Of a stretch of 47,954 nt of DNA, positions 1 to 47,954 are shown piece by piece. Position 1 is the stretch's first letter; the number at the start of each line of letters is the position of its first letter. The notes below the pieces were generated by a model. The model was not told the origin of the DNA. It saw nothing but the letters and a program-made list of their open reading frames with translations, and ran no database searches. The position numbers and the translations under genes were made by a program. Source of the stretch: a virus; IMG/VR virus record IMGVR_UViG_3300021343_000064, positions 1 to 47,954 of that record; one strand, 5' to 3'.

Positions 1-246
1 TCAGCGCCCGACACCACTTATCAGGCGTTGGATTGCCGTTTGCTCTTTGCTTATTCGCTCAAGCTCTGACTCCACCACCTTTAACACGCCGCTACCGTCG
101 CCACCGTGCTTAATATGACTGCGCAGCAGCTCCCCCAATCCGTCGGCCCTGCTCATAGAACTGGCGGCCAGAGTGTGCAGTTGCTCCTGTGCATCGCCAG
201 CGCTAACTACTGCGCTGGTAATGATCTCGGTAATTGCTAAATCCAT
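1..246 (-). CDS. Small hypothetical protein, 81 aa
   Basis: I do not recognise this family. The protein is soluble and helical, with no signal peptide, membrane segment or cysteine, and its C-terminal half (ESELERISKEQTAIQRL) looks like a short coiled coil. An AGGAG box about ten bases upstream supports the ATG chosen, and the stop codon is the first three bases of the window. It lies beyond the late-operon terminator and about 860 bases from the nearest leftward gene, so it is probably transcribed separately. It could be the last phage gene or the first host gene; the sequence does not decide. Confidence 0.55.
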   Translation of the reverse strand: MDLAITEIITSAVVSAGDAQEQLHTLAASSMSRADGLGELLRSHIKHGGDGSGVLKVVESELERISKEQTAIQRLISGVGR

Positions 247-842
247 AAATGAAAAACTCCTATGTGTTTGTCTGTTTGCCTGCCACGCTTACGCTATGTG
301 GCATGGCGCGCCAATATACAGGAGCGATCTGGCGTTAGAAACCCCGGCAATCTCTTACTCTTGTGCGATATCTCGCACAAAGGAGTCCAGCCCCTACCCC
401 ACAAAAAACCATCGGCCAATATCAAAAATCCGGCCGAGAACAATTGGAATATTGCAGCGACGGCTAGGGCCGGCGACTTGATAGGTACAGTGATGGAATA
501 ATTCTCTATTTTTTATCAACAGAACTGCACTTTTTTTAAACACCGATACTGTTTATGCCAAAAAATAATGAAAATAACTGCCATTATCACATTTTTTTAC
601 GCTTGACCGACTGCGCCGCGTAGGCACTCCAGCCCTTTAAACATCAGCTATGTAGAGAAATTGCATGGTGACCAACACCATAATTTTATGCGTTTTTGGC
701 CTATAGTTTTTTCATTTCCCTCTGTCAGCCAGCAATTTAGCGACTATATTTAGGATAGGAAGCAAGCAGGAATAGAAATAGTCAATTCGGTTATATCAAG
801 GTATGGCCGAGAGGTTTTTTATCTTGGTTTTGTTTCCGCCAT
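247..842. other. About 600-base stretch with no supported gene
   Basis: I see no convincing gene here. Short open frames on the plus strand lack ribosome sites and have unlikely compositions. The stretch is more AT-rich than the flanking operon from about 495 to 780. Because it lies past the late-operon terminator it may hold the prophage-host junction or the promoter of the leftward gene at the edge, but no repeat or tRNA end marks an attachment site. Confidence 0.4.
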
Positions 843-879
843 AAAAAAGCCCGCAAGAGTCTACCAAACCAGAGCGGGC
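843..879 (-). terminator. Rho-independent terminator of the late operon
   Basis: A GCCCGC/GCGGGC stem (849-854 with 874-879) is followed on the minus strand by six T residues, the standard intrinsic terminator layout for leftward transcripts. The loop of 19 bases is long. It sits about 230 bases past the stop of the last late gene, so it probably ends the whole structural transcript. Confidence 0.6.
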
Positions 880-919
880 CCCTTATGGAACGTCAATCCC
901 CATATATAGGAGACTACAC

Positions 920-1039
920 ATGAAATGTAGACCCCCACCAAAGAATACGCAAGTTGCCGCGTATACCTTTACTTCAGTTCTTGTTTTGATTATGCAATAT
1001 GGTCCCGACTGGATTGAACAGCTGAGACTGCTGATTTAG
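920..1039 (+). CDS. 39-aa possible membrane peptide
   Basis: This short rightward frame starts at an ATG preceded by AGGAGA at a good distance. It encodes a lysine/arginine/proline-rich head (KCRPPPK) followed by a moderately hydrophobic stretch (VAAYTFTSVLVLIMQYG) and an amphipathic tail. It lies opposite the transcription direction of its neighbours, between the late terminator and the last late gene. A single-span membrane peptide is plausible, but there is no family evidence and it could be chance. Confidence 0.4.
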   Translation: MKCRPPPKNTQVAAYTFTSVLVLIMQYGPDWIEQLRLLI

Positions 1040-1110
1040 ACCCCGCGCGGCACACCGTTGTCAAACATCCCGTGAACCGCGACCCTGGGTGCCTAACAGG
1101 GCACCCAAAC

Positions 1111-1497
1111 CTAAGTGGCAATTTTCACCCACTGGCCAGACTCAAAATCAAGCCGCGACCAGTTGGAGTAAGGCAGATCCGCCCACGGCATCACCTCGGG
1201 ATAACGATTGTCCAGCACATAATCACCGCGATCCGTCACCACCACCAGGACCGCATGCCTGCCACCAGCTGTGTCACAAACAGCTGGAAGCAGGCTATCC
1301 ACCGGCCAGCCATCCGCAATCAACTCCGCTCGCTTGGTCAGCATGTAGTCGTCACAATCGCCCTTGTCGCCCACCACAGCCCAGCGCTCAGGCTGGCCGA
1401 ACTGCTCCAGGTCCGGCGTATAATCTATCTGGCCATTAATATCCCATTGAACATCGCACAGCTCGCGCCACCTGGCGGGCGTTAATTTGACTGGCAT
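1111..1497 (-). CDS. Transglutaminase-like cysteine peptidase (BTLCP family)
   Basis: The 128-residue protein matches the bacterial transglutaminase-like cysteine proteinase family (DUF920/BTLCP). The KGDCDDY motif supplies the catalytic Cys (C48), GRHAVLVV the His (H81) and GDYVLDN the Asp (D96), so the triad is complete. I chose the internal ATG because a GGAGGA site precedes it and it overlaps the end of the lipoprotein gene; the longer upstream extension is only the lipoprotein read in another frame. It is the last gene of the tail operon. Family members are thought to cleave or crosslink peptides; in a phage tail a role in processing tail or cell-wall peptides at entry is possible, but that is inference. 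Confidence 0.8.
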   Translation of the reverse strand: MPVKLTPARWRELCDVQWDINGQIDYTPDLEQFGQPERWAVVGDKGDCDDYMLTKRAELIADGWPVDSLLPAVCDTAGGRHAVLVVVTDRGDYVLDNRYPEVMPWADLPYSNWSRLDFESGQWVKIAT

Positions 1498-1679
1498 CCC
1501 TTGTCCTCCAGTTGCTCGCTGCAGTAGATAATCCAGCCACCAGGAGCCGCGACAGGTGCCCCTGTAGACATTGGGGTAGACTCGGGTATTGAGCCGGCGC
1601 AGCCAGGCAGAGAGGTCAGTAGGGGAAGCCACAAGGCCACCCCCGCCAAGATTGAAAGCGAAAAGGTCCTAGCTGGCAT
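1482..1679 (-). CDS. Small lipoprotein, 65 aa
   Basis: The N-terminus is a clear lipoprotein signal: a hydrophobic segment (residues 7-21) ends in a SLPGC lipobox with Cys at residue 27. The mature part is about 39 residues, rich in Pro, Ser and Thr at first, and has two more cysteines. It overlaps the stop of the gene before and the start of the peptidase gene after, so the three are translationally coupled. It resembles an outer-membrane spanin in size, but it lies far from the lysis genes. A role in superinfection exclusion or as partner of the peptidase is possible; the family is not recognised. Confidence 0.65.
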   Translation of the reverse strand: MPARTFSLSILAGVALWLPLLTSLPGCAGSIPESTPMSTGAPVAAPGGWIIYCSEQLEDKGCQSN

Positions 1680-2349
1680 TGGCCCGCACCTCCACCAGAT
1701 CGATAACTGCCTGACTGGCGCCGCCGATCACCGCCTGAGCCTGGGCCCGCTCGGCATCGTCATGGACAATAGCCGGGTTAGGCACTGCAGTAACAACGCC
1801 CTGCTCGTCCACAGATTCGACTGTCGCCTGCAGTGGCTCGATTGGCTCGACCCATTGAACCGACACCAGGTCGGCAGGCAATTCAGTTACCGCAATGTCA
1901 CCAGTCAGCGACACCTCGGCAACCTCGCCCACGTCGGCCTCCTGGTACAGGCGGGCTACCTCGCCAATATCGCCACCAGACATCCGCACAAAGGCGCCCA
2001 CGACCACCTCGCCCCCGGTATCACTCCAGCCGCCAGATAGGCCGTCAGCCAGCCGGTAGCGAGCCAGGCGTCGCTGTGCTTGCTCATAGGCCAGTACGTC
2101 CACCAGTAGCGTATTGTCAGCCGCTGCTTGCACACCAGCCGCCTGTGCGGCCAGGGTGGTGGCTTGAAAGGCCGCCACTTGCGCCTCCTCTTCCGATGAC
2201 AGGGTATAGGCACCCTGCGCTACACCCTGTAATTTGCGGCTTAGGATCAACTCCTCCGCCACGCTAAACTGGCTGCGCACCATCGCCTCGGCGCGCTTGG
2301 CGATCTGGCGCGGCTCCCAGGCTTTGGTCTCGTTTTGCAAATCAATCAT
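1669..2349 (-). CDS. Hypothetical tail-region protein, 226 aa
   Basis: No family is recognised. The first 110 residues look helical and alanine-rich, with many Arg/Glu/Gln (coiled-coil-like), and the second half is acidic with beta character (EVAEVSLTGDIAVTELPADLVSVQWVE). There is no signal peptide or membrane segment. It directly follows the small conserved gene and the tail fibre and overlaps the lipoprotein start. Its place after the fibre suits a fibre-assembly chaperone or accessory fibre protein, which is inference from position only. Confidence 0.6.
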   Translation of the reverse strand: MIDLQNETKAWEPRQIAKRAEAMVRSQFSVAEELILSRKLQGVAQGAYTLSSEEEAQVAAFQATTLAAQAAGVQAAADNTLLVDVLAYEQAQRRLARYRLADGLSGGWSDTGGEVVVGAFVRMSGGDIGEVARLYQEADVGEVAEVSLTGDIAVTELPADLVSVQWVEPIEPLQATVESVDEQGVVTAVPNPAIVHDDAERAQAQAVIGGASQAVIDLVEVRANAS

Positions 2350-2555
2350 TCGCCTTCGTCCTCTTCGATGGATTTTTGGCAGTGGTATTTATCCAGCCTG
2401 CCCAGCACCCAGCACAGCGGGCCGCACAGGTAACACTTACCGGCGCGCACCCGCTTGCCGCAGCGGCTGGATATGGTCTCATCCGGGTCACCGGCCAACA
2501 GCGTGTTGGCCAGTTGATCCACTGCGATTAACAGATTCCAAAAATACTGCTTCAC
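2346..2555 (-). CDS. Conserved small phage protein, 69 aa
   Basis: The protein has the look of a small family seen beside tail-fibre genes in temperate siphophages, with an N-terminal helix (WNLLIAVDQLANTLL) followed by a GDPDETISSR segment and a cysteine-containing tail. Here the tail carries CGKRVRAGKCYLCGPLC, which could bind a metal. It overlaps both neighbours by four bases, typical of translational coupling. The function of the family is unknown to me. Confidence 0.65.
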   Translation of the reverse strand: MKQYFWNLLIAVDQLANTLLAGDPDETISSRCGKRVRAGKCYLCGPLCWVLGRLDKYHCQKSIEEDEGE

Positions 2556-5500
2556 GCGGCCACCGCCTCTACGTCAATTTCCGCATTGAGTGCTGGCGCC
2601 ACGGCAAACGATACGCTGTAGACAAAGCCGTCGTATTTAACGGTGTAATCCTCGGCGCTGCCTTCGCGTTTTTTGCTGCCGTCGATATAGGCCCGCTTGG
2701 GCTTCCAGCCTTTGGGCAACGCAAAATCCGTCTCCGTACCATCGCCGGTAAACTCAAAGTCCTCACGCTGCCCTTTCGGATCGTTCAACGCCTGCGCCAA
2801 CCGCTCGCGGATATTGACCGCTGGCAGATCGGCATCAAGGCCGTTAGCGCCGGTGAGGAGCAGTGCACCGTTGGTGGCATCGATGGATTGGAAGGGGGCT
2901 GCGCGTGATACGGCCTTTACTGACACATTGTCAACGTCACCAACAAAATCTGCAGACGCCTGAATCAGCACTTTCTCCCCTGCCCCACTTGCGTGCAGAA
3001 CAGCGGTAAAGGTTCCGTTACCGGAGAACGCGGAAGACCATTCGCCCAGGTTTGCCTTGGTCGTCCCGACTGTACTGTTGGAGACAGTCCAGGTCACCAA
3101 ATAAACGGCGTCTGCCGGCACGGCGGTCGCCCCGTCGTTTTTAAGGTTTGAAACGGCGGTTTGCGTACCATCGGAGCTGGCCAGACCGCCCGAAATTGTC
3201 CAGCCGGTGCCCTTAGTCCAGTCGCTATCAGCGTCGAATGTGCCATTGAGCGCAAGCTCCGCCGCCCCATCCAGCGAACTCGCCACCCTCTCTAATCCTT
3301 GGAATGTGGAGACCACACCCTCAGAGGCCACGCGCAACAGGTCTCGCTCTTGATCGTAAGCCAATGCTTTGACATCGGAATCGTCGCCGTCGAGGACTGC
3401 GCCTCCTTTGAGCATGCGCGACTCGTCGCGGTATATCTTTTTGATTTGGTCGGCGCTTGGAAGAGTGTTGCCAATTTTCACCAAAGCAATGCCGTTTGGT
3501 GCGTTACCGGCAGAAATGTTTCCATATGCCAGCTCATCAGGCTGCACCCAAGCGCCAGCTGTTGCCTCCCCTTCCTTGACGCCGTTAACCCAAAGCTCCT
3601 TTTTATTGGTTGACGAATTGTAAAGGCAAACAACGTGCACATAGGTGTCTTCGCTGGTCCCTGTGTCAACTTCCACGTTACTAGTTAGGGTGTTGGTCCA
3701 CCCGATAAACCTAACGTTTTTTCCGTTGGCGCCACCGCTCTCAATATTAAAGTCGTTGCCGCCGTTGGTGGGATTGAGGTCTGGATGGTCAGTGATCACA
3801 CCACAGTAAGGCGCAAAGTTAACCCAACCCATAAAACACCAGTCGCTAACACCATCAGGAATCAGCGGCATGGGTACGCGTAAGTGGTCATTTAGAGCAT
3901 ATGGGCTACTTACACCAGACCGGGTAAAGCCCTCAATAGCTGCGATCTCTCCACTGCCTATCGCGCTAAGGCTTAAGGTGCCGTGGGTGGGAACATGATT
4001 GTCATTGCCAGACAGGTCAGCGTCAGCATCCATCAAAACCACGTTATCAATGGACCCGTTAAAACTGCTATTTGCCACGATGGCAATGGTTGTTGCATCT
4101 TCTACAGCAGTAAGTGCAAAAGACTTCTTGCCCGTAGTGGAAATGTCATCATTAAAAACAACGCCACCCACATCAACATAGTTGATTGCGCCAGCGTTTA
4201 CGGCTGTCACTTCAAAAGTCAGTACGTAGTTATTTCCAGAAACCAACGTTGCGTTTTCTTGCAGCGAGGAGTTGCCTGCTTGTGTGCCGTCACACGTTGC
4301 CACGCCACCTGAAATGGACCAACCATCGCCCTTCGTCCAAGTGGTGTCTGTATCAAAACCGCCATTAACGGAATGGTCAACGCCAACCAGGGAGCCAAAA
4401 GCAGTCTTGCAGGCAAAAGCCAATTGCGTATCGCCCACCATCCAGCCGGTGTTATATTTGTCGGTGATATGGGCAGACATGCCCTTTGTGGGGTCGGCGG
4501 GATTTTCGTGGAGCAATGTCAAACCGTTGCTACTACCGCGCGCCCCAGGCACGAGAGACGAAGCAGTGCCACCTGCCAACATTGCAGGTGTGGTGTCCGT
4601 CTTGTATTGAGTATCGTGGTTAAAACCGTTAGCCAACGAAGCGACATCACGCACAATTCGGGTATCACCATTACCGGCATCAGCTGCGAACCACATTTCG
4701 GAACCGTTAAAGCCGCCGCGATGGAAAGCGATGGTCGCACCGCTATTAACAACTGTATCGTCGTTTTGAATGACGGACACACCACCATCGGTTAAGACCT
4801 CAACAGTCGGAATTTTCAAGCCGGTTGCAGGGTCCACCGGGGCGTTGTCGAGGGTGGTGGTGGCTATGGCGTTAATGGAGTAGCCCACCAACTCATGTGG
4901 CCTGAGAGTGGCCGTCCCCAAATTGAGAAGACCGGTCGTTGAGTCAAATGCAAATGTACCGGGGGAAAAGCTACCATAATTCTTAGTTGACGCCTTTAGT
5001 TCCCCCCTGGCAAAGTTAAACTGAAACAACCCATTGCCACTCCAAGCGGCATTATCAGGCTTGTTACCAATGCTGAGCACACCCTCACCAGCGGCCACCG
5101 AAGATAGCTTGGTGTCCCAAAAATGAACACCACTACGCAATACCAGCCACATGGTCAGCTCAGACCCGCTCGCATCGAAGATAATCACGCGGTCAGATTC
5201 AGCGGCAATCACCACCTGAGAAGGGAAATTCTTAGAACCTGCGCGGTAAATAGTAATTTCAGCACCAGCCCCGCTGGTTATCTCTTTGAAAAAGCCGTTC
5301 CCGGTGTTGTAGTACCAATCCCCCACTTGGGCGCTGCCATTATTAATGGCGTCAAGCCCTCCAACAAACTGCCCGACATAACGCCCACTCGGCACCGCCT
5401 CCTGGCCATACGACAAGAACTCGGTGCGGTGAATCCAGGCGCCGCCGTCGCTGTCGTTGGAAGTGTCGTAGAAGCACACCGCTTTCACATCGAGGCCAGG

Positions 5501-5872
5501 GTAGAGGGCGCTCAGTTGCGGAATGGTGTAGGTCAGCCAGTCATCGTCTAACTTGCCCGTGGCATAGGCTACCGGGTGCGCCCCATCTGCCGGGGTGGTA
5601 GAGCCGCCGCTGTTGTAAACGATAGCCGTGGCGTTGGCTTCGGCGGTTTGGGCGGCATCCCGCGCAGCTTCGGCACCGGTGCGAGCGGTTTGTGCTGAAG
5701 CGGCATCTGCTGCCGCCGCTTGCACTTGAGTAGTGGTCCAGTTTTTGGTGTTGGTGGTTTCCGTTTCCAGATCATTACCCAGGCTCTCGAACGCATCAAC
5801 GGTTGCGTTGTGCTTGGTCGGGTAGTCGGTATCGCCAACATTGATTTTATTGGCCTGCAAATTAAAAGGCAT
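2552..5872 (-). CDS. Tail fibre/receptor-binding protein with LamG-like domain
   Basis: This 1106-residue protein is the largest gene after the tape measure and the obvious fibre. Residues about 35-85 are an alanine-rich coiled coil (AAAADAASAQTARTGAEAARDAAQ). The middle is glycine- and beta-rich. At about 499-620 and 872-990 there are two copies of a carbohydrate-binding-like beta-sandwich beginning NG.FD.D..WTKG.GW.ISGG; between them, about 640-830, lies a LamG/concanavalin-like domain ending in KKELWVNGVKEG. The C-terminus (FEFTGDGTETDFALPKGWKPKRAYIDG) resembles the terminal region of other fibres. The lectin-like modules suggest binding to surface polysaccharide. No endosialidase or autoproteolytic chaperone motif is evident. 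Confidence 0.85.
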   Translation of the reverse strand: MPFNLQANKINVGDTDYPTKHNATVDAFESLGNDLETETTNTKNWTTTQVQAAAADAASAQTARTGAEAARDAAQTAEANATAIVYNSGGSTTPADGAHPVAYATGKLDDDWLTYTIPQLSALYPGLDVKAVCFYDTSNDSDGGAWIHRTEFLSYGQEAVPSGRYVGQFVGGLDAINNGSAQVGDWYYNTGNGFFKEITSGAGAEITIYRAGSKNFPSQVVIAAESDRVIIFDASGSELTMWLVLRSGVHFWDTKLSSVAAGEGVLSIGNKPDNAAWSGNGLFQFNFARGELKASTKNYGSFSPGTFAFDSTTGLLNLGTATLRPHELVGYSINAIATTTLDNAPVDPATGLKIPTVEVLTDGGVSVIQNDDTVVNSGATIAFHRGGFNGSEMWFAADAGNGDTRIVRDVASLANGFNHDTQYKTDTTPAMLAGGTASSLVPGARGSSNGLTLLHENPADPTKGMSAHITDKYNTGWMVGDTQLAFACKTAFGSLVGVDHSVNGGFDTDTTWTKGDGWSISGGVATCDGTQAGNSSLQENATLVSGNNYVLTFEVTAVNAGAINYVDVGGVVFNDDISTTGKKSFALTAVEDATTIAIVANSSFNGSIDNVVLMDADADLSGNDNHVPTHGTLSLSAIGSGEIAAIEGFTRSGVSSPYALNDHLRVPMPLIPDGVSDWCFMGWVNFAPYCGVITDHPDLNPTNGGNDFNIESGGANGKNVRFIGWTNTLTSNVEVDTGTSEDTYVHVVCLYNSSTNKKELWVNGVKEGEATAGAWVQPDELAYGNISAGNAPNGIALVKIGNTLPSADQIKKIYRDESRMLKGGAVLDGDDSDVKALAYDQERDLLRVASEGVVSTFQGLERVASSLDGAAELALNGTFDADSDWTKGTGWTISGGLASSDGTQTAVSNLKNDGATAVPADAVYLVTWTVSNSTVGTTKANLGEWSSAFSGNGTFTAVLHASGAGEKVLIQASADFVGDVDNVSVKAVSRAAPFQSIDATNGALLLTGANGLDADLPAVNIRERLAQALNDPKGQREDFEFTGDGTETDFALPKGWKPKRAYIDGSKKREGSAEDYTVKYDGFVYSVSFAVAPALNAEIDVEAVAA

Positions 5873-5874
5873 CG

Positions 5875-6717
5875 TTAAACCTCTTCAAAGGTGAGTTTTG
5901 TGCTGTTGGTGTTCGAAAATCGCGGGGTGAAAGTGGAATTGTTAACGCGCTTTGCGATCATGGTTTGCTCTAAACCCAATCGACCGCCTAAGCCAGGATC
6001 AAGCGAAAGCAGAATATCGCCGCCTTTGGTGGCCTTTGCCAGCTCATGGGAAAGCCGCTCCCGGTCAATGTCCGTCAACCATTGCAGATCAACAGACGCG
6101 CGCCGGTACGCCTCCACATTTTCAGTGCGAAGGGAACCGCCCGCTGTGCGCGTGTGCTTGGAATTGTCGATCAGTTCAAACGCGGAGCCGTAATTAAAGT
6201 TAACCGTGGGCGCAAAGGCCCAGCCCATAAACAAACGGCCAATATCAATGTCGGTGTTGTCCGGTGCGCTCACGTCAATTTGTAGCGAACGATAAGCCAC
6301 CGCGTCAAACCATAAGCTAAAGATTGCAGGCAGCCCGCTATCGTCCTCATAGTTGGCGCCCCAGGTATCAATACCAGCCCGCATCACACCCCAGGGAATG
6401 GGCGTTCCCACGCTAAGCGCCGTTGAGTCATACACCACATTGCCGGTTTGGTTTTGATCGTCATACAGCCTAAGCCGTACCGTTGAGGAGTTTTTAAGGT
6501 TGTGCCGCGCCAGCCCAAAGCCAGACGCATAGGCCGCCACCGTTGGCCGGTTGGCGGTAATAGCAACACTGGTGCCATTGACGCGCATGATTTTCCCACG
6601 CGCCTGCTTTTGCATGTTGGTTTCTGGCAGCGTCGCCACTGGCGCCGGTGATGCGGATAACGTTAAATCATCTAGGTCATTGCCCAGAATCATATGCAAG
6701 TTTCGATCTATGCCCAC
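5875..6717 (-). CDS. Tail-tip protein, 280 aa
   Basis: The protein lies between the hub-like protein and the fibre in a tail operon and is beta-rich, with features such as SSTVRLRLYDDQNQTGNVVYDS and a W/F-rich middle (SLWFDAVAYRSLQIDV). No catalytic motif is visible. Its position and size fit a distal tail or tip component linking the hub to the fibre. The start overlaps the end of the upstream gene by ten bases, so translation is probably coupled. The precise family is not recognised. Confidence 0.65.
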   Translation of the reverse strand: MGIDRNLHMILGNDLDDLTLSASPAPVATLPETNMQKQARGKIMRVNGTSVAITANRPTVAAYASGFGLARHNLKNSSTVRLRLYDDQNQTGNVVYDSTALSVGTPIPWGVMRAGIDTWGANYEDDSGLPAIFSLWFDAVAYRSLQIDVSAPDNTDIDIGRLFMGWAFAPTVNFNYGSAFELIDNSKHTRTAGGSLRTENVEAYRRASVDLQWLTDIDRERLSHELAKATKGGDILLSLDPGLGGRLGLEQTMIAKRVNNSTFTPRFSNTNSTKLTFEEV

Positions 6718-8066
6718 AGGGTCAACTCCATACGCCGTTTACCAACGCGCCGGTTAATGCCAATCACAACCGCATCCTTGCCGCTATCCCAGCCCAAAGC
6801 CGGGTAAGTCAGGTTGACGGTTTCACCCAGCTCCACCTCAGACGCCGGTAAAAAACAGGTAGCCCGCCACACCCGGCGCCGAACACTGCGCAAAGACGCA
6901 CGCCGGTCACACTCGGTTTGCGCGTCGGTTTGATTCGCGATTAACGTATTAACGCGGTCATCTTGCGCCAGCGGATTGTTAGCCAGATTGTTGTCCTTGG
7001 TAACGGTCAAATATTCAATTTCAAAATCGTTTTTTTCGTCCGCGTCCAATGACCCAGCCAAAGAATCCGGGCTTTGCTGATACCAGTTTTTTCGATAGCC
7101 CAGAGTAAACACCTCAGTGGGCCGCTCAGTAGCAGACAGCTTTAAGCCCCGTTCAATAACATCATCATTGGTCAGGGTTAGCGTTGCTGTGCCTGGTGCC
7201 TCCAGGCGGAATATTTGGAGCTCGCCACTGGTGTTAAACCGGTAGGTTGCCCCCACGCTGGCCAACACATCAGAAAGCACGCTTTCTAAGTCGGTCGGCT
7301 CATCGATATAAACACCTAAGTCGTCCGTATTGGCGAACGCTGACAGGTTAGCGCTATCCACTGCGATGCTCGCCCGGTTGCACAGCTCGTCCACAATATC
7401 CGCTGCTGATTTATCGGCTTGCGATACGTCACAGGTTATTTGTCCAGCGGGTTGGGACGCCAAGGTAAATTCACCATTGGCCAAGTCTTCCGTGGGCGAA
7501 ATTACCACACCGTTGTCGCGTACCGTCAGCGCCGTCACCGCGCCATCATGGGCTTTGTATTTCAGGTTAACCGCGTCAATCAAAACCGGCTTGCAGTTGT
7601 ACACTTCACCCAATGCAATGGGCGTCGTATCGCTGCCGATATTGACCCGCAGATTTTCGCCCCGGTCCAACACCACCCATTCAAGGCGGTCATCGTCTGG
7701 CGCTTCAATGCCGCCGTTAATGCCGTCGATCACTAGCCGGAAATCCGCCCGACTCCAGGCTTTATCACCTAAAAAGACTTTTAGCGCATAGCCCCGCCAG
7801 TTGTAATCAAGCCAGCCGTCAAGCTCGCCATCATTGACTAGCAACAGGTCGCCAACGGTAGCGGCATCAAGTCGGTTTTCAACCTCTACCTCCCCAATCA
7901 ATACATCACTGTATGACGTATCGGCCGGGGTATCGGTGGCGCCGGAAATAAAAGGCGCGGAGGCCACATATTCTGTGCCCCCGCTGTGCGTTGCTTCAAC
8001 CAGTATCACCGGGTCAGCGTCATCAGACGCCAACCAATCGGTGTACTGCTGGTCAGTTATGCTCAA
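6708..8066 (-). CDS. Tail hub/baseplate-like protein, 452 aa
   Basis: This is the first gene after the tape measure, the usual place for a distal-tail or hub protein. It is predominantly beta-stranded, and the C-terminal third has the LGETVNLTYPALGW....AVVIGINRR pattern seen in phage tail proteins that end in a small beta-barrel domain. The middle (SAADIVDELCNRASI...ESVLSDVLASVGATYRFNTSGEL) resembles a hub domain that folds around the tail axis. It overlaps the tape measure stop by four bases. Assignment rests on order and fold pattern, not on a diagnostic motif. Confidence 0.7.
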   Translation of the reverse strand: MSITDQQYTDWLASDDADPVILVEATHSGGTEYVASAPFISGATDTPADTSYSDVLIGEVEVENRLDAATVGDLLLVNDGELDGWLDYNWRGYALKVFLGDKAWSRADFRLVIDGINGGIEAPDDDRLEWVVLDRGENLRVNIGSDTTPIALGEVYNCKPVLIDAVNLKYKAHDGAVTALTVRDNGVVISPTEDLANGEFTLASQPAGQITCDVSQADKSAADIVDELCNRASIAVDSANLSAFANTDDLGVYIDEPTDLESVLSDVLASVGATYRFNTSGELQIFRLEAPGTATLTLTNDDVIERGLKLSATERPTEVFTLGYRKNWYQQSPDSLAGSLDADEKNDFEIEYLTVTKDNNLANNPLAQDDRVNTLIANQTDAQTECDRRASLRSVRRRVWRATCFLPASEVELGETVNLTYPALGWDSGKDAVVIGINRRVGKRRMELTLWA

Positions 8067-11000
8067 GCTACTGCCCTCGTATTAACATCGCGTTTAAGCG
8101 TGCGATTGATGCGGTCCGCGTCCTCGCTGGCTTGCGATTTTGCGTCTTCGCGCTGCAAGGCTGCGCCTTCGGCAATCGCCGCGTTTTCCTCGCGCAATTG
8201 TTTAACCTCGGCTTTCAGCTCGTCCACCGATTGCACCAGCTTATCACTCGCCACAGAGGGTGGAGCGCTGAGCGTTACCGGGATCGTGCGACCATCGGGC
8301 AGCGGAACCGCAGCCTCTGGACCGGCCTCGCCAAAGATCGACGGCTCGTTAGCAATGCCGCCCTTGGCGTAAAAGCCGCCCCAACTCCAGCCGCTCAACG
8401 GATTGTTTTCGGCAAACCAGTCCTGGTAAGCCGCCACAAAGTCCGCGTTATTGGCGTCATAGTTGGCCAGCCAATCGCTCCAGGTGTCATAGCTATAACT
8501 GGGCGACTCCGGCTCTGGTGGCGCCTCATAACCGATAGCCTCCTGCACAGCAACCGGCAGCACAGCCAGGTTAATATCCAACTCCTCGGCCAGAGAACCG
8601 ATGGCCAGGTTAAACACATCACCCAGCGCCCGCAGCTCGTCTGTCATGGACGTATCGAGGCTGCCAAGGTCAACGCCAAAGCTCTCAGCCAAACCGGCCA
8701 GATCCTGCCCCATGCCCTCCAGCAGCTGCAGATTGCTCAAGCCGCCAAGCGCCTTACCCAACGCCTCAAGCTCGGACTTCATGTTGCCGTCAAGACCGTC
8801 AATTTTGAGCCCCAGGTTGCCCAGCAGCTCGCCATTGGTCAGGTTTAACGTACTGCCGAGCGCTACCAGTTGCTGCGCGCTGCTTTCGTTCAGGTTTTGG
8901 ATATCAATGCCGAGGTCATCGGCCAGGTCAGCAAAACTGGTACCCAGCAGGTCCAGCAGGTCAATGGAAGAGGTCTCCATCAGCCCGGCCAGATCGGCAA
9001 TTTTGCCCACCGTGTCGAGGCTCAGCGCTTCGATATTCAGCCCAAAGTCCTTGGCCAGATCATCGATATCAATCCCCAGCGACTCCATTAAAGTGCCGAC
9101 TGATACGTCCTTGGCCAGTCCCAGGTCGCCGAGCGCTGTCGCCAGTTCAGCCGCGTCGAGTTGCCGCGATTCCGAGGCTTCCTGAGCCCGTAGTGCCTCC
9201 AGTTCGGAATAAAGATCCGCCAGGGTATCAGAGTCCCCTACAGCGGTTTTAGCCGGCTCAGAGGCCCCACCAAACAGCGAGGACAGCCCGCCCAGTTCCT
9301 GATTCACGCCCAGGAAAATGTCGCGATAGTCGCCGCTGCTCGCGTAAAAGTCGCGGGCAATTTTCAGATAGTCGCCCGCGATTTTAGTCGCGTCCTGAGC
9401 TGCACCCGCATCGCCACCCTTGGCCGCGTCCACTGCTGCCTCGAATTGCGCGCGCGCCGCTGCCAGCTGCTGAGTTGGTGTCAATATAGACAGCTCACCC
9501 AGTTGCAGGGAGTCCACGTATTCAGATAAGCGCCTTTCCGCTGCCAGAGCATCGCTATAGCGTTTTTGCTCGGTGCGATAGAGCGAATCTGCCGCCTTTT
9601 GCTGCTCAGCAATACGCGCCTTTTCCTCTGCAATACGCTGCTCGATATCTGAACCAGCGCCGTATAGGCGATCAATCAGCGAGCCAATCCCAGACTCAAG
9701 GTTGGCGATTATGTCCTGGTGCTGCTCCAGCGCCTGGAAATACTCATCCATCACCGGGACCAGGGCCATGTATGCAGCAAACTGCTTTTGCGCCGCCTCG
9801 TCCGCCAGGTCCAGGGACTCGACCATAGCCTGAAACTCGCGCCGGGTTTCGGGCAGCTGGGCGTTAAGCTCAACAAAGGTTTTTTGCATTCCGTCCTGGA
9901 AAACCACAAACCGCTCGCTACCGGTCATAAACGCCGTGGCGTAGTTGTTAGCAGCGGCCGCGAACGCGTCCACGCCACCAAACAAACCGGTCAGCGTATC
10001 AGCCGCCCGTATGCCAGCCTCGTCCAGATCCAGGACGCGCATACCAATCTTGCCAATAACGTCGTTTGCGCCCACCAGGTTGATAGAGAGCCGCGTCAAC
10101 GTGGTCGCCGCGACTTCGCCCTCCTGGATCAAGTCCTTAAACGGGAAAGCGCTAACGGTTTTATTGAGCTGGCCGAACCAAAACGGCAAACCGCTGGCCA
10201 CCTGCTCGGTGTCGTCAAGTGTTGGCACAAAGCGATCCAGCACCAGCTTTAAGTCGCCAGTAGCGCTACCAACCAGGCCAACAGCCGAGATAATACCGCC
10301 CGCATGGTCGCTGATGTCCTTCATGGAAAGGCCCGCGGTCAGCGTGTCCATGGTCTCGTCGAACTTGCCGCCCACGGCATCGGACCAAGCTGTTACAAAT
10401 TCACCAGCGGCCTCATCAATCTGGTTTTGATCTACGCGGTTATATGCCGCCGAACCAAAAAAGGCGCCGTCTGCATGGCCTGCATCACCGGACTTCCCCT
10501 TTAAGGCAACGCCACCCAAATCGACGGACTGCCCCAAGGTTTCCGCCGCCGCGACCATGGACTGATCCATCAGCAAAAAAGCGTCCAGCATGGTGCGGGC
10601 CGCCTTATCGCCGTCGCCACCAACACGGCGTGACATAGACGTAAGCTCCAGGCCACTGGCTGCGATTTCGGTATCTTTCAGGTATCGCCCGCCATGCAAG
10701 TCGGCGGCATGTACGCCCAAAGAAACCCGCTTTTTACCGTCGCCACCAAAAGCCACGTCAGCCAACGCGCCCAGGGCTGCGCCGATAAGAGCGCCTACAG
10801 GGCCAGCCCAGGCGCCCATTTGCATGCCGAGGACAGCGCCGGAGGCTGCGCCAGCAAGGCCGCCGATAGTGCCGCCAGCTATCTGACCATAGCTGTGCTC
10901 GGCTTCCTTGCCGAAAAGGCCCTCACCTATGGCGTTACCAGCTTGGCCGCCCAGGTAACCAGCGCCGGCAGTAATCAGGCCGCCGCCTATCAGGCCACCG

Positions 11001-13027
11001 GGTAAACTGGCGGTATAGGCGGCCGCCGTTGACAGGCTCTCGGCAGCGCCAGCGAACCCCATGTCAGCCAGGAATTGAGCCGAGTGGCCCACACCTCGCA
11101 TTAGGGCGCCATTGGCACCAGCCAGAAAGCCACCTCCCTGCATCAAGTCGGTTAGGCTAAAGCCATTTTTAACCGCCCCAATGATATCGCCGGCATTGAT
11201 ACCGCTGCCGCCCGAGGCAAATGCGCTGCCGGAGCCACCCAGCCCCAGGGAGATTAAAATCTTTTTGGTGGTCGCCTGGTGGATCAATTCAGCCATCAGT
11301 TGCTTAAGGGCGTTCTTGATCTGGTCGGCAAAATCCGAGAAGGAATCAAAGGCGCCCTTCCAGGCATCCGCAAAGGCCGTATCAATGCGCTCGCTGGCCT
11401 TCTCCCAGGACTTGGCCACATCGTCGCTAACAGTTGCGCTGGTAGTGGCAACGCCGTCAGAGACCTTGCCCAGTTCCTCTAGGGTTTCCGTCGATTCCTT
11501 GGTGGACTCTTTGGCCTTTTTCTGGCTCAGCTCATACTTGATTAAGCTAATGATATTGTCGTCAATAGCTTTAACATTGGACTTGTGTTTTTTCTCCAAG
11601 GCCTTAAGGGTTTTCTCCAGGCTATCGCCCGCCTTTTCCCCTTTGGTCAAAGACTTGGCATAACTGTCCAGGCTGGCCGCAGTTTCATCCGCACCAACCT
11701 TATCTAAGGCCCCTGCCACCCATTCCAAAAAGCCGGCGTACTTTTCAGTAACCGCCCGCAAAGCTTCGTCCCACTTCGCGGAAATGTGCGCGGACATTAC
11801 TGCCCAGCCGTGCTTTAGGGTTTCAATTCCGGTCAGCGTCGCCCCCACAAATGCCAGAGCTGCAACGCGCACCTCTGTAAAATTACGTAACCAGCTGCCA
11901 AACTCCCAACCTGCAAACGCAGCAAACAGCAAGCCAAATGCAGTTTTTAATAGACCCGCCTGCACAATAGCCGCTTTGGTCATTGCGACAGAGGTGCCTA
12001 AAGAGGCGGTAAACATTCCAATGGGGCCGATACCAGCAGCGTAAGCCATTGAAGTGAATGCAATACCCTGACCTAGGGTGCGGGCTGCAGTCGCAGCAAC
12101 ACCCATTACAACCGGAGCGGCTGCCATGGCCACATAGAGTGCGCCACCAACAGCTGCGATTTTCGCGAGTCTTAAAGCGCCGTCAGTTACAATGTCAATA
12201 TTGTCTGACAGGTCGTTAAGCCATCCCGACATAGACTTGACGCCTTCGCCAAATGCCTCGGTAGCCCCAGAGTCACCCACAGATCGCCAAAAGCGGCCCA
12301 CTGAGTCCTCAAGATTGGACAGCTGGCCAGGTAGCCGCTCCATTTGGTTGGCCATAGCATCCCCGAACTTGTTCTCACCTATTTTTAATAGGTATTCTTC
12401 AATCTCGGAGGCGTTCTTCTTAACTGTGGTCGTCACGCCCTGGAACGTAAACGAGACATTATCGCCCTCGGTTTTGGCCTTAATGCCGAACTCTTTCAGC
12501 CGCTCAAATTCGCCTGTTGAGGCGTCTGCGACGGCTTCAATCATTTGCATCATGTCCTTACCCATGGCGGCCGCTGTGTTGCCATAGGAGGCCAGCGCTC
12601 GCTCGGAAGGGGTAAGACCAAGGGCAGATAATTTAATAAAGCCCTGGATAGATTGATCCAGGGTGTAGGGGGTTTTCGAGGCGAATTGCTCCAGCTTATC
12701 AAAGGCCAGGGCTGCCCTTGCTACGTCGCCGGTAATGGTTACCAGACTACCGCGCAGGGTTTCCGCCTCTCGGTTGATATCCTTAAAGGCAGTGAAAGCA
12801 GCAAAACCGCCAAGGGCCGTAAGAGCTCCGGCTGCCATAGTTTTCATATCGCCAAGGCTGCGGTTTACGCCGCTGATATCCTTGGTGTACTGCTTAGCGT
12901 AGGTCGAGCCTTTGCGCTTTTCTTTGTTGAGATTTTCAAATTCTCGGGTAGTGGCCTTGGTAGCTTTTACTGCGCCCTCGGCGTTGCCGTCAATGATAAA
13001 ACCATAGCGGTATTGCTTTTGCGCCAT
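8063..13027 (-). CDS. Tape measure protein, 1654 aa
   Basis: This is the longest gene of the window and sits directly after the tail chaperones, as tape measure genes do. The N-terminal 150 residues are charged helices. Residues about 270-390 hold hydrophobic segments (GGALYVAMAAAPVVMGVAATAA) and a second glycine-rich hydrophobic stretch lies around 680-800, consistent with membrane-interacting regions released at DNA entry. Residues about 1286-1495 form a leucine-rich array of degenerate repeats (LGIDIDDLAKDFGLNIEAL type). The C-terminus carries the characteristic GEAGPEAAVPLPDG motif and ends in a coiled coil. At about 3 residues per 1.5 A axial step its length implies a tail of roughly 240 nm, an estimate only. 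Confidence 0.92.
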   Translation of the reverse strand: MAQKQYRYGFIIDGNAEGAVKATKATTREFENLNKEKRKGSTYAKQYTKDISGVNRSLGDMKTMAAGALTALGGFAAFTAFKDINREAETLRGSLVTITGDVARAALAFDKLEQFASKTPYTLDQSIQGFIKLSALGLTPSERALASYGNTAAAMGKDMMQMIEAVADASTGEFERLKEFGIKAKTEGDNVSFTFQGVTTTVKKNASEIEEYLLKIGENKFGDAMANQMERLPGQLSNLEDSVGRFWRSVGDSGATEAFGEGVKSMSGWLNDLSDNIDIVTDGALRLAKIAAVGGALYVAMAAAPVVMGVAATAARTLGQGIAFTSMAYAAGIGPIGMFTASLGTSVAMTKAAIVQAGLLKTAFGLLFAAFAGWEFGSWLRNFTEVRVAALAFVGATLTGIETLKHGWAVMSAHISAKWDEALRAVTEKYAGFLEWVAGALDKVGADETAASLDSYAKSLTKGEKAGDSLEKTLKALEKKHKSNVKAIDDNIISLIKYELSQKKAKESTKESTETLEELGKVSDGVATTSATVSDDVAKSWEKASERIDTAFADAWKGAFDSFSDFADQIKNALKQLMAELIHQATTKKILISLGLGGSGSAFASGGSGINAGDIIGAVKNGFSLTDLMQGGGFLAGANGALMRGVGHSAQFLADMGFAGAAESLSTAAAYTASLPGGLIGGGLITAGAGYLGGQAGNAIGEGLFGKEAEHSYGQIAGGTIGGLAGAASGAVLGMQMGAWAGPVGALIGAALGALADVAFGGDGKKRVSLGVHAADLHGGRYLKDTEIAASGLELTSMSRRVGGDGDKAARTMLDAFLLMDQSMVAAAETLGQSVDLGGVALKGKSGDAGHADGAFFGSAAYNRVDQNQIDEAAGEFVTAWSDAVGGKFDETMDTLTAGLSMKDISDHAGGIISAVGLVGSATGDLKLVLDRFVPTLDDTEQVASGLPFWFGQLNKTVSAFPFKDLIQEGEVAATTLTRLSINLVGANDVIGKIGMRVLDLDEAGIRAADTLTGLFGGVDAFAAAANNYATAFMTGSERFVVFQDGMQKTFVELNAQLPETRREFQAMVESLDLADEAAQKQFAAYMALVPVMDEYFQALEQHQDIIANLESGIGSLIDRLYGAGSDIEQRIAEEKARIAEQQKAADSLYRTEQKRYSDALAAERRLSEYVDSLQLGELSILTPTQQLAAARAQFEAAVDAAKGGDAGAAQDATKIAGDYLKIARDFYASSGDYRDIFLGVNQELGGLSSLFGGASEPAKTAVGDSDTLADLYSELEALRAQEASESRQLDAAELATALGDLGLAKDVSVGTLMESLGIDIDDLAKDFGLNIEALSLDTVGKIADLAGLMETSSIDLLDLLGTSFADLADDLGIDIQNLNESSAQQLVALGSTLNLTNGELLGNLGLKIDGLDGNMKSELEALGKALGGLSNLQLLEGMGQDLAGLAESFGVDLGSLDTSMTDELRALGDVFNLAIGSLAEELDINLAVLPVAVQEAIGYEAPPEPESPSYSYDTWSDWLANYDANNADFVAAYQDWFAENNPLSGWSWGGFYAKGGIANEPSIFGEAGPEAAVPLPDGRTIPVTLSAPPSVASDKLVQSVDELKAEVKQLREENAAIAEGAALQREDAKSQASEDADRINRTLKRDVNTRAVA

Positions 13028-13386
13028 TACTCCACCTTTTCATTTAAGACGCCGAGCGCGCCAGACTCGATAAGCTGCACCTGCTCCAGCATTTCCTTTT
13101 TGTTATCAGTGGCAAAGATATCCATAGCCGCAAGCAGCGACGGCATATCAAGCCCCTGGTAAAAAATGGCCGTCATGCCGGCAATGACCCGCCACTGACC
13201 AGTGCAGGCAGCGAACAACTCAACAGCTGGGAGATTTTCGGGCCAAAGCTCGAAAGCCTCAATTTCGTCAGTGGTCGGGTCGTCAGGTGGCGCCTCTATC
13301 TGGATAAATTCCAGATCGTGCTCTACGTCGTCTTTACCGGCCGGCTTGCGACGTTTAAGAGCCCAGACGCGACCGGCCTCTATGAG
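13027..13386 (-). CDS. Tail assembly chaperone T-type extension (read by -1 frameshift)
   Basis: This frame has no convincing start codon but runs open from the end of the chaperone gene to the tape measure start. It encodes about 119 residues ending ...GLDMPSLLAAMDIFATDNKKEMLEQVQLIESGALGVLNEKVE. The pattern W....Q.RV..G.....QGLDMPSLL resembles DUF1799-type phage proteins. It is the equivalent of the T part of lambda gpGT: ribosomes shift at the upstream A-rich heptamer and make a fusion of about 235 residues. The stop codon TAA overlaps the tape measure ATG. Without frameshifting, only a TTG at 13218 could start it. Confidence 0.8.
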   Translation of the reverse strand, partial: LIEAGRVWALKRRKPAGKDDVEHDLEFIQIEAPPDDPTTDEIEAFELWPENLPAVELFAACTGQWRVIAGMTAIFYQGLDMPSLLAAMDIFATDNKKEMLEQVQLIESGALGVLNEKVE

Positions 13387-13733
13387 TTTTTTCGCTTGAG
13401 AAAGTCCCGGCCAAACTGAACTTTTAAGAAGGCATCAACCAGCGGCTTTCGCACATATTCCATATCAACCAGTTGCGTCAAGACTTCCTCAGAGAATTGA
13501 ACCTCTGCGCCGTCTTCGCCACGAATTCCCTTGATATCGACAACGTACTGGCTTAGCAGCTCCTCGTCTGACAGGTTGCCTCGCTCAACGTCCTGCATAA
13601 TGTCTTTGGCTTCACTGACAGGGAGCTTTTTAATCTCGGCAACAAAGTCCCCTTTTTGAGTTTTGCCCATATCGCCAGGAATAACGATATCAACGCGAGT
13701 TTTGATAGTGTCGATTTTGGAAAGTGTAAACAT
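13380..13733 (-). CDS. Tail assembly chaperone (gpG-like), 117 aa
   Basis: The protein (MFTLSKIDTIKTRVDIVIPG...) has the form of phage tail assembly chaperones: an N-terminal beta region, an acidic helical middle (DEELLSQYVVDIKGIRGEDG) and FSEEVLTQLVDMEYVRKPLVDAF near the end. It lies between tail tube and tape measure, as in lambda. The ATG at 13733 is preferred because family members start near this residue; an ATG at 13856, coupled to the tube-gene stop, would add a hydrophobic leader unlike the family. Its last codons include the frameshift site that leads into the T frame. Confidence 0.8.
   Translation of the reverse strand: MFTLSKIDTIKTRVDIVIPGDMGKTQKGDFVAEIKKLPVSEAKDIMQDVERGNLSDEELLSQYVVDIKGIRGEDGAEVQFSEEVLTQLVDMEYVRKPLVDAFLKVQFGRDFLKRKNS
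13386..13392 (-). promoter_or_regulatory. Programmed -1 frameshift slippery heptamer A AAA AAC
   Basis: On the coding strand the heptamer A-AAA-AAC lies in the right phase (X XXY YYZ) of the chaperone gene, two codons before its TAG. A -1 slip moves the ribosome into the long open T frame. Lambda uses GGGAAAG at the same place; A AAA AAC is a known slippery heptamer type. No strong downstream pseudoknot is obvious by eye. Confidence 0.8.
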
Positions 13734-13855
13734 AGGTCTAATACCTTTTTGCCCGTTAAAATTTCGTTTTGAATATTGTTGTTGCCCGTTAAATAAAGAA
13801 AAAAGGCCAGCAAGCGCCACGGGCAACAGCGCAAGCCAGCCATAAACTGTTGTCA

Positions 13856-14788
13856 TTACTTAATGGTCAGCGTCCATTCGTCGTCACCCGCATCAGTCGG
13901 GATATAACGCGCATCCATGGAGTAAGTCAGCAAGCCGTCAGAGTCCTGCATAGACAGCCCGGACAGCTGCACAGTGGCGCCGTCAAACTGACAAATATTG
14001 CCGGCAACGGTGCCATGGATTACTTGGATAGCTTGTGTAGTGACGCCGTTGTGGCTTTCCACCGCAGTGAAAAAGTCCTTAGTGGCAAGCGCAGGAGCCT
14101 CAACCGTAAAGTTACCGGCTGGAGCTCGATCGGTAATAATTACGCCCTCGTTATTGACCACATTTCGGTAAACAACATTGTTTGCCAGGTCAAAAGAAAA
14201 CGCCTCCGCATTGGCTGCATAAGCGCCAATAGTAAAGGTTGGAGTGTTTGCCTTAGTGACAGGAAGCGGAGTCTGGAAGTTAGACCAATCAGGGGTAATT
14301 GCACCAGCTGCAACAGGTTTTGCATACAAGCCGGTAAAGTTAAAACTCATGATCGGGATTTGCTCGCGGTTAAGCGAGAAAGAAACCGAGCCGCGAGCGC
14401 CCAGGATTTTATGCAGCTGGCCGTCGATAATGTAATGCAGTGAGGCGGACTCAAAAGCAGAACTAACCGGCTGATAGACGGTATCAACCAAGGCGGTTAC
14501 AGTTTCGGACAATCCGCAAGCGCGCAGCAACACACCATAAGCCGGCGCAGTGCCAGCAGCACCAGAGCCTGCCAGTTCCACCTCAAAAGAGCACTGCACA
14601 TTAGCGCCGGTATTAATCAGCTCGTCGTTGCCCAGGGCCTCGCGGTCGAGGTCGCGACCTACAGTGTTACCAGCATAAGGGGTGATACTGAGGTTTTTGG
14701 TCAAAATGGCGTTAGAGCCGACCGGGCTTGAGTCTGCCCCATAGGTAGACTCAATTTTTGCCAGGATATACTTTTTTCTGAATAGCAT
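13856..14788 (-). CDS. Tail tube protein, 310 aa
   Basis: The protein is beta-rich and starts MLFRKKYILAKIESTYGADSSP, typical of siphophage major tail (tube) proteins, which often begin with a K..KIE..YG.D..P segment. The body contains repeated short strands separated by glycines. It lies between the tail terminator and chaperone genes, where lambda has gene V. A separate C-terminal Ig-like module is not evident. It should polymerise into the tail tube that surrounds the tape measure. Confidence 0.8.
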   Translation of the reverse strand: MLFRKKYILAKIESTYGADSSPVGSNAILTKNLSITPYAGNTVGRDLDREALGNDELINTGANVQCSFEVELAGSGAAGTAPAYGVLLRACGLSETVTALVDTVYQPVSSAFESASLHYIIDGQLHKILGARGSVSFSLNREQIPIMSFNFTGLYAKPVAAGAITPDWSNFQTPLPVTKANTPTFTIGAYAANAEAFSFDLANNVVYRNVVNNEGVIITDRAPAGNFTVEAPALATKDFFTAVESHNGVTTQAIQVIHGTVAGNICQFDGATVQLSGLSMQDSDGLLTYSMDARYIPTDAGDDEWTLTIK

Positions 14789-14900
14789 TATCAGCTACCT
14801 CGGGTTTTTTGGTTTTTGTTTCGGGTTGTTTGTGGTCGGTGCGCTCAACTAGCACGCGCTCGCCGTCCCGCCGCTCATAGCGGCCGCCAGCATTTGCCAT
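14751..14900 (-). CDS. Small conserved tail-region protein, 49 aa
   Basis: A GGAG box eight bases upstream supports this ATG. The product, MANAGGRYERRDGERVLVER..., is highly charged and ends in a lysine-rich tail; it overlaps the tube-protein gene by 38 bases in another frame. Small proteins starting MAN.GGRY.RD recur next to tail tube genes in related phages, so I take it as real. It may assist tube assembly, but the role is unknown. Confidence 0.6.
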   Translation of the reverse strand: MANAGGRYERRDGERVLVERTDHKQPETKTKKPEVADNAIQKKVYPGKN

Positions 14901-14930
14901 GGGTGTTACTCCAGGAGTGAGAGGGAGGGG

Positions 14931-15314
14931 TTAACCGCGTATCTGCGTATCACTCTGGTAGGCCTCCTGCCACCAGATATAACCGCCTTGGATTTCGGAG
15001 GGCTTGCCACCCACCAATTCCATTGCGGCATGGTATTGGTCTGGCTGCCAGCCAAGCAGCGCGCCGCGAACCTCGGCTTTTAAAGCTTCGATATTGGCTG
15101 TCGGACCAACGATAAATAAGACTGCTTGCTTTATGTGCTTTTGCACTGTAGCGCTATCGTATTCACTGGCCCCGGCTTTCTCCTCGCCAGGGTAGATATA
15201 AATCGCTGGGGTCTCGGCCCGAAGATCATCGACCGGCGCCATTGAATATGCGTGTTCTATTTTTATAAAACTTGAAGTTTCGGCCTGTAGGCGCGTAACG
15301 ATCTCGTCAATCAT
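14931..15314 (-). CDS. Tail terminator protein (gpU-like), 127 aa
   Basis: The size, the MIDEIVTRLQAE... amphipathic first helix and the alternating strands (AIYIYPGEEKA, QAVLFIVGP) match tail terminator/minor tail U-type proteins, which cap the tail tube and join it to the head. It sits between the gpZ-like gene and the tube gene as in lambda. Its ATG overlaps the stop of the upstream gene by four bases. Confidence 0.7.
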   Translation of the reverse strand: MIDEIVTRLQAETSSFIKIEHAYSMAPVDDLRAETPAIYIYPGEEKAGASEYDSATVQKHIKQAVLFIVGPTANIEALKAEVRGALLGWQPDQYHAAMELVGGKPSEIQGGYIWWQEAYQSDTQIRG

Positions 15315-15916
15315 AAGGCCCCCGTTGCCGCTTTTATGAAATGGTCCATTTCATGGTTGAATTGATTGGGCAGTTCCTCAGATACAAACTCGCCTATTTT
15401 TTCAAGGACGTTTTTATTGCTGACTGCCTGGGGAATTGCCGGGCCGGTGAGCTTTTTAAGCTTCTCCTTAGCGGGGTTGCTGGCCATCTGCGTACCAGGG
15501 ATACGCCTAAAAATTTGCTGGCTGCCGCTGTCTTGCGCCGTGCCCACAAAACCCCCTTTAACAATGCTTGGGCGTCCCTTTTTCCACACCTTAACCTTGA
15601 CCTGCTTGCGCCAGCCCTTTTTCGTCCAAACGCGCTTAACTCCATTGGCGCCCATAAACTTAATCAGTGACGGCCGCGCTCCGGTATACTCCAGAATGCG
15701 CCGGGCTATACCATCGATAGTTGGGGCCTTTTTGATTTTCGCAGTCTTGGAGATATCACGAGCTTTAAAACGATATTCCTGCCGTACTTCCTTGCTGACC
15801 AGTGTGCGGCCCTTCCTGGTCGCTTTATACACTGCAGAGTTAAGCGCCCTTTCTACCGTTTTATGGCCAAAAATAGCTTTCAATTTGTCGATATCATCAA
15901 GGCGATATTCAATCAC
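15311..15916 (-). CDS. Minor tail protein Z-like (tail completion)
   Basis: The 201-residue protein is very basic, with a helix-rich start (KTVERALNSAVYKATRKGRTLVSKEVRQEY) and a KK/R-rich middle, as in the prophage minor tail protein Z family, which helps complete the tail before joining to heads. I chose the GTG overlapping the upstream TGA; the next upstream start is only a TTG. Order (FII-like, Z, U, V) is that of lambda. Confidence 0.75.
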   Translation of the reverse strand: MIEYRLDDIDKLKAIFGHKTVERALNSAVYKATRKGRTLVSKEVRQEYRFKARDISKTAKIKKAPTIDGIARRILEYTGARPSLIKFMGANGVKRVWTKKGWRKQVKVKVWKKGRPSIVKGGFVGTAQDSGSQQIFRRIPGTQMASNPAKEKLKKLTGPAIPQAVSNKNVLEKIGEFVSEELPNQFNHEMDHFIKAATGAL

Positions 15917-16212
15917 GTCACCACCCAAACAGCGGTGTAACCGTTGTCCTTTTCGGGCTTTTCCAGATACCAGGTACGACCGTCCTGCAAAATGGTATCG
16001 CCGTATTTTGGCGCCACCGGCAGCTCATCAAGGGCAAACCTTGCCAGATTCAACCGCCCGGCCACCTGGCCGTATTCGTCGTAATATTCAACGTTTCGCT
16101 TTATCGTTACATCAATGGTGTAGGAGTTGCCTGCCTGGGTGTAAGTGGAGCTTTTGCCAAAAACTCGCGCAGTTGCTGCGCTCATTCGTTTTTTTACGTC
16201 TTCAATTGCCAT
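15913..16212 (-). CDS. Head-tail attachment protein (FII-like), 99 aa
   Basis: The protein starts MAIEDVKKRMSAATARVFGKSSTYT and continues with beta strands (NSYTIDVTIKRNVEYYDEYG, APKYGDTILQDGRTWYLEKP), resembling phage head-tail joining proteins of the FII type that attach to the connector. It is the first gene after the capsid gene and its two terminators. The ATG is preferred over a GTG two codons upstream; neither has a strong ribosome site. Confidence 0.65.
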   Translation of the reverse strand: MAIEDVKKRMSAATARVFGKSSTYTQAGNSYTIDVTIKRNVEYYDEYGQVAGRLNLARFALDELPVAPKYGDTILQDGRTWYLEKPEKDNGYTAVWVVT

Positions 16213-16218
16213 AAGCAC

Positions 16219-16244
16219 AAAAGGCCCGCATTAACGGGCCTTTT
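16219..16244 (-). terminator. Strong bidirectional hairpin terminator after the capsid gene
   Basis: A perfect 10-bp stem (16219-16228 with 16235-16244), AAAAGGCCCG/CGGGCCTTTT with a six-base loop, ends in TTTT on either strand. On the minus strand it lies just past the capsid gene, so it should reduce transcription into the tail genes unless antiterminated. Confidence 0.75.
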
Positions 16245-16254
16245 CCTGTCTCAC

Positions 16255-16274
16255 AAGCCGCCTAAGCGGCTTTT
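16255..16274 (-). terminator. Second hairpin at the capsid gene end
   Basis: The AAGCCGC/GCGGCTT stem (16255-16261 with 16266-16272, loop CTAA) lies immediately after the capsid stop codon and in tandem with the stronger hairpin. The T run is better on the plus strand, so on the leftward transcript it may act more as a 3'-end stabiliser of capsid mRNA than as a terminator. Confidence 0.5.
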
Positions 16275-16275
16275 A

Positions 16276-17274
16276 TTAGGACTCGGTCAGCTTGATTACT
16301 GCACGCGGGCGGCAATTCAAGTTGAGCGGGTTAGACTGGGCTTCCAGTTCAACGCCTTTGTCCTTGGCCATACGCTCCTGCATTGCGTAGTACGGCAGAC
16401 CAATGGTATTTACAGTCTCCATGTAGTCGGCCGGAGCAAAACGAGTGATAAACATATCAGGCACGCCCTCGGGCACCAGGTAGGCCTCGCCGTCAGCTAC
16501 AAAGTCAATGCCGCTAACATTGCCGCGATACTCCTCCCAGATAATACCAGCGAATGGGAACCCGGCGCGGGGATCGTTACGCAGGGCCTCACCATCAAGC
16601 CAGCGCTCGTAAGCCTTTTCTACGTCAGCGTGAGAAATAAGATTCTCAAAGAAGGTTTTGCCGCAGTAGGCGCGCAAGCCGGTATACATGGCGCCGCCCA
16701 GGGCGTCCTCTACCAGACGCTTAGCCTTGATAGCTTCAACGCGAACCTTGGTGCTGCCAGTGGTCAGCTTCATGTTGTGGGTCTGCTGAGACACACCAAA
16801 AGCAGTGTAAAGGTTCAGCAACTCAGTGGTGCCGTCAGCGTCCATAATGGAGCCCTTAATCGCACCAATACGCTGATATTCAATGGTAACGTCGATATTG
16901 CGACGCATAACGCCAAACTGCTCGTTAACCAAAGTCTGTACACCCTTAAGCTGGGAGTCGGACCCAAACTCGCGAGCGTTTTGCACCTCGTCGGCCAGAA
17001 TGGAGTCAGTTTGCGGCAAGTGAACCACATTAAAGGGAATCAACTGGCTTTTGCTGCGTGCCGCCACCTTGCCGACAGAACCGCGAGGCATAGAGGGCAC
17101 CAGGCTCAAGGTGTCGCCTTTCTTTTCGATCTGTACAGTGGTGGTGGTAATGCCACGCTCCTGGAACAATCCCTGAGAGGAAATGCGGCCAGGCACGTAG
17201 GAGGTTTCGTTGATAGCTGCGGTCAGCTCGCGCAGGCTAAAAGCGTCGTCGTTAAAAATATCCAATGCAGACAT
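16276..17274 (-). CDS. Major capsid protein E
   Basis: The 332-residue protein has the length and character of the lambda gpE family: an N-terminal FNDDAFSLRELTAAIN, the RGITTTTVQIEKKGDTLSLVPSMPRGS segment, and a C-terminal RFAPADYMETVNTIGLPYYAMQERMAKDKGVELEAQSNPLNLNCRPRAVI. This pattern is that of phage major capsid protein E. The ATG of MSALDIF is chosen over an upstream start because the family begins there. It follows the decoration gene and is followed by two hairpins, as expected for a very highly expressed gene. Confidence 0.93.
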   Translation of the reverse strand: MSALDIFNDDAFSLRELTAAINETSYVPGRISSQGLFQERGITTTTVQIEKKGDTLSLVPSMPRGSVGKVAARSKSQLIPFNVVHLPQTDSILADEVQNAREFGSDSQLKGVQTLVNEQFGVMRRNIDVTIEYQRIGAIKGSIMDADGTTELLNLYTAFGVSQQTHNMKLTTGSTKVRVEAIKAKRLVEDALGGAMYTGLRAYCGKTFFENLISHADVEKAYERWLDGEALRNDPRAGFPFAGIIWEEYRGNVSGIDFVADGEAYLVPEGVPDMFITRFAPADYMETVNTIGLPYYAMQERMAKDKGVELEAQSNPLNLNCRPRAVIKLTES

Positions 17275-17305
17275 AATTATAAAATCCTGAATCCAGAAAT
17301 AGAAC

Positions 17306-17323
17306 ACCCGCCACTCGGCGGGT
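17306..17323 (-). other. Hairpin between decoration and capsid genes
   Basis: A 7-bp ACCCGCC/GGCGGGT stem with a four-base loop lies in the 80-base leader of the capsid gene. The following T content is weak, so it is more likely an mRNA stability or processing element, or a poor terminator, than a full stop. Confidence 0.45.
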
Positions 17324-17354
17324 TATGAAAAGTGTTTAAACGGCAGGGCCGGGC

Positions 17355-17996
17355 TTATCGGGTGATAATGCCCTTTTCTTTCAGTGCCAACAGGGCCGCA
17401 GTTTTATCGCCGCCAGAGATGCCGGTTTTGAAAGTCAGGCGATCAACTGCAACCTCGCTGTCGCGGGCAGTAATAACGCCGTCAACGTCGGCCGCGCTGG
17501 CGTCAACGCCGTCATACAGGACCGCAACAGCCACCTCGCGGCCGTCAATGCCTGCAGCGTCGTGTAGTACGTACTTGCCAGAGCCAGCAGCAACGGTAAT
17601 GGTGAAGGCGTCGCCGGCCACAAAGTCGGTTGCGCCGTCAGCCAGGGTAAAGGACAGTCCGCCAGCGTTAAAAGCTGCAGCCACATCACCGTTACCAATG
17701 TTAACGCCGTTCGGGTCCTCAACAGAGAAGTCACCAGCGTTAGTGCCGGGCTCCAGGATCACCAGGCGATAGTCGCCAACCAGGGCGCCGTTACCAACAG
17801 TGATTGCACCCATGGTGCCGTCGCCAGTGTTGCCAGCGTCAGCAGCTGCGGAGGCAGTGCCGTTGGCGATCTTGCCAAGTACAGTGCCGGCAGCCAGCTT
17901 GGCCTCGGCAATGGTTGCTTTTTCGCGGCTGCGATTGCCGTTTGCCTCGGACAGGATATGTTCACCGGCCCGCATTGCTTCGGTTTTAATAGCCAT
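17355..17996 (-). CDS. Head decoration protein D, long form
   Basis: The N-terminus (AGEHILSEANGNRSREKATI...LAAGTVLGKI) and C-terminus (VLYDGVDASAADVDGVITARDSEVAVDRLTF) are those of the lambda D family of trimeric capsid-stabilising proteins. At 213 residues it is about twice the length of lambda D (110). The extra part is a beta-rich insertion (about residues 58-137, TMGAITVGNGALVGDYRL...FTITVA) in the middle of the D fold, probably displayed on the capsid surface. It precedes the capsid gene, as in lambda. Confidence 0.88.
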   Translation of the reverse strand: MAIKTEAMRAGEHILSEANGNRSREKATIAEAKLAAGTVLGKIANGTASAAADAGNTGDGTMGAITVGNGALVGDYRLVILEPGTNAGDFSVEDPNGVNIGNGDVAAAFNAGGLSFTLADGATDFVAGDAFTITVAAGSGKYVLHDAAGIDGREVAVAVLYDGVDASAADVDGVITARDSEVAVDRLTFKTGISGGDKTAALLALKEKGIITR

Positions 17997-18001
17997 AGTT
18001 T

Positions 18002-19057
18002 TTACTTACCTTGCTTTCGTTTTTCGTAAATGTCAGCGCTATTAATAACGCGACCGTTAGAGCCCGAGCCGGGCGTGCGTTGATTGTTTGTGTCCTGATC
18101 GAGCGCGGCCTGGGCTTCGACAATAGCAACCCTAACCATTTCGACAGGATCAGCCTCGTTTACAATCGCCAAAACGCTACCATCGAGGCCAGCGGCAGCA
18201 CAGACGTTTTGGATCTTGCCAGCGCGCTCAAGCTGCGCGGTTACCTGGTCAATGGTGTAACCATTTTCGATAAAGCCAACAGCTAAGTTTTTAAAGCTCG
18301 CTTTGTTGCACGCTTCAATAACTGCCTGCGCTTCCGCCCTTGCACGTGGCTCCGGGTTTTTAAGGTTTTCAATTTCGGTTTTTTGAGCCGCAATTGTTTG
18401 TTCCTTTTCTCCCAGTTGCTCAGTCAGTGCAGTGATGCGCTTAGCCTGGGCCTTGACCTCTGCGTTTGCTTTAACCAGCTTCATGTCGTGGCTGTTGGTA
18501 GCTTCAATATCGTCACCCAGCGAGTCAACAAAACCATAATCTAGCGCATCTTGCGCCGTCATATAGGTTTCAGCGGTCATTAGCTCGCTGACCTTTTCCG
18601 CAGAAAGTCCGGTTTTTTCAACGTATGCGGAAACTATGCCATCCTTGATGGTGTCCAAGGTGTCGGCCGCTTTTCGCATTTCGTCAGCGTTGCCAGCGGC
18701 ATAACTGGCCGGGTCGTGAATCATAAAGATTGTGTTAGACGGCATATTAATAACATCAGCCGCCATTGCAATCACAGTACCTGCTGAGGCGATCATTCCA
18801 AAGTTGTTAACAATAACTTTGGCTTTGTGCCCTTTCAGGTAATTGTAAATAGGCAGAGCGTCGAAAACTGCGCCGCCAGGGGTGGACATATTGATATGAA
18901 TTTCGTCAAGCTCGCCCAGAGCGTTCACGGCATCAATAAAACCCTTTGCAGTTACGCCGGAACCGTCCCACCAGTCATAACCGATCTGCTCGAAAATATT
19001 AATTTCAGCCTTGAGCTCTGAACCCTCGGCCATGTTTTTGATTTTGTACCATTCCAC
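18002..19057 (-). CDS. ClpP-like prohead protease with scaffold-like tail
   Basis: Residues about 15-185 form a ClpP/S14-type serine peptidase. The catalytic Ser is S91 in GMIASAGT and the His is H114 in MIHDPAS; the MSTPGG segment upstream and the AQDALDYGFVD helix are also typical. Residues 195-245 are a coiled coil rich in Lys/Glu/Gln that could act as an internal scaffold, as lambda C/Nu3 do. The enzyme should process portal, scaffold and capsid parts during prohead maturation. It lies between portal and decoration genes, as expected. Confidence 0.9.
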   Translation of the reverse strand: MEWYKIKNMAEGSELKAEINIFEQIGYDWWDGSGVTAKGFIDAVNALGELDEIHINMSTPGGAVFDALPIYNYLKGHKAKVIVNNFGMIASAGTVIAMAADVINMPSNTIFMIHDPASYAAGNADEMRKAADTLDTIKDGIVSAYVEKTGLSAEKVSELMTAETYMTAQDALDYGFVDSLGDDIEATNSHDMKLVKANAEVKAQAKRITALTEQLGEKEQTIAAQKTEIENLKNPEPRARAEAQAVIEACNKASFKNLAVGFIENGYTIDQVTAQLERAGKIQNVCAAAGLDGSVLAIVNEADPVEMVRVAIVEAQAALDQDTNNQRTPGSGSNGRVINSADIYEKRKQGK

Positions 19058-19079
19058 GGCTTAGCGCCCTCCAGAAATG

Positions 19080-19102
19080 AAAAAGCCCGCAGGTCGCGGG
19101 CT
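19080..19102 (-). terminator. Intrinsic terminator between portal and protease genes
   Basis: A 7-bp AGCCCGC/GCGGGCT stem (19084-19090 with 19096-19102) is followed on the minus strand by five T residues. It begins at the base after the portal stop codon. It lies inside the head operon, so read-through or antitermination is needed to express the protease and capsid genes from an upstream promoter. Confidence 0.7.
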
Positions 19103-20596
19103 CTATTTGTCGTCGTTTGGCTCACCTGGCGGGCTTGCCTGTTTCTGCTTCGGGTCCAATAGCGAGGGGTCAAGCCCCACGCTTTCGTAAGCGTCCCGCC
19201 TGCGCTTTTCAGCCTCGGCGTTTTGCTTGTCGATATCCTCAGCGTCCCAACCGGTTTTAGCAACCTCGGCGTCGCGACTTGTCAGCCCGCCCGCGATTGC
19301 TTCCAGCTTGGCCTGCACGTCCTGGACAGGGTTGACGTAAGCCCAGCCCTGCGGCCGCCACTCGTGCTTAATGTAGCTGTCGCGGTCAGTTGCATAGTGA
19401 GGCGCAGTCAGCGCGCCAGACAGCACTGCGGAATTCATCCACCAGCCCCAGACGCCTCGGCAAACCTGAAAGATCATTAACTGATCTTGCATTGCTTCAA
19501 TGCTGCGGTGAAAGTCGTTCAATATAGCGCGCACCAGGCGGTCATTAACCTTTGACCAGTCGCCGGTCAATATTTCGTAAGGTATGCCAGCGCCTGCAGC
19601 GATAGCCAGCAACTGCTGTCGCATAAAGTCCGCGTAACCCTGACCAGTATCGTCACCACTAAACAAATCCAGCTTTTCACCAGGTAACCCGGTCAGAATG
19701 TTGCCCGGTTGTGCGTCAATCTCGGGAACCGCACCAGTCTCTACTGTGATTGGGTCGCCGCTGATCGGGTCATACTGATAATCGGCGTCGCTATACTGCT
19801 CGCGATACAGAAACCCAGTAAACGGCGCCCTGGTTTGCTTGCGCACCAGTTCCGCGTCGTCGTAGCTGTCGAAAGTGTGCGCCTTAAGCAATGACTGGAC
19901 TGTTACCGGCTCGCCGCGCACCTGGCCCGGTCTGGTCGGCAAGTAGTGATGAATCACATCGCTGGCCGGAACCCTGATTAGCCGATTGTCAAAGCTGGAA
20001 CGGTCGGCCGGGTGGTCGGTATACATATGATACGCAACGCGCTTACCCTTCCGGTTAAACTCAATGCCGGCAACGATAATATTGCCGTTGGGCAATCGCT
20101 CGCTCTTGTCGGCCGGCACAAACTCAGATTCTAAAATCTGAATCTGGACCGGAACCGCCAGGCCGTCACTCAACCGGCGACGGCGACGGCGAATAAACAC
20201 CTCACCAGAAACGTTTCGCGCTCGGCTGGCCTGGGTTTGCATTCCATAAAAGTTAAGCACGCCCTCGGGGTCGAACTCTTCCACCGATTTGGCCCAAAGG
20301 GCGTTGGCTGCCTGCCTAAAAGTCTCATCCTCGGCAAGGGATCGAGCCGTTATGCCGGTCCCCACCTCATTGCTGACCAGCTTATCAATCCCCAGGCTTA
20401 GCCAAGGGTTGTTGCGGTAAGCGGCGCGGGAGCGGTTGCGCAGAGTTGGCAGGTTGCCGTTTAGCGCATTGTTGGGTCCACCGCCTGGAGCATTCCAGCC
20501 GTTACCCCTGCGGCCTTGTGTGGCGCCCTCATAAGCTGCGGAATTCATAAACCGAGGAATGACCGCAGCCAGCGCTTTCTTTACTGTTGCGAGCAT
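19103..20596 (-). CDS. Portal protein (lambda gpB family)
   Basis: The 497-residue protein has the lambda portal pattern: RNNPWLSLGIDKLVSNEVGTGI near the start, FDPEGVLNFYGMQ, DVIHHYLPTRPGQVRGEP, and LLAIAAGAGIPYEILTGDWSKVNDRLVRAILNDFHR in the C-terminal third. It forms the dodecameric ring at the packaging vertex. The ATG overlaps the upstream gpW stop by one base and follows an AAGGGGG ribosome site, so it is preferred over the upstream start. The C-terminal 40 residues are charged and disordered. Confidence 0.93.
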   Translation of the reverse strand: MLATVKKALAAVIPRFMNSAAYEGATQGRRGNGWNAPGGGPNNALNGNLPTLRNRSRAAYRNNPWLSLGIDKLVSNEVGTGITARSLAEDETFRQAANALWAKSVEEFDPEGVLNFYGMQTQASRARNVSGEVFIRRRRRRLSDGLAVPVQIQILESEFVPADKSERLPNGNIIVAGIEFNRKGKRVAYHMYTDHPADRSSFDNRLIRVPASDVIHHYLPTRPGQVRGEPVTVQSLLKAHTFDSYDDAELVRKQTRAPFTGFLYREQYSDADYQYDPISGDPITVETGAVPEIDAQPGNILTGLPGEKLDLFSGDDTGQGYADFMRQQLLAIAAGAGIPYEILTGDWSKVNDRLVRAILNDFHRSIEAMQDQLMIFQVCRGVWGWWMNSAVLSGALTAPHYATDRDSYIKHEWRPQGWAYVNPVQDVQAKLEAIAGGLTSRDAEVAKTGWDAEDIDKQNAEAEKRRRDAYESVGLDPSLLDPKQKQASPPGEPNDDK

Positions 20597-20805
20597 TAGA
20601 CCCCCTTGCATACGTTAATCCGCATTTGCCGTACTCGGCCCGGATTGCCGGCCTGTTGCTGCAATTGCTCCAGGATAAACCGGCGCCGGGCTCGGGCCTC
20701 GGTAAAATTGCCGAACTTTACGCGCTCGCCGTCAATCTCAACTTCCAGCTCATTGGAGGCAATGGCCCGGTCGAGCGCGTCTATGTCTGCTTGTGTAAAA
20801 GCCAT
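20596..20805 (-). CDS. Head-tail joining protein gpW
   Basis: The 69-residue protein (MAFTQADIDALDRAIASNELEVEIDG...) matches the gpW family: an N-terminal helix, a two-strand hairpin (EVEIDGERVKFG) and a second helix (EARARRRFILEQLQQQ). gpW stabilises DNA in the head and provides the site for tail attachment. It lies between terminase large and portal genes exactly as W does in lambda, with one-base overlaps at both ends. Confidence 0.9.
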   Translation of the reverse strand: MAFTQADIDALDRAIASNELEVEIDGERVKFGNFTEARARRRFILEQLQQQAGNPGRVRQMRINVCKGV

Positions 20806-22883
20806 TATCTGCCAAACCTATGTCTAACGCGTCGGCCCTGCCTCTTGGGTGGTGGAGGTTTCTTTTCCTGCACCTCCCGGCGAGCCTCTGCGGTTGTTAT
20901 TTCGCTGTTTTTGTCCCACGTTTGAACCCAGGATTTTGGCGCGTCCCAGTTGATGCTCTCGCCACCGGCAAAAATCCAAAGCGCTCGCGCATATCCCAGC
21001 AGGTCGAAAGCCTCGTTCGGCTTACCAAGTGGGTTGCGCCAGCCCTTATCGGTGCGAGTCTCTGTCGCCAGCTCCTCATAGAACCAATCACCAAGCCAGT
21101 CGGGGAAATGAATAAAACCAGGGCCTGGCCGCTCCCGCGAAAGGTCGGCAAAAACAGAGTCTTTGATTAAGTCGGTATTGATGCGCAGCACAGGAACATC
21201 ACCGCGAGCGCCGGAATTTCGGTCTTTGCGGTTGCTATTGTCCGGGTAGGTTTCTTTGATGCGCGGAGCGTTAACAGCGCCGTCACCTTTGATAAGTCTT
21301 ACCCGCGTATGCAGTCCCTGTTTTTTGAGTGAGCGCCACCACTCATAGGCCTGAGTAGTTACGCCAGCCTCTCCACCGGAGTCAACGCCAGTGCGATAAA
21401 CGCGCAGTTCTTTGCCGCCACTGGGCAACCGATAAGTCGATTTAACCACCTTTTCGGTTAATAGCTCCCAATCCTCAATATGCGAGGCCGGATCAATGCG
21501 CAGTGGCTTGCCGTCCTCGTCAAGGCGTTTTGAGTCGGTAATCGAAAAGCGATCAATAAGCCACTGCTCGCGATTCTTACCGAACCCCAGCACCTGAATA
21601 ACAAAGCGCCGGTTTTTACCGCCCTGGATATCGACGGTTGCCATTAACGTCCTGCAGCCCTCGGGCAGAATGTAGCGCTCCTGGTTTTCGGCTCGCTCCT
21701 TGTAGTCGTCTGCGCCCTTGTCGTCATTCTCCTGGGCTTTGGCCAGGTAGGGAGCGCCCATGTCCACGTTGACGCAGTTTTTAAGGGCCTCCTCGTCGCC
21801 GGTTTTCTCGTAGTTACCCAGCGCCTGCAGGTAGTTGTAAACGATACCCCCCCAGGTCTGGAAAGCTGCGAACCAACCAGGCAACCAGAAAGAGGCGCGC
21901 TTACTGGTGCGCCCCTCGCCGATAATCTCGCCGTCTGGCGTTATCGTTTGCCCCTCGCGCAGCCAGACGCCAGAGCGCTTGTATTCACGCTCCTGAGCTG
22001 CGGCTATGCCGGTCCCGCACTCTGTACAAATCAGCTCGGCCGCTGCCGCCCTCTCCTCGGCCGTGCCCTCCTCTGGCACATACATAGCCTCAATGCCAGG
22101 GGCAGGCGTGAAGTATTCGCGACAGTGTGGGCACTGACCATAAATACGGCGCCGGTCCCCAGTGTTGTAAAGCCCGAGTATGCCCTTTGTGGGTGGGGCT
22201 TCATGCGGACAGCCAGGCGACTGCTTCCACTTGGGGTCAATGATTGGCTTTGACGGCGAGCTTTCCGCCATTGTCATACCACGGCTGAGAAAGGTGGTGG
22301 TCCGCTTAAGCGCTAAGAAAAAGGCCTGGCCTTCACCGTCCACGTCGTCGGGCATACGGTCATAATCGGTTAGCGCCATTTTACCAATGGCTTTACCGGC
22401 AAGCTGGTTTTTAGTGGGCCAGCCCAAAGACAAGATCATTCCAGAGCGGAAAATCTTGTCGAAAGTATTGTCGTTGCTCGCGCCCTTTTTTAGCTTACTG
22501 CCCACGTCAGGGCTGGCATCAAGCATCCGGTCAATGCGTCGCTTAGAATAGTCGCGAGCAGTGTCCTGGGCAGTCTGCACAACCATATGGTCCGCTGGAT
22601 CGCAAGTGACTGTATGCGCAGCCCAGTTATCAACCAGCATTTGGGTTTTTGCACACTGGGCCGGACCGACAAAAATAACCGCGTTATAGGCCCGACTGGT
22701 TAAGCAGTCCGCAGGGGTCACCATGTAGTAAGGCAGGTCATTTTTCCAGGGGCCAGAGTAACCGCCAGGCGTATCAAGCATAATATGCTTTTCTGCTGCC
22801 TCTGGAACCGTCAGCCGGCGAGGCGGTTTTAGCATTTCGGCGGTATCGCTGATAATCGAGTTAATATCTGCAAAAGAACCCAC
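20805..22883 (-). CDS. Terminase large subunit (GpA family)
   Basis: The 692-residue protein belongs to the GpA terminase family, which uses cos sites. The ATPase Walker A region is VGPAQCAKTQ (residues 72-81), a Walker B-like stretch follows at MALTDYDRMPDDVDGEG, and a zinc-binding CxHC...CTEC insertion lies at about 245-295. The C-terminal nuclease domain begins at ATVDIQGGKNRRFVIQV, whose Asp is a metal ligand. It ends in a basic tail (PPPPKRQGRRVRHRFGR). It pairs with the DUF1441 small subunit immediately upstream. Confidence 0.95.
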   Translation of the reverse strand: MGSFADINSIISDTAEMLKPPRRLTVPEAAEKHIMLDTPGGYSGPWKNDLPYYMVTPADCLTSRAYNAVIFVGPAQCAKTQMLVDNWAAHTVTCDPADHMVVQTAQDTARDYSKRRIDRMLDASPDVGSKLKKGASNDNTFDKIFRSGMILSLGWPTKNQLAGKAIGKMALTDYDRMPDDVDGEGQAFFLALKRTTTFLSRGMTMAESSPSKPIIDPKWKQSPGCPHEAPPTKGILGLYNTGDRRRIYGQCPHCREYFTPAPGIEAMYVPEEGTAEERAAAAELICTECGTGIAAAQEREYKRSGVWLREGQTITPDGEIIGEGRTSKRASFWLPGWFAAFQTWGGIVYNYLQALGNYEKTGDEEALKNCVNVDMGAPYLAKAQENDDKGADDYKERAENQERYILPEGCRTLMATVDIQGGKNRRFVIQVLGFGKNREQWLIDRFSITDSKRLDEDGKPLRIDPASHIEDWELLTEKVVKSTYRLPSGGKELRVYRTGVDSGGEAGVTTQAYEWWRSLKKQGLHTRVRLIKGDGAVNAPRIKETYPDNSNRKDRNSGARGDVPVLRINTDLIKDSVFADLSRERPGPGFIHFPDWLGDWFYEELATETRTDKGWRNPLGKPNEAFDLLGYARALWIFAGGESINWDAPKSWVQTWDKNSEITTAEARREVQEKKPPPPKRQGRRVRHRFGR

Positions 22884-22885
22884 GC

Positions 22886-23380
22886 TTAACCCTCCTGCAG
22901 TTCGCCCGCCAGGGTAGCCCGCGCATTGTCAATAATGCGTTGCATAACCTCCAGCTGCTTGCCGTCAAGGCCAGCGTCGCGCTCGATCACGTCAACCATA
23001 GTGTCGAGGGAGAGCGCGATTTTCTTAAAAGTCTCTGCCAGGGCTGCCGCCACGTCGTCGGCTGGTATCAGTTGGCCAATATCCTGCTCATATTTGAGCC
23101 GCTTGTTTTCGGAGTCGTACCAGTCCTTGCGGTCTTTGGGCGGCATCCGGTTTGGGTCCTGCTCCCCATCCTCTCCGCCTGTATAGCCGACAGAATCGGC
23201 AAACAAAGCCGGCGCCACGTCGCGCAGAGCATAGACCGGGTGGCCGGACCTTTTCCCTGCTGCTGGCACGCCTGCATTTCGTAGTTTTCGCGTTACTGTG
23301 TCCCGCGCCATGCCAAAGCACTGGGCTATACGGTTGATTGACCAGTTATTGGCATCCGCAGCGGCAATTACATCACCCAC
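22886..23380 (-). CDS. Terminase small subunit (DUF1441/Nu1-like)
   Basis: Residues 1-40 form a helix-turn-helix (NNWSINRIAQCFGMARDTVTRKLRNAGV) for DNA binding, and the central DRKDWYDSENKRLKYEQDIGQLIPADDV is the signature of the DUF1441 family of terminase small subunits. A C-terminal helical part likely mediates assembly with the large subunit, whose gene follows after two bases. The upstream 430 bases are gene-free and GC-rich, where its recognition (cos) site would be expected. Confidence 0.88.
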   Translation of the reverse strand: MGDVIAAADANNWSINRIAQCFGMARDTVTRKLRNAGVPAAGKRSGHPVYALRDVAPALFADSVGYTGGEDGEQDPNRMPPKDRKDWYDSENKRLKYEQDIGQLIPADDVAAALAETFKKIALSLDTMVDVIERDAGLDGKQLEVMQRIIDNARATLAGELQEG

Positions 23381-23695
23381 GGTTGCAACTCTCTCTGTGT
23401 TTTAGCCTATTAAATAAGCAGTTCGGTCAACTTGTTGGTGTCGACCATAGGGGTTAGAAAAATTGTCGAACACCGGGCCTGTCCTGCCCCCCGTGGTAAG
23501 CCCTAGGGGCCAGGGTCCCCTGCGGCCAGAGGGGCACCGTTTTGGTGCAGGCCAAGGGGGGCGGCATGGGTCGAGGAGAAGGTCGCCACAGCGGGCTTAC
23601 AGCGGCTTTCAGGGGCTCCAAAATTCACCCTGCTTTGCTTGATTTGCCGTCAGTGGCCAGGTGTTACAAAACAGGAAACCAACACCAACCTTAAA
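23381..23695. other. GC-rich gene-free stretch, cos-site candidate
   Basis: No gene is supported here. The stretch lies just upstream of the terminase genes, which is where lambda-type phages carry cos. It contains CCCTAGGG (a palindrome near 23501), a GCACC-GTTTT-GGTGC hairpin (23534-23548) embedded in longer complementary arms, and GGGGGGCGGC at about 23556, reminiscent of the GC-rich cohesive end of lambda. The nick positions cannot be seen from sequence alone. Confidence 0.4.
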
Positions 23696-23705
23696 TCTGC
23701 ATATG
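23696..23705. repeat. 10-bp direct repeat, left copy
   Basis: TCTGCATATG occurs here and again on the far side of the tRNA-like element, so the element is framed by direct repeats. The right copy is extended into a perfect 14-bp palindrome. Confidence 0.55.
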
Positions 23706-23802
23706 AGGGGGCACTGAGAGGAGTCGAACCCCCATCACCTTGTTCTGTCATCGTGCGCACTCCGACAGTTAGGCCGACTTCGCCGCCAGTCGCGTCAGCA
23801 CC
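23706..23802 (-). tRNA. tRNA-like element, anticodon not assignable
   Basis: On the minus strand a seven-pair acceptor stem (GGTGCTG/CAGTGCC, two G-U pairs) encloses a D-arm (CGAC...GTCG) and a T-arm with the canonical TTCGACT loop on a five-pair stem (two G-U). About 41 bases separate the D and T arms, more than a class I tRNA. No proper 5-pair stem with a 7-base loop can be drawn there; the best helix is CTGTC/GACAG with a 14-base loop. U8 is also absent and the 3' end reads CCT, not CCA. It is therefore either a degenerate phage tRNA, a tRNA mimic, or a class II gene that I have mis-folded. Confidence 0.4.
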
Positions 23803-23816
23803 TCTGCATATGCAGA
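23803..23816. repeat. 14-bp palindrome containing the right repeat copy
   Basis: TCTGCATATGCAGA is a perfect palindrome directly before the 5' end of the tRNA-like element; its first ten bases repeat the left copy. It could be a protein site or a scar of insertion of the element. Confidence 0.5.
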
Positions 23817-23817
23817 C

Positions 23818-24027
23818 TCAAAACCCCGCACACTCTTCCAGCCGCTCGATATAGATCAACAGAGCGGCCGCGTCGTATGGCTCCAATTCAATGCCGCCCT
23901 TCGGGGTTTTGATCACCTTTAGCTCGGGAGTCGCTACCAGGCATCGGTGGCGGTGGAGTGGGCTTGTCTGGCACCCGGCCAAACCGATCAGCGAAAGCAC
24001 CAGCAGGATTAGACTTAATCTCTTCAT
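23818..24027 (-). CDS. Rz1-like outer-membrane lipoprotein (o-spanin candidate)
   Basis: The 69-residue product starts MKRLSLILLVLSLIGLAGCQTS, a textbook lipoprotein signal with lipobox LAGC (Cys at residue 19). The mature part is about 50 residues. Most of the gene is nested, in another reading frame, in the gene before it, the classical Rz/Rz1 arrangement. Lipid-anchored in the outer membrane, it would join an inner-membrane partner to fuse the membranes at lysis. It lacks the proline-rich stretch of lambda Rz1, so the call rests on signal and position. Confidence 0.6.
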   Translation of the reverse strand: MKRLSLILLVLSLIGLAGCQTSPLHRHRCLVATPELKVIKTPKGGIELEPYDAAALLIYIERLEECAGF

Positions 24028-24115
24028 CCCTTTGCGCCCTCTTCCGCTCTCTCCAGCTGTCGACCGCATCAGCAGCCAACAGCACCAGGAACTTGACCGC
24101 CTCCAGCCAGCTCAT
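23888..24115 (-). CDS. Small lysis-cassette protein (i-spanin candidate), 75 aa
   Basis: The protein begins MSWLEAVKFLVLLAADAVDSWRERKRAQ, a short hydrophobic or amphipathic helix followed by a charged helix, an NPAGAFADRFG motif and a proline-rich tail. Similar small proteins with an NPADWFADHFG-like motif are common in siphophage lysis cassettes. It overlaps the holin-like gene by four bases and contains most of the lipoprotein gene in another frame. It could be the inner-membrane spanin, although the hydrophobic part is weaker and the periplasmic part shorter than in lambda Rz. Confidence 0.5.
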   Translation of the reverse strand: MSWLEAVKFLVLLAADAVDSWRERKRAQRDEEIKSNPAGAFADRFGRVPDKPTPPPPMPGSDSRAKGDQNPEGRH

Positions 24116-24414
24116 TCTCTGCGCGCCTTGCTCGCGGGCAGATTCAGGGCAACCTTATCCAGGACGGCAGTCAACCAGGCGAAGAACTTGGCAGCCCCCT
24201 CAAGGTAATAATCATCCCGCCTGCTTGGCGTTAGCCTGGCTATTCGCGCCAAACCCTGGACAATCAACGACGCCCCACCAACAACAGCAAGAGCGTAAAT
24301 CACCCAGTCCGCCAGCTTGTCCACCAGTGCCGCAGCCTGCGTTATATCAGCGGCCATAACCTGGGCTGAGATAAACACCAGGAAGAATAATAAAAGCTGT
24401 TTGAAATAGTTCAC
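24112..24414 (-). CDS. Holin-like membrane protein, 100 aa
   Basis: A hydrophobic N-terminus (residues 5-22, probably a cleaved or retained signal, ending AQVMA-AD) is followed by a second membrane segment (WVIYALAVVGGASLIVQGLARI) and a cytoplasmic tail with TPSRRDDYYL and an amphipathic C-terminal helix (LTAVLDKVALNLPASKARRE). Proteins with this layout recur in phage lysis cassettes and are usually taken as holins. With the lysozyme lacking any export signal, the cassette needs a holin, and this is the best candidate besides the 88-residue protein at its start. Confidence 0.55.
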   Translation of the reverse strand: MNYFKQLLLFFLVFISAQVMAADITQAAALVDKLADWVIYALAVVGGASLIVQGLARIARLTPSRRDDYYLEGAAKFFAWLTAVLDKVALNLPASKARRE

Positions 24415-24427
24415 CTTGGTCTCCTGA

Positions 24428-24655
24428 TTATTCAGCCAGTGAGATATCTATGTAATATTCCTGCCCTAGAGCAAGAGAATCGAGGGAGCCGTTAGTAACA
24501 GAGAGTTCTAATCTGCCTGCCGGAGTAAACTCCCAGAATTTTTTATTCTCCTCGCTACCCTCCATCACAGGGGTTAGGACAGCAGACTTGTAGCTGCTGT
24601 CCTGACCGTCAATGATGGTTTCCACCTCAAACTTACAGCGAATTGTTTTACTCAC
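24428..24655 (-). CDS. Conserved phage protein, 75 aa
   Basis: The product from the GTG start (VSKTIRCKFEVETIID...) ends ...GLEYYID-like, exactly GQEYYIDISLAE, and contains GSEENKKFWEFTPAGRLELSV. This GSEEN(K).F...TP.G.LE..I.....G.EYY.D pattern is a small family widespread in phages of marine and soil bacteria; its function is unknown to me. GGAGAGAG five bases upstream supports the GTG. The start overlaps the lysozyme stop by eight bases. Confidence 0.7.
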   Translation of the reverse strand: MSKTIRCKFEVETIIDGQDSSYKSAVLTPVMEGSEENKKFWEFTPAGRLELSVTNGSLDSLALGQEYYIDISLAE

Positions 24656-25079
24656 TTGGACTCTCTCCTGTTTCAATGATCTGGGCCAGCCGTTTAGCTC
24701 GCCTCCCAACCTGGACAGCCCACCGACTGTCCAGCATTTCAGCCGCCGCCTTGCCGTATTCTCTCTTCGACAGAGCCGCGTGCATTTTCTTAAACGCCCG
24801 GAAGCGACTCGGCCCCAGGTTAAAGCGCATATCAATAAGCGCCGCCTTTCGGTTGGCAGTCAGGCGCTCAAAGTAAGGGAACTTAGCCAGGTCTCGGACG
24901 CACTCGCGTAGATCGTTGCGCAACAGATAGCGGGCCTCCTCGCGGGTAATGCCCTTGCCTTCCAGGTTTCGGCCTATGCCGATAGTTTTGTAACCTGCAG
25001 GGCAGTCGTAAACTTTCAGTTCGCAGCCTTCATGCCCCTCAATCAGTCGACCGGCTCGGGCTATCGCTATTTCAATCAT
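24648..25079 (-). CDS. Endolysin, GH24 lysozyme
   Basis: This 143-residue T4-type lysozyme cleaves the peptidoglycan glycan chain. The active-site segment HEGCELKVYDCPAGYKTIGIG gives E17, C26 and T32 in the E-x8-(D/C)-x5-T spacing, with Cys in place of the usual Asp as in some other phage members. NRKAALIDMRFNLG is the conserved helix of the family. There is no signal peptide or anchor, so export depends on a holin. The gene overlaps both neighbours. Confidence 0.93.
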   Translation of the reverse strand: MIEIAIARAGRLIEGHEGCELKVYDCPAGYKTIGIGRNLEGKGITREEARYLLRNDLRECVRDLAKFPYFERLTANRKAALIDMRFNLGPSRFRAFKKMHAALSKREYGKAAAEMLDSRWAVQVGRRAKRLAQIIETGESPSE

Positions 25080-25342
25080 CCGCCCCCACTCCCCAACCGC
25101 CGCAATTCCTTAATCTCGGCCCTAATTTCCTTTAAATATTCTTTTATCTCGGCCGTGTCGCTGTCCTGGCGCTTAATGATTTGAGCCTGGTTTTGCTCAA
25201 TCAACGCTATACGTTTTTCGACGTTACTGCCCCAGGTGAACATAGCGGCCACCATGCCGATAGTTGTCAGCAGGTGCCCAAGGTTGACGTTTTTATCAAG
25301 GTGCCAGTGATTGGCATACGGCTGCGCTACTGATTGAGTCAT
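25076..25342 (-). CDS. Membrane protein with coiled coil, 88 aa (lysis cassette)
   Basis: From the ATG of MTQSVAQPY, the protein has one membrane segment (LGHLLTTIGMVAAMFTWG) followed by a long charged coiled coil (EKRIALIEQNQAQIIKRQDSDTAEIKEYLKEIRAEIKELRRL). That topology occurs in XhlA-like and other lysis-associated phage proteins. It is the first gene after the late terminator and overlaps the lysozyme start by four bases. It may be a holin partner or antiholin. The longer upstream frame runs through the terminator and is not credible. Confidence 0.65.
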   Translation of the reverse strand: MTQSVAQPYANHWHLDKNVNLGHLLTTIGMVAAMFTWGSNVEKRIALIEQNQAQIIKRQDSDTAEIKEYLKEIRAEIKELRRLGSGGG

Positions 25343-25421
25343 AGGGAAAACCAGAAATAGGGGCCGCCCCACCTGGCACAGAGAGAGGAGAAACCAGGCA
25401 GAGCGGCAAAAACTGTAGGCG

Positions 25422-25448
25422 AAAAAAAACCGGCTCGGGGCCGGTTTT
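25422..25448 (-). terminator. Late-operon leader terminator (tR'-like)
   Basis: A perfect 9-bp AAAACCGGC/GCCGGTTTT stem (25426-25434 with 25440-25448) is followed on the minus strand by a run of eight T residues. It lies between the candidate late promoter and the first lysis gene, so late transcription needs to pass it, as Q-modified polymerase passes tR' in lambda. Confidence 0.8.
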
Positions 25449-25491
25449 GAGTGATGCAAGACTAACAGGTGCAATTTCGCAAGATGGGAAA

Positions 25492-25521
25492 AATGTAACA
25501 AAAAGTGCGCCAAGGTTTCAA
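25492..25521 (-). promoter_or_regulatory. Candidate late promoter (PR'-like)
   Basis: On the minus strand TTGAAA (25521-25516) lies 18 bases from TACATT (25497-25492), which is preceded by TG as in an extended -10. It starts just past the Q-like gene and would give a leader of about 60 bases ending at the hairpin. Position rather than strength makes this call. Confidence 0.5.
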
Positions 25522-25535
25522 CACAAATTGGGAAA

Positions 25536-26177
25536 TTATTTTTTGACCACTAATTGCGCTATCAAAAGCGCCTCGCACTCCTGCTCTATCTCAACCATTT
25601 TGGATCGGAAATGCTCCGCGCATTTCTTCCAATGACGCCGCCAAGTTGTTTCGGGTATGCCCGCCTTGCTAGCCTGGGCCCGCATAGAAAACCGACCCAT
25701 ACCAGACCCGCCGCAAGCGTCACAGTTTTTTACTTGCTTGGTCGCCCGATTAACCGGCACATATCCCGAACTATGACAAGGTTTGCACTTAATCCCCCAG
25801 ATGAAAGGGAACAGCACAGCCAGTGCGCAGCCCTCGGCTAGCTCGCGAACGTTATCAACACAACGCATAGTCTGGTAGAGCTCGATATCGGTTGCCAGGT
25901 CATACAGCAAGGCCATAGCCGCTTCACCATCGTCACAGTACATAGCCCTCAGCAGCATTTCTCCGCGTCTTGGCATATTTGCCATTGCGATAGCGGCAGA
26001 AACATCAAGGGCAGTAATCCCGCCCTTGGTCTTGGTCCTGGAGGCTACGCCCATAACGTCGCGCTTTCGCCCCTCACGGTTAAAGGCCACCTCCTCCATA
26101 GCATTGCCCTGGGGGTTATTTTCGCTCGGCCAGGTGGTGGAGGCTGTAAGTTTGGACATCAACAGGTCAATGCTCAT
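25536..26177 (-). CDS. Q-type late antiterminator candidate, 213 aa
   Basis: The protein has a zinc-binding CKPC...CDAC pair (C131, C134, C152, C155) with a GGSGMGRFS continuation, followed by a helix-turn-helix-like stretch (RAQASKAGIPETTWRRHW). A zinc finger plus basic HTH is the layout of phage antitermination Q proteins. It is the last gene before the late promoter, terminator and lysis cassette, exactly where Q lies in lambda. Q proteins bind near the late promoter and let RNA polymerase read through terminators. The family is inferred from motif and place; overall sequence is not clearly that of lambda Q. Confidence 0.65.
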   Translation of the reverse strand: MSIDLLMSKLTASTTWPSENNPQGNAMEEVAFNREGRKRDVMGVASRTKTKGGITALDVSAAIAMANMPRRGEMLLRAMYCDDGEAAMALLYDLATDIELYQTMRCVDNVRELAEGCALAVLFPFIWGIKCKPCHSSGYVPVNRATKQVKNCDACGGSGMGRFSMRAQASKAGIPETTWRRHWKKCAEHFRSKMVEIEQECEALLIAQLVVKK

Positions 26178-26953
26178 TTGGCCACCTCCTGTGCTCGGCG
26201 GTAATGCAAGACGCCTCCGATTGTTATCCCCTCTGCCGCGCCCTTATCAACCACACAATCAATAACCGCTCGCGCCAAACTAGGCTCAGCACTGTACCGA
26301 TCCACAATGGATTTATACCAGTCTCTAAGTCGCATCCAGTCGTTGGTTAGAATTTCTGCAGCTCCGGCAATGCTTAGGGTCAGTGGCTGCTTAGGCGCGT
26401 CATTTTTCACAACATCACCCTCCTTGAGGTCGCCAATCCGGCCATGCACCACCATATCGCCAGGAGTTAACTCTACCGGAATTGTCCGCCCATCAGGCAA
26501 GGGAACAGCTGCTTCCGGTCCGCTATCACCATTCCACGGGGGAACCGACGCTACTCCGCCCGCCCGCTCCTCTGTTAAGCGGTCAAGCTCCACAAAATCC
26601 TCAATGGCCACACCCACCCTGTGAGCGTCCGGGCCGTCTGCTATTGGCATTTTTACAAACTTTGACTGCTCCCGCGCCTCACACTCCCCCCGCAAAGCCG
26701 CGTAAGCCGCCCCGTCTTCGTAGTCGTCCATATTGAACCCGCCCGCCTTGCTCCTGGCGATCTTTAGCAGCTCCATGAATAACCAGCCGTCGCCCTCGGT
26801 CAGCGCGTTATCAGTTGCCGCGTTGAACATGGCGACCGTCCGGGCCATGCTACGCTCGCCGTTCTCACAATCTCTTGAAGCTGCTCGATCTGCAATGTGT
26901 CCTGCCGCTTTTGTTAAAATTTCGTTAGCCTTCACGCTTCTGTCCCCAATCAA
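26174..26953 (-). CDS. DUF6378-like protein with a tape-measure-type motif
   Basis: Residues about 10-95 (AAGHIADRA...ARTVAMFNAATDN...FMELLKIARSKAG...DDYEDGAAYAAL) resemble the phage DUF6378 family, in which ILxxAxxx...FxxMxxLKxAR is typical. Residues 143-170 contain GDSGPEAAVPLPDGRTIPV, nearly the same motif as the C-terminus of the tape measure protein in this genome. The remaining C-terminal part is unassigned. It overlaps the Q-like gene by four bases and the small membrane gene by 29. The role is unknown. Confidence 0.6.
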   Translation of the reverse strand: MIGDRSVKANEILTKAAGHIADRAASRDCENGERSMARTVAMFNAATDNALTEGDGWLFMELLKIARSKAGGFNMDDYEDGAAYAALRGECEAREQSKFVKMPIADGPDAHRVGVAIEDFVELDRLTEERAGGVASVPPWNGDSGPEAAVPLPDGRTIPVELTPGDMVVHGRIGDLKEGDVVKNDAPKQPLTLSIAGAAEILTNDWMRLRDWYKSIVDRYSAEPSLARAVIDCVVDKGAAEGITIGGVLHYRRAQEVAK

Positions 26954-27074
26954 TCGTTAACACCCAAATCACAACCAAAATCCATAGCCCGTCAACGTCA
27001 GAACCGTTAAATTCCAGCCACCCGGTCACGCCAACCAGGGCAGCAAAAGCAATACCCTCTGCCAAGCCCATCAC
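26925..27074 (-). CDS. Small membrane protein, 49 aa
   Basis: A GAGGAGG site seven bases before a GTG, with an ATG as the next codon, supports this frame. The product has two hydrophobic segments (AEGIAFAALVGVTGWLEF and GLWILVVIWVLTIDW) separated by a short polar turn. It overlaps both neighbours by a few bases. Small two-span proteins are common in phage early operons; the role is unknown. Confidence 0.6.
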   Translation of the reverse strand: MMGLAEGIAFAALVGVTGWLEFNGSDVDGLWILVVIWVLTIDWGQKREG

Positions 27075-27244
27075 TGTCCCACCTCCTCAACTTCCATAGT
27101 CAAAACAAATTTATCAAACTGACCCGCCACCTGCCGCGCTAGCTCTTGGCGTACATGCTCCTCGCAGCACCCTGGGAGCTTCACTCGGTGAGCGGTTGTC
27201 CCCTTTGGCGATGTCAGCACCACCGCACACTCGTAAATCTTCAC
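27071..27244 (-). CDS. Hypothetical protein, 57 aa
   Basis: The GTG start overlaps the stop of the endonuclease gene (GTGA) and the stop overlaps the start of the next small gene (TGATG), so the three are coupled. The product (VKIYECAVVLTSPKGTTAHRVKLPGCCEEHVRQELARQVAGQF...) has a strand-rich start, a CC pair and a helical acidic end. No family is recognised. Confidence 0.6.
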   Translation of the reverse strand: MKIYECAVVLTSPKGTTAHRVKLPGCCEEHVRQELARQVAGQFDKFVLTMEVEEVGQ

Positions 27245-27576
27245 TCAGTTGCCTCCAGTCCCATCAAGTAATCAATAATCAATTCCGTCGTTTTAATCGC
27301 CTTGCCGCTCCGCACCAGCGAGCTAGTGCAGCGGTAAACCGTAAAGCCCAGCAAGGTAGCCTCGGCGTCGCGCTGACAGTCCCTAGTGCGTCCGGCCTCT
27401 CGGTTGTGTCGCCCGCCCATATGGCCCCCGCCGTCGATCTCGACAATTAGGCCGATATCAGGCCAGCAAAAATCGGCCTTAAATTCCCGCTCGGGGTGAA
27501 ACTTAAATTGTGTGACCGGTTCAGGCAGTCGGGCCGCCTTCACCTGCTGTAAAAATTGGGTTTCTAGCTCGCTCAT
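27241..27576 (-). CDS. Vsr/DUF559-like endonuclease, 111 aa
   Basis: The sequence FKADFCWPDIGLIVEIDGGGH...RD..RDAEATLLGFTVYRCTS carries a PD-(D/E)XK core: D in KADF, E in VEIDG, and the GFTVYR strand are typical of DUF559 and very-short-patch-repair-type nucleases. Such genes are frequent next to phage replication genes, where they may process branched or nicked DNA. It follows the repeat block downstream of the primase-helicase gene. Confidence 0.8.
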   Translation of the reverse strand: MSELETQFLQQVKAARLPEPVTQFKFHPEREFKADFCWPDIGLIVEIDGGGHMGGRHNREAGRTRDCQRDAEATLLGFTVYRCTSSLVRSGKAIKTTELIIDYLMGLEATE

Positions 27577-27620
27577 TTTTTCTAACTTTCCCTCTAGCCT
27601 CTCTTTCCCTTTTCCCCGTT

Positions 27621-27650
27621 TTCCCCCTCCCCTAAAGGGGGGAGGGGGAA
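27621..27650. repeat. 12-bp inverted repeat, C/G-strand-biased
   Basis: TTCCCCCTCCCC and GGGGAGGGGGAA form a perfect 12-bp inverted repeat with a six-base loop. One strand is almost pure pyrimidine from about 27577 to 27632. No T run follows on either strand, so it does not look like a terminator. Confidence 0.6.
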
Positions 27651-27714
27651 ACAGGGAATTCCGGGACTTTCCCTAAACTCCCCAAACAGGGAAAACAGGG
27701 AATTCCGGGACTTT
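27651..27714. repeat. Two 20-bp direct repeats; origin candidate
   Basis: ACAGGGAATTCCGGGACTTT occurs perfectly at 27651-27670 and 27695-27714, a 44-base period, with further GGGAA/TTCCC variants on both sides. With the adjoining inverted repeat this fills the 157-base gap between the primase-helicase and the endonuclease. Iterated sites next to a replication protein gene are typical of phage origins, but a translational or transcriptional role is also possible. Confidence 0.55.
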
Positions 27715-27733
27715 TTGATTTTTCCCTTTAGAA

Positions 27734-29812
27734 TCAAGTGGTTACCAGCACACTAAGCACCCGACTATTGATCTCTTCCAGCCACCCACGGGAAATTGCT
27801 TCTTTTTTGTACTCGGACACTTTTTTGGCTGAAATTCCAGCAATTACGACCCTTTTTCGCAGCTCCTGATACTCAATTAATATCTGTTCGGTGTCCGGTT
27901 TGTTGCTCAAAATCTCCCTTCTCATTTCGCGAATGATCCGCAAAATAGTGCGTTGATTAATACCCAGGTTTGCCTCTTCCTCGCGTCGCCTTTCAGTTGC
28001 GCTTATCAAGTTGTCAGCCATTTTTGCAGCTGCGTCTGGGTCTTTGTCGGGCAGCGGAACCGCGCTGCGGATATCCTGCATTTGCCCTTTGTGATTTCGG
28101 GCCTGCCCCAGGTGGTACTCTTCCAGGTTAAAGGTGATCGGTTTTGGTTCCGGCGCCCCTTTGAGCTTGAGAGTGTTTAGACGAATGGGTGCCGTTTCGT
28201 CTTTCCTGGTAATCTCCATCTTGGTGTAGGCCTCGCCCTGGATAAGCGTGTTGCCCCGCGCACCCTTTTCCTTGTCCTTGCCGCTGTGGTGAATAACCAG
28301 AATGTGGGCGCCGGTTGCCTTGCCCAGCTTGATAAGGTTGTGAGCAAACGGACGCATAAACTTGTCGTCGTTTTCGGAGCCCTCGCCAAAGTTGGTAGAA
28401 AGGGTGTCGATAACTATCAGGGTAACCGCACCCCTCGCCTCCTCGACCTCCTGCACCATGCTGACAACCTCATTCATTATCAGCGGGTTTTTCACGTCGA
28501 TACCCAGGGCCGTGTAAAACAGGTTGGGCTTAACGCCTTCCATGTCGTAATGCTTAAGCCAGGCCTGCAGGCGGTTGGGTAAGTCCTCCTGGCCCTCACC
28601 GGCGATATAGAGCACTGTGCCGGCCTTTACTTCCCGGCCATGCCAGTCCTTGCCCGTTGCCACTGACATAGCCATATCTTGCACAACAAACGACTTGCCA
28701 GAGCCGTCCCGCCCCCATAGCAGACTCAATGTCCCCGCAACCAGGTAATCCTCAACAACAAAGTCCAAAGGCGTGGGCTCGCGGTGTTCGGCTGCGTCGA
28801 TCCATTCAATTAGCCGTGGCGGTTTCGTTGGCTCCTTGGTCTCCTCCGCGTCCTCTTCCGTTTGCTCGCCCCGCTTTTGATAATTGGCCAGCAAACCCAG
28901 CGCCGGGTTATGTGTTGCCAGCGGGTCCGTTTGCTTGGGCTTGTTTCGCGGTGTTGTGGCGCCTGCAGTGCCAGCGCTCTGCATGGTGCGCAGGGCCTCT
29001 TGCTCGCCAAGGCCGCAGGACAGCGCCGCACTCAACAGCGCATTAAAGGCCTCCTGCTCGCCAATTTCACCGCCTGCCACGAGCTGGGCAATGCTGAAAG
29101 CTGCCGCGTTGAGCGTATGGTTGCGCTGGCCCTCTGGCGCCGTCGCCACCTTTGCGCACTCATCCTCTAACGCCTTTTGTGCATAGGCGTTATTCCCACC
29201 GGTAAAGCTCGGGACCGGCTGCGCTGGTTTGGGTGCAGGCTCCGGTTTAGGTTTCGGCTTTAACGCCTCCAATATCCAGGCAGGGGCCGGGGCTGGCTCC
29301 ATATCGAATAGAGAAACATCCTCAAATTCATAATGACCGCCGTCTGGGTGGACGGAGCCGGCCGCCACCACATAACCACCAGTACCCCGAACGTCGATAC
29401 CCTTGGCGATTTTGCTGGCGCTGTTGCGTATGTCCTCACCCTCGGGCATAGCAAAGTAAACATGCAGGCCCTTGCCGGTTTTCACTGCCGGTGTTTTTGG
29501 CAGCTCGCCGCCATTCTGAGCCAGTAGCTCCCACCAGGTCGGCGGGTGGTCAACGTCGACAACAAAAAAACCGTTAGCCTTGCCGGTTGGTATGCCAATA
29601 TTGAAATGGGTTTCGCCCCACAGCGTTGAAATAACAGATTCTTCGTTGCTTGCGCTATAGAGTCCGTTACTGGTTACCGGCGCCTTGCCGCCCACCTGGA
29701 GCGGGAACACCTTTACACCCTGCCGGGCATACTCCAGCGCCAGAGCCTTTGTGCTGCTGTACTTCTTGGCGTCAAAGGGACCGCCAAACAATTGCACCAG
29801 GTTTCCGCTCAC
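27734..29812 (-). CDS. Bifunctional primase-polymerase/RepA-like helicase
   Basis: Residues about 20-180 form a primase-polymerase (PrimPol) domain: VVDVD (D86, D88) holds the metal ligands and GLHVYF (H117) the nucleotide-binding His. After a proline-rich linker and a helical middle, residues 350-580 form a RecA-like AAA ATPase with Walker A GRDGSGKS (367-374), a Walker B in LIVIDT and VIHHSGKD. The C-terminus looks like a winged-helix (NQRTILRIIREMRREI...SAKKVSEYKKEAISRGWL). It should prime and unwind at the phage origin. It overlaps the MazG-like gene by four bases. Confidence 0.92.
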   Translation of the reverse strand: MSGNLVQLFGGPFDAKKYSSTKALALEYARQGVKVFPLQVGGKAPVTSNGLYSASNEESVISTLWGETHFNIGIPTGKANGFFVVDVDHPPTWWELLAQNGGELPKTPAVKTGKGLHVYFAMPEGEDIRNSASKIAKGIDVRGTGGYVVAAGSVHPDGGHYEFEDVSLFDMEPAPAPAWILEALKPKPKPEPAPKPAQPVPSFTGGNNAYAQKALEDECAKVATAPEGQRNHTLNAAAFSIAQLVAGGEIGEQEAFNALLSAALSCGLGEQEALRTMQSAGTAGATTPRNKPKQTDPLATHNPALGLLANYQKRGEQTEEDAEETKEPTKPPRLIEWIDAAEHREPTPLDFVVEDYLVAGTLSLLWGRDGSGKSFVVQDMAMSVATGKDWHGREVKAGTVLYIAGEGQEDLPNRLQAWLKHYDMEGVKPNLFYTALGIDVKNPLIMNEVVSMVQEVEEARGAVTLIVIDTLSTNFGEGSENDDKFMRPFAHNLIKLGKATGAHILVIHHSGKDKEKGARGNTLIQGEAYTKMEITRKDETAPIRLNTLKLKGAPEPKPITFNLEEYHLGQARNHKGQMQDIRSAVPLPDKDPDAAAKMADNLISATERRREEEANLGINQRTILRIIREMRREILSNKPDTEQILIEYQELRKRVVIAGISAKKVSEYKKEAISRGWLEEINSRVLSVLVTT

Positions 29813-30057
29813 TCGGCAGCCTCCTGGCGCTGAATGAAATTCAACTGAATAAGTTCGACCTCAAGGCTTGCGATAGCCTCAACAACATCGTCCATTTCAT
29901 CCCGAACGTGCGTGAGGTTTGTAACCCGAGGGCGGTCAGGGTGATAGTTAAACCAACCAAAGCGGTCCGCTTTGCATATGGCCTGTATCAGTTCGCTGCA
30001 CTCCTCAATGACCTTGCGCTGGCGGGTGTAGAGCTCTATAAATTTGGGGTCGATCAC
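29809..30057 (-). CDS. MazG-like/all-alpha NTP pyrophosphohydrolase-type protein
   Basis: From the GTG start the 82-residue product holds EECSELIQAI and VRDEMDDVVEAIASLEVEL, the EExxE...ExxD pattern of all-alpha NTP pyrophosphatases. The GTG overlaps the upstream TGA and follows TTGGAGG, so it is preferred to an upstream ATG inside the YopX gene. Such enzymes hydrolyse (d)NTPs or (p)ppGpp-like nucleotides; in phages they may adjust nucleotide pools. Confidence 0.7.
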   Translation of the reverse strand: MIDPKFIELYTRQRKVIEECSELIQAICKADRFGWFNYHPDRPRVTNLTHVRDEMDDVVEAIASLEVELIQLNFIQRQEAAE

Positions 30058-30476
30058 TGGCCGCCCTCCAATAGTTCGGGGTTTTCGTAAATGTTGCCGA
30101 TTACCTCGTACTCGTTGCACGCCTCCATAGCCCAGCCTACAGCGGTGTAGTCGTAATCTTGACCAACAACATCAACGGCAAAGGCGCCATCGGTAAACCT
30201 AACCTGGGTAACGTAGGTCTCGTCTTCCTCTTCCTCGTGACAGCCCTTTAAGACATCCCCTTCATAAACCTCTAAACCGTTTTTATCCTTGACGCCGGTA
30301 TATTGCCGCTTGGCTACCAGCTTGGGGACAAACCAGTCACCATCAGCACATTGCACAAAAATCATATGCAAGTTTTTACCGGGAATGCTTAGAATCTCTT
30401 CTAGCGCCGACTGCCGGCGGTGAATTTCGCCAGTGCGCTGGCATCGATACACAAAGTCGAATTTAATTTCTCGCAT
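30054..30476 (-). CDS. YopX family protein, 140 aa
   Basis: The sequence MREIKFDFVYRCQRTGEI...QYTGVKDKNGLEVYEGDVLKG...YEVIGNIYENPELL is that of the YopX family, common in phage early regions and of unknown function. The family's QYTG..D.NG..IYEGDI core and C-terminal V.GNIYENPEL are both intact. The ATG overlaps the upstream TGA (TGATG). Confidence 0.9.
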   Translation of the reverse strand: MREIKFDFVYRCQRTGEIHRRQSALEEILSIPGKNLHMIFVQCADGDWFVPKLVAKRQYTGVKDKNGLEVYEGDVLKGCHEEEEDETYVTQVRFTDGAFAVDVVGQDYDYTAVGWAMEACNEYEVIGNIYENPELLEGGQ

Positions 30477-30691
30477 CACCGCTGCCCCTTCCGCTCCAGC
30501 ATCGACGCACAATCCGCACAGGTCTCAATACCTGGCAGGGCCTTGCGCCGCTCGGGGTGAATCTCCAGCCCGCACTCCTCGCACAACAGTGCGCTCACAC
30601 CCTCATAAACAACCCGATTGGCCAGGGCTGCTTTAATGGTCTCTTCCTCGCGTGCGCTTGCCTCGTCACTCGGGTCTGCGTATTTAGGCAT
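30476..30691 (-). CDS. DksA/TraR-type zinc finger protein, 71 aa
   Basis: The C-terminal half CEECGLEIHPERRKALPGIETCADC is a four-cysteine zinc finger of the DksA/TraR family (C..C-x17-C..C). The N-terminal part is a single helix, shorter than the DksA coiled coil, as in TraR. TraR binds the secondary channel of RNA polymerase and alters promoter choice without ppGpp; the phage protein may do likewise early in infection. Confidence 0.88.
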   Translation of the reverse strand: MPKYADPSDEASAREEETIKAALANRVVYEGVSALLCEECGLEIHPERRKALPGIETCADCASMLERKGQR

Positions 30692-30890
30692 TGGCGTTAT
30701 CTCCTCTTAAGTCTGCATAAATGCCGTTGAAGTCGATCTGCCCCCGGCTGTGCTCAACAATGTGTGCTGCCGTGCGAGGCTCTGGCACACGCTCCCCACG
30801 GCGCCAGCTTGTAACGGTACGTGGCTTAACTCCCCACATTTGAGAGCACTTTTGGTCGCCGTAGCGTGTTATTAATTCAATTAGTGTCAT
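30684..30890 (-). CDS. cro: Cro-like repressor, 68 aa
   Basis: The small protein begins with a helix-turn-helix (ELITRYGDQKCSQMWGVKPRTVTSWRRGERVPEPRTAAHI). It is divergent from the CI-like gene and separated by about 145 bases containing two operator sites, the lambda cro arrangement. It heads the leftward early operon, and its start is within 60 bases of the candidate promoter. By analogy it would turn down cI and later early transcription. Confidence 0.8.
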   Translation of the reverse strand: MTLIELITRYGDQKCSQMWGVKPRTVTSWRRGERVPEPRTAAHIVEHSRGQIDFNGIYADLRGDNANA

Positions 30891-30935
30891 TTTTAAGCAA
30901 AATACCCCTGCAAAATGTTACTTTTTGGCCAAAGA

Positions 30936-30952
30936 CTGCACAATCTGTGTAT
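30936..30952. promoter_or_regulatory. Operator site O2 (CAC-N5-GTG)
   Basis: CTGCAC-AATCT-GTGTAT matches the same half-sites as the site 41 bases away. It overlaps the -10 of the cro promoter, so a bound repressor would block cro. Confidence 0.65.
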
Positions 30953-30976
30953 ATATGGGCCGTTTCGTTTGATCAA
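30948..30976 (-). promoter_or_regulatory. Candidate cro promoter
   Basis: On the minus strand TTGATC (30976-30971) lies 17 bases from TATACA (30953-30948). Its -35 shares the TTTGATCAAA palindrome with the -35 of the opposing cI promoter. Confidence 0.55.
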
Positions 30977-30996
30977 ATACACTTTGCGTGTATAAT
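30969..30996 (+). promoter_or_regulatory. Candidate cI promoter
   Basis: TTGATC (30969-30974) is 16 bases from a consensus TATAAT (30991-30996). The start codon of cI lies 40 bases beyond, with GAGAGGAA as ribosome site. Operator O1 covers its spacer and touches the -10, so cI may repress itself. Confidence 0.65.
30977..30993. promoter_or_regulatory. Operator site O1 (CAC-N5-GTG)
   Basis: ATACAC-TTTGC-GTGTAT is a perfect inverted repeat with six-base arms, the best of four such sites. It lies between the divergent promoters and overlaps the cI -10. Confidence 0.75.
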
Positions 30997-31035
30997 TATT
31001 TAACCCTTAATTAAGTCCCCACTGAGAGGAACTGC

Positions 31036-31674
31036 ATGGACAAGAGAAGCTTGCGCGCAGAGCGCATAAGGGCTGCACGGATTGCAGCGGGAGAGAGTCG
31101 CAAAGACGTTGCCACTCGGCTAAATGTAAGCGTTACCACAATTGGTAACTGGGAGAACGCGATCCGCTCACCCGACATAGACGACATTGAAGCTCTAGCT
31201 AAATTGTACAATGCCGATCCGGCATACTTATCAGGTATTACAGACACTCCACTAGTAGAGCTGGCCCAGCAGGTTGGTTCCCTGCCCGCACCTAACAACA
31301 GCGGGGATATGGTTATCAATCTTGCTGATATTTTCCGGGCCATGCCTGCTGAATATGCTGCACCAGAAGCGCTGAAAGCGTTAAAGCCCTGCACCGCCCT
31401 AGATGATGCCATTTCTCCTGAAATCTCAGCCGGAGCTTTTGTCCTGGTGGATGATGCGAAACAGGAGCTGACCGCAGGGCTAATGGCCTTCGCTGTTAGC
31501 GAGGATGATAAGTCAGCTGTGACTATTCGCCGGGTGCGCCGCAAAGTGTCCGGTGACATTGAGTTGTATTCTGACAACGCTGAGCAATACCCCACTGAGT
31601 CATACACCTCAAAGGAAGCAGCCAAGCTTCCTGTTGTTGGCCGCGTTGTCTGGTCTGGTAGCCCCGCCAAGTAA
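31036..31674 (+). CDS. cI: CI-like repressor, S24 fold without the catalytic dyad
   Basis: Residues 8-60 are an XRE helix-turn-helix (ARIAAGESRKDVATRLNVSVTTIGNWENAIRSPDIDDIEALAKLYN). The C-terminal part from about 115 aligns to the S24/LexA peptidase-dimerisation fold (GAFVLVDD, IELYSDN, LPVVGRVVW). The usual GDSM segment reads DDAI, so the nucleophile Ser is Ala125, and the lysine of VKRL reads Arg165. Self-cleavage on RecA induction is therefore unlikely. It should keep lysogeny by binding the CAC-N5-GTG sites. Only one gene intervenes between the repressor and its divergent partner, none being N-like. Confidence 0.88.
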   Translation: MDKRSLRAERIRAARIAAGESRKDVATRLNVSVTTIGNWENAIRSPDIDDIEALAKLYNADPAYLSGITDTPLVELAQQVGSLPAPNNSGDMVINLADIFRAMPAEYAAPEALKALKPCTALDDAISPEISAGAFVLVDDAKQELTAGLMAFAVSEDDKSAVTIRRVRRKVSGDIELYSDNAEQYPTESYTSKEAAKLPVVGRVVWSGSPAK

Positions 31675-31723
31675 GACACCTCCATTACTCCCCTTCATTG
31701 TACCGGGCGCCTTGTGTGCCCGC

Positions 31724-31740
31724 TGTCACTTTGTGTGATG
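31724..31740. promoter_or_regulatory. Operator site O3 (CAC-N5-GTG)
   Basis: TGTCAC-TTTGT-GTGATG shares ten of the eleven core positions CACTTTGCGTG with O1. It lies 50 bases past the cI stop, in a second operator cluster upstream of a candidate early promoter. Confidence 0.65.
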
Positions 31741-31744
31741 CATT

Positions 31745-31761
31745 AAACACGTTAAGTGACA
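31745..31761. promoter_or_regulatory. Operator site O4 (CAC-N5-GTG)
   Basis: AAACAC-GTTAA-GTGACA carries the same core as the other sites and is centred 21 bases (two helix turns) from O3, which would allow side-by-side cooperative binding. Confidence 0.55.
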
Positions 31762-31789
31762 GCCTTGCAACTTTTATTAAAACTTTTTG

Positions 31790-31818
31790 TTGCATTGCTT
31801 ACGATTCGCTATTACTAT
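31790..31818 (+). promoter_or_regulatory. Candidate rightward early promoter (pL-like)
   Basis: TTGCAT (31790-31795) is 17 bases from TACTAT (31813-31818), just after operators O3 and O4. It would transcribe the HTH gene and the recombination operon. Three TTGCAAC motifs (31765, 31829, 31911) and a perfect palindrome ATGTGAATCACAT (31878-31890) lie around it; what they bind is unknown. The rest of the 340-base gap holds no supported gene. Confidence 0.4.
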
Positions 31819-32018
31819 GCGTTCCACATTGCAACCTTACGCGATACAGACAACTTTCTTGCGCCATGTTGATATAAATGTGAATCACATGGGGATAGCT
31901 GTGCTCTGAGTTGCAACTTTTCGTGTTGCTCAATCCAAGGCAAAGACTGAAAAGCCTTCTGCCAAGACTGGGCGCACAAAAATTAGAAACGCCGTTCTAC
32001 GGCATCCAGAGGTTACCC

Positions 32019-32210
32019 ATGAGCAATAACACACTTGCCGGAATCGTTGTGCTTACAGCGGCCGAGCTGGCGGAAATCGCCAAAGTTCACACTGAAACAG
32101 TGCGGAGAGAAATTCGACGCGGGAACCTGCAGGCTCAGCGTTGCGGTGGTCAGCTGAGAATTTCGAAAACAGAAGCTCAGCGCTGGCTTGGCCTGCAGCC
32201 CGAAAAGTAG
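32019..32210 (+). CDS. Excisionase-type HTH_17 protein, 63 aa
   Basis: The protein holds a MerR/excisionase-type helix-turn-helix: LTAAELAEIAKVHTETVRREIRRGNLQAQRCGGQLRISKTEAQRWL, in which the wing (LRISK) follows the recognition helix. It is the first gene of the rightward early operon, behind AGAGG. It may be an excisionase or an early regulator. The integrase lies 15 kb away on the opposite strand, so an xis role is not secured by context. A longer TTG-started frame upstream is not credible. Confidence 0.7.
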   Translation: MSNNTLAGIVVLTAAELAEIAKVHTETVRREIRRGNLQAQRCGGQLRISKTEAQRWLGLQPEK

Positions 32211-32222
32211 GCAGCGCGCAAA

Positions 32223-32369
32223 ATGTTGATCAATCAAATCTCAAAAAACTGGTGGATGGCCACTGCCCAGCTCAACGGCATTGGCTTGGTTTACTTTGCC
32301 AAGACTCGGCGCGGCGTTTGGGGCAAGGCTTTGGCAGACATCATTGATAGGGCGCAGGCAAAAGCCTGA
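32223..32369 (+). CDS. Hypothetical protein, 48 aa
   Basis: This short frame follows the HTH gene by 12 bases. The product (MLINQISKNWWMATAQLNGIGLVYFAKTRRGVWGKALADIIDRAQAKA) is basic and aromatic-rich at the start. Its ribosome site is weak. No family is recognised, and coding is supported mainly by tight packing between genes. Confidence 0.45.
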   Translation: MLINQISKNWWMATAQLNGIGLVYFAKTRRGVWGKALADIIDRAQAKA

Positions 32370-32399
32370 AATTAAAAACAGAGAAAGGAAGTAATTGTT

Positions 32400-32558
32400 A
32401 TGGCAGCAGTCAAGAACGGCGACCACTCACGCAGCTGGTACAGAAACCGCGCAACCAATGTCCGCATGAATCGGCACAGCAAATGGGAGCGCGCACAGCG
32501 CGGCCGTATGTTTAACGCCGTGTTTTTTGCGCGTATCGGCGTGCGCTATCCACTTTAA
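32400..32558 (+). CDS. Very basic small protein, 52 aa
   Basis: An AAAGGA site precedes the ATG, within a leader (AAAAACAGAGAAAGGAA) that is repeated before the gene at 32870. The product contains about 13 Arg/Lys and several Asn and aromatic residues (HSRSWYRNRATNVRMNRHSKWERAQRGRM), which suggests nucleic-acid binding. It is followed by a terminator. The arginine-rich character recalls N-type RNA-binding antiterminators, but no such function can be assigned. Confidence 0.6.
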   Translation: MAAVKNGDHSRSWYRNRATNVRMNRHSKWERAQRGRMFNAVFFARIGVRYPL

Positions 32559-32595
32559 CAACAATAAAAAATAACTATAAAACCAGTCGACCATT

Positions 32596-32622
32596 CCCGC
32601 CCTATCGCCTGGGCGGGCTTTT
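32596..32622 (+). terminator. Rho-independent terminator in the right early operon
   Basis: A 7-bp CCCGCCC/GGGCGGG stem (32596-32602 with 32611-32617) with an eight-base loop is followed by CTTTT. It lies 38 bases after the basic small gene and could be a control point that early antitermination must pass. Confidence 0.7.
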
Positions 32623-32635
32623 AAGGCTCGCAAAG

Positions 32636-32845
32636 ATGATACAAGACAAAACCATAGCGGAGATTTCTACAGAGCCCAGGCCCTGCGACGACTGCAGCAA
32701 GTATGACCATTGCAAAGCCGAGCAGTTGGCTTGCCAGGATTTTCTTTTTTACACGCTGCGCGGGAAGGTCAGGAATAAATACCGCGAGCCGTCCGAAAAG
32801 ACATTTAAAAAAGCGTTTTCTGGTGACCAGAAAACAAAACCCTAA
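32636..32845 (+). CDS. Cysteine-rich small protein, 69 aa
   Basis: CDDCSKYDHCKAEQLACQDF places four cysteines (C17, C20, C26, C33) in a small metal-binding motif seen in several phage proteins (PC..C.....C......C.DF..Y). The rest is lysine-rich. Function is unknown; DNA or RNA binding is possible. Confidence 0.65.
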   Translation: MIQDKTIAEISTEPRPCDDCSKYDHCKAEQLACQDFLFYTLRGKVRNKYREPSEKTFKKAFSGDQKTKP

Positions 32846-32869
32846 AAACAGAGAAAGGAATTAATCAAA

Positions 32870-33385
32870 ATGGCAAATGTAAAAGAAAAGCCGATAGCCA
32901 GGAACGTCGCTTTTTTGTGGGCTGTATATAGCGCCTGCCTTAATGAAAAGCCGTTCAAAATGGCCGAGCAAACAAAGGCTGCAGGCATAAGCGCTAACGC
33001 AAGAAAGGCGCTGGTTGACCTTAACATCATTATTGAAACCAGCGTTTCACACGTATACAGCTGGACTGCTGAGGGCGAGCCCTCCCCTGATATGGCTCGC
33101 CAGGTGCTGGACTACAACACCAAAGTAAAGGCGCCGGAAAAGTCGGCAGACCAGCAACCAATCCTAAAGGAGCATTATGTTGCTCTTATGGACAGGCTCG
33201 GAGAACTTGAAAAGCAAAACGCCGCCCTTTCCGACCTAGTAAGCAAGGTTATCAAAATCCTGGCTGTGCAAAACGACAGCATTGCCAATATGCGCGTTAA
33301 ACAAGACGCTAATGCCGAAATGCTCGAAAAGCAGCTAACCGAAATATTGGACGTAATGACCAAGCCGCAAGTTGCCGCAGGCTAA
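32870..33385 (+). CDS. Hypothetical protein with C-terminal coiled coil, 171 aa
   Basis: The first 70 residues look helical and could be a winged-helix or HTH (KMAEQTKAAGISANARKALVDLNIIIETSVSHVYSW). Residues 95-165 form a long coiled coil (HYVALMDRLGELEKQNAALSDLVSKVIKILAVQN...AEMLEKQLTEIL). No family is recognised. The AAAGGAA leader matches the one before 32400. It opens the recombination/replication gene series after the terminator. Confidence 0.6.
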   Translation: MANVKEKPIARNVAFLWAVYSACLNEKPFKMAEQTKAAGISANARKALVDLNIIIETSVSHVYSWTAEGEPSPDMARQVLDYNTKVKAPEKSADQQPILKEHYVALMDRLGELEKQNAALSDLVSKVIKILAVQNDSIANMRVKQDANAEMLEKQLTEILDVMTKPQVAAG

Positions 33386-33401
33386 ACAGAGAGTAGGGAA
33401 A

Positions 33402-34028
33402 ATGACCAGAATCAACGCAGACATTCGCGACAGCATTGTTGCTAACGCTATCGAAAAATCCGGCATCACTGCAGAGTTTGAAAGACTGAAAAAGCGCCGT
33501 GCCGACTGGGCCGAGGCTGTGCGGGTTGAGTCTTTGGGAGGCCAGGAAGCGCGAGCAAAGATCAACAAGGCCTACGCGCTTGCAGAAAAACACTACGCCA
33601 AGATACCAGACAATATTAAGTCACATGGGTCACTGCTTAGAACTGACTACGATATTTATGTCAATGTTGCAGGGGCCAGTATCTGCGCACAGTTTAGCGG
33701 AGAGTTGACCGACGTTAGCAAAAATAGAGTTATGAAAGTGGCTCCACACCGCCACACCCTCAAGGCTGACAACCCCCTGGTCGACGAGTTCCACGCTATT
33801 GAAAAGCTAGCCGGCGAACTAAAAGAAAAGCGCGAAACCATACGCGCCAACGTAGACGCAACCGTCCGCAAATTCACCACCATTAAAAAGCTGCTGGAGG
33901 CCTGGCCCGAGGCAAAGGAGCTGCTGCCGTCCGACATTGGCACAGCAAAGGCCCAGCTGCCTGCAGTGCAAGCTGCTGACCTTAACAACATGATTGGGCT
34001 GCCCACTGACAAAAAGGACGCCGCCTAA
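33402..34028 (+). CDS. Possible Nmad5-type protein, 208 aa
   Basis: The layout MTRINADIRDSIVANAIEKSGITAEFERLKKRRADWAEAVRVESLGG, followed by a KIP.....SHGSLLRTDYDIYVNVAG strand region and a C-terminal helical part (KKLLEAWPEAKELLP), resembles phage proteins labelled Nmad5, a family proposed from genome context to take part in nucleotide modification. No catalytic motif that I could name is visible. The ATG at 33402 has a good AGGGA site; the upstream start lies in the previous gene. Function remains open. Confidence 0.5.
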   Translation: MTRINADIRDSIVANAIEKSGITAEFERLKKRRADWAEAVRVESLGGQEARAKINKAYALAEKHYAKIPDNIKSHGSLLRTDYDIYVNVAGASICAQFSGELTDVSKNRVMKVAPHRHTLKADNPLVDEFHAIEKLAGELKEKRETIRANVDATVRKFTTIKKLLEAWPEAKELLPSDIGTAKAQLPAVQAADLNNMIGLPTDKKDAA

Positions 34029-34453
34029 TGGAACCAACAGAGCAACCGGAAACAATAGACCAGCTGGCCGCTCAGTGGCTGGAGGAAAAGGCAAACGAGG
34101 ACGCGGCCAAAAAGGCCCGCGCCAAGATCGAGGCCAAGCTTTTGCCTTTGATCGAAACCAAAGCCGAGGGCGCTGTCACCACCAAAACGGACAGCTACAA
34201 AATAACGGCTACCGGCAAAATAAACCGAAAGCTTAAAGAGGAGATTTGGGAACAAATTAGCGGGGAGGTTCCGCCAAATCTGCGCCCAGTTAGCTCTAAG
34301 ACCGTCCTGCAGCTTGACGAAAAAGGCGTTAAGTGGCTGGAGCAAAACGAACCCGATATTTACAAGGTTGTCGTCAAGGCGCTTGATATTAAGCAGGCCA
34401 AGACCGGCATAAAAATAGAACTGCAAGCAGAGCTTGCTAACAAAGGAAAATGA
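34028..34453 (+). CDS. Conserved phage protein (DUF7173-like), 141 aa
   Basis: A helical Lys/Ala-rich start (EEKANEDAAKKARAKIEAKLLPLI) is followed by strands TTKTDSYKITATGKINRKL and a C-terminal GVKWLEQNEPDIYKVVVKALDIKQAKTGIKIEL. This pattern (TGKLNRK...LDEKGLKWLE.NEP..Y......I...PAKTG) is widespread next to phage AAA ATPase/DUF669/exonuclease genes. It may be an accessory factor of that recombination-replication set. It overlaps the stop of the gene before (TAATG). Confidence 0.65.
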   Translation: MEPTEQPETIDQLAAQWLEEKANEDAAKKARAKIEAKLLPLIETKAEGAVTTKTDSYKITATGKINRKLKEEIWEQISGEVPPNLRPVSSKTVLQLDEKGVKWLEQNEPDIYKVVVKALDIKQAKTGIKIELQAELANKGK

Positions 34454-34457
34454 CCTA

Positions 34458-35225
34458 ATGGCTATTTCTTTAGATTCTTTAGCCTCGCCAGAAGTTGGGC
34501 CGATTATTGGCACGCTTGTAGGTGAGGGTGGCGTGGGTAAAACCTCGCTGGCTGCCCTTTTTCCCTCTCCTGTTTTCATCCGGGCAGAGGACGGCCTTAG
34601 CTCCCTGGTGGGTCAGGACGTTAAGGCTTTCCCTCTGGCGAAACAAAGCCAAGATATTTTCGACGCCATACAGGTGCTGGCCACCCAGGAGCACAGCTTT
34701 AAAACTGCAATCATTGACTCGGTTACTCAGCTTAACACCATGTTTGAGCATGAGGTTGTTGCAAGCGATCCAAAATCAAACAGCATTAATACGGCGCTGG
34801 GTGGTTATGGTGCCGGTCATTCTGCGGTAAGTGAGCGACACCGCCAAATCCGCGAGTGGTGCGACGCGCTCATGGAAACCAAGGGCATGAATGTAATTTT
34901 TATTGCCCATGCCGACAGCGAGACCGTGGAGCTTCCAGACCAGGACCCCTACACCCGCTATTCAATCCGCATTAACAAGCGCAGTATTGCCCATTATTCA
35001 GATAACGTGGACCTGGTGGGCTTTATCAAGCTGCGCACTTTTACCCGAGGCGAGGGCGATAAAAAGAAAGCTATCGGCGACGGTTCCCGTATTGTGACCT
35101 GTTACCCGACCCCTAGCCATATCTCTAAAAACCGATTCAAGATTAAAGAGGACTTGGTTTTTGAAGAGGGCGTTAATCCAATGGTGCCATTTATTCCGGC
35201 ACTGCAACAGCAATTAGGCGAGTAA
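34458..35225 (+). CDS. AAA family ATPase (AAA_24), recombination-associated
   Basis: From the ATG of MAISLDSL, which has AAAGGA upstream, the 255-residue protein has Walker A GEGGVGKTS (residues 22-30) and a Walker B-like AIIDSVTQL, then a sensor-like IFIAHAD. This is the phage nucleotide-binding AAA_24 type, a compact RecA-like ATPase. Its gene precedes a DUF669 gene and an exonuclease gene, the usual trio of phage homologous recombination or replication. Confidence 0.85.
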   Translation: MAISLDSLASPEVGPIIGTLVGEGGVGKTSLAALFPSPVFIRAEDGLSSLVGQDVKAFPLAKQSQDIFDAIQVLATQEHSFKTAIIDSVTQLNTMFEHEVVASDPKSNSINTALGGYGAGHSAVSERHRQIREWCDALMETKGMNVIFIAHADSETVELPDQDPYTRYSIRINKRSIAHYSDNVDLVGFIKLRTFTRGEGDKKKAIGDGSRIVTCYPTPSHISKNRFKIKEDLVFEEGVNPMVPFIPALQQQLGE

Positions 35226-35231
35226 TAAACT

Positions 35232-35870
35232 ATGAGCAACCTAGCAGGCGTTTTCGGCGGCGCATTTAACGCCGAGGCAATCGAGCCACAACAGGACTTT
35301 AGCCCCCTGCCCCCTGCCGTTTATGCGGCAGCCATTACCGACAGTGAAATTAAATCTACAAAAGCCGGTGATGGGATAATGCTAAATCTGACTTTTACCA
35401 TCCTGGAGGGGCAATACCAAAACCGAAAGGTTTTTGACCGGCTAAACCTGCAGAACCCCAGCGCCAAGGCGCAGGAGATTGGTCAGCGTGCTCTGTCTAC
35501 CATTTGTCGAGCCCTGGGGCGCATGGAGCCCAACGACAGCGCAGAGCTTCACAACCAGCCAATGAATATCAAGGTTGGTTATGAAGAGGAAAAGGCGGCA
35601 GACGGCAAGTATTACACAAAGATTGACCCGGCCACCAACGAACCGACAGGGAATGAAATTAAGGCCTACAAGCCTTATGACCCCTCCAAGGTAACGTCAG
35701 AGCAAGTTGCAGGCGGCGCACCTCAACCGACACCTCAACAGCAGCCGCAGCCCATGCAAAGCGCCCCGGCAATGCAGCAGCCTCAAAATAACGTGGCGCC
35801 GCAGGTCAACAACGCGCCCCAGGCTGGCGCCGCTGCAAGCGCCCCACCCTGGAACCGGGCGCAACAATGA
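35232..35870 (+). CDS. DUF669 ssDNA-binding-type protein, 212 aa
   Basis: Residues 1-140 match DUF669 (FSPLPPAVYAAAITDSEIKSTKAGDGIMLNLTFTILEGQYQNRKVFDRLNLQNPSAKAQEIGQRALSTICRALG), a single-stranded-DNA-binding-like OB fold. The C-terminal 65 residues are a low-complexity Gln/Pro/Ala tail ending PPWNRAQQ, comparable in place to the flexible tail of SSB but without its acidic tip. It probably coats ssDNA during phage replication and recombination. Confidence 0.85.
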   Translation: MSNLAGVFGGAFNAEAIEPQQDFSPLPPAVYAAAITDSEIKSTKAGDGIMLNLTFTILEGQYQNRKVFDRLNLQNPSAKAQEIGQRALSTICRALGRMEPNDSAELHNQPMNIKVGYEEEKAADGKYYTKIDPATNEPTGNEIKAYKPYDPSKVTSEQVAGGAPQPTPQQQPQPMQSAPAMQQPQNNVAPQVNNAPQAGAAASAPPWNRAQQ

Positions 35871-36913
35871 CCGACCAGGTAAAGACAACCATAGCCCGCA
35901 TTTACGCCGCTTATGAAGCGGCAGCGGGCGACGGACTACGGACGCGCATTAGCGCGTCCACTATCGGCACACCTTGCAGCCGGGAGCTTTGGTATTCCTT
36001 CCGCTGGGCTACCAGCGTGGCGATAGAGGGCCAGGCCTTGCGACGGTCAGAGACTGGTCGACTGTCAAAGCCTCGCGTTATCGAAAACTTACGCGCTGCC
36101 GGCGTTGACGTTTACGAAACCGATTTAATGACAGACCAGGCTTACAAGGTCTCTGCCCACGGCGGGCACTTTGAGGGCGTACTGGTGGGAATGGCCAGGG
36201 GTTTTGCGGAGGACTCCGACACCTGGTACGCGCTGGGGTGCAGCACCTATAAAGATAAAACTTTTGGGAGCTTTAAAAGGCGCGGACTCGAAAAGGTCAG
36301 AGGCGAGCAATATGCAGAGCTTCAATATTACATGGGAAAATATGACCTACCCAAAGCTTTCTATATCGGTGTTAACAAAGATAACGACGAGCTGCACAGC
36401 GAAATAATTTATTTTGACAAGGGTAAATTCCAGGAGTTGGACAAAAAGGCGGGCAACATTATTGCCAGCGACCGGCCAACAGAAAAGATTAGCCTGGACC
36501 CGACATTTTTTAGGTGCAAGTTTTGCCGACACTCCAGGACTTGCCACGGCACAGCAGCGCCGGAAATAAACTGCAGGACTTGTGCGCACTCCACACCATT
36601 AGACAGCGGTGACGGCGCTTGGTGCTGCGAGTATTACAGCTGCGCAATAGATACCGATACGCAAAAAATGGGCGCACAGTGTCCGGCCCATATTTACAAC
36701 CCGTATCTGTTAGAGAATTACGCCGGGCCGGTTGGAGCCAACCCAGAAGACAACTCGATACATTATTGCAATCAGCTGACCGGTAAGCCCTTTAAAAATG
36801 GTGGCGACGGTTACAGCAGCGTCGAAATTAAAGCGACCCAGGATAAAAAATTACTGGGCAGCGACTATGTGGACAGCGCCAAGCTGGTAATTAATGCGGA
36901 GGTTACAGGATGA
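35867..36913 (+). CDS. Cas4/RecB-like phage exonuclease, catalytic residues substituted
   Basis: The 348-residue protein has the phage exonuclease layout: GTPCSRELWYSFRW (C37) at the start and CKFCRHSRTC (C217, C220, C226) after the core, together the four ligands of a Cas4/AddB-type iron-sulfur cluster, then a second cysteine motif INCRTCAHSTP. In homologues the core reads G..DG and (E)(F)KT; here these are GHFEG (E103) and GCST (G124, S126), so the metal ligands Asp, Glu and Lys are all replaced. The fold is probably kept while nuclease activity is lost or altered. It overlaps the DUF669 stop. Confidence 0.8.
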   Translation: MTDQVKTTIARIYAAYEAAAGDGLRTRISASTIGTPCSRELWYSFRWATSVAIEGQALRRSETGRLSKPRVIENLRAAGVDVYETDLMTDQAYKVSAHGGHFEGVLVGMARGFAEDSDTWYALGCSTYKDKTFGSFKRRGLEKVRGEQYAELQYYMGKYDLPKAFYIGVNKDNDELHSEIIYFDKGKFQELDKKAGNIIASDRPTEKISLDPTFFRCKFCRHSRTCHGTAAPEINCRTCAHSTPLDSGDGAWCCEYYSCAIDTDTQKMGAQCPAHIYNPYLLENYAGPVGANPEDNSIHYCNQLTGKPFKNGGDGYSSVEIKATQDKKLLGSDYVDSAKLVINAEVTG

Positions 36914-37146
36914 ATTTTGCAATACCAGAATCATTTAAAAAAGGCCGGACTAAAACCGTGTTGGAATCTATAACCCGGCTTTCTGAACACTGGAAATCAG
37001 GCAAAGGCTGTGAAATGACAACCTGCACACTGTCCCGCGCAGATTATGCCGCCCTCTTGGATAAGGCGAACGACGCCTGCAAAAAGCAAGGAAAACAACC
37101 GCCTACCGTACTTTATTACAGCGGCATCAAATTGGAGCGCCAATAA
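36910..37146 (+). CDS. Hypothetical protein, 78 aa
   Basis: A GGAGG site seven bases upstream supports the ATG, which overlaps the stop of the exonuclease gene. The product (MNFAIPESFKKGRTKTVLESITRLSEHWKSGKGCEMTTCTLSRADYAALLDKANDACKKQG...) is basic and helical and has no recognised family. Its stop overlaps the helicase start, so it is co-translated with the helicase. Confidence 0.6.
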   Translation: MNFAIPESFKKGRTKTVLESITRLSEHWKSGKGCEMTTCTLSRADYAALLDKANDACKKQGKQPPTVLYYSGIKLERQ

Positions 37147-38828
37147 TGCTGCAGCTACGTGACTACCAGGAAACAGTTTTAGCTGATCTTATGACCTGGT
37201 TTGCCGAAAACCCCGAGGGCGAGCCCCTGGTTAACGCCTGCGTTGGTGCCGGTAAAAGTGTGATGATATCGGAGTTTGTGCGCAGGACTGTTACCCAGTG
37301 GCCTGGACAACGAATTGTGATGCTGGCCCCTACTCGCGAGCTGGTGCGCCAAAATTACGAAAAAATTATGTCACTCTGGCCAGAGGCTCCGGTCGGTATT
37401 CACTGCGCCGGCCTAGGTCGCAAGGATATGGAGCAACCGATAATATTTGCAACTATCGGCTCTATACATAAGCGCGCCTTTGATATGCCGCCCTTTTCTC
37501 TCGGCCTGGTAGATGAGAGCCACAATATTCCGTCGAAAGAGGCCGGGCTTTACCGCAAATATATCAAAGCCCAAAAGTCGGTTAACCCCTATTTTCGCCT
37601 GGTCGGCTGGACCGGCACAGTATTTAGGGGCAATGGTATCTGGTTGTGGGAGGGTGAAAATCCGATATTCACTGACGTAGCGGCCCAGGTCACAATGAAA
37701 GACCTGCTAAAGCGCGGTTATCTGTCGCCTCTGGTTGTGGCAGAGACTACCGTTAAAACCGATACCAGCGACGTTAAAATGTCAGGCGGCGACTTTGTGC
37801 TATCGCAACTGGCCAAGGTGGTAGACGTACCGGAGAAAGTGGAGGCGGCCTGCGACGAACTCATAAAGCTAGGCCAGGATCGCAAAAGCTGGCTAGTGTA
37901 CGGCGCCACTGTCGAGCACGCAGAGCACATTAACCAGGCCCTGCAGGCTCGCGGTATTAAAAGCGCGGTAATCTCACAACACACCAGCGACCGCGACGGT
38001 ATTATTGCAGACTACAAAAGCGGCAAGCTACGCGCCCTGGTTAATGTGGCCGTACTGTCCGTTGGCTTTGACGCACCAGCTACTGACCTGATCGCATTAA
38101 TGCGCCCTACTCGCTCGCCTGTCCTGTATGTCCAGATTGCGGGCCGTGGTATGCGACTGGCGGACGGCAAGACAGATTGCCTATGGTGCGATTTTTCCGA
38201 CTCTACAGCCATCCTAGGGCCGGTAGACTCGATCCAAGGGCGCAGCTATCGAGGCAGCAAAGGCGGCGACGCACCTAAAAAGCCCTGTCCAGATTGCGGG
38301 CACATTTGCGCGGCTGGCGTGCGCGTCTGTCCCAACTGCGCCCACGAGTTCCCTTTTGATGCTGCCCACGACCGCCACGGCCGTACAGCCAGCACTGCGG
38401 CCGTGCTGACTACGGAGATTAAGCCTCAAGAGGTAGAAGTAACAAAAGTTTTCTACCAATCGCATAGCAAACCGGGCAAGCGCACTAGCTTAATGGTTGT
38501 CTATCAGTGCGGACTTAAGCAGCACCGGGAATGGATTTGCTTTGAGCATACTGGCTATGCAAGAGATAAAGCTCGGACCTGGTGGCGCGAGCGTTTTGCT
38601 GGAATTGTTATTCCAGAGACCACCGGCGAGGCCCTGGAACTGATTAAAGAAATAGGCTTGCGCGAGCCAACACACATAACAGTAAAGGCAAATGGCAAAT
38701 ACACAGATATCACAAGGTTTAGGTTTGACCAGGCTGCAAGTGGTCCAACTCCTGGAAGCGTCCGAGAAGATAAGCCAAGCACTTGGTCAAGCCCGCTGTC
38801 TGCGTTGCAATCATTTTCAACCGGATAA
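37146..38828 (+). CDS. SF2 DEAD/DEAH-type helicase with zinc ribbon
   Basis: The helicase core has motif I VGAGKS (33-38), motif Ia LAPTRELVRQ, motif II DESH (123-126), motif III GWTGT and motif VI VQIAGRGMRL. After the core a zinc ribbon CPDCGHICAAGVRVCPNC (from about residue 382) is followed by a domain of unknown function. The architecture is that of phage UvsW/type III-restriction-like helicases that remodel branched DNA in replication or recombination. Its last 137 bases overlap the next gene. Confidence 0.9.
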   Translation: MLQLRDYQETVLADLMTWFAENPEGEPLVNACVGAGKSVMISEFVRRTVTQWPGQRIVMLAPTRELVRQNYEKIMSLWPEAPVGIHCAGLGRKDMEQPIIFATIGSIHKRAFDMPPFSLGLVDESHNIPSKEAGLYRKYIKAQKSVNPYFRLVGWTGTVFRGNGIWLWEGENPIFTDVAAQVTMKDLLKRGYLSPLVVAETTVKTDTSDVKMSGGDFVLSQLAKVVDVPEKVEAACDELIKLGQDRKSWLVYGATVEHAEHINQALQARGIKSAVISQHTSDRDGIIADYKSGKLRALVNVAVLSVGFDAPATDLIALMRPTRSPVLYVQIAGRGMRLADGKTDCLWCDFSDSTAILGPVDSIQGRSYRGSKGGDAPKKPCPDCGHICAAGVRVCPNCAHEFPFDAAHDRHGRTASTAAVLTTEIKPQEVEVTKVFYQSHSKPGKRTSLMVVYQCGLKQHREWICFEHTGYARDKARTWWRERFAGIVIPETTGEALELIKEIGLREPTHITVKANGKYTDITRFRFDQAASGPTPGSVREDKPSTWSSPLSALQSFSTG

Positions 38829-38919
38829 TAACGGCCACTGCGAACGCTGGGGCCAGTCAGTGCCAAAGGCTGCCCAAGATGCGGGCTGTGATGAGTTTAT
38901 AGACTGGATACCGTTTTGA
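38692..38919 (+). CDS. Small zinc-binding phage protein, 75 aa
   Basis: The C-terminal part CLRCNHFQPDNNGHCERWGQSVPKAAQDAGCDEFIDWIPF has the C..C...NG.C.....VP......GCD.F...PF pattern of small phage proteins. The N-terminal half lies inside the helicase gene in another frame, an unusually long overlap of 137 bases. An AAAGG site precedes the ATG; a later internal start would also leave the cysteine domain whole. Function is unknown. Confidence 0.65.
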   Translation: MANTQISQGLGLTRLQVVQLLEASEKISQALGQARCLRCNHFQPDNNGHCERWGQSVPKAAQDAGCDEFIDWIPF

Positions 38920-38926
38920 GGAAAAC

Positions 38927-39469
38927 ATGACAATAACGAAAAGCAAGCAACCCGAATTGGCAACAGTGCCCTACGTTCAATACAGGCTCTCTACCTATCA
39001 CTATTCGCGCTACGACCTAATGGCTACAAATGCCTTTATTGGCCAGCTGGAGTGCGATTTTTTAGGTGTTAGAAAAAGCGGGTTTGTTGACGAATTTGAA
39101 ATAAAAATGAGCCGGTCAGATTTCAAGGCCGACTTCAAAAAGACCTGCAGCGTAAAGGTTGACGATAGTGACCCATGGTGGAAAACCGAGGACGTAGCCA
39201 AGCATGAGCTCCTGCAGCTGGGAAAACTAACACCAAACCATTTCTACTTTGTTGTTAAGAAGGGAGTGGCCACCCTTGAGGATATCCCAGAAAAATACGG
39301 ACTTATTGAGTTTGACGATAGCGGCTCAATTCGCACTGTTCGCGAGGCTTCCCGACTGCACAGCGGGAAAATTAGCGACACCCAACGCTTAAAGCTCGCC
39401 ATGAAGCTGCATTACCGCTGGTGGGATTTATTTAGACAGGATATGCGCACCAAGGAATTAAGCTCTTAG
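38927..39469 (+). CDS. MmcB-like putative nuclease, 180 aa
   Basis: The core FVDEFEIKMSRSDFKADFKK...KHELLQLGKLTPNHFYFVVKKGVATLEDIPEKYGLIEF matches phage proteins akin to the MmcB/PD-(D/E)XK group. Asp56, Glu58 and Lys60 in the DEFEIK segment, with the later strand FYFVV, fit a restriction-endonuclease-like fold. Specific substrate is unknown. A GAGG site precedes the ATG. Confidence 0.65.
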   Translation: MTITKSKQPELATVPYVQYRLSTYHYSRYDLMATNAFIGQLECDFLGVRKSGFVDEFEIKMSRSDFKADFKKTCSVKVDDSDPWWKTEDVAKHELLQLGKLTPNHFYFVVKKGVATLEDIPEKYGLIEFDDSGSIRTVREASRLHSGKISDTQRLKLAMKLHYRWWDLFRQDMRTKELSS

Positions 39470-39678
39470 AGCCGCCAGCCTGGGGCGGCAGCCAATACCA
39501 GGACACGCCTAGCGGGTGGTGGTGTGGATAAAAACAACTCCCGCAGCCAAGGCCGTTATGTGCTGGCCCTCTCCTCTTTGCAGCTCCCGCCGCTGTCCGG
39601 GTGGAGGCGGAAAGGTGGAAACCCGGCGAGTGGGCTAGGCGGTGACTTGGCATACTTTTAATAAACAGAGGGAATATT
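39470..39678 (+). other. GC-rich gene-free gap with hairpins
   Basis: No gene is supported in these 209 bases. The stretch starts with a GCCGCC/GGCGGC hairpin directly after the nuclease stop and contains CCGGGT/ACCCGG arms (near 39597 and 39628) with other short complementary pairs, so its RNA could fold extensively. It ends in AACAGAGGGAA, the ribosome site of the next gene. Confidence 0.4.
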
Positions 39679-39870
39679 ATGTTTTTGGAAATATTGGGTT
39701 TTATCGTTTTACTTCTTCTGGGTTTAAACCTGCTACTCGGGGCGCTGCTCAGCAGCGTATGGAATGGCGACTTTACAGGAGAGTTCTTTTTCTTGTTTTT
39801 GCTGGGCATGGGCTGCTTGTGGGGTTGCTGGAAGCTTTCGCCCTTCACTATCGTTGTGGCTGGAGGTTAA
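39679..39870 (+). CDS. Small membrane protein, 63 aa
   Basis: An AGAGGGAA site precedes the ATG. The product has two strong membrane segments (EILGFIVLLLLGLNLLLGALL and FFFLFLLGMGCLWGCWKL) with a short polar turn between them. Its place in the early right arm suggests a membrane-targeted early function such as exclusion, but nothing more can be said. Confidence 0.65.
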   Translation: MFLEILGFIVLLLLGLNLLLGALLSSVWNGDFTGEFFFLFLLGMGCLWGCWKLSPFTIVVAGG

Positions 39871-39871
39871 A

Positions 39872-40273
39872 GTGGTCGCTGCAAAAACCTACGCCTACCA
39901 GGGGCAGCAGCTCACCATTAAACAGCTGGCCGCCCTGCCGATCTGCGCAGTGAAAGCAGAAACCTTGCGCTCGCGGCTGCAGAAGCATCGCGACAGTTGG
40001 CCGTCCATTACGGACGCCCTAAAAACGCCGTCAGGCAGCCGGCCGCCATATGTAGCGCAAAAGGTCGAGGGCGAGCTTAAGCCTCATCACCAGCGAGTAC
40101 TGGCGCTAATGGAGTCGGGCGAGTGGTACAGCCAGCGACAGCTTCAAACAAATCGAATTTGTATTATGCAGCTGGTGCGCTCGGGCTATGTCCGCCGTAA
40201 ATACGCGGAGGGTCGCCGCTGTCATAGGTCTGACACTGGGCAGTTGTATCAACTAAAGGAGCAAAGTAAATGA
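39872..40273 (+). CDS. Hypothetical HTH-like protein, 133 aa
   Basis: I chose the GTG preceded by TGGAGG over an ATG that lies inside the membrane-protein gene. The first part (YAYQGQQLTIKQLAALPICAVKAETLRSRLQKHRDSWPSITDAL) reads like a helix-turn-helix for DNA recognition, and the C-terminal part (ALMESGEWYSQRQLQTNRICIMQLVRSGYVRRKYAEG) resembles a winged helix. It is basic overall. A DNA-binding regulator is likely; family not recognised. Confidence 0.6.
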   Translation: MVAAKTYAYQGQQLTIKQLAALPICAVKAETLRSRLQKHRDSWPSITDALKTPSGSRPPYVAQKVEGELKPHHQRVLALMESGEWYSQRQLQTNRICIMQLVRSGYVRRKYAEGRRCHRSDTGQLYQLKEQSK

Positions 40274-40479
40274 AGAATATGTGTGTTGAGTTCAAAGATG
40301 GAGTACACAAGGGCCAAACCGGAAAAGTGTTAAGTGAGGCATTTTTTGGTGATGACCATAAATTTTATGTTGTCGTTTTATCAGGTGGTGAGTTTATAAA
40401 AACCTGTACCGATATCCTAGTGCCAGCTGGCGAGCGCCAAAGCTCAGCTACAGCAGAGATAGAGGGGGCGATTCAGTAG
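40270..40479 (+). CDS. Hypothetical KOW-like small protein, 69 aa
   Basis: The N-terminal half (VEFKDGVHKGQTGKVLSEAFFGDDHKFYVVVLSGGEFIKT) is strand-rich with a G.H.GQ.GKV turn like that of KOW motifs. The rest is polar. AAGGAGCAAAGTAA gives a good ribosome site. Function is unknown. Confidence 0.55.
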   Translation: MKNMCVEFKDGVHKGQTGKVLSEAFFGDDHKFYVVVLSGGEFIKTCTDILVPAGERQSSATAEIEGAIQ

Positions 40480-40484
40480 CCGCT

Positions 40485-40694
40485 ATGTGGAAAATATTAA
40501 ACTTCCTGTTTGGCTGGGATTATATCGCCTGGAAAAACACCGCCGACAGCGGCATAGCCAGAATACGCCGAGACCAAAACGGCAATCTATTCTATTGGCG
40601 TTACAAGGCGACCAAAGTGGCCGACCCCATCACCAAGGCCCGCGACTTTTTATGGCTAACCTGTCCGCCAGAGAAATACGGAATAACTCAGTAA
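40485..40694 (+). CDS. Hypothetical protein, 69 aa
   Basis: The product (MWKILNFLFGWDYIAWKNTADSGIARIRRDQNGNLFYWRYKATKV...) begins with an aromatic-rich amphipathic stretch and contains the strand pair GIARIRRD/GNLFYWRYK. No family is assigned. It is the last gene before the series of tiny genes that share a repeated leader. Confidence 0.55.
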   Translation: MWKILNFLFGWDYIAWKNTADSGIARIRRDQNGNLFYWRYKATKVADPITKARDFLWLTCPPEKYGITQ

Positions 40695-40711
40695 TGTACT
40701 GGAGCAGAGAT

Positions 40712-40930
40712 ATGGTTTTGCAAACTGAAACGTTGGATAAGCTGTACCTTGAATGGTCTCAATTCACAAAGGCCAAGACAGGGAGAGAACTCAGGCTTGA
40801 GAACAAGATTCGCGAAATTGCCCAATCTAAAAGCTGGGAGGAACAGGCTGTTATGGCTGAGCTTGCGCTGGCTGACATTGAAGACCGACAGCCGGAGCAG
40901 TTCGCGCTCGACTGGCTCGATAACGCATAA
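40712..40930 (+). CDS. Hypothetical helical protein, 72 aa
   Basis: The ATG follows the first copy of the start-associated sequence (TGTACTGGAGCAGAGAT). The product (MVLQTETLDKLYLEWSQFTKAKTGRELRLENKIREIAQSKSWEEQAVMAELALADIEDRQPEQF) is helical and charged, without recognised family. A longer frame opening upstream overlaps the previous gene and is not supported. Confidence 0.6.
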   Translation: MVLQTETLDKLYLEWSQFTKAKTGRELRLENKIREIAQSKSWEEQAVMAELALADIEDRQPEQFALDWLDNA

Positions 40931-40948
40931 CTGTACTGGAGCAGAGAT

Positions 40949-41134
40949 ATGGATTTTCAAAAAGTGGTTGCTGGATCTGACAAACTAAAGCGCGGGATTG
41001 TCTGGTGTACCGAATGTGGTGTTCACCGCCATGTGGATAGTGAAGACTGTTTCAAGCATGGCTGGCCCAAGCACTGCGGCTACACCATGACAATCGACAG
41101 CCCAGAAGAGCGTGAAGCGCTCAAGTCACAGTAA
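40949..41134 (+). CDS. Zinc-finger-like small protein, 61 aa
   Basis: WCTECGVHRHVDSEDCFKHGWPKHCG contains four cysteines and three histidines in a compact metal-binding pattern. The ATG follows the second copy of the start-associated sequence. The protein is probably a small zinc-binding domain; its target is unknown. Confidence 0.65.
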   Translation: MDFQKVVAGSDKLKRGIVWCTECGVHRHVDSEDCFKHGWPKHCGYTMTIDSPEEREALKSQ

Positions 41135-41157
41135 TGTACGTTTTTAAGGAGTAGAAA

Positions 41158-41337
41158 GTGCCAAAGGTAAAAGTGAAATACACGGTTAAAGCGACTCAGA
41201 TTATCGACTGGCCAGAGGATGAGATGAGCAATTTTGACTACGACAATCTGGAGTGCAACCTGGAGCCAGAAGAGTCTACGCTCACGGTAGGTGATATTGT
41301 GGATGTCCAGGTTGATGGCAAGCCCTACGACTTTTAA
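41158..41337 (+). CDS. Hypothetical acidic protein, 59 aa
   Basis: A GTG behind TAAGGAG starts a product (VPKVKVKYTVKATQIIDWPEDEMSNFDYDNLECNLEPEESTLTVGDIVDVQVDGKPYDF) with a basic strand first and then an acidic, strand-rich body. No family is recognised. TGTAC lies 18 bases before the start. Confidence 0.55.
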   Translation: MPKVKVKYTVKATQIIDWPEDEMSNFDYDNLECNLEPEESTLTVGDIVDVQVDGKPYDF

Positions 41338-41363
41338 GGGTCAATTTTGTAAGTGGTGGAAAT

Positions 41364-41579
41364 ATGGAATGGATAAGCGTAAATGACCGGCTTCCTTTTG
41401 ATTACAGGCAAGCTGACAAATTCGAATCCATCGAGGTGTTGGTTGTTAGTGGTAGTGTAGTTATGCCCTGTGAGTTTACTTGTGGGAATTTGCCAGAACC
41501 TTGGTACAAATTCGGAGCGCTGCATAAAGGCTTTGTAACCCACTGGATGCCGCTGCCGGAACCGCCTGAAAACGCATAA
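41364..41579 (+). CDS. DUF551 family protein, 71 aa
   Basis: The pattern MEWISVNDRLP...VLVV...THWMPLPEPP is that of DUF551, a small phage/prophage family of unknown function in which W.....DRLP and HWMPLPEPP are the hallmarks. The gap before it carries only a degenerate form (TGTAAG) of the repeated leader, with GGTGGAAAT as ribosome site. Confidence 0.88.
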   Translation: MEWISVNDRLPFDYRQADKFESIEVLVVSGSVVMPCEFTCGNLPEPWYKFGALHKGFVTHWMPLPEPPENA

Positions 41580-41610
41580 CTGTACCCGATTTAACAACAA
41601 GGAATAGGCG

Positions 41611-41949
41611 ATGAATGTAAATATGAGTAATGGCCGGATCGTTATTGACGGGCGAGAGTTTCGCGGCAACAACGTAACCATCAGCAACGGGAAAGTCACA
41701 GTCGATGGTATTGTGCAGGACGGCGAGCTATCCGGCCCTATAAATGTGACCATCCACGGCGATGTTCAGAGCATCGAAAATCACGCGGGCAACGTCACCG
41801 CTCAAAACGTTGGCGAGATTAGTACCGGCTCTGGTGATGTGAAGTGCGGCAATGTTAGCGGGTCAATCCGTACCGGGTCCGGTGATGTCGAATGTGGAGC
41901 TGTCTCGGGGAATATTCGCACTGGATCAGGCGACGTGTGCCACCGATAG
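41611..41949 (+). CDS. Repeat protein with GSGDV turns (bactofilin-like), 112 aa
   Basis: After a strand-rich start (GRIVIDGREFRGNNVTISNGKVTVDG) the C-terminal half is built of 16-residue repeats: ISTGSGDVKCGNVSGS, IRTGSGDVECGAVSGN, IRTGSGDVCHR. Such even repeats with turns at G-S-G-D and hydrophobic Ile/Val positions predict a short right-handed beta-helix, as in bactofilins and related adhesin-like stacks. The cysteines would line up on one face. Its function is unknown; related short phage proteins exist. Confidence 0.6.
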   Translation: MNVNMSNGRIVIDGREFRGNNVTISNGKVTVDGIVQDGELSGPINVTIHGDVQSIENHAGNVTAQNVGEISTGSGDVKCGNVSGSIRTGSGDVECGAVSGNIRTGSGDVCHR

Positions 41950-41983
41950 GGGCGAATTTGTACGACGCGGAAATAAGGATTTG

Positions 41984-42328
41984 ATGATGACTATAAAGTT
42001 CGAAGACTTAAGAAAGGCCAACGCCTCAAGGGGTGTCGAGTGGTGCGGGCGCCCCAACAGCATAGAAGATCTAGAGTTCTGCGCTATTGAGCTGGGCGGC
42101 GAAACTGGCGAGGCTCTGGACGCAGTTAAAAAGTATCTGCGCGACTTGAAGGGGTTCATCGGTGGAGTTGGAGGGAAAGAAGGATTGCAGGATATAGCCG
42201 ACGAGCTGGGCGACGTTGTTATCTCTGCCGACCGGCTGGCTGAAACCCTGGGCATTGATCTGGGCAAGGCCGTGCAGGATAAATTCAATAAGACAACAGA
42301 AAAGCACGGACTGGAGACAACGCTGTGA
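41984..42328 (+). CDS. MazG-like nucleotide pyrophosphohydrolase, 114 aa
   Basis: The sequence CAIELGGETGEALDAVKKYLRDL...GLQDIADELGDVVISADRLAETLGIDLGKAVQDKFNKTTEKHG has the ExxGE...ELGDVV signature of the MazG-like all-alpha NTP-PPase family with the metal-binding E/E/D set complete. It hydrolyses NTPs or dNTPs to monophosphates. The ATG pair follows TGTAC and AAGGATTTG. It is the second such gene in the genome. Confidence 0.82.
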   Translation: MMTIKFEDLRKANASRGVEWCGRPNSIEDLEFCAIELGGETGEALDAVKKYLRDLKGFIGGVGGKEGLQDIADELGDVVISADRLAETLGIDLGKAVQDKFNKTTEKHGLETTL

Positions 42329-42573
42329 AGCAGTCAAAATTGGGCTCACTGATTGAGACCTGCATTAACACCCTGATTGGTTTTTGTGTGGCTTATTTCG
42401 CTTGGCCGGTTGCGGCCTATATCTGGGATATACCCTACAACCATGGCCAGCATTTTGGGGTTGTGCTGTTCTTTACAGTAATCAGCGTGGCCAGGGGGTA
42501 TGCCGTTAGGCGCTGGTTCAACCATATGATTCACTCAGCATCAGTGGGGTTAGCCAAGAAACTGAATCCATAG
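42325..42573 (+). CDS. DUF7220-like membrane protein, 82 aa
   Basis: The product KQSKLGSLIETCINTLIGFCVAYFAWPVAAYIW...FGVVLFFTVISVARGYAVRRWFNHM matches a family with two membrane segments starting KQS.LGSLIE...NT..GF and ending VIS..R.Y..RRWFN, common in phages. The GTG overlaps the MazG-like stop. Function is unknown. Confidence 0.82.
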   Translation: MKQSKLGSLIETCINTLIGFCVAYFAWPVAAYIWDIPYNHGQHFGVVLFFTVISVARGYAVRRWFNHMIHSASVGLAKKLNP

Positions 42574-42625
42574 GCTCAGATTTTTTGGCCGCTGGAAATA
42601 AAATTATTGTACGAGGACAGAGATT

Positions 42626-42811
42626 ATGAAACGCTATTTTTGGTCGGGTAACACACCCACTATCAATGGCCGCAATCAACAACGATGTGGCGTAGTTGAA
42701 GTAGAGGATGATGTAAAACCCGGAGACTTGGTTGACCAAATATGCAAAGACATGTGTGAGGAAAGCAACGCAAGATCTTTTGTTTTGGTGGCCTTTAATC
42801 TGGTTGAGTAA
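42626..42811 (+). CDS. Hypothetical protein, 61 aa
   Basis: The ATG follows TGTACGAGGACAGAGATT, a good copy of the repeated leader. The product (MKRYFWSGNTPTINGRNQQRCGVVEVEDDVKPGDLVDQICKDMCEES...) looks like a small alpha/beta protein without recognised family. Confidence 0.6.
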   Translation: MKRYFWSGNTPTINGRNQQRCGVVEVEDDVKPGDLVDQICKDMCEESNARSFVLVAFNLVE

Positions 42812-42836
42812 TCCGACTACATAGGACTTTAGAAGT

Positions 42837-42941
42837 ATGTCATTTAGTGAATCCGATGTAAAAGCCGCAATACGTGAAATGGAAACTCTGGGTCTTTGGG
42901 GCCGCGCAAGAGAGTTGCGAAATCGATTCGCAATTAAATAG
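42837..42941 (+). CDS. Tiny helical protein, 34 aa
   Basis: The short frame MSFSESDVKAAIREMETLGLWGRARELRNRFAIK fills the gap between neighbours, with a TAGAAGT stretch before the ATG. It reads as two amphipathic helices rich in arginine. Only packing and the absence of another gene support it. Confidence 0.4.
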   Translation: MSFSESDVKAAIREMETLGLWGRARELRNRFAIK

Positions 42942-42970
42942 CGAATTTGTACAAACTGCGAGTAAGAGAT

Positions 42971-43183
42971 ATGGACGACATTGATCCGGTCTGGAAAGAG
43001 CTACTTGAGTGCCGCTGCTCGGATGAGTACAGCATTGAGCCGCATGGCGAGGGCCATGCCTTATATTTTGGCCGATGTGGTCACCGCCATGGATACAACC
43101 TGTTGCACATAACAGAGTGTAGTCGGCAAGATATTCTTGACCTTATCGTCAAGCGCCTAAACACAAACACCTGTGCTAATTGA
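42971..43183 (+). CDS. Hypothetical Cys/His-containing protein, 70 aa
   Basis: The ATG follows TGTACAAACTGCGAGTAAGAGAT. The product (MDDIDPVWKELLECRCSDEYSIEPHGEGHALYFGRCGHRHGYNLLHITECSRQDILDLIVKRL) contains C.C and C.H...H groups that could bind a metal. Its last codons (NTNTCAN) contain the TGTGC variant of the repeat for the next gene. Confidence 0.6.
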   Translation: MDDIDPVWKELLECRCSDEYSIEPHGEGHALYFGRCGHRHGYNLLHITECSRQDILDLIVKRLNTNTCAN

Positions 43184-43193
43184 GAGATAGATT

Positions 43194-43334
43194 ATGGATT
43201 TAGCTTTGTCGTTTTTTGTGGGGGCCTTGGTTGGCTCCTGGCTAATGAAAAGCCGAACGGATAGCTACTGGATTTACAGAATTAGGAAAGGGCATATCCC
43301 CTCGCCTGATGAAGTAAAAGACTGGATGCCATAA
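43194..43334 (+). CDS. Small membrane protein, 46 aa
   Basis: One membrane segment (LALSFFVGALVGSWLM) is followed by a basic, tyrosine-rich cytoplasmic tail (KSRTDSYWIYRIRKGHIPSPDEVKDWMP). GAGAGATAG precedes the ATG. No family is recognised. Confidence 0.55.
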   Translation: MDLALSFFVGALVGSWLMKSRTDSYWIYRIRKGHIPSPDEVKDWMP

Positions 43335-43366
43335 CGCAATCACCTGAACAAACGGAGATTAAAACC

Positions 43367-43495
43367 GTGGAAATATATGACGTAGTTTGCCGCCTTGAAG
43401 AATTGAGGGAAAGTGTAAAAACCAAAGAGCCTGACGAAGTGATTAAGGAGATTAACGCGTTGCTTTGGGATATTGAAGAAAACGATATGGAATAA
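43367..43495 (+). CDS. Tiny acidic helical protein, 42 aa
   Basis: A GTG behind CGGAGATT starts VEIYDVVCRLEELRESVKTKEPDEVIKEINALLWDIEENDME, two amphipathic acidic helices. Acidic tiny proteins of phages often inhibit DNA-binding host proteins, but nothing specific supports that here. Confidence 0.5.
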   Translation: MEIYDVVCRLEELRESVKTKEPDEVIKEINALLWDIEENDME

Positions 43496-43527
43496 TCGCT
43501 AACCGCTGTACTAACTGAGATTTGACC

Positions 43528-43677
43528 ATGGATGAAGCAACCGAGTGCCGATTCTGTCACTACACCATCGTTACTGACGAGTGGTTTTATTGCTGTGACC
43601 AGTGTGGCGCCGAAAGCTGCCCTGACTGCGCTGGTCGCTGCGGTTGTGACGATAACACAAACACCTGTACGGATTGA
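43528..43677 (+). CDS. Cysteine-rich zinc-finger protein, 49 aa
   Basis: The product has ten cysteines in 49 residues (ECRFCHYTIVTDEWFYCCDQCGAESCPDCAGRCGCDDNTNTC), enough for two treble-clef or ribbon-type zinc sites. The start follows TGTACTAACTGAGATT. Its last codons again encode NTNTC, as does the gene at 42971, and thereby carry the repeat for the next gene. Confidence 0.6.
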   Translation: MDEATECRFCHYTIVTDEWFYCCDQCGAESCPDCAGRCGCDDNTNTCTD

Positions 43678-43685
43678 GAATAGCT

Positions 43686-43904
43686 ATGGGATACATGGAA
43701 TCGAAAATGCAGGACCAGATTGAAGCGGGCATTGCCCTCAAGGATGCCTTTGACGCATGGTTTCTGCAGTGCCAGGAAATCGCGCTTCATGGCTATGGGT
43801 GTCAGATACCGGATGAGGAGGAAAGCGAATATTACACGTATTTCCGCAGGGGCTGGACGCCGGACGACACCATGTACGATGTCTATGTGACGCACGCCAA
43901 ATAG
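43686..43904 (+). CDS. Hypothetical protein, 72 aa
   Basis: The product (MGYMESKMQDQIEAGIALKDAFDAWFLQCQEIALHGYGCQIPDEEESEYYTYFRRGWTPDDTMYDVYVTHAK) has a helical start and a tyrosine- and acid-rich end. It is the last gene of the repeated-leader series. No family is recognised. Confidence 0.6.
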   Translation: MGYMESKMQDQIEAGIALKDAFDAWFLQCQEIALHGYGCQIPDEEESEYYTYFRRGWTPDDTMYDVYVTHAK

Positions 43905-43953
43905 TTAACTGCTGTACGAGAGGAGATTAAATCGCGCTAATAAAATTCGCGTG

Positions 43954-43975
43954 CAAGGGTGGCACTCCACCCTTG
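43954..43975. terminator. Convergent hairpin between right operon and basic peptide gene
   Basis: CAAGGGTGG and CCACCCTTG form a perfect 9-bp stem with a CACT loop. It lies between the last rightward tiny gene and the leftward 38-residue gene, so it can end both transcripts. T runs are short on both sides. Confidence 0.6.
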
Positions 43976-43985
43976 TAAGCCGCCC

Positions 43986-44102
43986 TTACTTGCACTTAGG
44001 CAGTGACTTAGGCTTAGACCGTTTGTGAGGCTTCACAGTGACGGTTTTCGGCCCAGGTTTGCCAGAAGTCCGAGTGGGTCGACACTTGGTTTTTGGTGCC
44101 AT
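43986..44102 (-). CDS. Very basic 38-aa peptide with perfect Shine-Dalgarno
   Basis: On the minus strand TAAGGAGGTGAT, fully complementary to the 16S rRNA tail, lies four bases before this ATG. The product (MAPKTKCRPTRTSGKPGP...KPHKRSKPKSLPKCK) has about 13 Lys/Arg, many prolines and no acidic residue. It is convergent with the right operon and lies alone. It could bind nucleic acid or an acidic partner. No promoter was identified. Confidence 0.6.
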   Translation of the reverse strand: MAPKTKCRPTRTSGKPGPKTVTVKPHKRSKPKSLPKCK

Positions 44103-44294
44103 ACGTATCACCTCCTTACGGCGGCTGGTTGCCTACCGCCTCTTTTCAGTAGTTGGCCAGGCCGAGGGTGCTAGTTATGGCAAAAGAGGAGTGCCACCGA
44201 TTGCTTGTATATCAAACCCGCATAGAGCATACAACAAAGCACAAATTTCCTAAAAAGCAAGAAAATACGGGCAATTAATCCCAGCAAAAAGCTG
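44103..44294. other. Gap upstream of the radC promoter
   Basis: I see no strong gene. A 33-codon rightward frame begins at 44177 but its ribosome site is poor. The leader of the leftward basic peptide gene occupies the left part. Confidence 0.35.
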
Positions 44295-44323
44295 TTGACT
44301 AATAGGACTAAAAGTCCTAATAT
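44295..44323 (+). promoter_or_regulatory. Promoter with palindromic operator in its spacer
   Basis: TTGACT (44295-44300) is 17 bases from TAATAT (44318-44323). The spacer and the first -10 bases form the perfect inverted repeat TAGGACT-AAA-AGTCCTA (44303-44319). A dimeric repressor bound here would exclude RNA polymerase. The radC-like gene starts 53 bases downstream, and the HTH gene behind it may encode the regulator. Confidence 0.7.
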
Positions 44324-44375
44324 GCCAATCAACGGCCGGGCAATACCGCCAAGGCCATAATCGGGAGAAAGTCCT

Positions 44376-44819
44376 ATGAACCTAACAGATGATCAGATCA
44401 TCGCTAAAGCCATCGCCATCCTGGAGGCTCGCGCCACCAAGGGTATCGCCCTTACCTCTCCTGCTTCCGCAGCCAACCTGGTGCGCCTGAAAATGGCGAG
44501 CCTGGAGCGTGAAGTTTTCGCCGCTTTATTTCTGGATAACAGCCACTGCCTGATTGAATACCGCGAGCTGTTTTTTGGCACTATCGACGGCGCGGCGGTT
44601 TATCCCCGCGAGGTGGTAAAGGCAGCCCTACAGGCTAACGCTGCGGCAGTGATCTTTGCCCACAACCACCCCAGCGGCAACACCGAACCCAGCCAGGCGG
44701 ATCGTAAGATTACCTCCCGCTTGGTGGATGCGTTGGCGTTGGTTGATGTCCGGGTACTTGATCATTTTGTAGTGAGTGATGCGGGCTTTACCAGTTTTGC
44801 AGAACGCGGGCTAATCTAG
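44376..44819 (+). CDS. radC: RadC-like JAB/MPN domain protein, 147 aa
   Basis: The protein is a short RadC family member. The JAMM metal-binding set is present: E46, HNH (H96, H98), S100 and D109 in [15 protein letters not shown]. The N-terminal helix-hairpin-helix part of full RadC is missing, as in the plasmid/prophage (YeeS-type) forms. Despite the name, a DNA repair role of RadC is unproven; phage and island copies are often near anti-restriction genes. It has its own regulated promoter. Confidence 0.88.
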
Positions 44820-44832
44820 CCCGCTTTACCGG

Positions 44833-44852
44833 GGCGCGGAGCGATCCGCGCC
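44833..44852 (+). other. Perfect 8-bp hairpin after radC
   Basis: GGCGCGGA and TCCGCGCC enclose a GCGA tetraloop (GNRA class). No T run follows, so it is likely an RNA-stabilising structure between two co-transcribed genes; the ribosome site of the next gene begins directly after it. Confidence 0.55.
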
Positions 44853-44865
44853 AATGGAGGCGATT

Positions 44866-45156
44866 ATGTCAGAAGAAATACCAAGCTATGGAGCCAATAC
44901 GGCCGCCAAGATAAAACCGGCTTGCCTGCATAGGTATAGCGACCCAGAGTACCAGCCGCCTGGCTATGAAGACGTGGTTGCGCTTAAGTCCGTTTCTGGG
45001 CGCACTGGTGGCGACCTGGCTAAACTGGCCGGCGTTGAGCCCAGAACCTTTAGGAAGTGGGTGGCGCCACCAGATGCGCGAAATAGCGCTAAAATCCCTT
45101 ATTCTGCTTGGCGGCTGCTCTTAATCGAACTTGGATTAGTGGAGGGCAGACAGTGA
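44866..45156 (+). CDS. HTH DNA-binding protein, 96 aa
   Basis: From the ATG behind GGAGG, residues 35-75 (VALKSVSGRTGGDLAKLAGVEPRTFRKWVAPPDARNSAKIPYSAWRLLLIELGL) form a helix-turn-helix with a following helix, similar to small phage/plasmid regulators. The N-terminal third is polar. It is probably in one transcript with radC and is a candidate for the protein that binds the palindrome in their promoter. Confidence 0.68.
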   Translation: MSEEIPSYGANTAAKIKPACLHRYSDPEYQPPGYEDVVALKSVSGRTGGDLAKLAGVEPRTFRKWVAPPDARNSAKIPYSAWRLLLIELGLVEGRQ

Positions 45157-45374
45157 GACCTTCGAAGCTAAAACCAGGCATGGAGCTTAGGGTTATTGAT
45201 TCCTTTGGCGAGGCGCGGACAGCCTTTTTTGTCCGGCGCGAACCCCGCCGGTACGGGCATCCTGCAGTCAACTATGTAAGGTTTCCTGACTATGCAGGGC
45301 TTGACGGTCCAGAGGATGACGGCACTTGCCAGATGAGTGACTATGACCTTTCTCGCCGGGGGCAATGTTTATGA
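45153..45374 (+). CDS. Hypothetical protein, 73 aa
   Basis: The GTG overlaps the HTH stop (GTGA) and follows TGGAGGG. The product (VRPSKLKPGMELRVIDSFGEARTAFFVRREPRRYGHPAVNYVRFPDYAGLDGPEDDGTC...) is strand-rich and looks like a small barrel (GMELRVIDSFG, AFFVRREP). No family is recognised. It forms an operon with radC and the HTH gene. Confidence 0.62.
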   Translation: MRPSKLKPGMELRVIDSFGEARTAFFVRREPRRYGHPAVNYVRFPDYAGLDGPEDDGTCQMSDYDLSRRGQCL

Positions 45375-45564
45375 GGCGGGTCTTGCTTTTGGTGTTTTCC
45401 TTGCCCTAATCGCTAGGCTAGTCTGGCAAGAAATGCTGTTGCCAGCAACGCGCCAACAGGGAAAGCTATATATACAAATGCTGGGCCTAGAGGTATTGAC
45501 CAATAAATTATGCCAACTAAAAAAAGGGAGGCCGCTAGCGAAGCAAAAGGAAACCACCAACTGA
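45337..45564 (+). CDS. Doubtful membrane ORF, 75 aa
   Basis: The frame starts with GTG (an ATG follows at 45343) inside the preceding gene and has one hydrophobic stretch (AGLAFGVFLALIARLVWQEMLL) and a basic end. Its ribosome site is poor, and 152 bases run antisense to the better-supported leftward membrane gene. One of the two is probably not expressed. Confidence 0.3.
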   Translation: MTMTFLAGGNVYEAGLAFGVFLALIARLVWQEMLLPATRQQGKLYIQMLGLEVLTNKLCQLKKGRPLAKQKETTN

Positions 45565-45751
45565 AAACAAAGAAACCAGAAATAATAAGTGACAAAAATA
45601 CGATTGTGGAAAGCCCTCCGCCAAACCAAGCATAGAGAGATCCTGCAAGCGAGTCAGGATCTGGACTCATTCCGATTGAATTTGATGTTTTTAAATGAGC
45701 ATATGCAGACAACCCAACCGCAGTCAAGGCTGCGAAATATAAATACTCCAT
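45413..45751 (-). CDS. Membrane protein with about four spans, 112 aa
   Basis: Nearly the whole length is hydrophobic: EYLYFAALTAVGLSAYAHL, GGGLSTIVFLSLIISGFFVF, WWFPFASLAASLFLVGIIYW and PAFVYIAFPVGALLATAFLA, with a polar loop (KTSNSIGMSPDPDS). AAAAGGAGAAA lies about ten bases before the ATG. It is the first of three leftward accessory genes beside the integrase. Such prophage-border membrane genes often serve superinfection exclusion, which is only inferred. Confidence 0.6.
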   Translation of the reverse strand: MEYLYFAALTAVGLSAYAHLKTSNSIGMSPDPDSLAGSLYAWFGGGLSTIVFLSLIISGFFVFSWWFPFASLAASLFLVGIIYWSIPLGPAFVYIAFPVGALLATAFLARLA

Positions 45752-45882
45752 TAGGTGTATTTCTCCTTTTGAAGATTACTGTTCTTTCTAGTCTTTAGTG
45801 GGCTATGATGTCATTCGCTGGTCAAATTGCAACTATCCTGACCGTCTCCTTTGTATATGGATTACTACACCTAAAGTAATGG

Positions 45883-45922
45883 CGGAAGCTCAACAGCGGT
45901 TATTGTGTTTTATGAGCTTCCG
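45883..45922. repeat. Perfect 10-bp inverted repeat
   Basis: CGGAAGCTCA (45883-45892) and TGAGCTTCCG (45913-45922) enclose a 20-base loop. No T run follows. It lies in the 214-base gap between two leftward genes, which otherwise holds no supported gene apart from a doubtful 24-codon frame at 45805. It could be a terminator-like hairpin or an integrase/protein-binding site. Confidence 0.5.
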
Positions 45923-45965
45923 GTTAGGGTTTGGTTAATTGCTGATTAGGCGCCCCTGAAATGGG

Positions 45966-46145
45966 TCACTCCAAGTCGTCCAGTTCTCGAATTGCCCGTT
46001 TGATATCCCTTTCCGCGTCGTCTAGCTCGCTTATGGCCCGACGGATATCATAGTCATTGTCGGCATTTCCTCGCGCTCTGTTTAGAGTGCTCTGTGCATC
46101 CTCAATTGCGCGCAGGGCTCGCTTTAAATTGGTCTTGGCTGACAT
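45966..46145 (-). CDS. Helical heptad protein, 59 aa
   Basis: From the ATG of MSAKTNLKRAL, behind GAAGGAGT, the product (AKTNLKRALRAIEDAQSTLNRARGNADNDYDIRRAISELDDAERDIKRAIRELDDLE) is a single long amphipathic helix or helical hairpin with near-heptad repeats. No family is recognised. It lies between the two accessory membrane genes. Confidence 0.6.
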   Translation of the reverse strand: MSAKTNLKRALRAIEDAQSTLNRARGNADNDYDIRRAISELDDAERDIKRAIRELDDLE

Positions 46146-46218
46146 AAAAGACTCCTTCAACTTGTCCAGCCGCTAAGATATAAGAGGCTATTCGAAAACG
46201 CCACCACCATAATCAAAG

Positions 46219-46560
46219 TCAGGACTTTAAGACCTTAGCCTGTTTCCGCTCAAACAGGTTCCGCTCAATCTCACTGGCGACATACCAGATAAAGCCAAAG
46301 CCCATAAACCACTTGCTGATCTGCCAGGCCTCAATCACAACCTCTTTATCTGCGCCATTAAAAATGGGAAGCAGCACCATAATCAAGCCAGGCCAGAAAG
46401 CAAGCCCTGCGATCCACCTCTGAGCTAGATAGCCGCCCCTCTTGGCGGCCGCTTCAATTGTTTTATCTGGCACCCCTGGGGCAGCTATGCCGCAATGCGG
46501 GCAGGTGACGGCCTCGCTTGAGACCTCTTTAGAACACTCCTTACACTCCAAAAGCGCCAT
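46219..46560 (-). CDS. Zinc-ribbon membrane protein, 113 aa
   Basis: The N-terminus LLECKECSKEVSSEAVTCPHCGIAAPG is a zinc ribbon (CxxC...CxxC), followed by two membrane segments (WIAGLAFWPGLIMVLLPIF and WFMGFGFIWYVASEI) and a basic tail. AAAGGAG precedes the ATG. Zinc-ribbon plus membrane proteins are frequent among poorly characterised prophage cargo and host genes. Whether it senses, anchors or protects is unknown. Confidence 0.7.
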   Translation of the reverse strand: MALLECKECSKEVSSEAVTCPHCGIAAPGVPDKTIEAAAKRGGYLAQRWIAGLAFWPGLIMVLLPIFNGADKEVVIEAWQISKWFMGFGFIWYVASEIERNLFERKQAKVLKS

Positions 46561-46727
46561 AATGAAACTCCTTTATCCTTTATGATGGCTTCTAGCTGCA
46601 CGCACATCACCAGTTAGAGGCGATATGTGTGTATTATTTCGCTTTTGAGGTCGATATTAGTATATGTTTTCATAAAACACCAGACGACTTATAACAACTG
46701 GCGCTTAATTCGGCTCGCCCTTCCTTG

Positions 46728-47954
46728 TCATGCACCTTCTATATCATCAAAGGTTGCTGCCACGGCCTGGCGCTTATGACTATCGGCAAGGTGAGCATAA
46801 ATCTGGGTGGTCTCCACACTAGCATGGCCCAGCAGCTCTTTAATGATATATAGGTCGCCAGTTTCCATAGCCAACATTGAGGCATAGGTGTGACGGAGGT
46901 CGTGGAACCTAAAATTGGTGATGCCGGCGCGCTTGAGAAGCTGGCCCCATACAGTCTTTAGCGTCTGGAATTGCCCGCCAGTTTCCGGATTAATGAATAC
47001 CAGCCCTGCCCTCCGGTTGGTATTCTGCTCCTGCCACTGCTCCAGGGCCTTGCGCACTTGTGGCGTCAGAGGAACATGGCGAGTTGCTGTGCCCTTTTTT
47101 CCGCCTATAGGCTTTCGAATGGCAATCTGGCCAGTAACAAAATTAACGTCGCGCCACTCCAGCCGGAATATCTCTGAGCGACGCAGGCCACCAAAAAGCG
47201 CTATTAATACCATAGGTGTCACATGGTCGGGATATTCATCCTCTGAAATCTCTGGCAGAGGGTCAATGTGTCGCGCTATTTTCCACTTATTGTTACTCTT
47301 TCGCTTTTCGCGCTTTTCATGGTCGCGGTCCCGCAGTGCCTTGAGCAGGGCTGAGCGCTCCTGATCGCTCAAAAAGCGCGGCTCTGGCTTTTTGTCCACG
47401 CTCAGCGGCTTATGCTTTTTGATCGGGCTCTCAGTGATCAATTCTTGATCTGCGGCCCAGTTGAGCATCGTCTTAAGCTGGCCAGTGTATTTATTGATAG
47501 ACGACCTGCTAATAGGCTTATCCTGTGTCAGCTTGTCGGCCTCAAAGTCGCGCAACTGCTTGGCGCCAACCTTGCGAACTGGCAAATTGAACAAATGCCC
47601 CCAGTTGTTGGAGATATCTCTAACAATGTCCTCGCCTGTAGGATTGTTGGCTATAACGTGGCGCCGGTAGTGCTTCTTTAATATGTCGCCCAGGGTGATA
47701 TCGTCATTGCCGCCTTTCTTATCGGCCGCCGCCTCACCAATTAGCTGCTTTGCCAGCTTCCTGGCGTCACTCAATTTGGTGTCTTTTACGCCGCCAATAC
47801 GCTTTCGCTTCCCTCGGGCAATTTGTATATAAAAGGAAGCAGTACCAGACGGCTGCACGCGCACCAGCAATCCAGGGGTGGCATCATCCCGCAAATCATA
47901 CGCCTTGTCTCTCGTCTCAAGGTTTTTAATTCCGTCCTGGGTCAGCTTAGCCAC
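46728..47954 (-). CDS. int: Tyrosine integrase (prophage)
   Basis: This 408-residue protein has the DUF4102-type arm-binding N-terminus (KLTQDGIKNL....KAYDLRDDATPGLLVRVQPSGTASF), a core-binding domain around 90-185 and the catalytic domain from about 195. The catalytic set is R258, H351-x-x-R354 (HDLRHTYAS), H377 (LGHAS) and Y386 (QIYAHL). It begins with GTG at the last base of the window and looks full-length, but an upstream start outside the window cannot be excluded. It is transcribed leftward, so attP is expected either beyond the right edge or in the 167-base gap after its stop. Confidence 0.92.
   Translation of the reverse strand: MAKLTQDGIKNLETRDKAYDLRDDATPGLLVRVQPSGTASFYIQIARGKRKRIGGVKDTKLSDARKLAKQLIGEAAADKKGGNDDITLGDILKKHYRRHVIANNPTGEDIVRDISNNWGHLFNLPVRKVGAKQLRDFEADKLTQDKPISRSSINKYTGQLKTMLNWAADQELITESPIKKHKPLSVDKKPEPRFLSDQERSALLKALRDRDHEKREKRKSNNKWKIARHIDPLPEISEDEYPDHVTPMVLIALFGGLRRSEIFRLEWRDVNFVTGQIAIRKPIGGKKGTATRHVPLTPQVRKALEQWQEQNTNRRAGLVFINPETGGQFQTLKTVWGQLLKRAGITNFRFHDLRHTYASMLAMETGDLYIIKELLGHASVETTQIYAHLADSHKRQAVAATFDDIEGA

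Follow-up and report, generated by a model that had tools for sequence, protein, structure and literature searches.

A TGTAC-cored intergenic element, probably both a gene-start control signal and a joint for swapping tiny genes, in a lambda-like phage

In silico analysis of a row of tiny phage genes revealed a repeated intergenic element with TGTAC as its core, which is probably a gene-start control signal and also a joint for swapping the tiny genes. The window, i.e. the whole stretch of DNA analysed, is IMG/VR record IMGVR_UViG_3300021343_000064 (47,954 bases, positions 1 to 47,954). Its virus encodes a lambda-like terminase, a repressor and an integrase-like ORF at the right end, and is a lambda-like temperate phage. 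The right arm carries recombination and replication genes and then the row, which comprises 15 tiny genes of 34-114 aa on the + strand (40485..43904), delineated from the ORF list, family search and codon score. The annotated frame has the top codon score among the six frames in 15 of 16 tiny ORFs, and the tiny ORFs of the row look real. Family search identified a DUF551 gene (41364-41579), a MazG-like gene (41984-42328) and a DUF7220 gene (42325-42573), all on the + strand; the last two overlap and leave no gap between them.

Occurrence and structure of the element

The element is a degenerate sequence of about 26-34 nt that starts close to the stop codon of the preceding gene and reaches the Shine-Dalgarno region, with a consensus of roughly AACRCAAACACC-TGTAC-taatTGAGA. 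Thirteen copies have been delimited, all on the + strand. Nine possess an exact TGTAC within a gap: copy 1 at 40683..40711 (core 40695-40699), copy 2 at 40919..40948 (40932-40936), copy 3 at 41135..41157 (41135-41139), copy 5 at 41568..41610 (41581-41585), copy 6 at 41950..41983 (41959-41963), copy 7 at 42597..42625 (42608-42612), copy 8 at 42939..42970 (42948-42952), copy 11 at 43495..43527 (43507-43511) and copy 13 at 43905..43931 (43913-43917), the last having a Shine-Dalgarno-like stretch and no gene after it. The tenth exact core (43666-43670, copy 12 at 43654..43685) is located within the last codons of gene 43528-43677. Variant cores are represented by TGTAA at 41348-41352 (copy 4, 41338..41363), TGTGC at 43172-43176 in the last codons of gene 42971-43183 (copy 9, 43160..43193) and TGAAC at 43345-43349 (copy 10, 43333..43366). 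Two gaps of the row, 40480-40484 and 42812-42836, hold no copy. The nine gap cores, the exact and TGTGC cores inside the ends of two genes and the TGAAC core in another gap had been described in the original prediction, all coordinates of which proved correct when the positions were rechecked.

The same prediction held that nine copies exceed chance, and proposed a motif search against shuffled gaps; this has been run and bears the claim out. The 15 gaps of the row total 373 bases, in which TGTAC is the commonest 5-mer (9 copies), followed by GAGAT (8). Dinucleotide shuffling within gaps gave TGTAC a mean of 0.22 and a maximum of 3. When all 5-mers were considered, the most frequent one in each of 2,000 such shuffles occurred 3.8 times on average and at most 7 times, so that no 5-mer came to 9 copies. 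Under pooled shuffling, which is harsher, at least 9 copies of some 5-mer were seen in 0.2% of cases. Over the whole window TGTAC is not enriched (47 observed, 55 expected), and the signal is therefore local.

A repeat finder blind to TGTAC placed its leading direct-repeat families on the boundaries of the row. These are: (i) a 26-nt family at 43160, 43333, 43495 and 43654; (ii) a 42-nt pair at 40683/40920 (copies 1 and 2), 86% identical and running past the start codon; (iii) an 18-nt pair at 40919/41568; (iv) a 12-nt pair at 41952/42941. The four members of family (i), all within 43160-43679, follow one another at intervals of 173, 162 and 159 bases, a near-regular arrangement despite the unrelated genes between them.

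The sites share one orientation and are confined to the tiny-gene row. In the window the core-to-start distance is 11-25 nt (mean 16, sd 3.8), whereas the stop-to-core distance ranges from -12 to 34 (sd 11.6); the tighter spacing on the start side indicates that the element is tied to starts, and the earlier term “start-associated” is thereby justified. The TGTAC...GAGAT motif as first described has to be amended: the TGTAC core stands, the conserved block extends beyond it, and the GAGAT box mostly coincides with the Shine-Dalgarno region and is therefore not a second independent signal. The spacing from the core to the Shine-Dalgarno sequence is variable, about 0-22 nt, so that direct contact of the core with the ribosome is not favoured. 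That nothing beyond ordinary ribosome-binding sites and chance is present is scarcely credible: GAGAT largely is the Shine-Dalgarno region, yet for TGTAC this explanation is refuted by the lack of Shine-Dalgarno pairing, by counts above all shuffles and by recurrence in a second phage.

The element in a second phage and searches for further carriers

A search with the tiny proteins yielded, among the matches listed, a single contig, L160 (IMG/VR 3300021343_000074, 22.5 kb). Its repressor and tiny genes differ from those of the window, and its integrase is distant. In a protein comparison of the two genomes, the terminase, the adjoining gene (probably coding for the portal), one small protein and the integrase match distantly (21-33% identity). 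The single close protein match is a 69-aa protein (64% identity), encoded in both phages at the head of the tiny-gene row. In the DNA, apart from the 69-aa gene, the two genomes are credibly similar at TGTAC boundaries, and the genes adjoining them are dissimilar. The best of these matches covers 33 bp at 91% (window 41337-41369, E 1.3e-5), around copy 4, whose counterpart gap in L160 has the exact core; two further matches are a 30-bp one of 87% identity (E 0.007), where copy 8 resembles an L160 gap, and a 42-bp one of 76%, which by itself is not significant (E 0.28).

Exact cores number five in the 343 gap bases of the L160 row, against an expectation of 0.26, and this number was attained in 0 of 5,000 shuffles. 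When a model trained on the window copies only was applied to the whole L160 genome, both strands included, its top seven matches were all row gaps, two of them with one-base variants of the core, TGTAA and TGCAC. Only the first three have E <0.05, and the strength of this result therefore lies in where the matches fall. Some starts in L160 are preceded by a variant core only. A joint model of both genomes recovered, up to E 10, 12 row copies and one weak extra match (E 9.6), and found nothing convincing in 65 other phage loci. The comparison of relatives, also proposed originally, thus shows the same element before L160's own tiny genes; orthologous starts are not comparable, since the tiny genes of the two phages differ.

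Among the tiny genes of L160, an Acb2/Tad1-hairpin-family gene was identified at 9098-9355 (PF24729, E 8e-19), whose DNA sequence is conserved in many phages, those of Vibrio among them. The cargo of the two rows, i.e. the Acb2/Tad1-family gene in L160 and the MazG-like, DUF551 and DUF7220 genes in the window, fits an accessory role.

Among the matches listed and the genomes sampled, the carriers of the element are two, the window and L160. Searches by helicase or terminase protein gave no close relatives (best about 45%), the tiny proteins had no match among 50,697 phage records, and the DNA pattern TGTACTGGAGNNNAGATATG had none in viral contigs. Two shared boundary patterns returned, from viral contigs, L160 and a chance match inside a gene of an AT-rich phage; a match in E. 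coli phage ST32 (E 4), likewise inside a gene, was rejected. No homologue of the 69-aa protein was present in 391 + 369 sampled genomes, which are small parts of their groups, and a weak match to it in locus L178 looks like chance. In the genome samples, model R1 gave isolated matches only, with no clusters, and the boundary pattern at 2 mismatches one isolated match. The match in locus L161 is one short (24-aa) similarity with no element before it. A crude scan of all loci for other start-linked 5-mers was discarded, as the window, used as positive control, gave no signal. The TGTACs of locus L070 are mostly codons of a pentapeptide-repeat-like protein; in that locus (364-1239 and 4548-7205) this protein, rich in TGTAC codons, was noted together with a helicase ORF apparently broken by an intein-like insert, the insert being judged by eye.

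Proposed gene-start control and gene exchange at the boundaries

Comparison of the flanks of 19 boundaries, anchored on the core, revealed 11 left and 12 right similar pairs (score at least 8), where about one each is expected. Similar left halves are paired with unrelated right halves, and vice versa; in the clearest mosaic, copy 2 (40919-40948), the left half is of the 41568-41585 type (copy 5) and the right half of the 40695-40715 type (copy 1). The copies at 43160 and 43654 take in the last codons of two unrelated genes, and shared boundaries stand beside different genes in the window and L160, which are two distant phages and not a close pair. Directly after the gene-less copy with its core at 43913, RNA fold analysis places a strong hairpin, AAGGGTGG..CCACCCTT (43956..43978, listed without strand), as a possible transcript end with a putative terminator role; the promoter/terminator scan did not call it as a terminator. 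Mosaic flanks, shared last codons and a gene-less copy followed by a hairpin are the residue to be expected if genes had been swapped or lost at a joint that they share. The original suggestion that tiny genes are gained and lost by recombination is in this way supported at the level of sequence.

Given the independently recombining flanks and the gene-less copy, the favoured reading is a conserved leader associated with gene starts that at the same time serves as a boundary for swaps. The copies would then form one family of start-associated intergenic elements, each acting as a leader site read by a trans-acting factor and as a joint for gene exchange, a reading held tentatively and at somewhat less than an even chance.

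The mosaic flanks could also be explained if units of gene plus boundary were copied or swapped and the boundaries were remnants or substrates of this process, without a role in expression. The likeness extending into the last codons of unrelated genes, the 42-nt repeat that passes a start codon and the copy without a gene after it all agree with such scars. However, copying and decay should leave the flanks as conserved as the core, whereas in an alignment of 18 copies conservation is 97% over the five columns of the core and 52% in the flanks; a contrast of this kind arose in 0 of 20,000 runs of a uniform-decay simulation, the alignment being anchored on the core. The sites moreover hold their distance to starts and not to stops, and a core of 5 bp does not by itself offer enough length for ordinary homologous recombination. 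Recombination scars as the whole explanation are therefore considered rather unlikely.

A site acting on transcription at the DNA level, such as an operator, a stoperator-like silencing site or an unusual promoter part at each gene, is judged unlikely. The single orientation, intergenic position and repetition along one transcription unit recall stoperators and the extended start-associated elements (ESAS), but a promoter scan found no sigma-70-like promoter on the + strand within the row; an unusual promoter or sigma factor is still conceivable. In 30880-31035, the putative operator region preceding the window repressor, no TGTAC occurs; the inverted repeats of that region differ in sequence from the core, and the core is common to two phages with different repressors. 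No RNA fold common to the copies was found; in view of this and of the missing + strand sigma-70-like promoter, a linear site in the leader of one mRNA is held likeliest.

Gene-by-gene translation and a phage regulator were among the possibilities named in the original prediction, and both remain conjectural. For the start-associated leader, the following course of events may be proposed. The row would be read as one transcript, in which the core would serve as an mRNA-leader site recognised by a trans-acting factor of the host or the phage, possibly the 69-aa protein, and this factor would set the translation of each tiny gene. Because every cassette has the same joint, the element would also offer short homology for the gain, loss or swap of tiny accessory genes, with the operon kept intact. 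The 69-aa protein (40270..40479, + strand, at the head of the row) is a candidate reader of the element at the RNA level, as it is the sole close protein common to both phages and heads both rows. Its structure model, of low confidence (pLDDT 56), has a small five-strand fold, and Foldseek gave weak matches (E 0.05 or worse), mostly to eukaryotic small ribosomal subunit chains. These chains we take to be eS4, which carries a KOW domain, so that an SH3/KOW-like domain, possibly present in the 69-aa protein according to the model, is a lead and not a result. A full cassette system dedicated to this task in temperate phages of this type, in which the unit is a tiny accessory gene, counter-defence genes included, from TGTAC to TGTAC, exchange occurs at the core, a protein of the 69-aa family reads the core in the mRNA and an inserted gene is expressed at once, appears quite improbable.

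Relation to known intergenic elements

The start-associated sequences (SAS) of cluster K mycobacteriophages are asymmetric repeats in one orientation directly upstream of many right-arm genes, with the Shine-Dalgarno sequence included; they are kept across phages before different gene families and show a fixed 13-mer, GGGATAGGAGCCC, at 3-9 bp from the start, in gaps of over 50 bp and in mycobacterial hosts (PMC3203893; PMC11373665; PMC12699233). Like SAS, the element repeats in one orientation directly upstream of the start codons of many non-structural genes; unlike SAS, its core lies 11-25 nt from the start and has a different sequence. The SAS consensus, with up to 2 mismatches, had 0 matches in the window, so the likeness to cluster K put forward in the original prediction is retained for the link to starts and the single orientation, as an analogy only. 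ESAS consist of imperfect 17-bp inverted repeats with a short spacer and a putative SigA-like promoter (PMC11373665). In contrast, the gaps of the row are without close inverted repeats and the row is without a + strand promoter-like site.

The PeSL cassettes of T4-type phages were reportedly described by Arbiol et al. in 2010 and Comeau et al. in 2014. As described in two further papers, they combine an early promoter with a stem-loop and are tied to gene shuffling (PMC4503421; PMC4177764). The element resembles them as a repeated intergenic element among small accessory genes, perhaps linked to modular shuffling; it differs in that the row gaps lack a promoter-like site or common stem-loop, and in that its phage is lambda-like and temperate. 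Integron gene cassettes rely on attC sites with long imperfect inverted repeats and on an integron integrase. No gap-sized inverted repeats were found in the row gaps, and the row therefore appears unlike attC by anatomy. Stoperators of cluster A mycobacteriophages are repressor-binding 13-mers, GGTGGMTGTCAAG, scattered through the genome, asymmetric, intergenic and mostly in one orientation. The element's sites are likewise asymmetric and intergenic, always in one orientation; unlike stoperators, they are tied to start codons, and the putative operator region has no copy of their core. The stoperator 13-mer had six matches in the window at 2 mismatches, 0 of them in row gaps.

The element would act as start-associated sequences do, and perhaps as a shuffling cassette does, but by the sequence features tested it is a member of neither SAS, ESAS, PeSLs nor stoperators (the last are mentioned in PMC3203893). 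Cluster K SAS and T4 PeSLs are its analogues, not relatives. It would provide, outside the mycobacteriophages, a second example, unrelated to the first, of start-associated sequences, a class that still lacks an explanation. To the question of how phages gain and lose tiny accessory genes with the operon intact, a start-linked joint, present in two phages with different cargo, would be a simple answer, and the element could serve as a sequence handle for counter-defence genes in unannotated tiny-gene rows.

Further features were noted in and around the row. Some 700 bases upstream of it, a gap contains at 39473-39548 (+) an Rfam Proteo-phage-1 RNA (RF03044, 45.8 bits, above the gathering score); it was not found in the L160 contig and is therefore not a required partner of the element. 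Gene 41611-41949 (+) encodes a 112-aa protein of repeated TGSGDV-type units with a weak likeness to the Toastrack DUF4097 fold (E 0.011). Directly past the row-ending hairpin, an ORF at 43986-44111 (-) has a strong Shine-Dalgarno sequence; the 41-aa peptide that it encodes is very basic and had no family match. After the row, 44376-44819 (+) encodes a short RadC-family protein of 147 aa.
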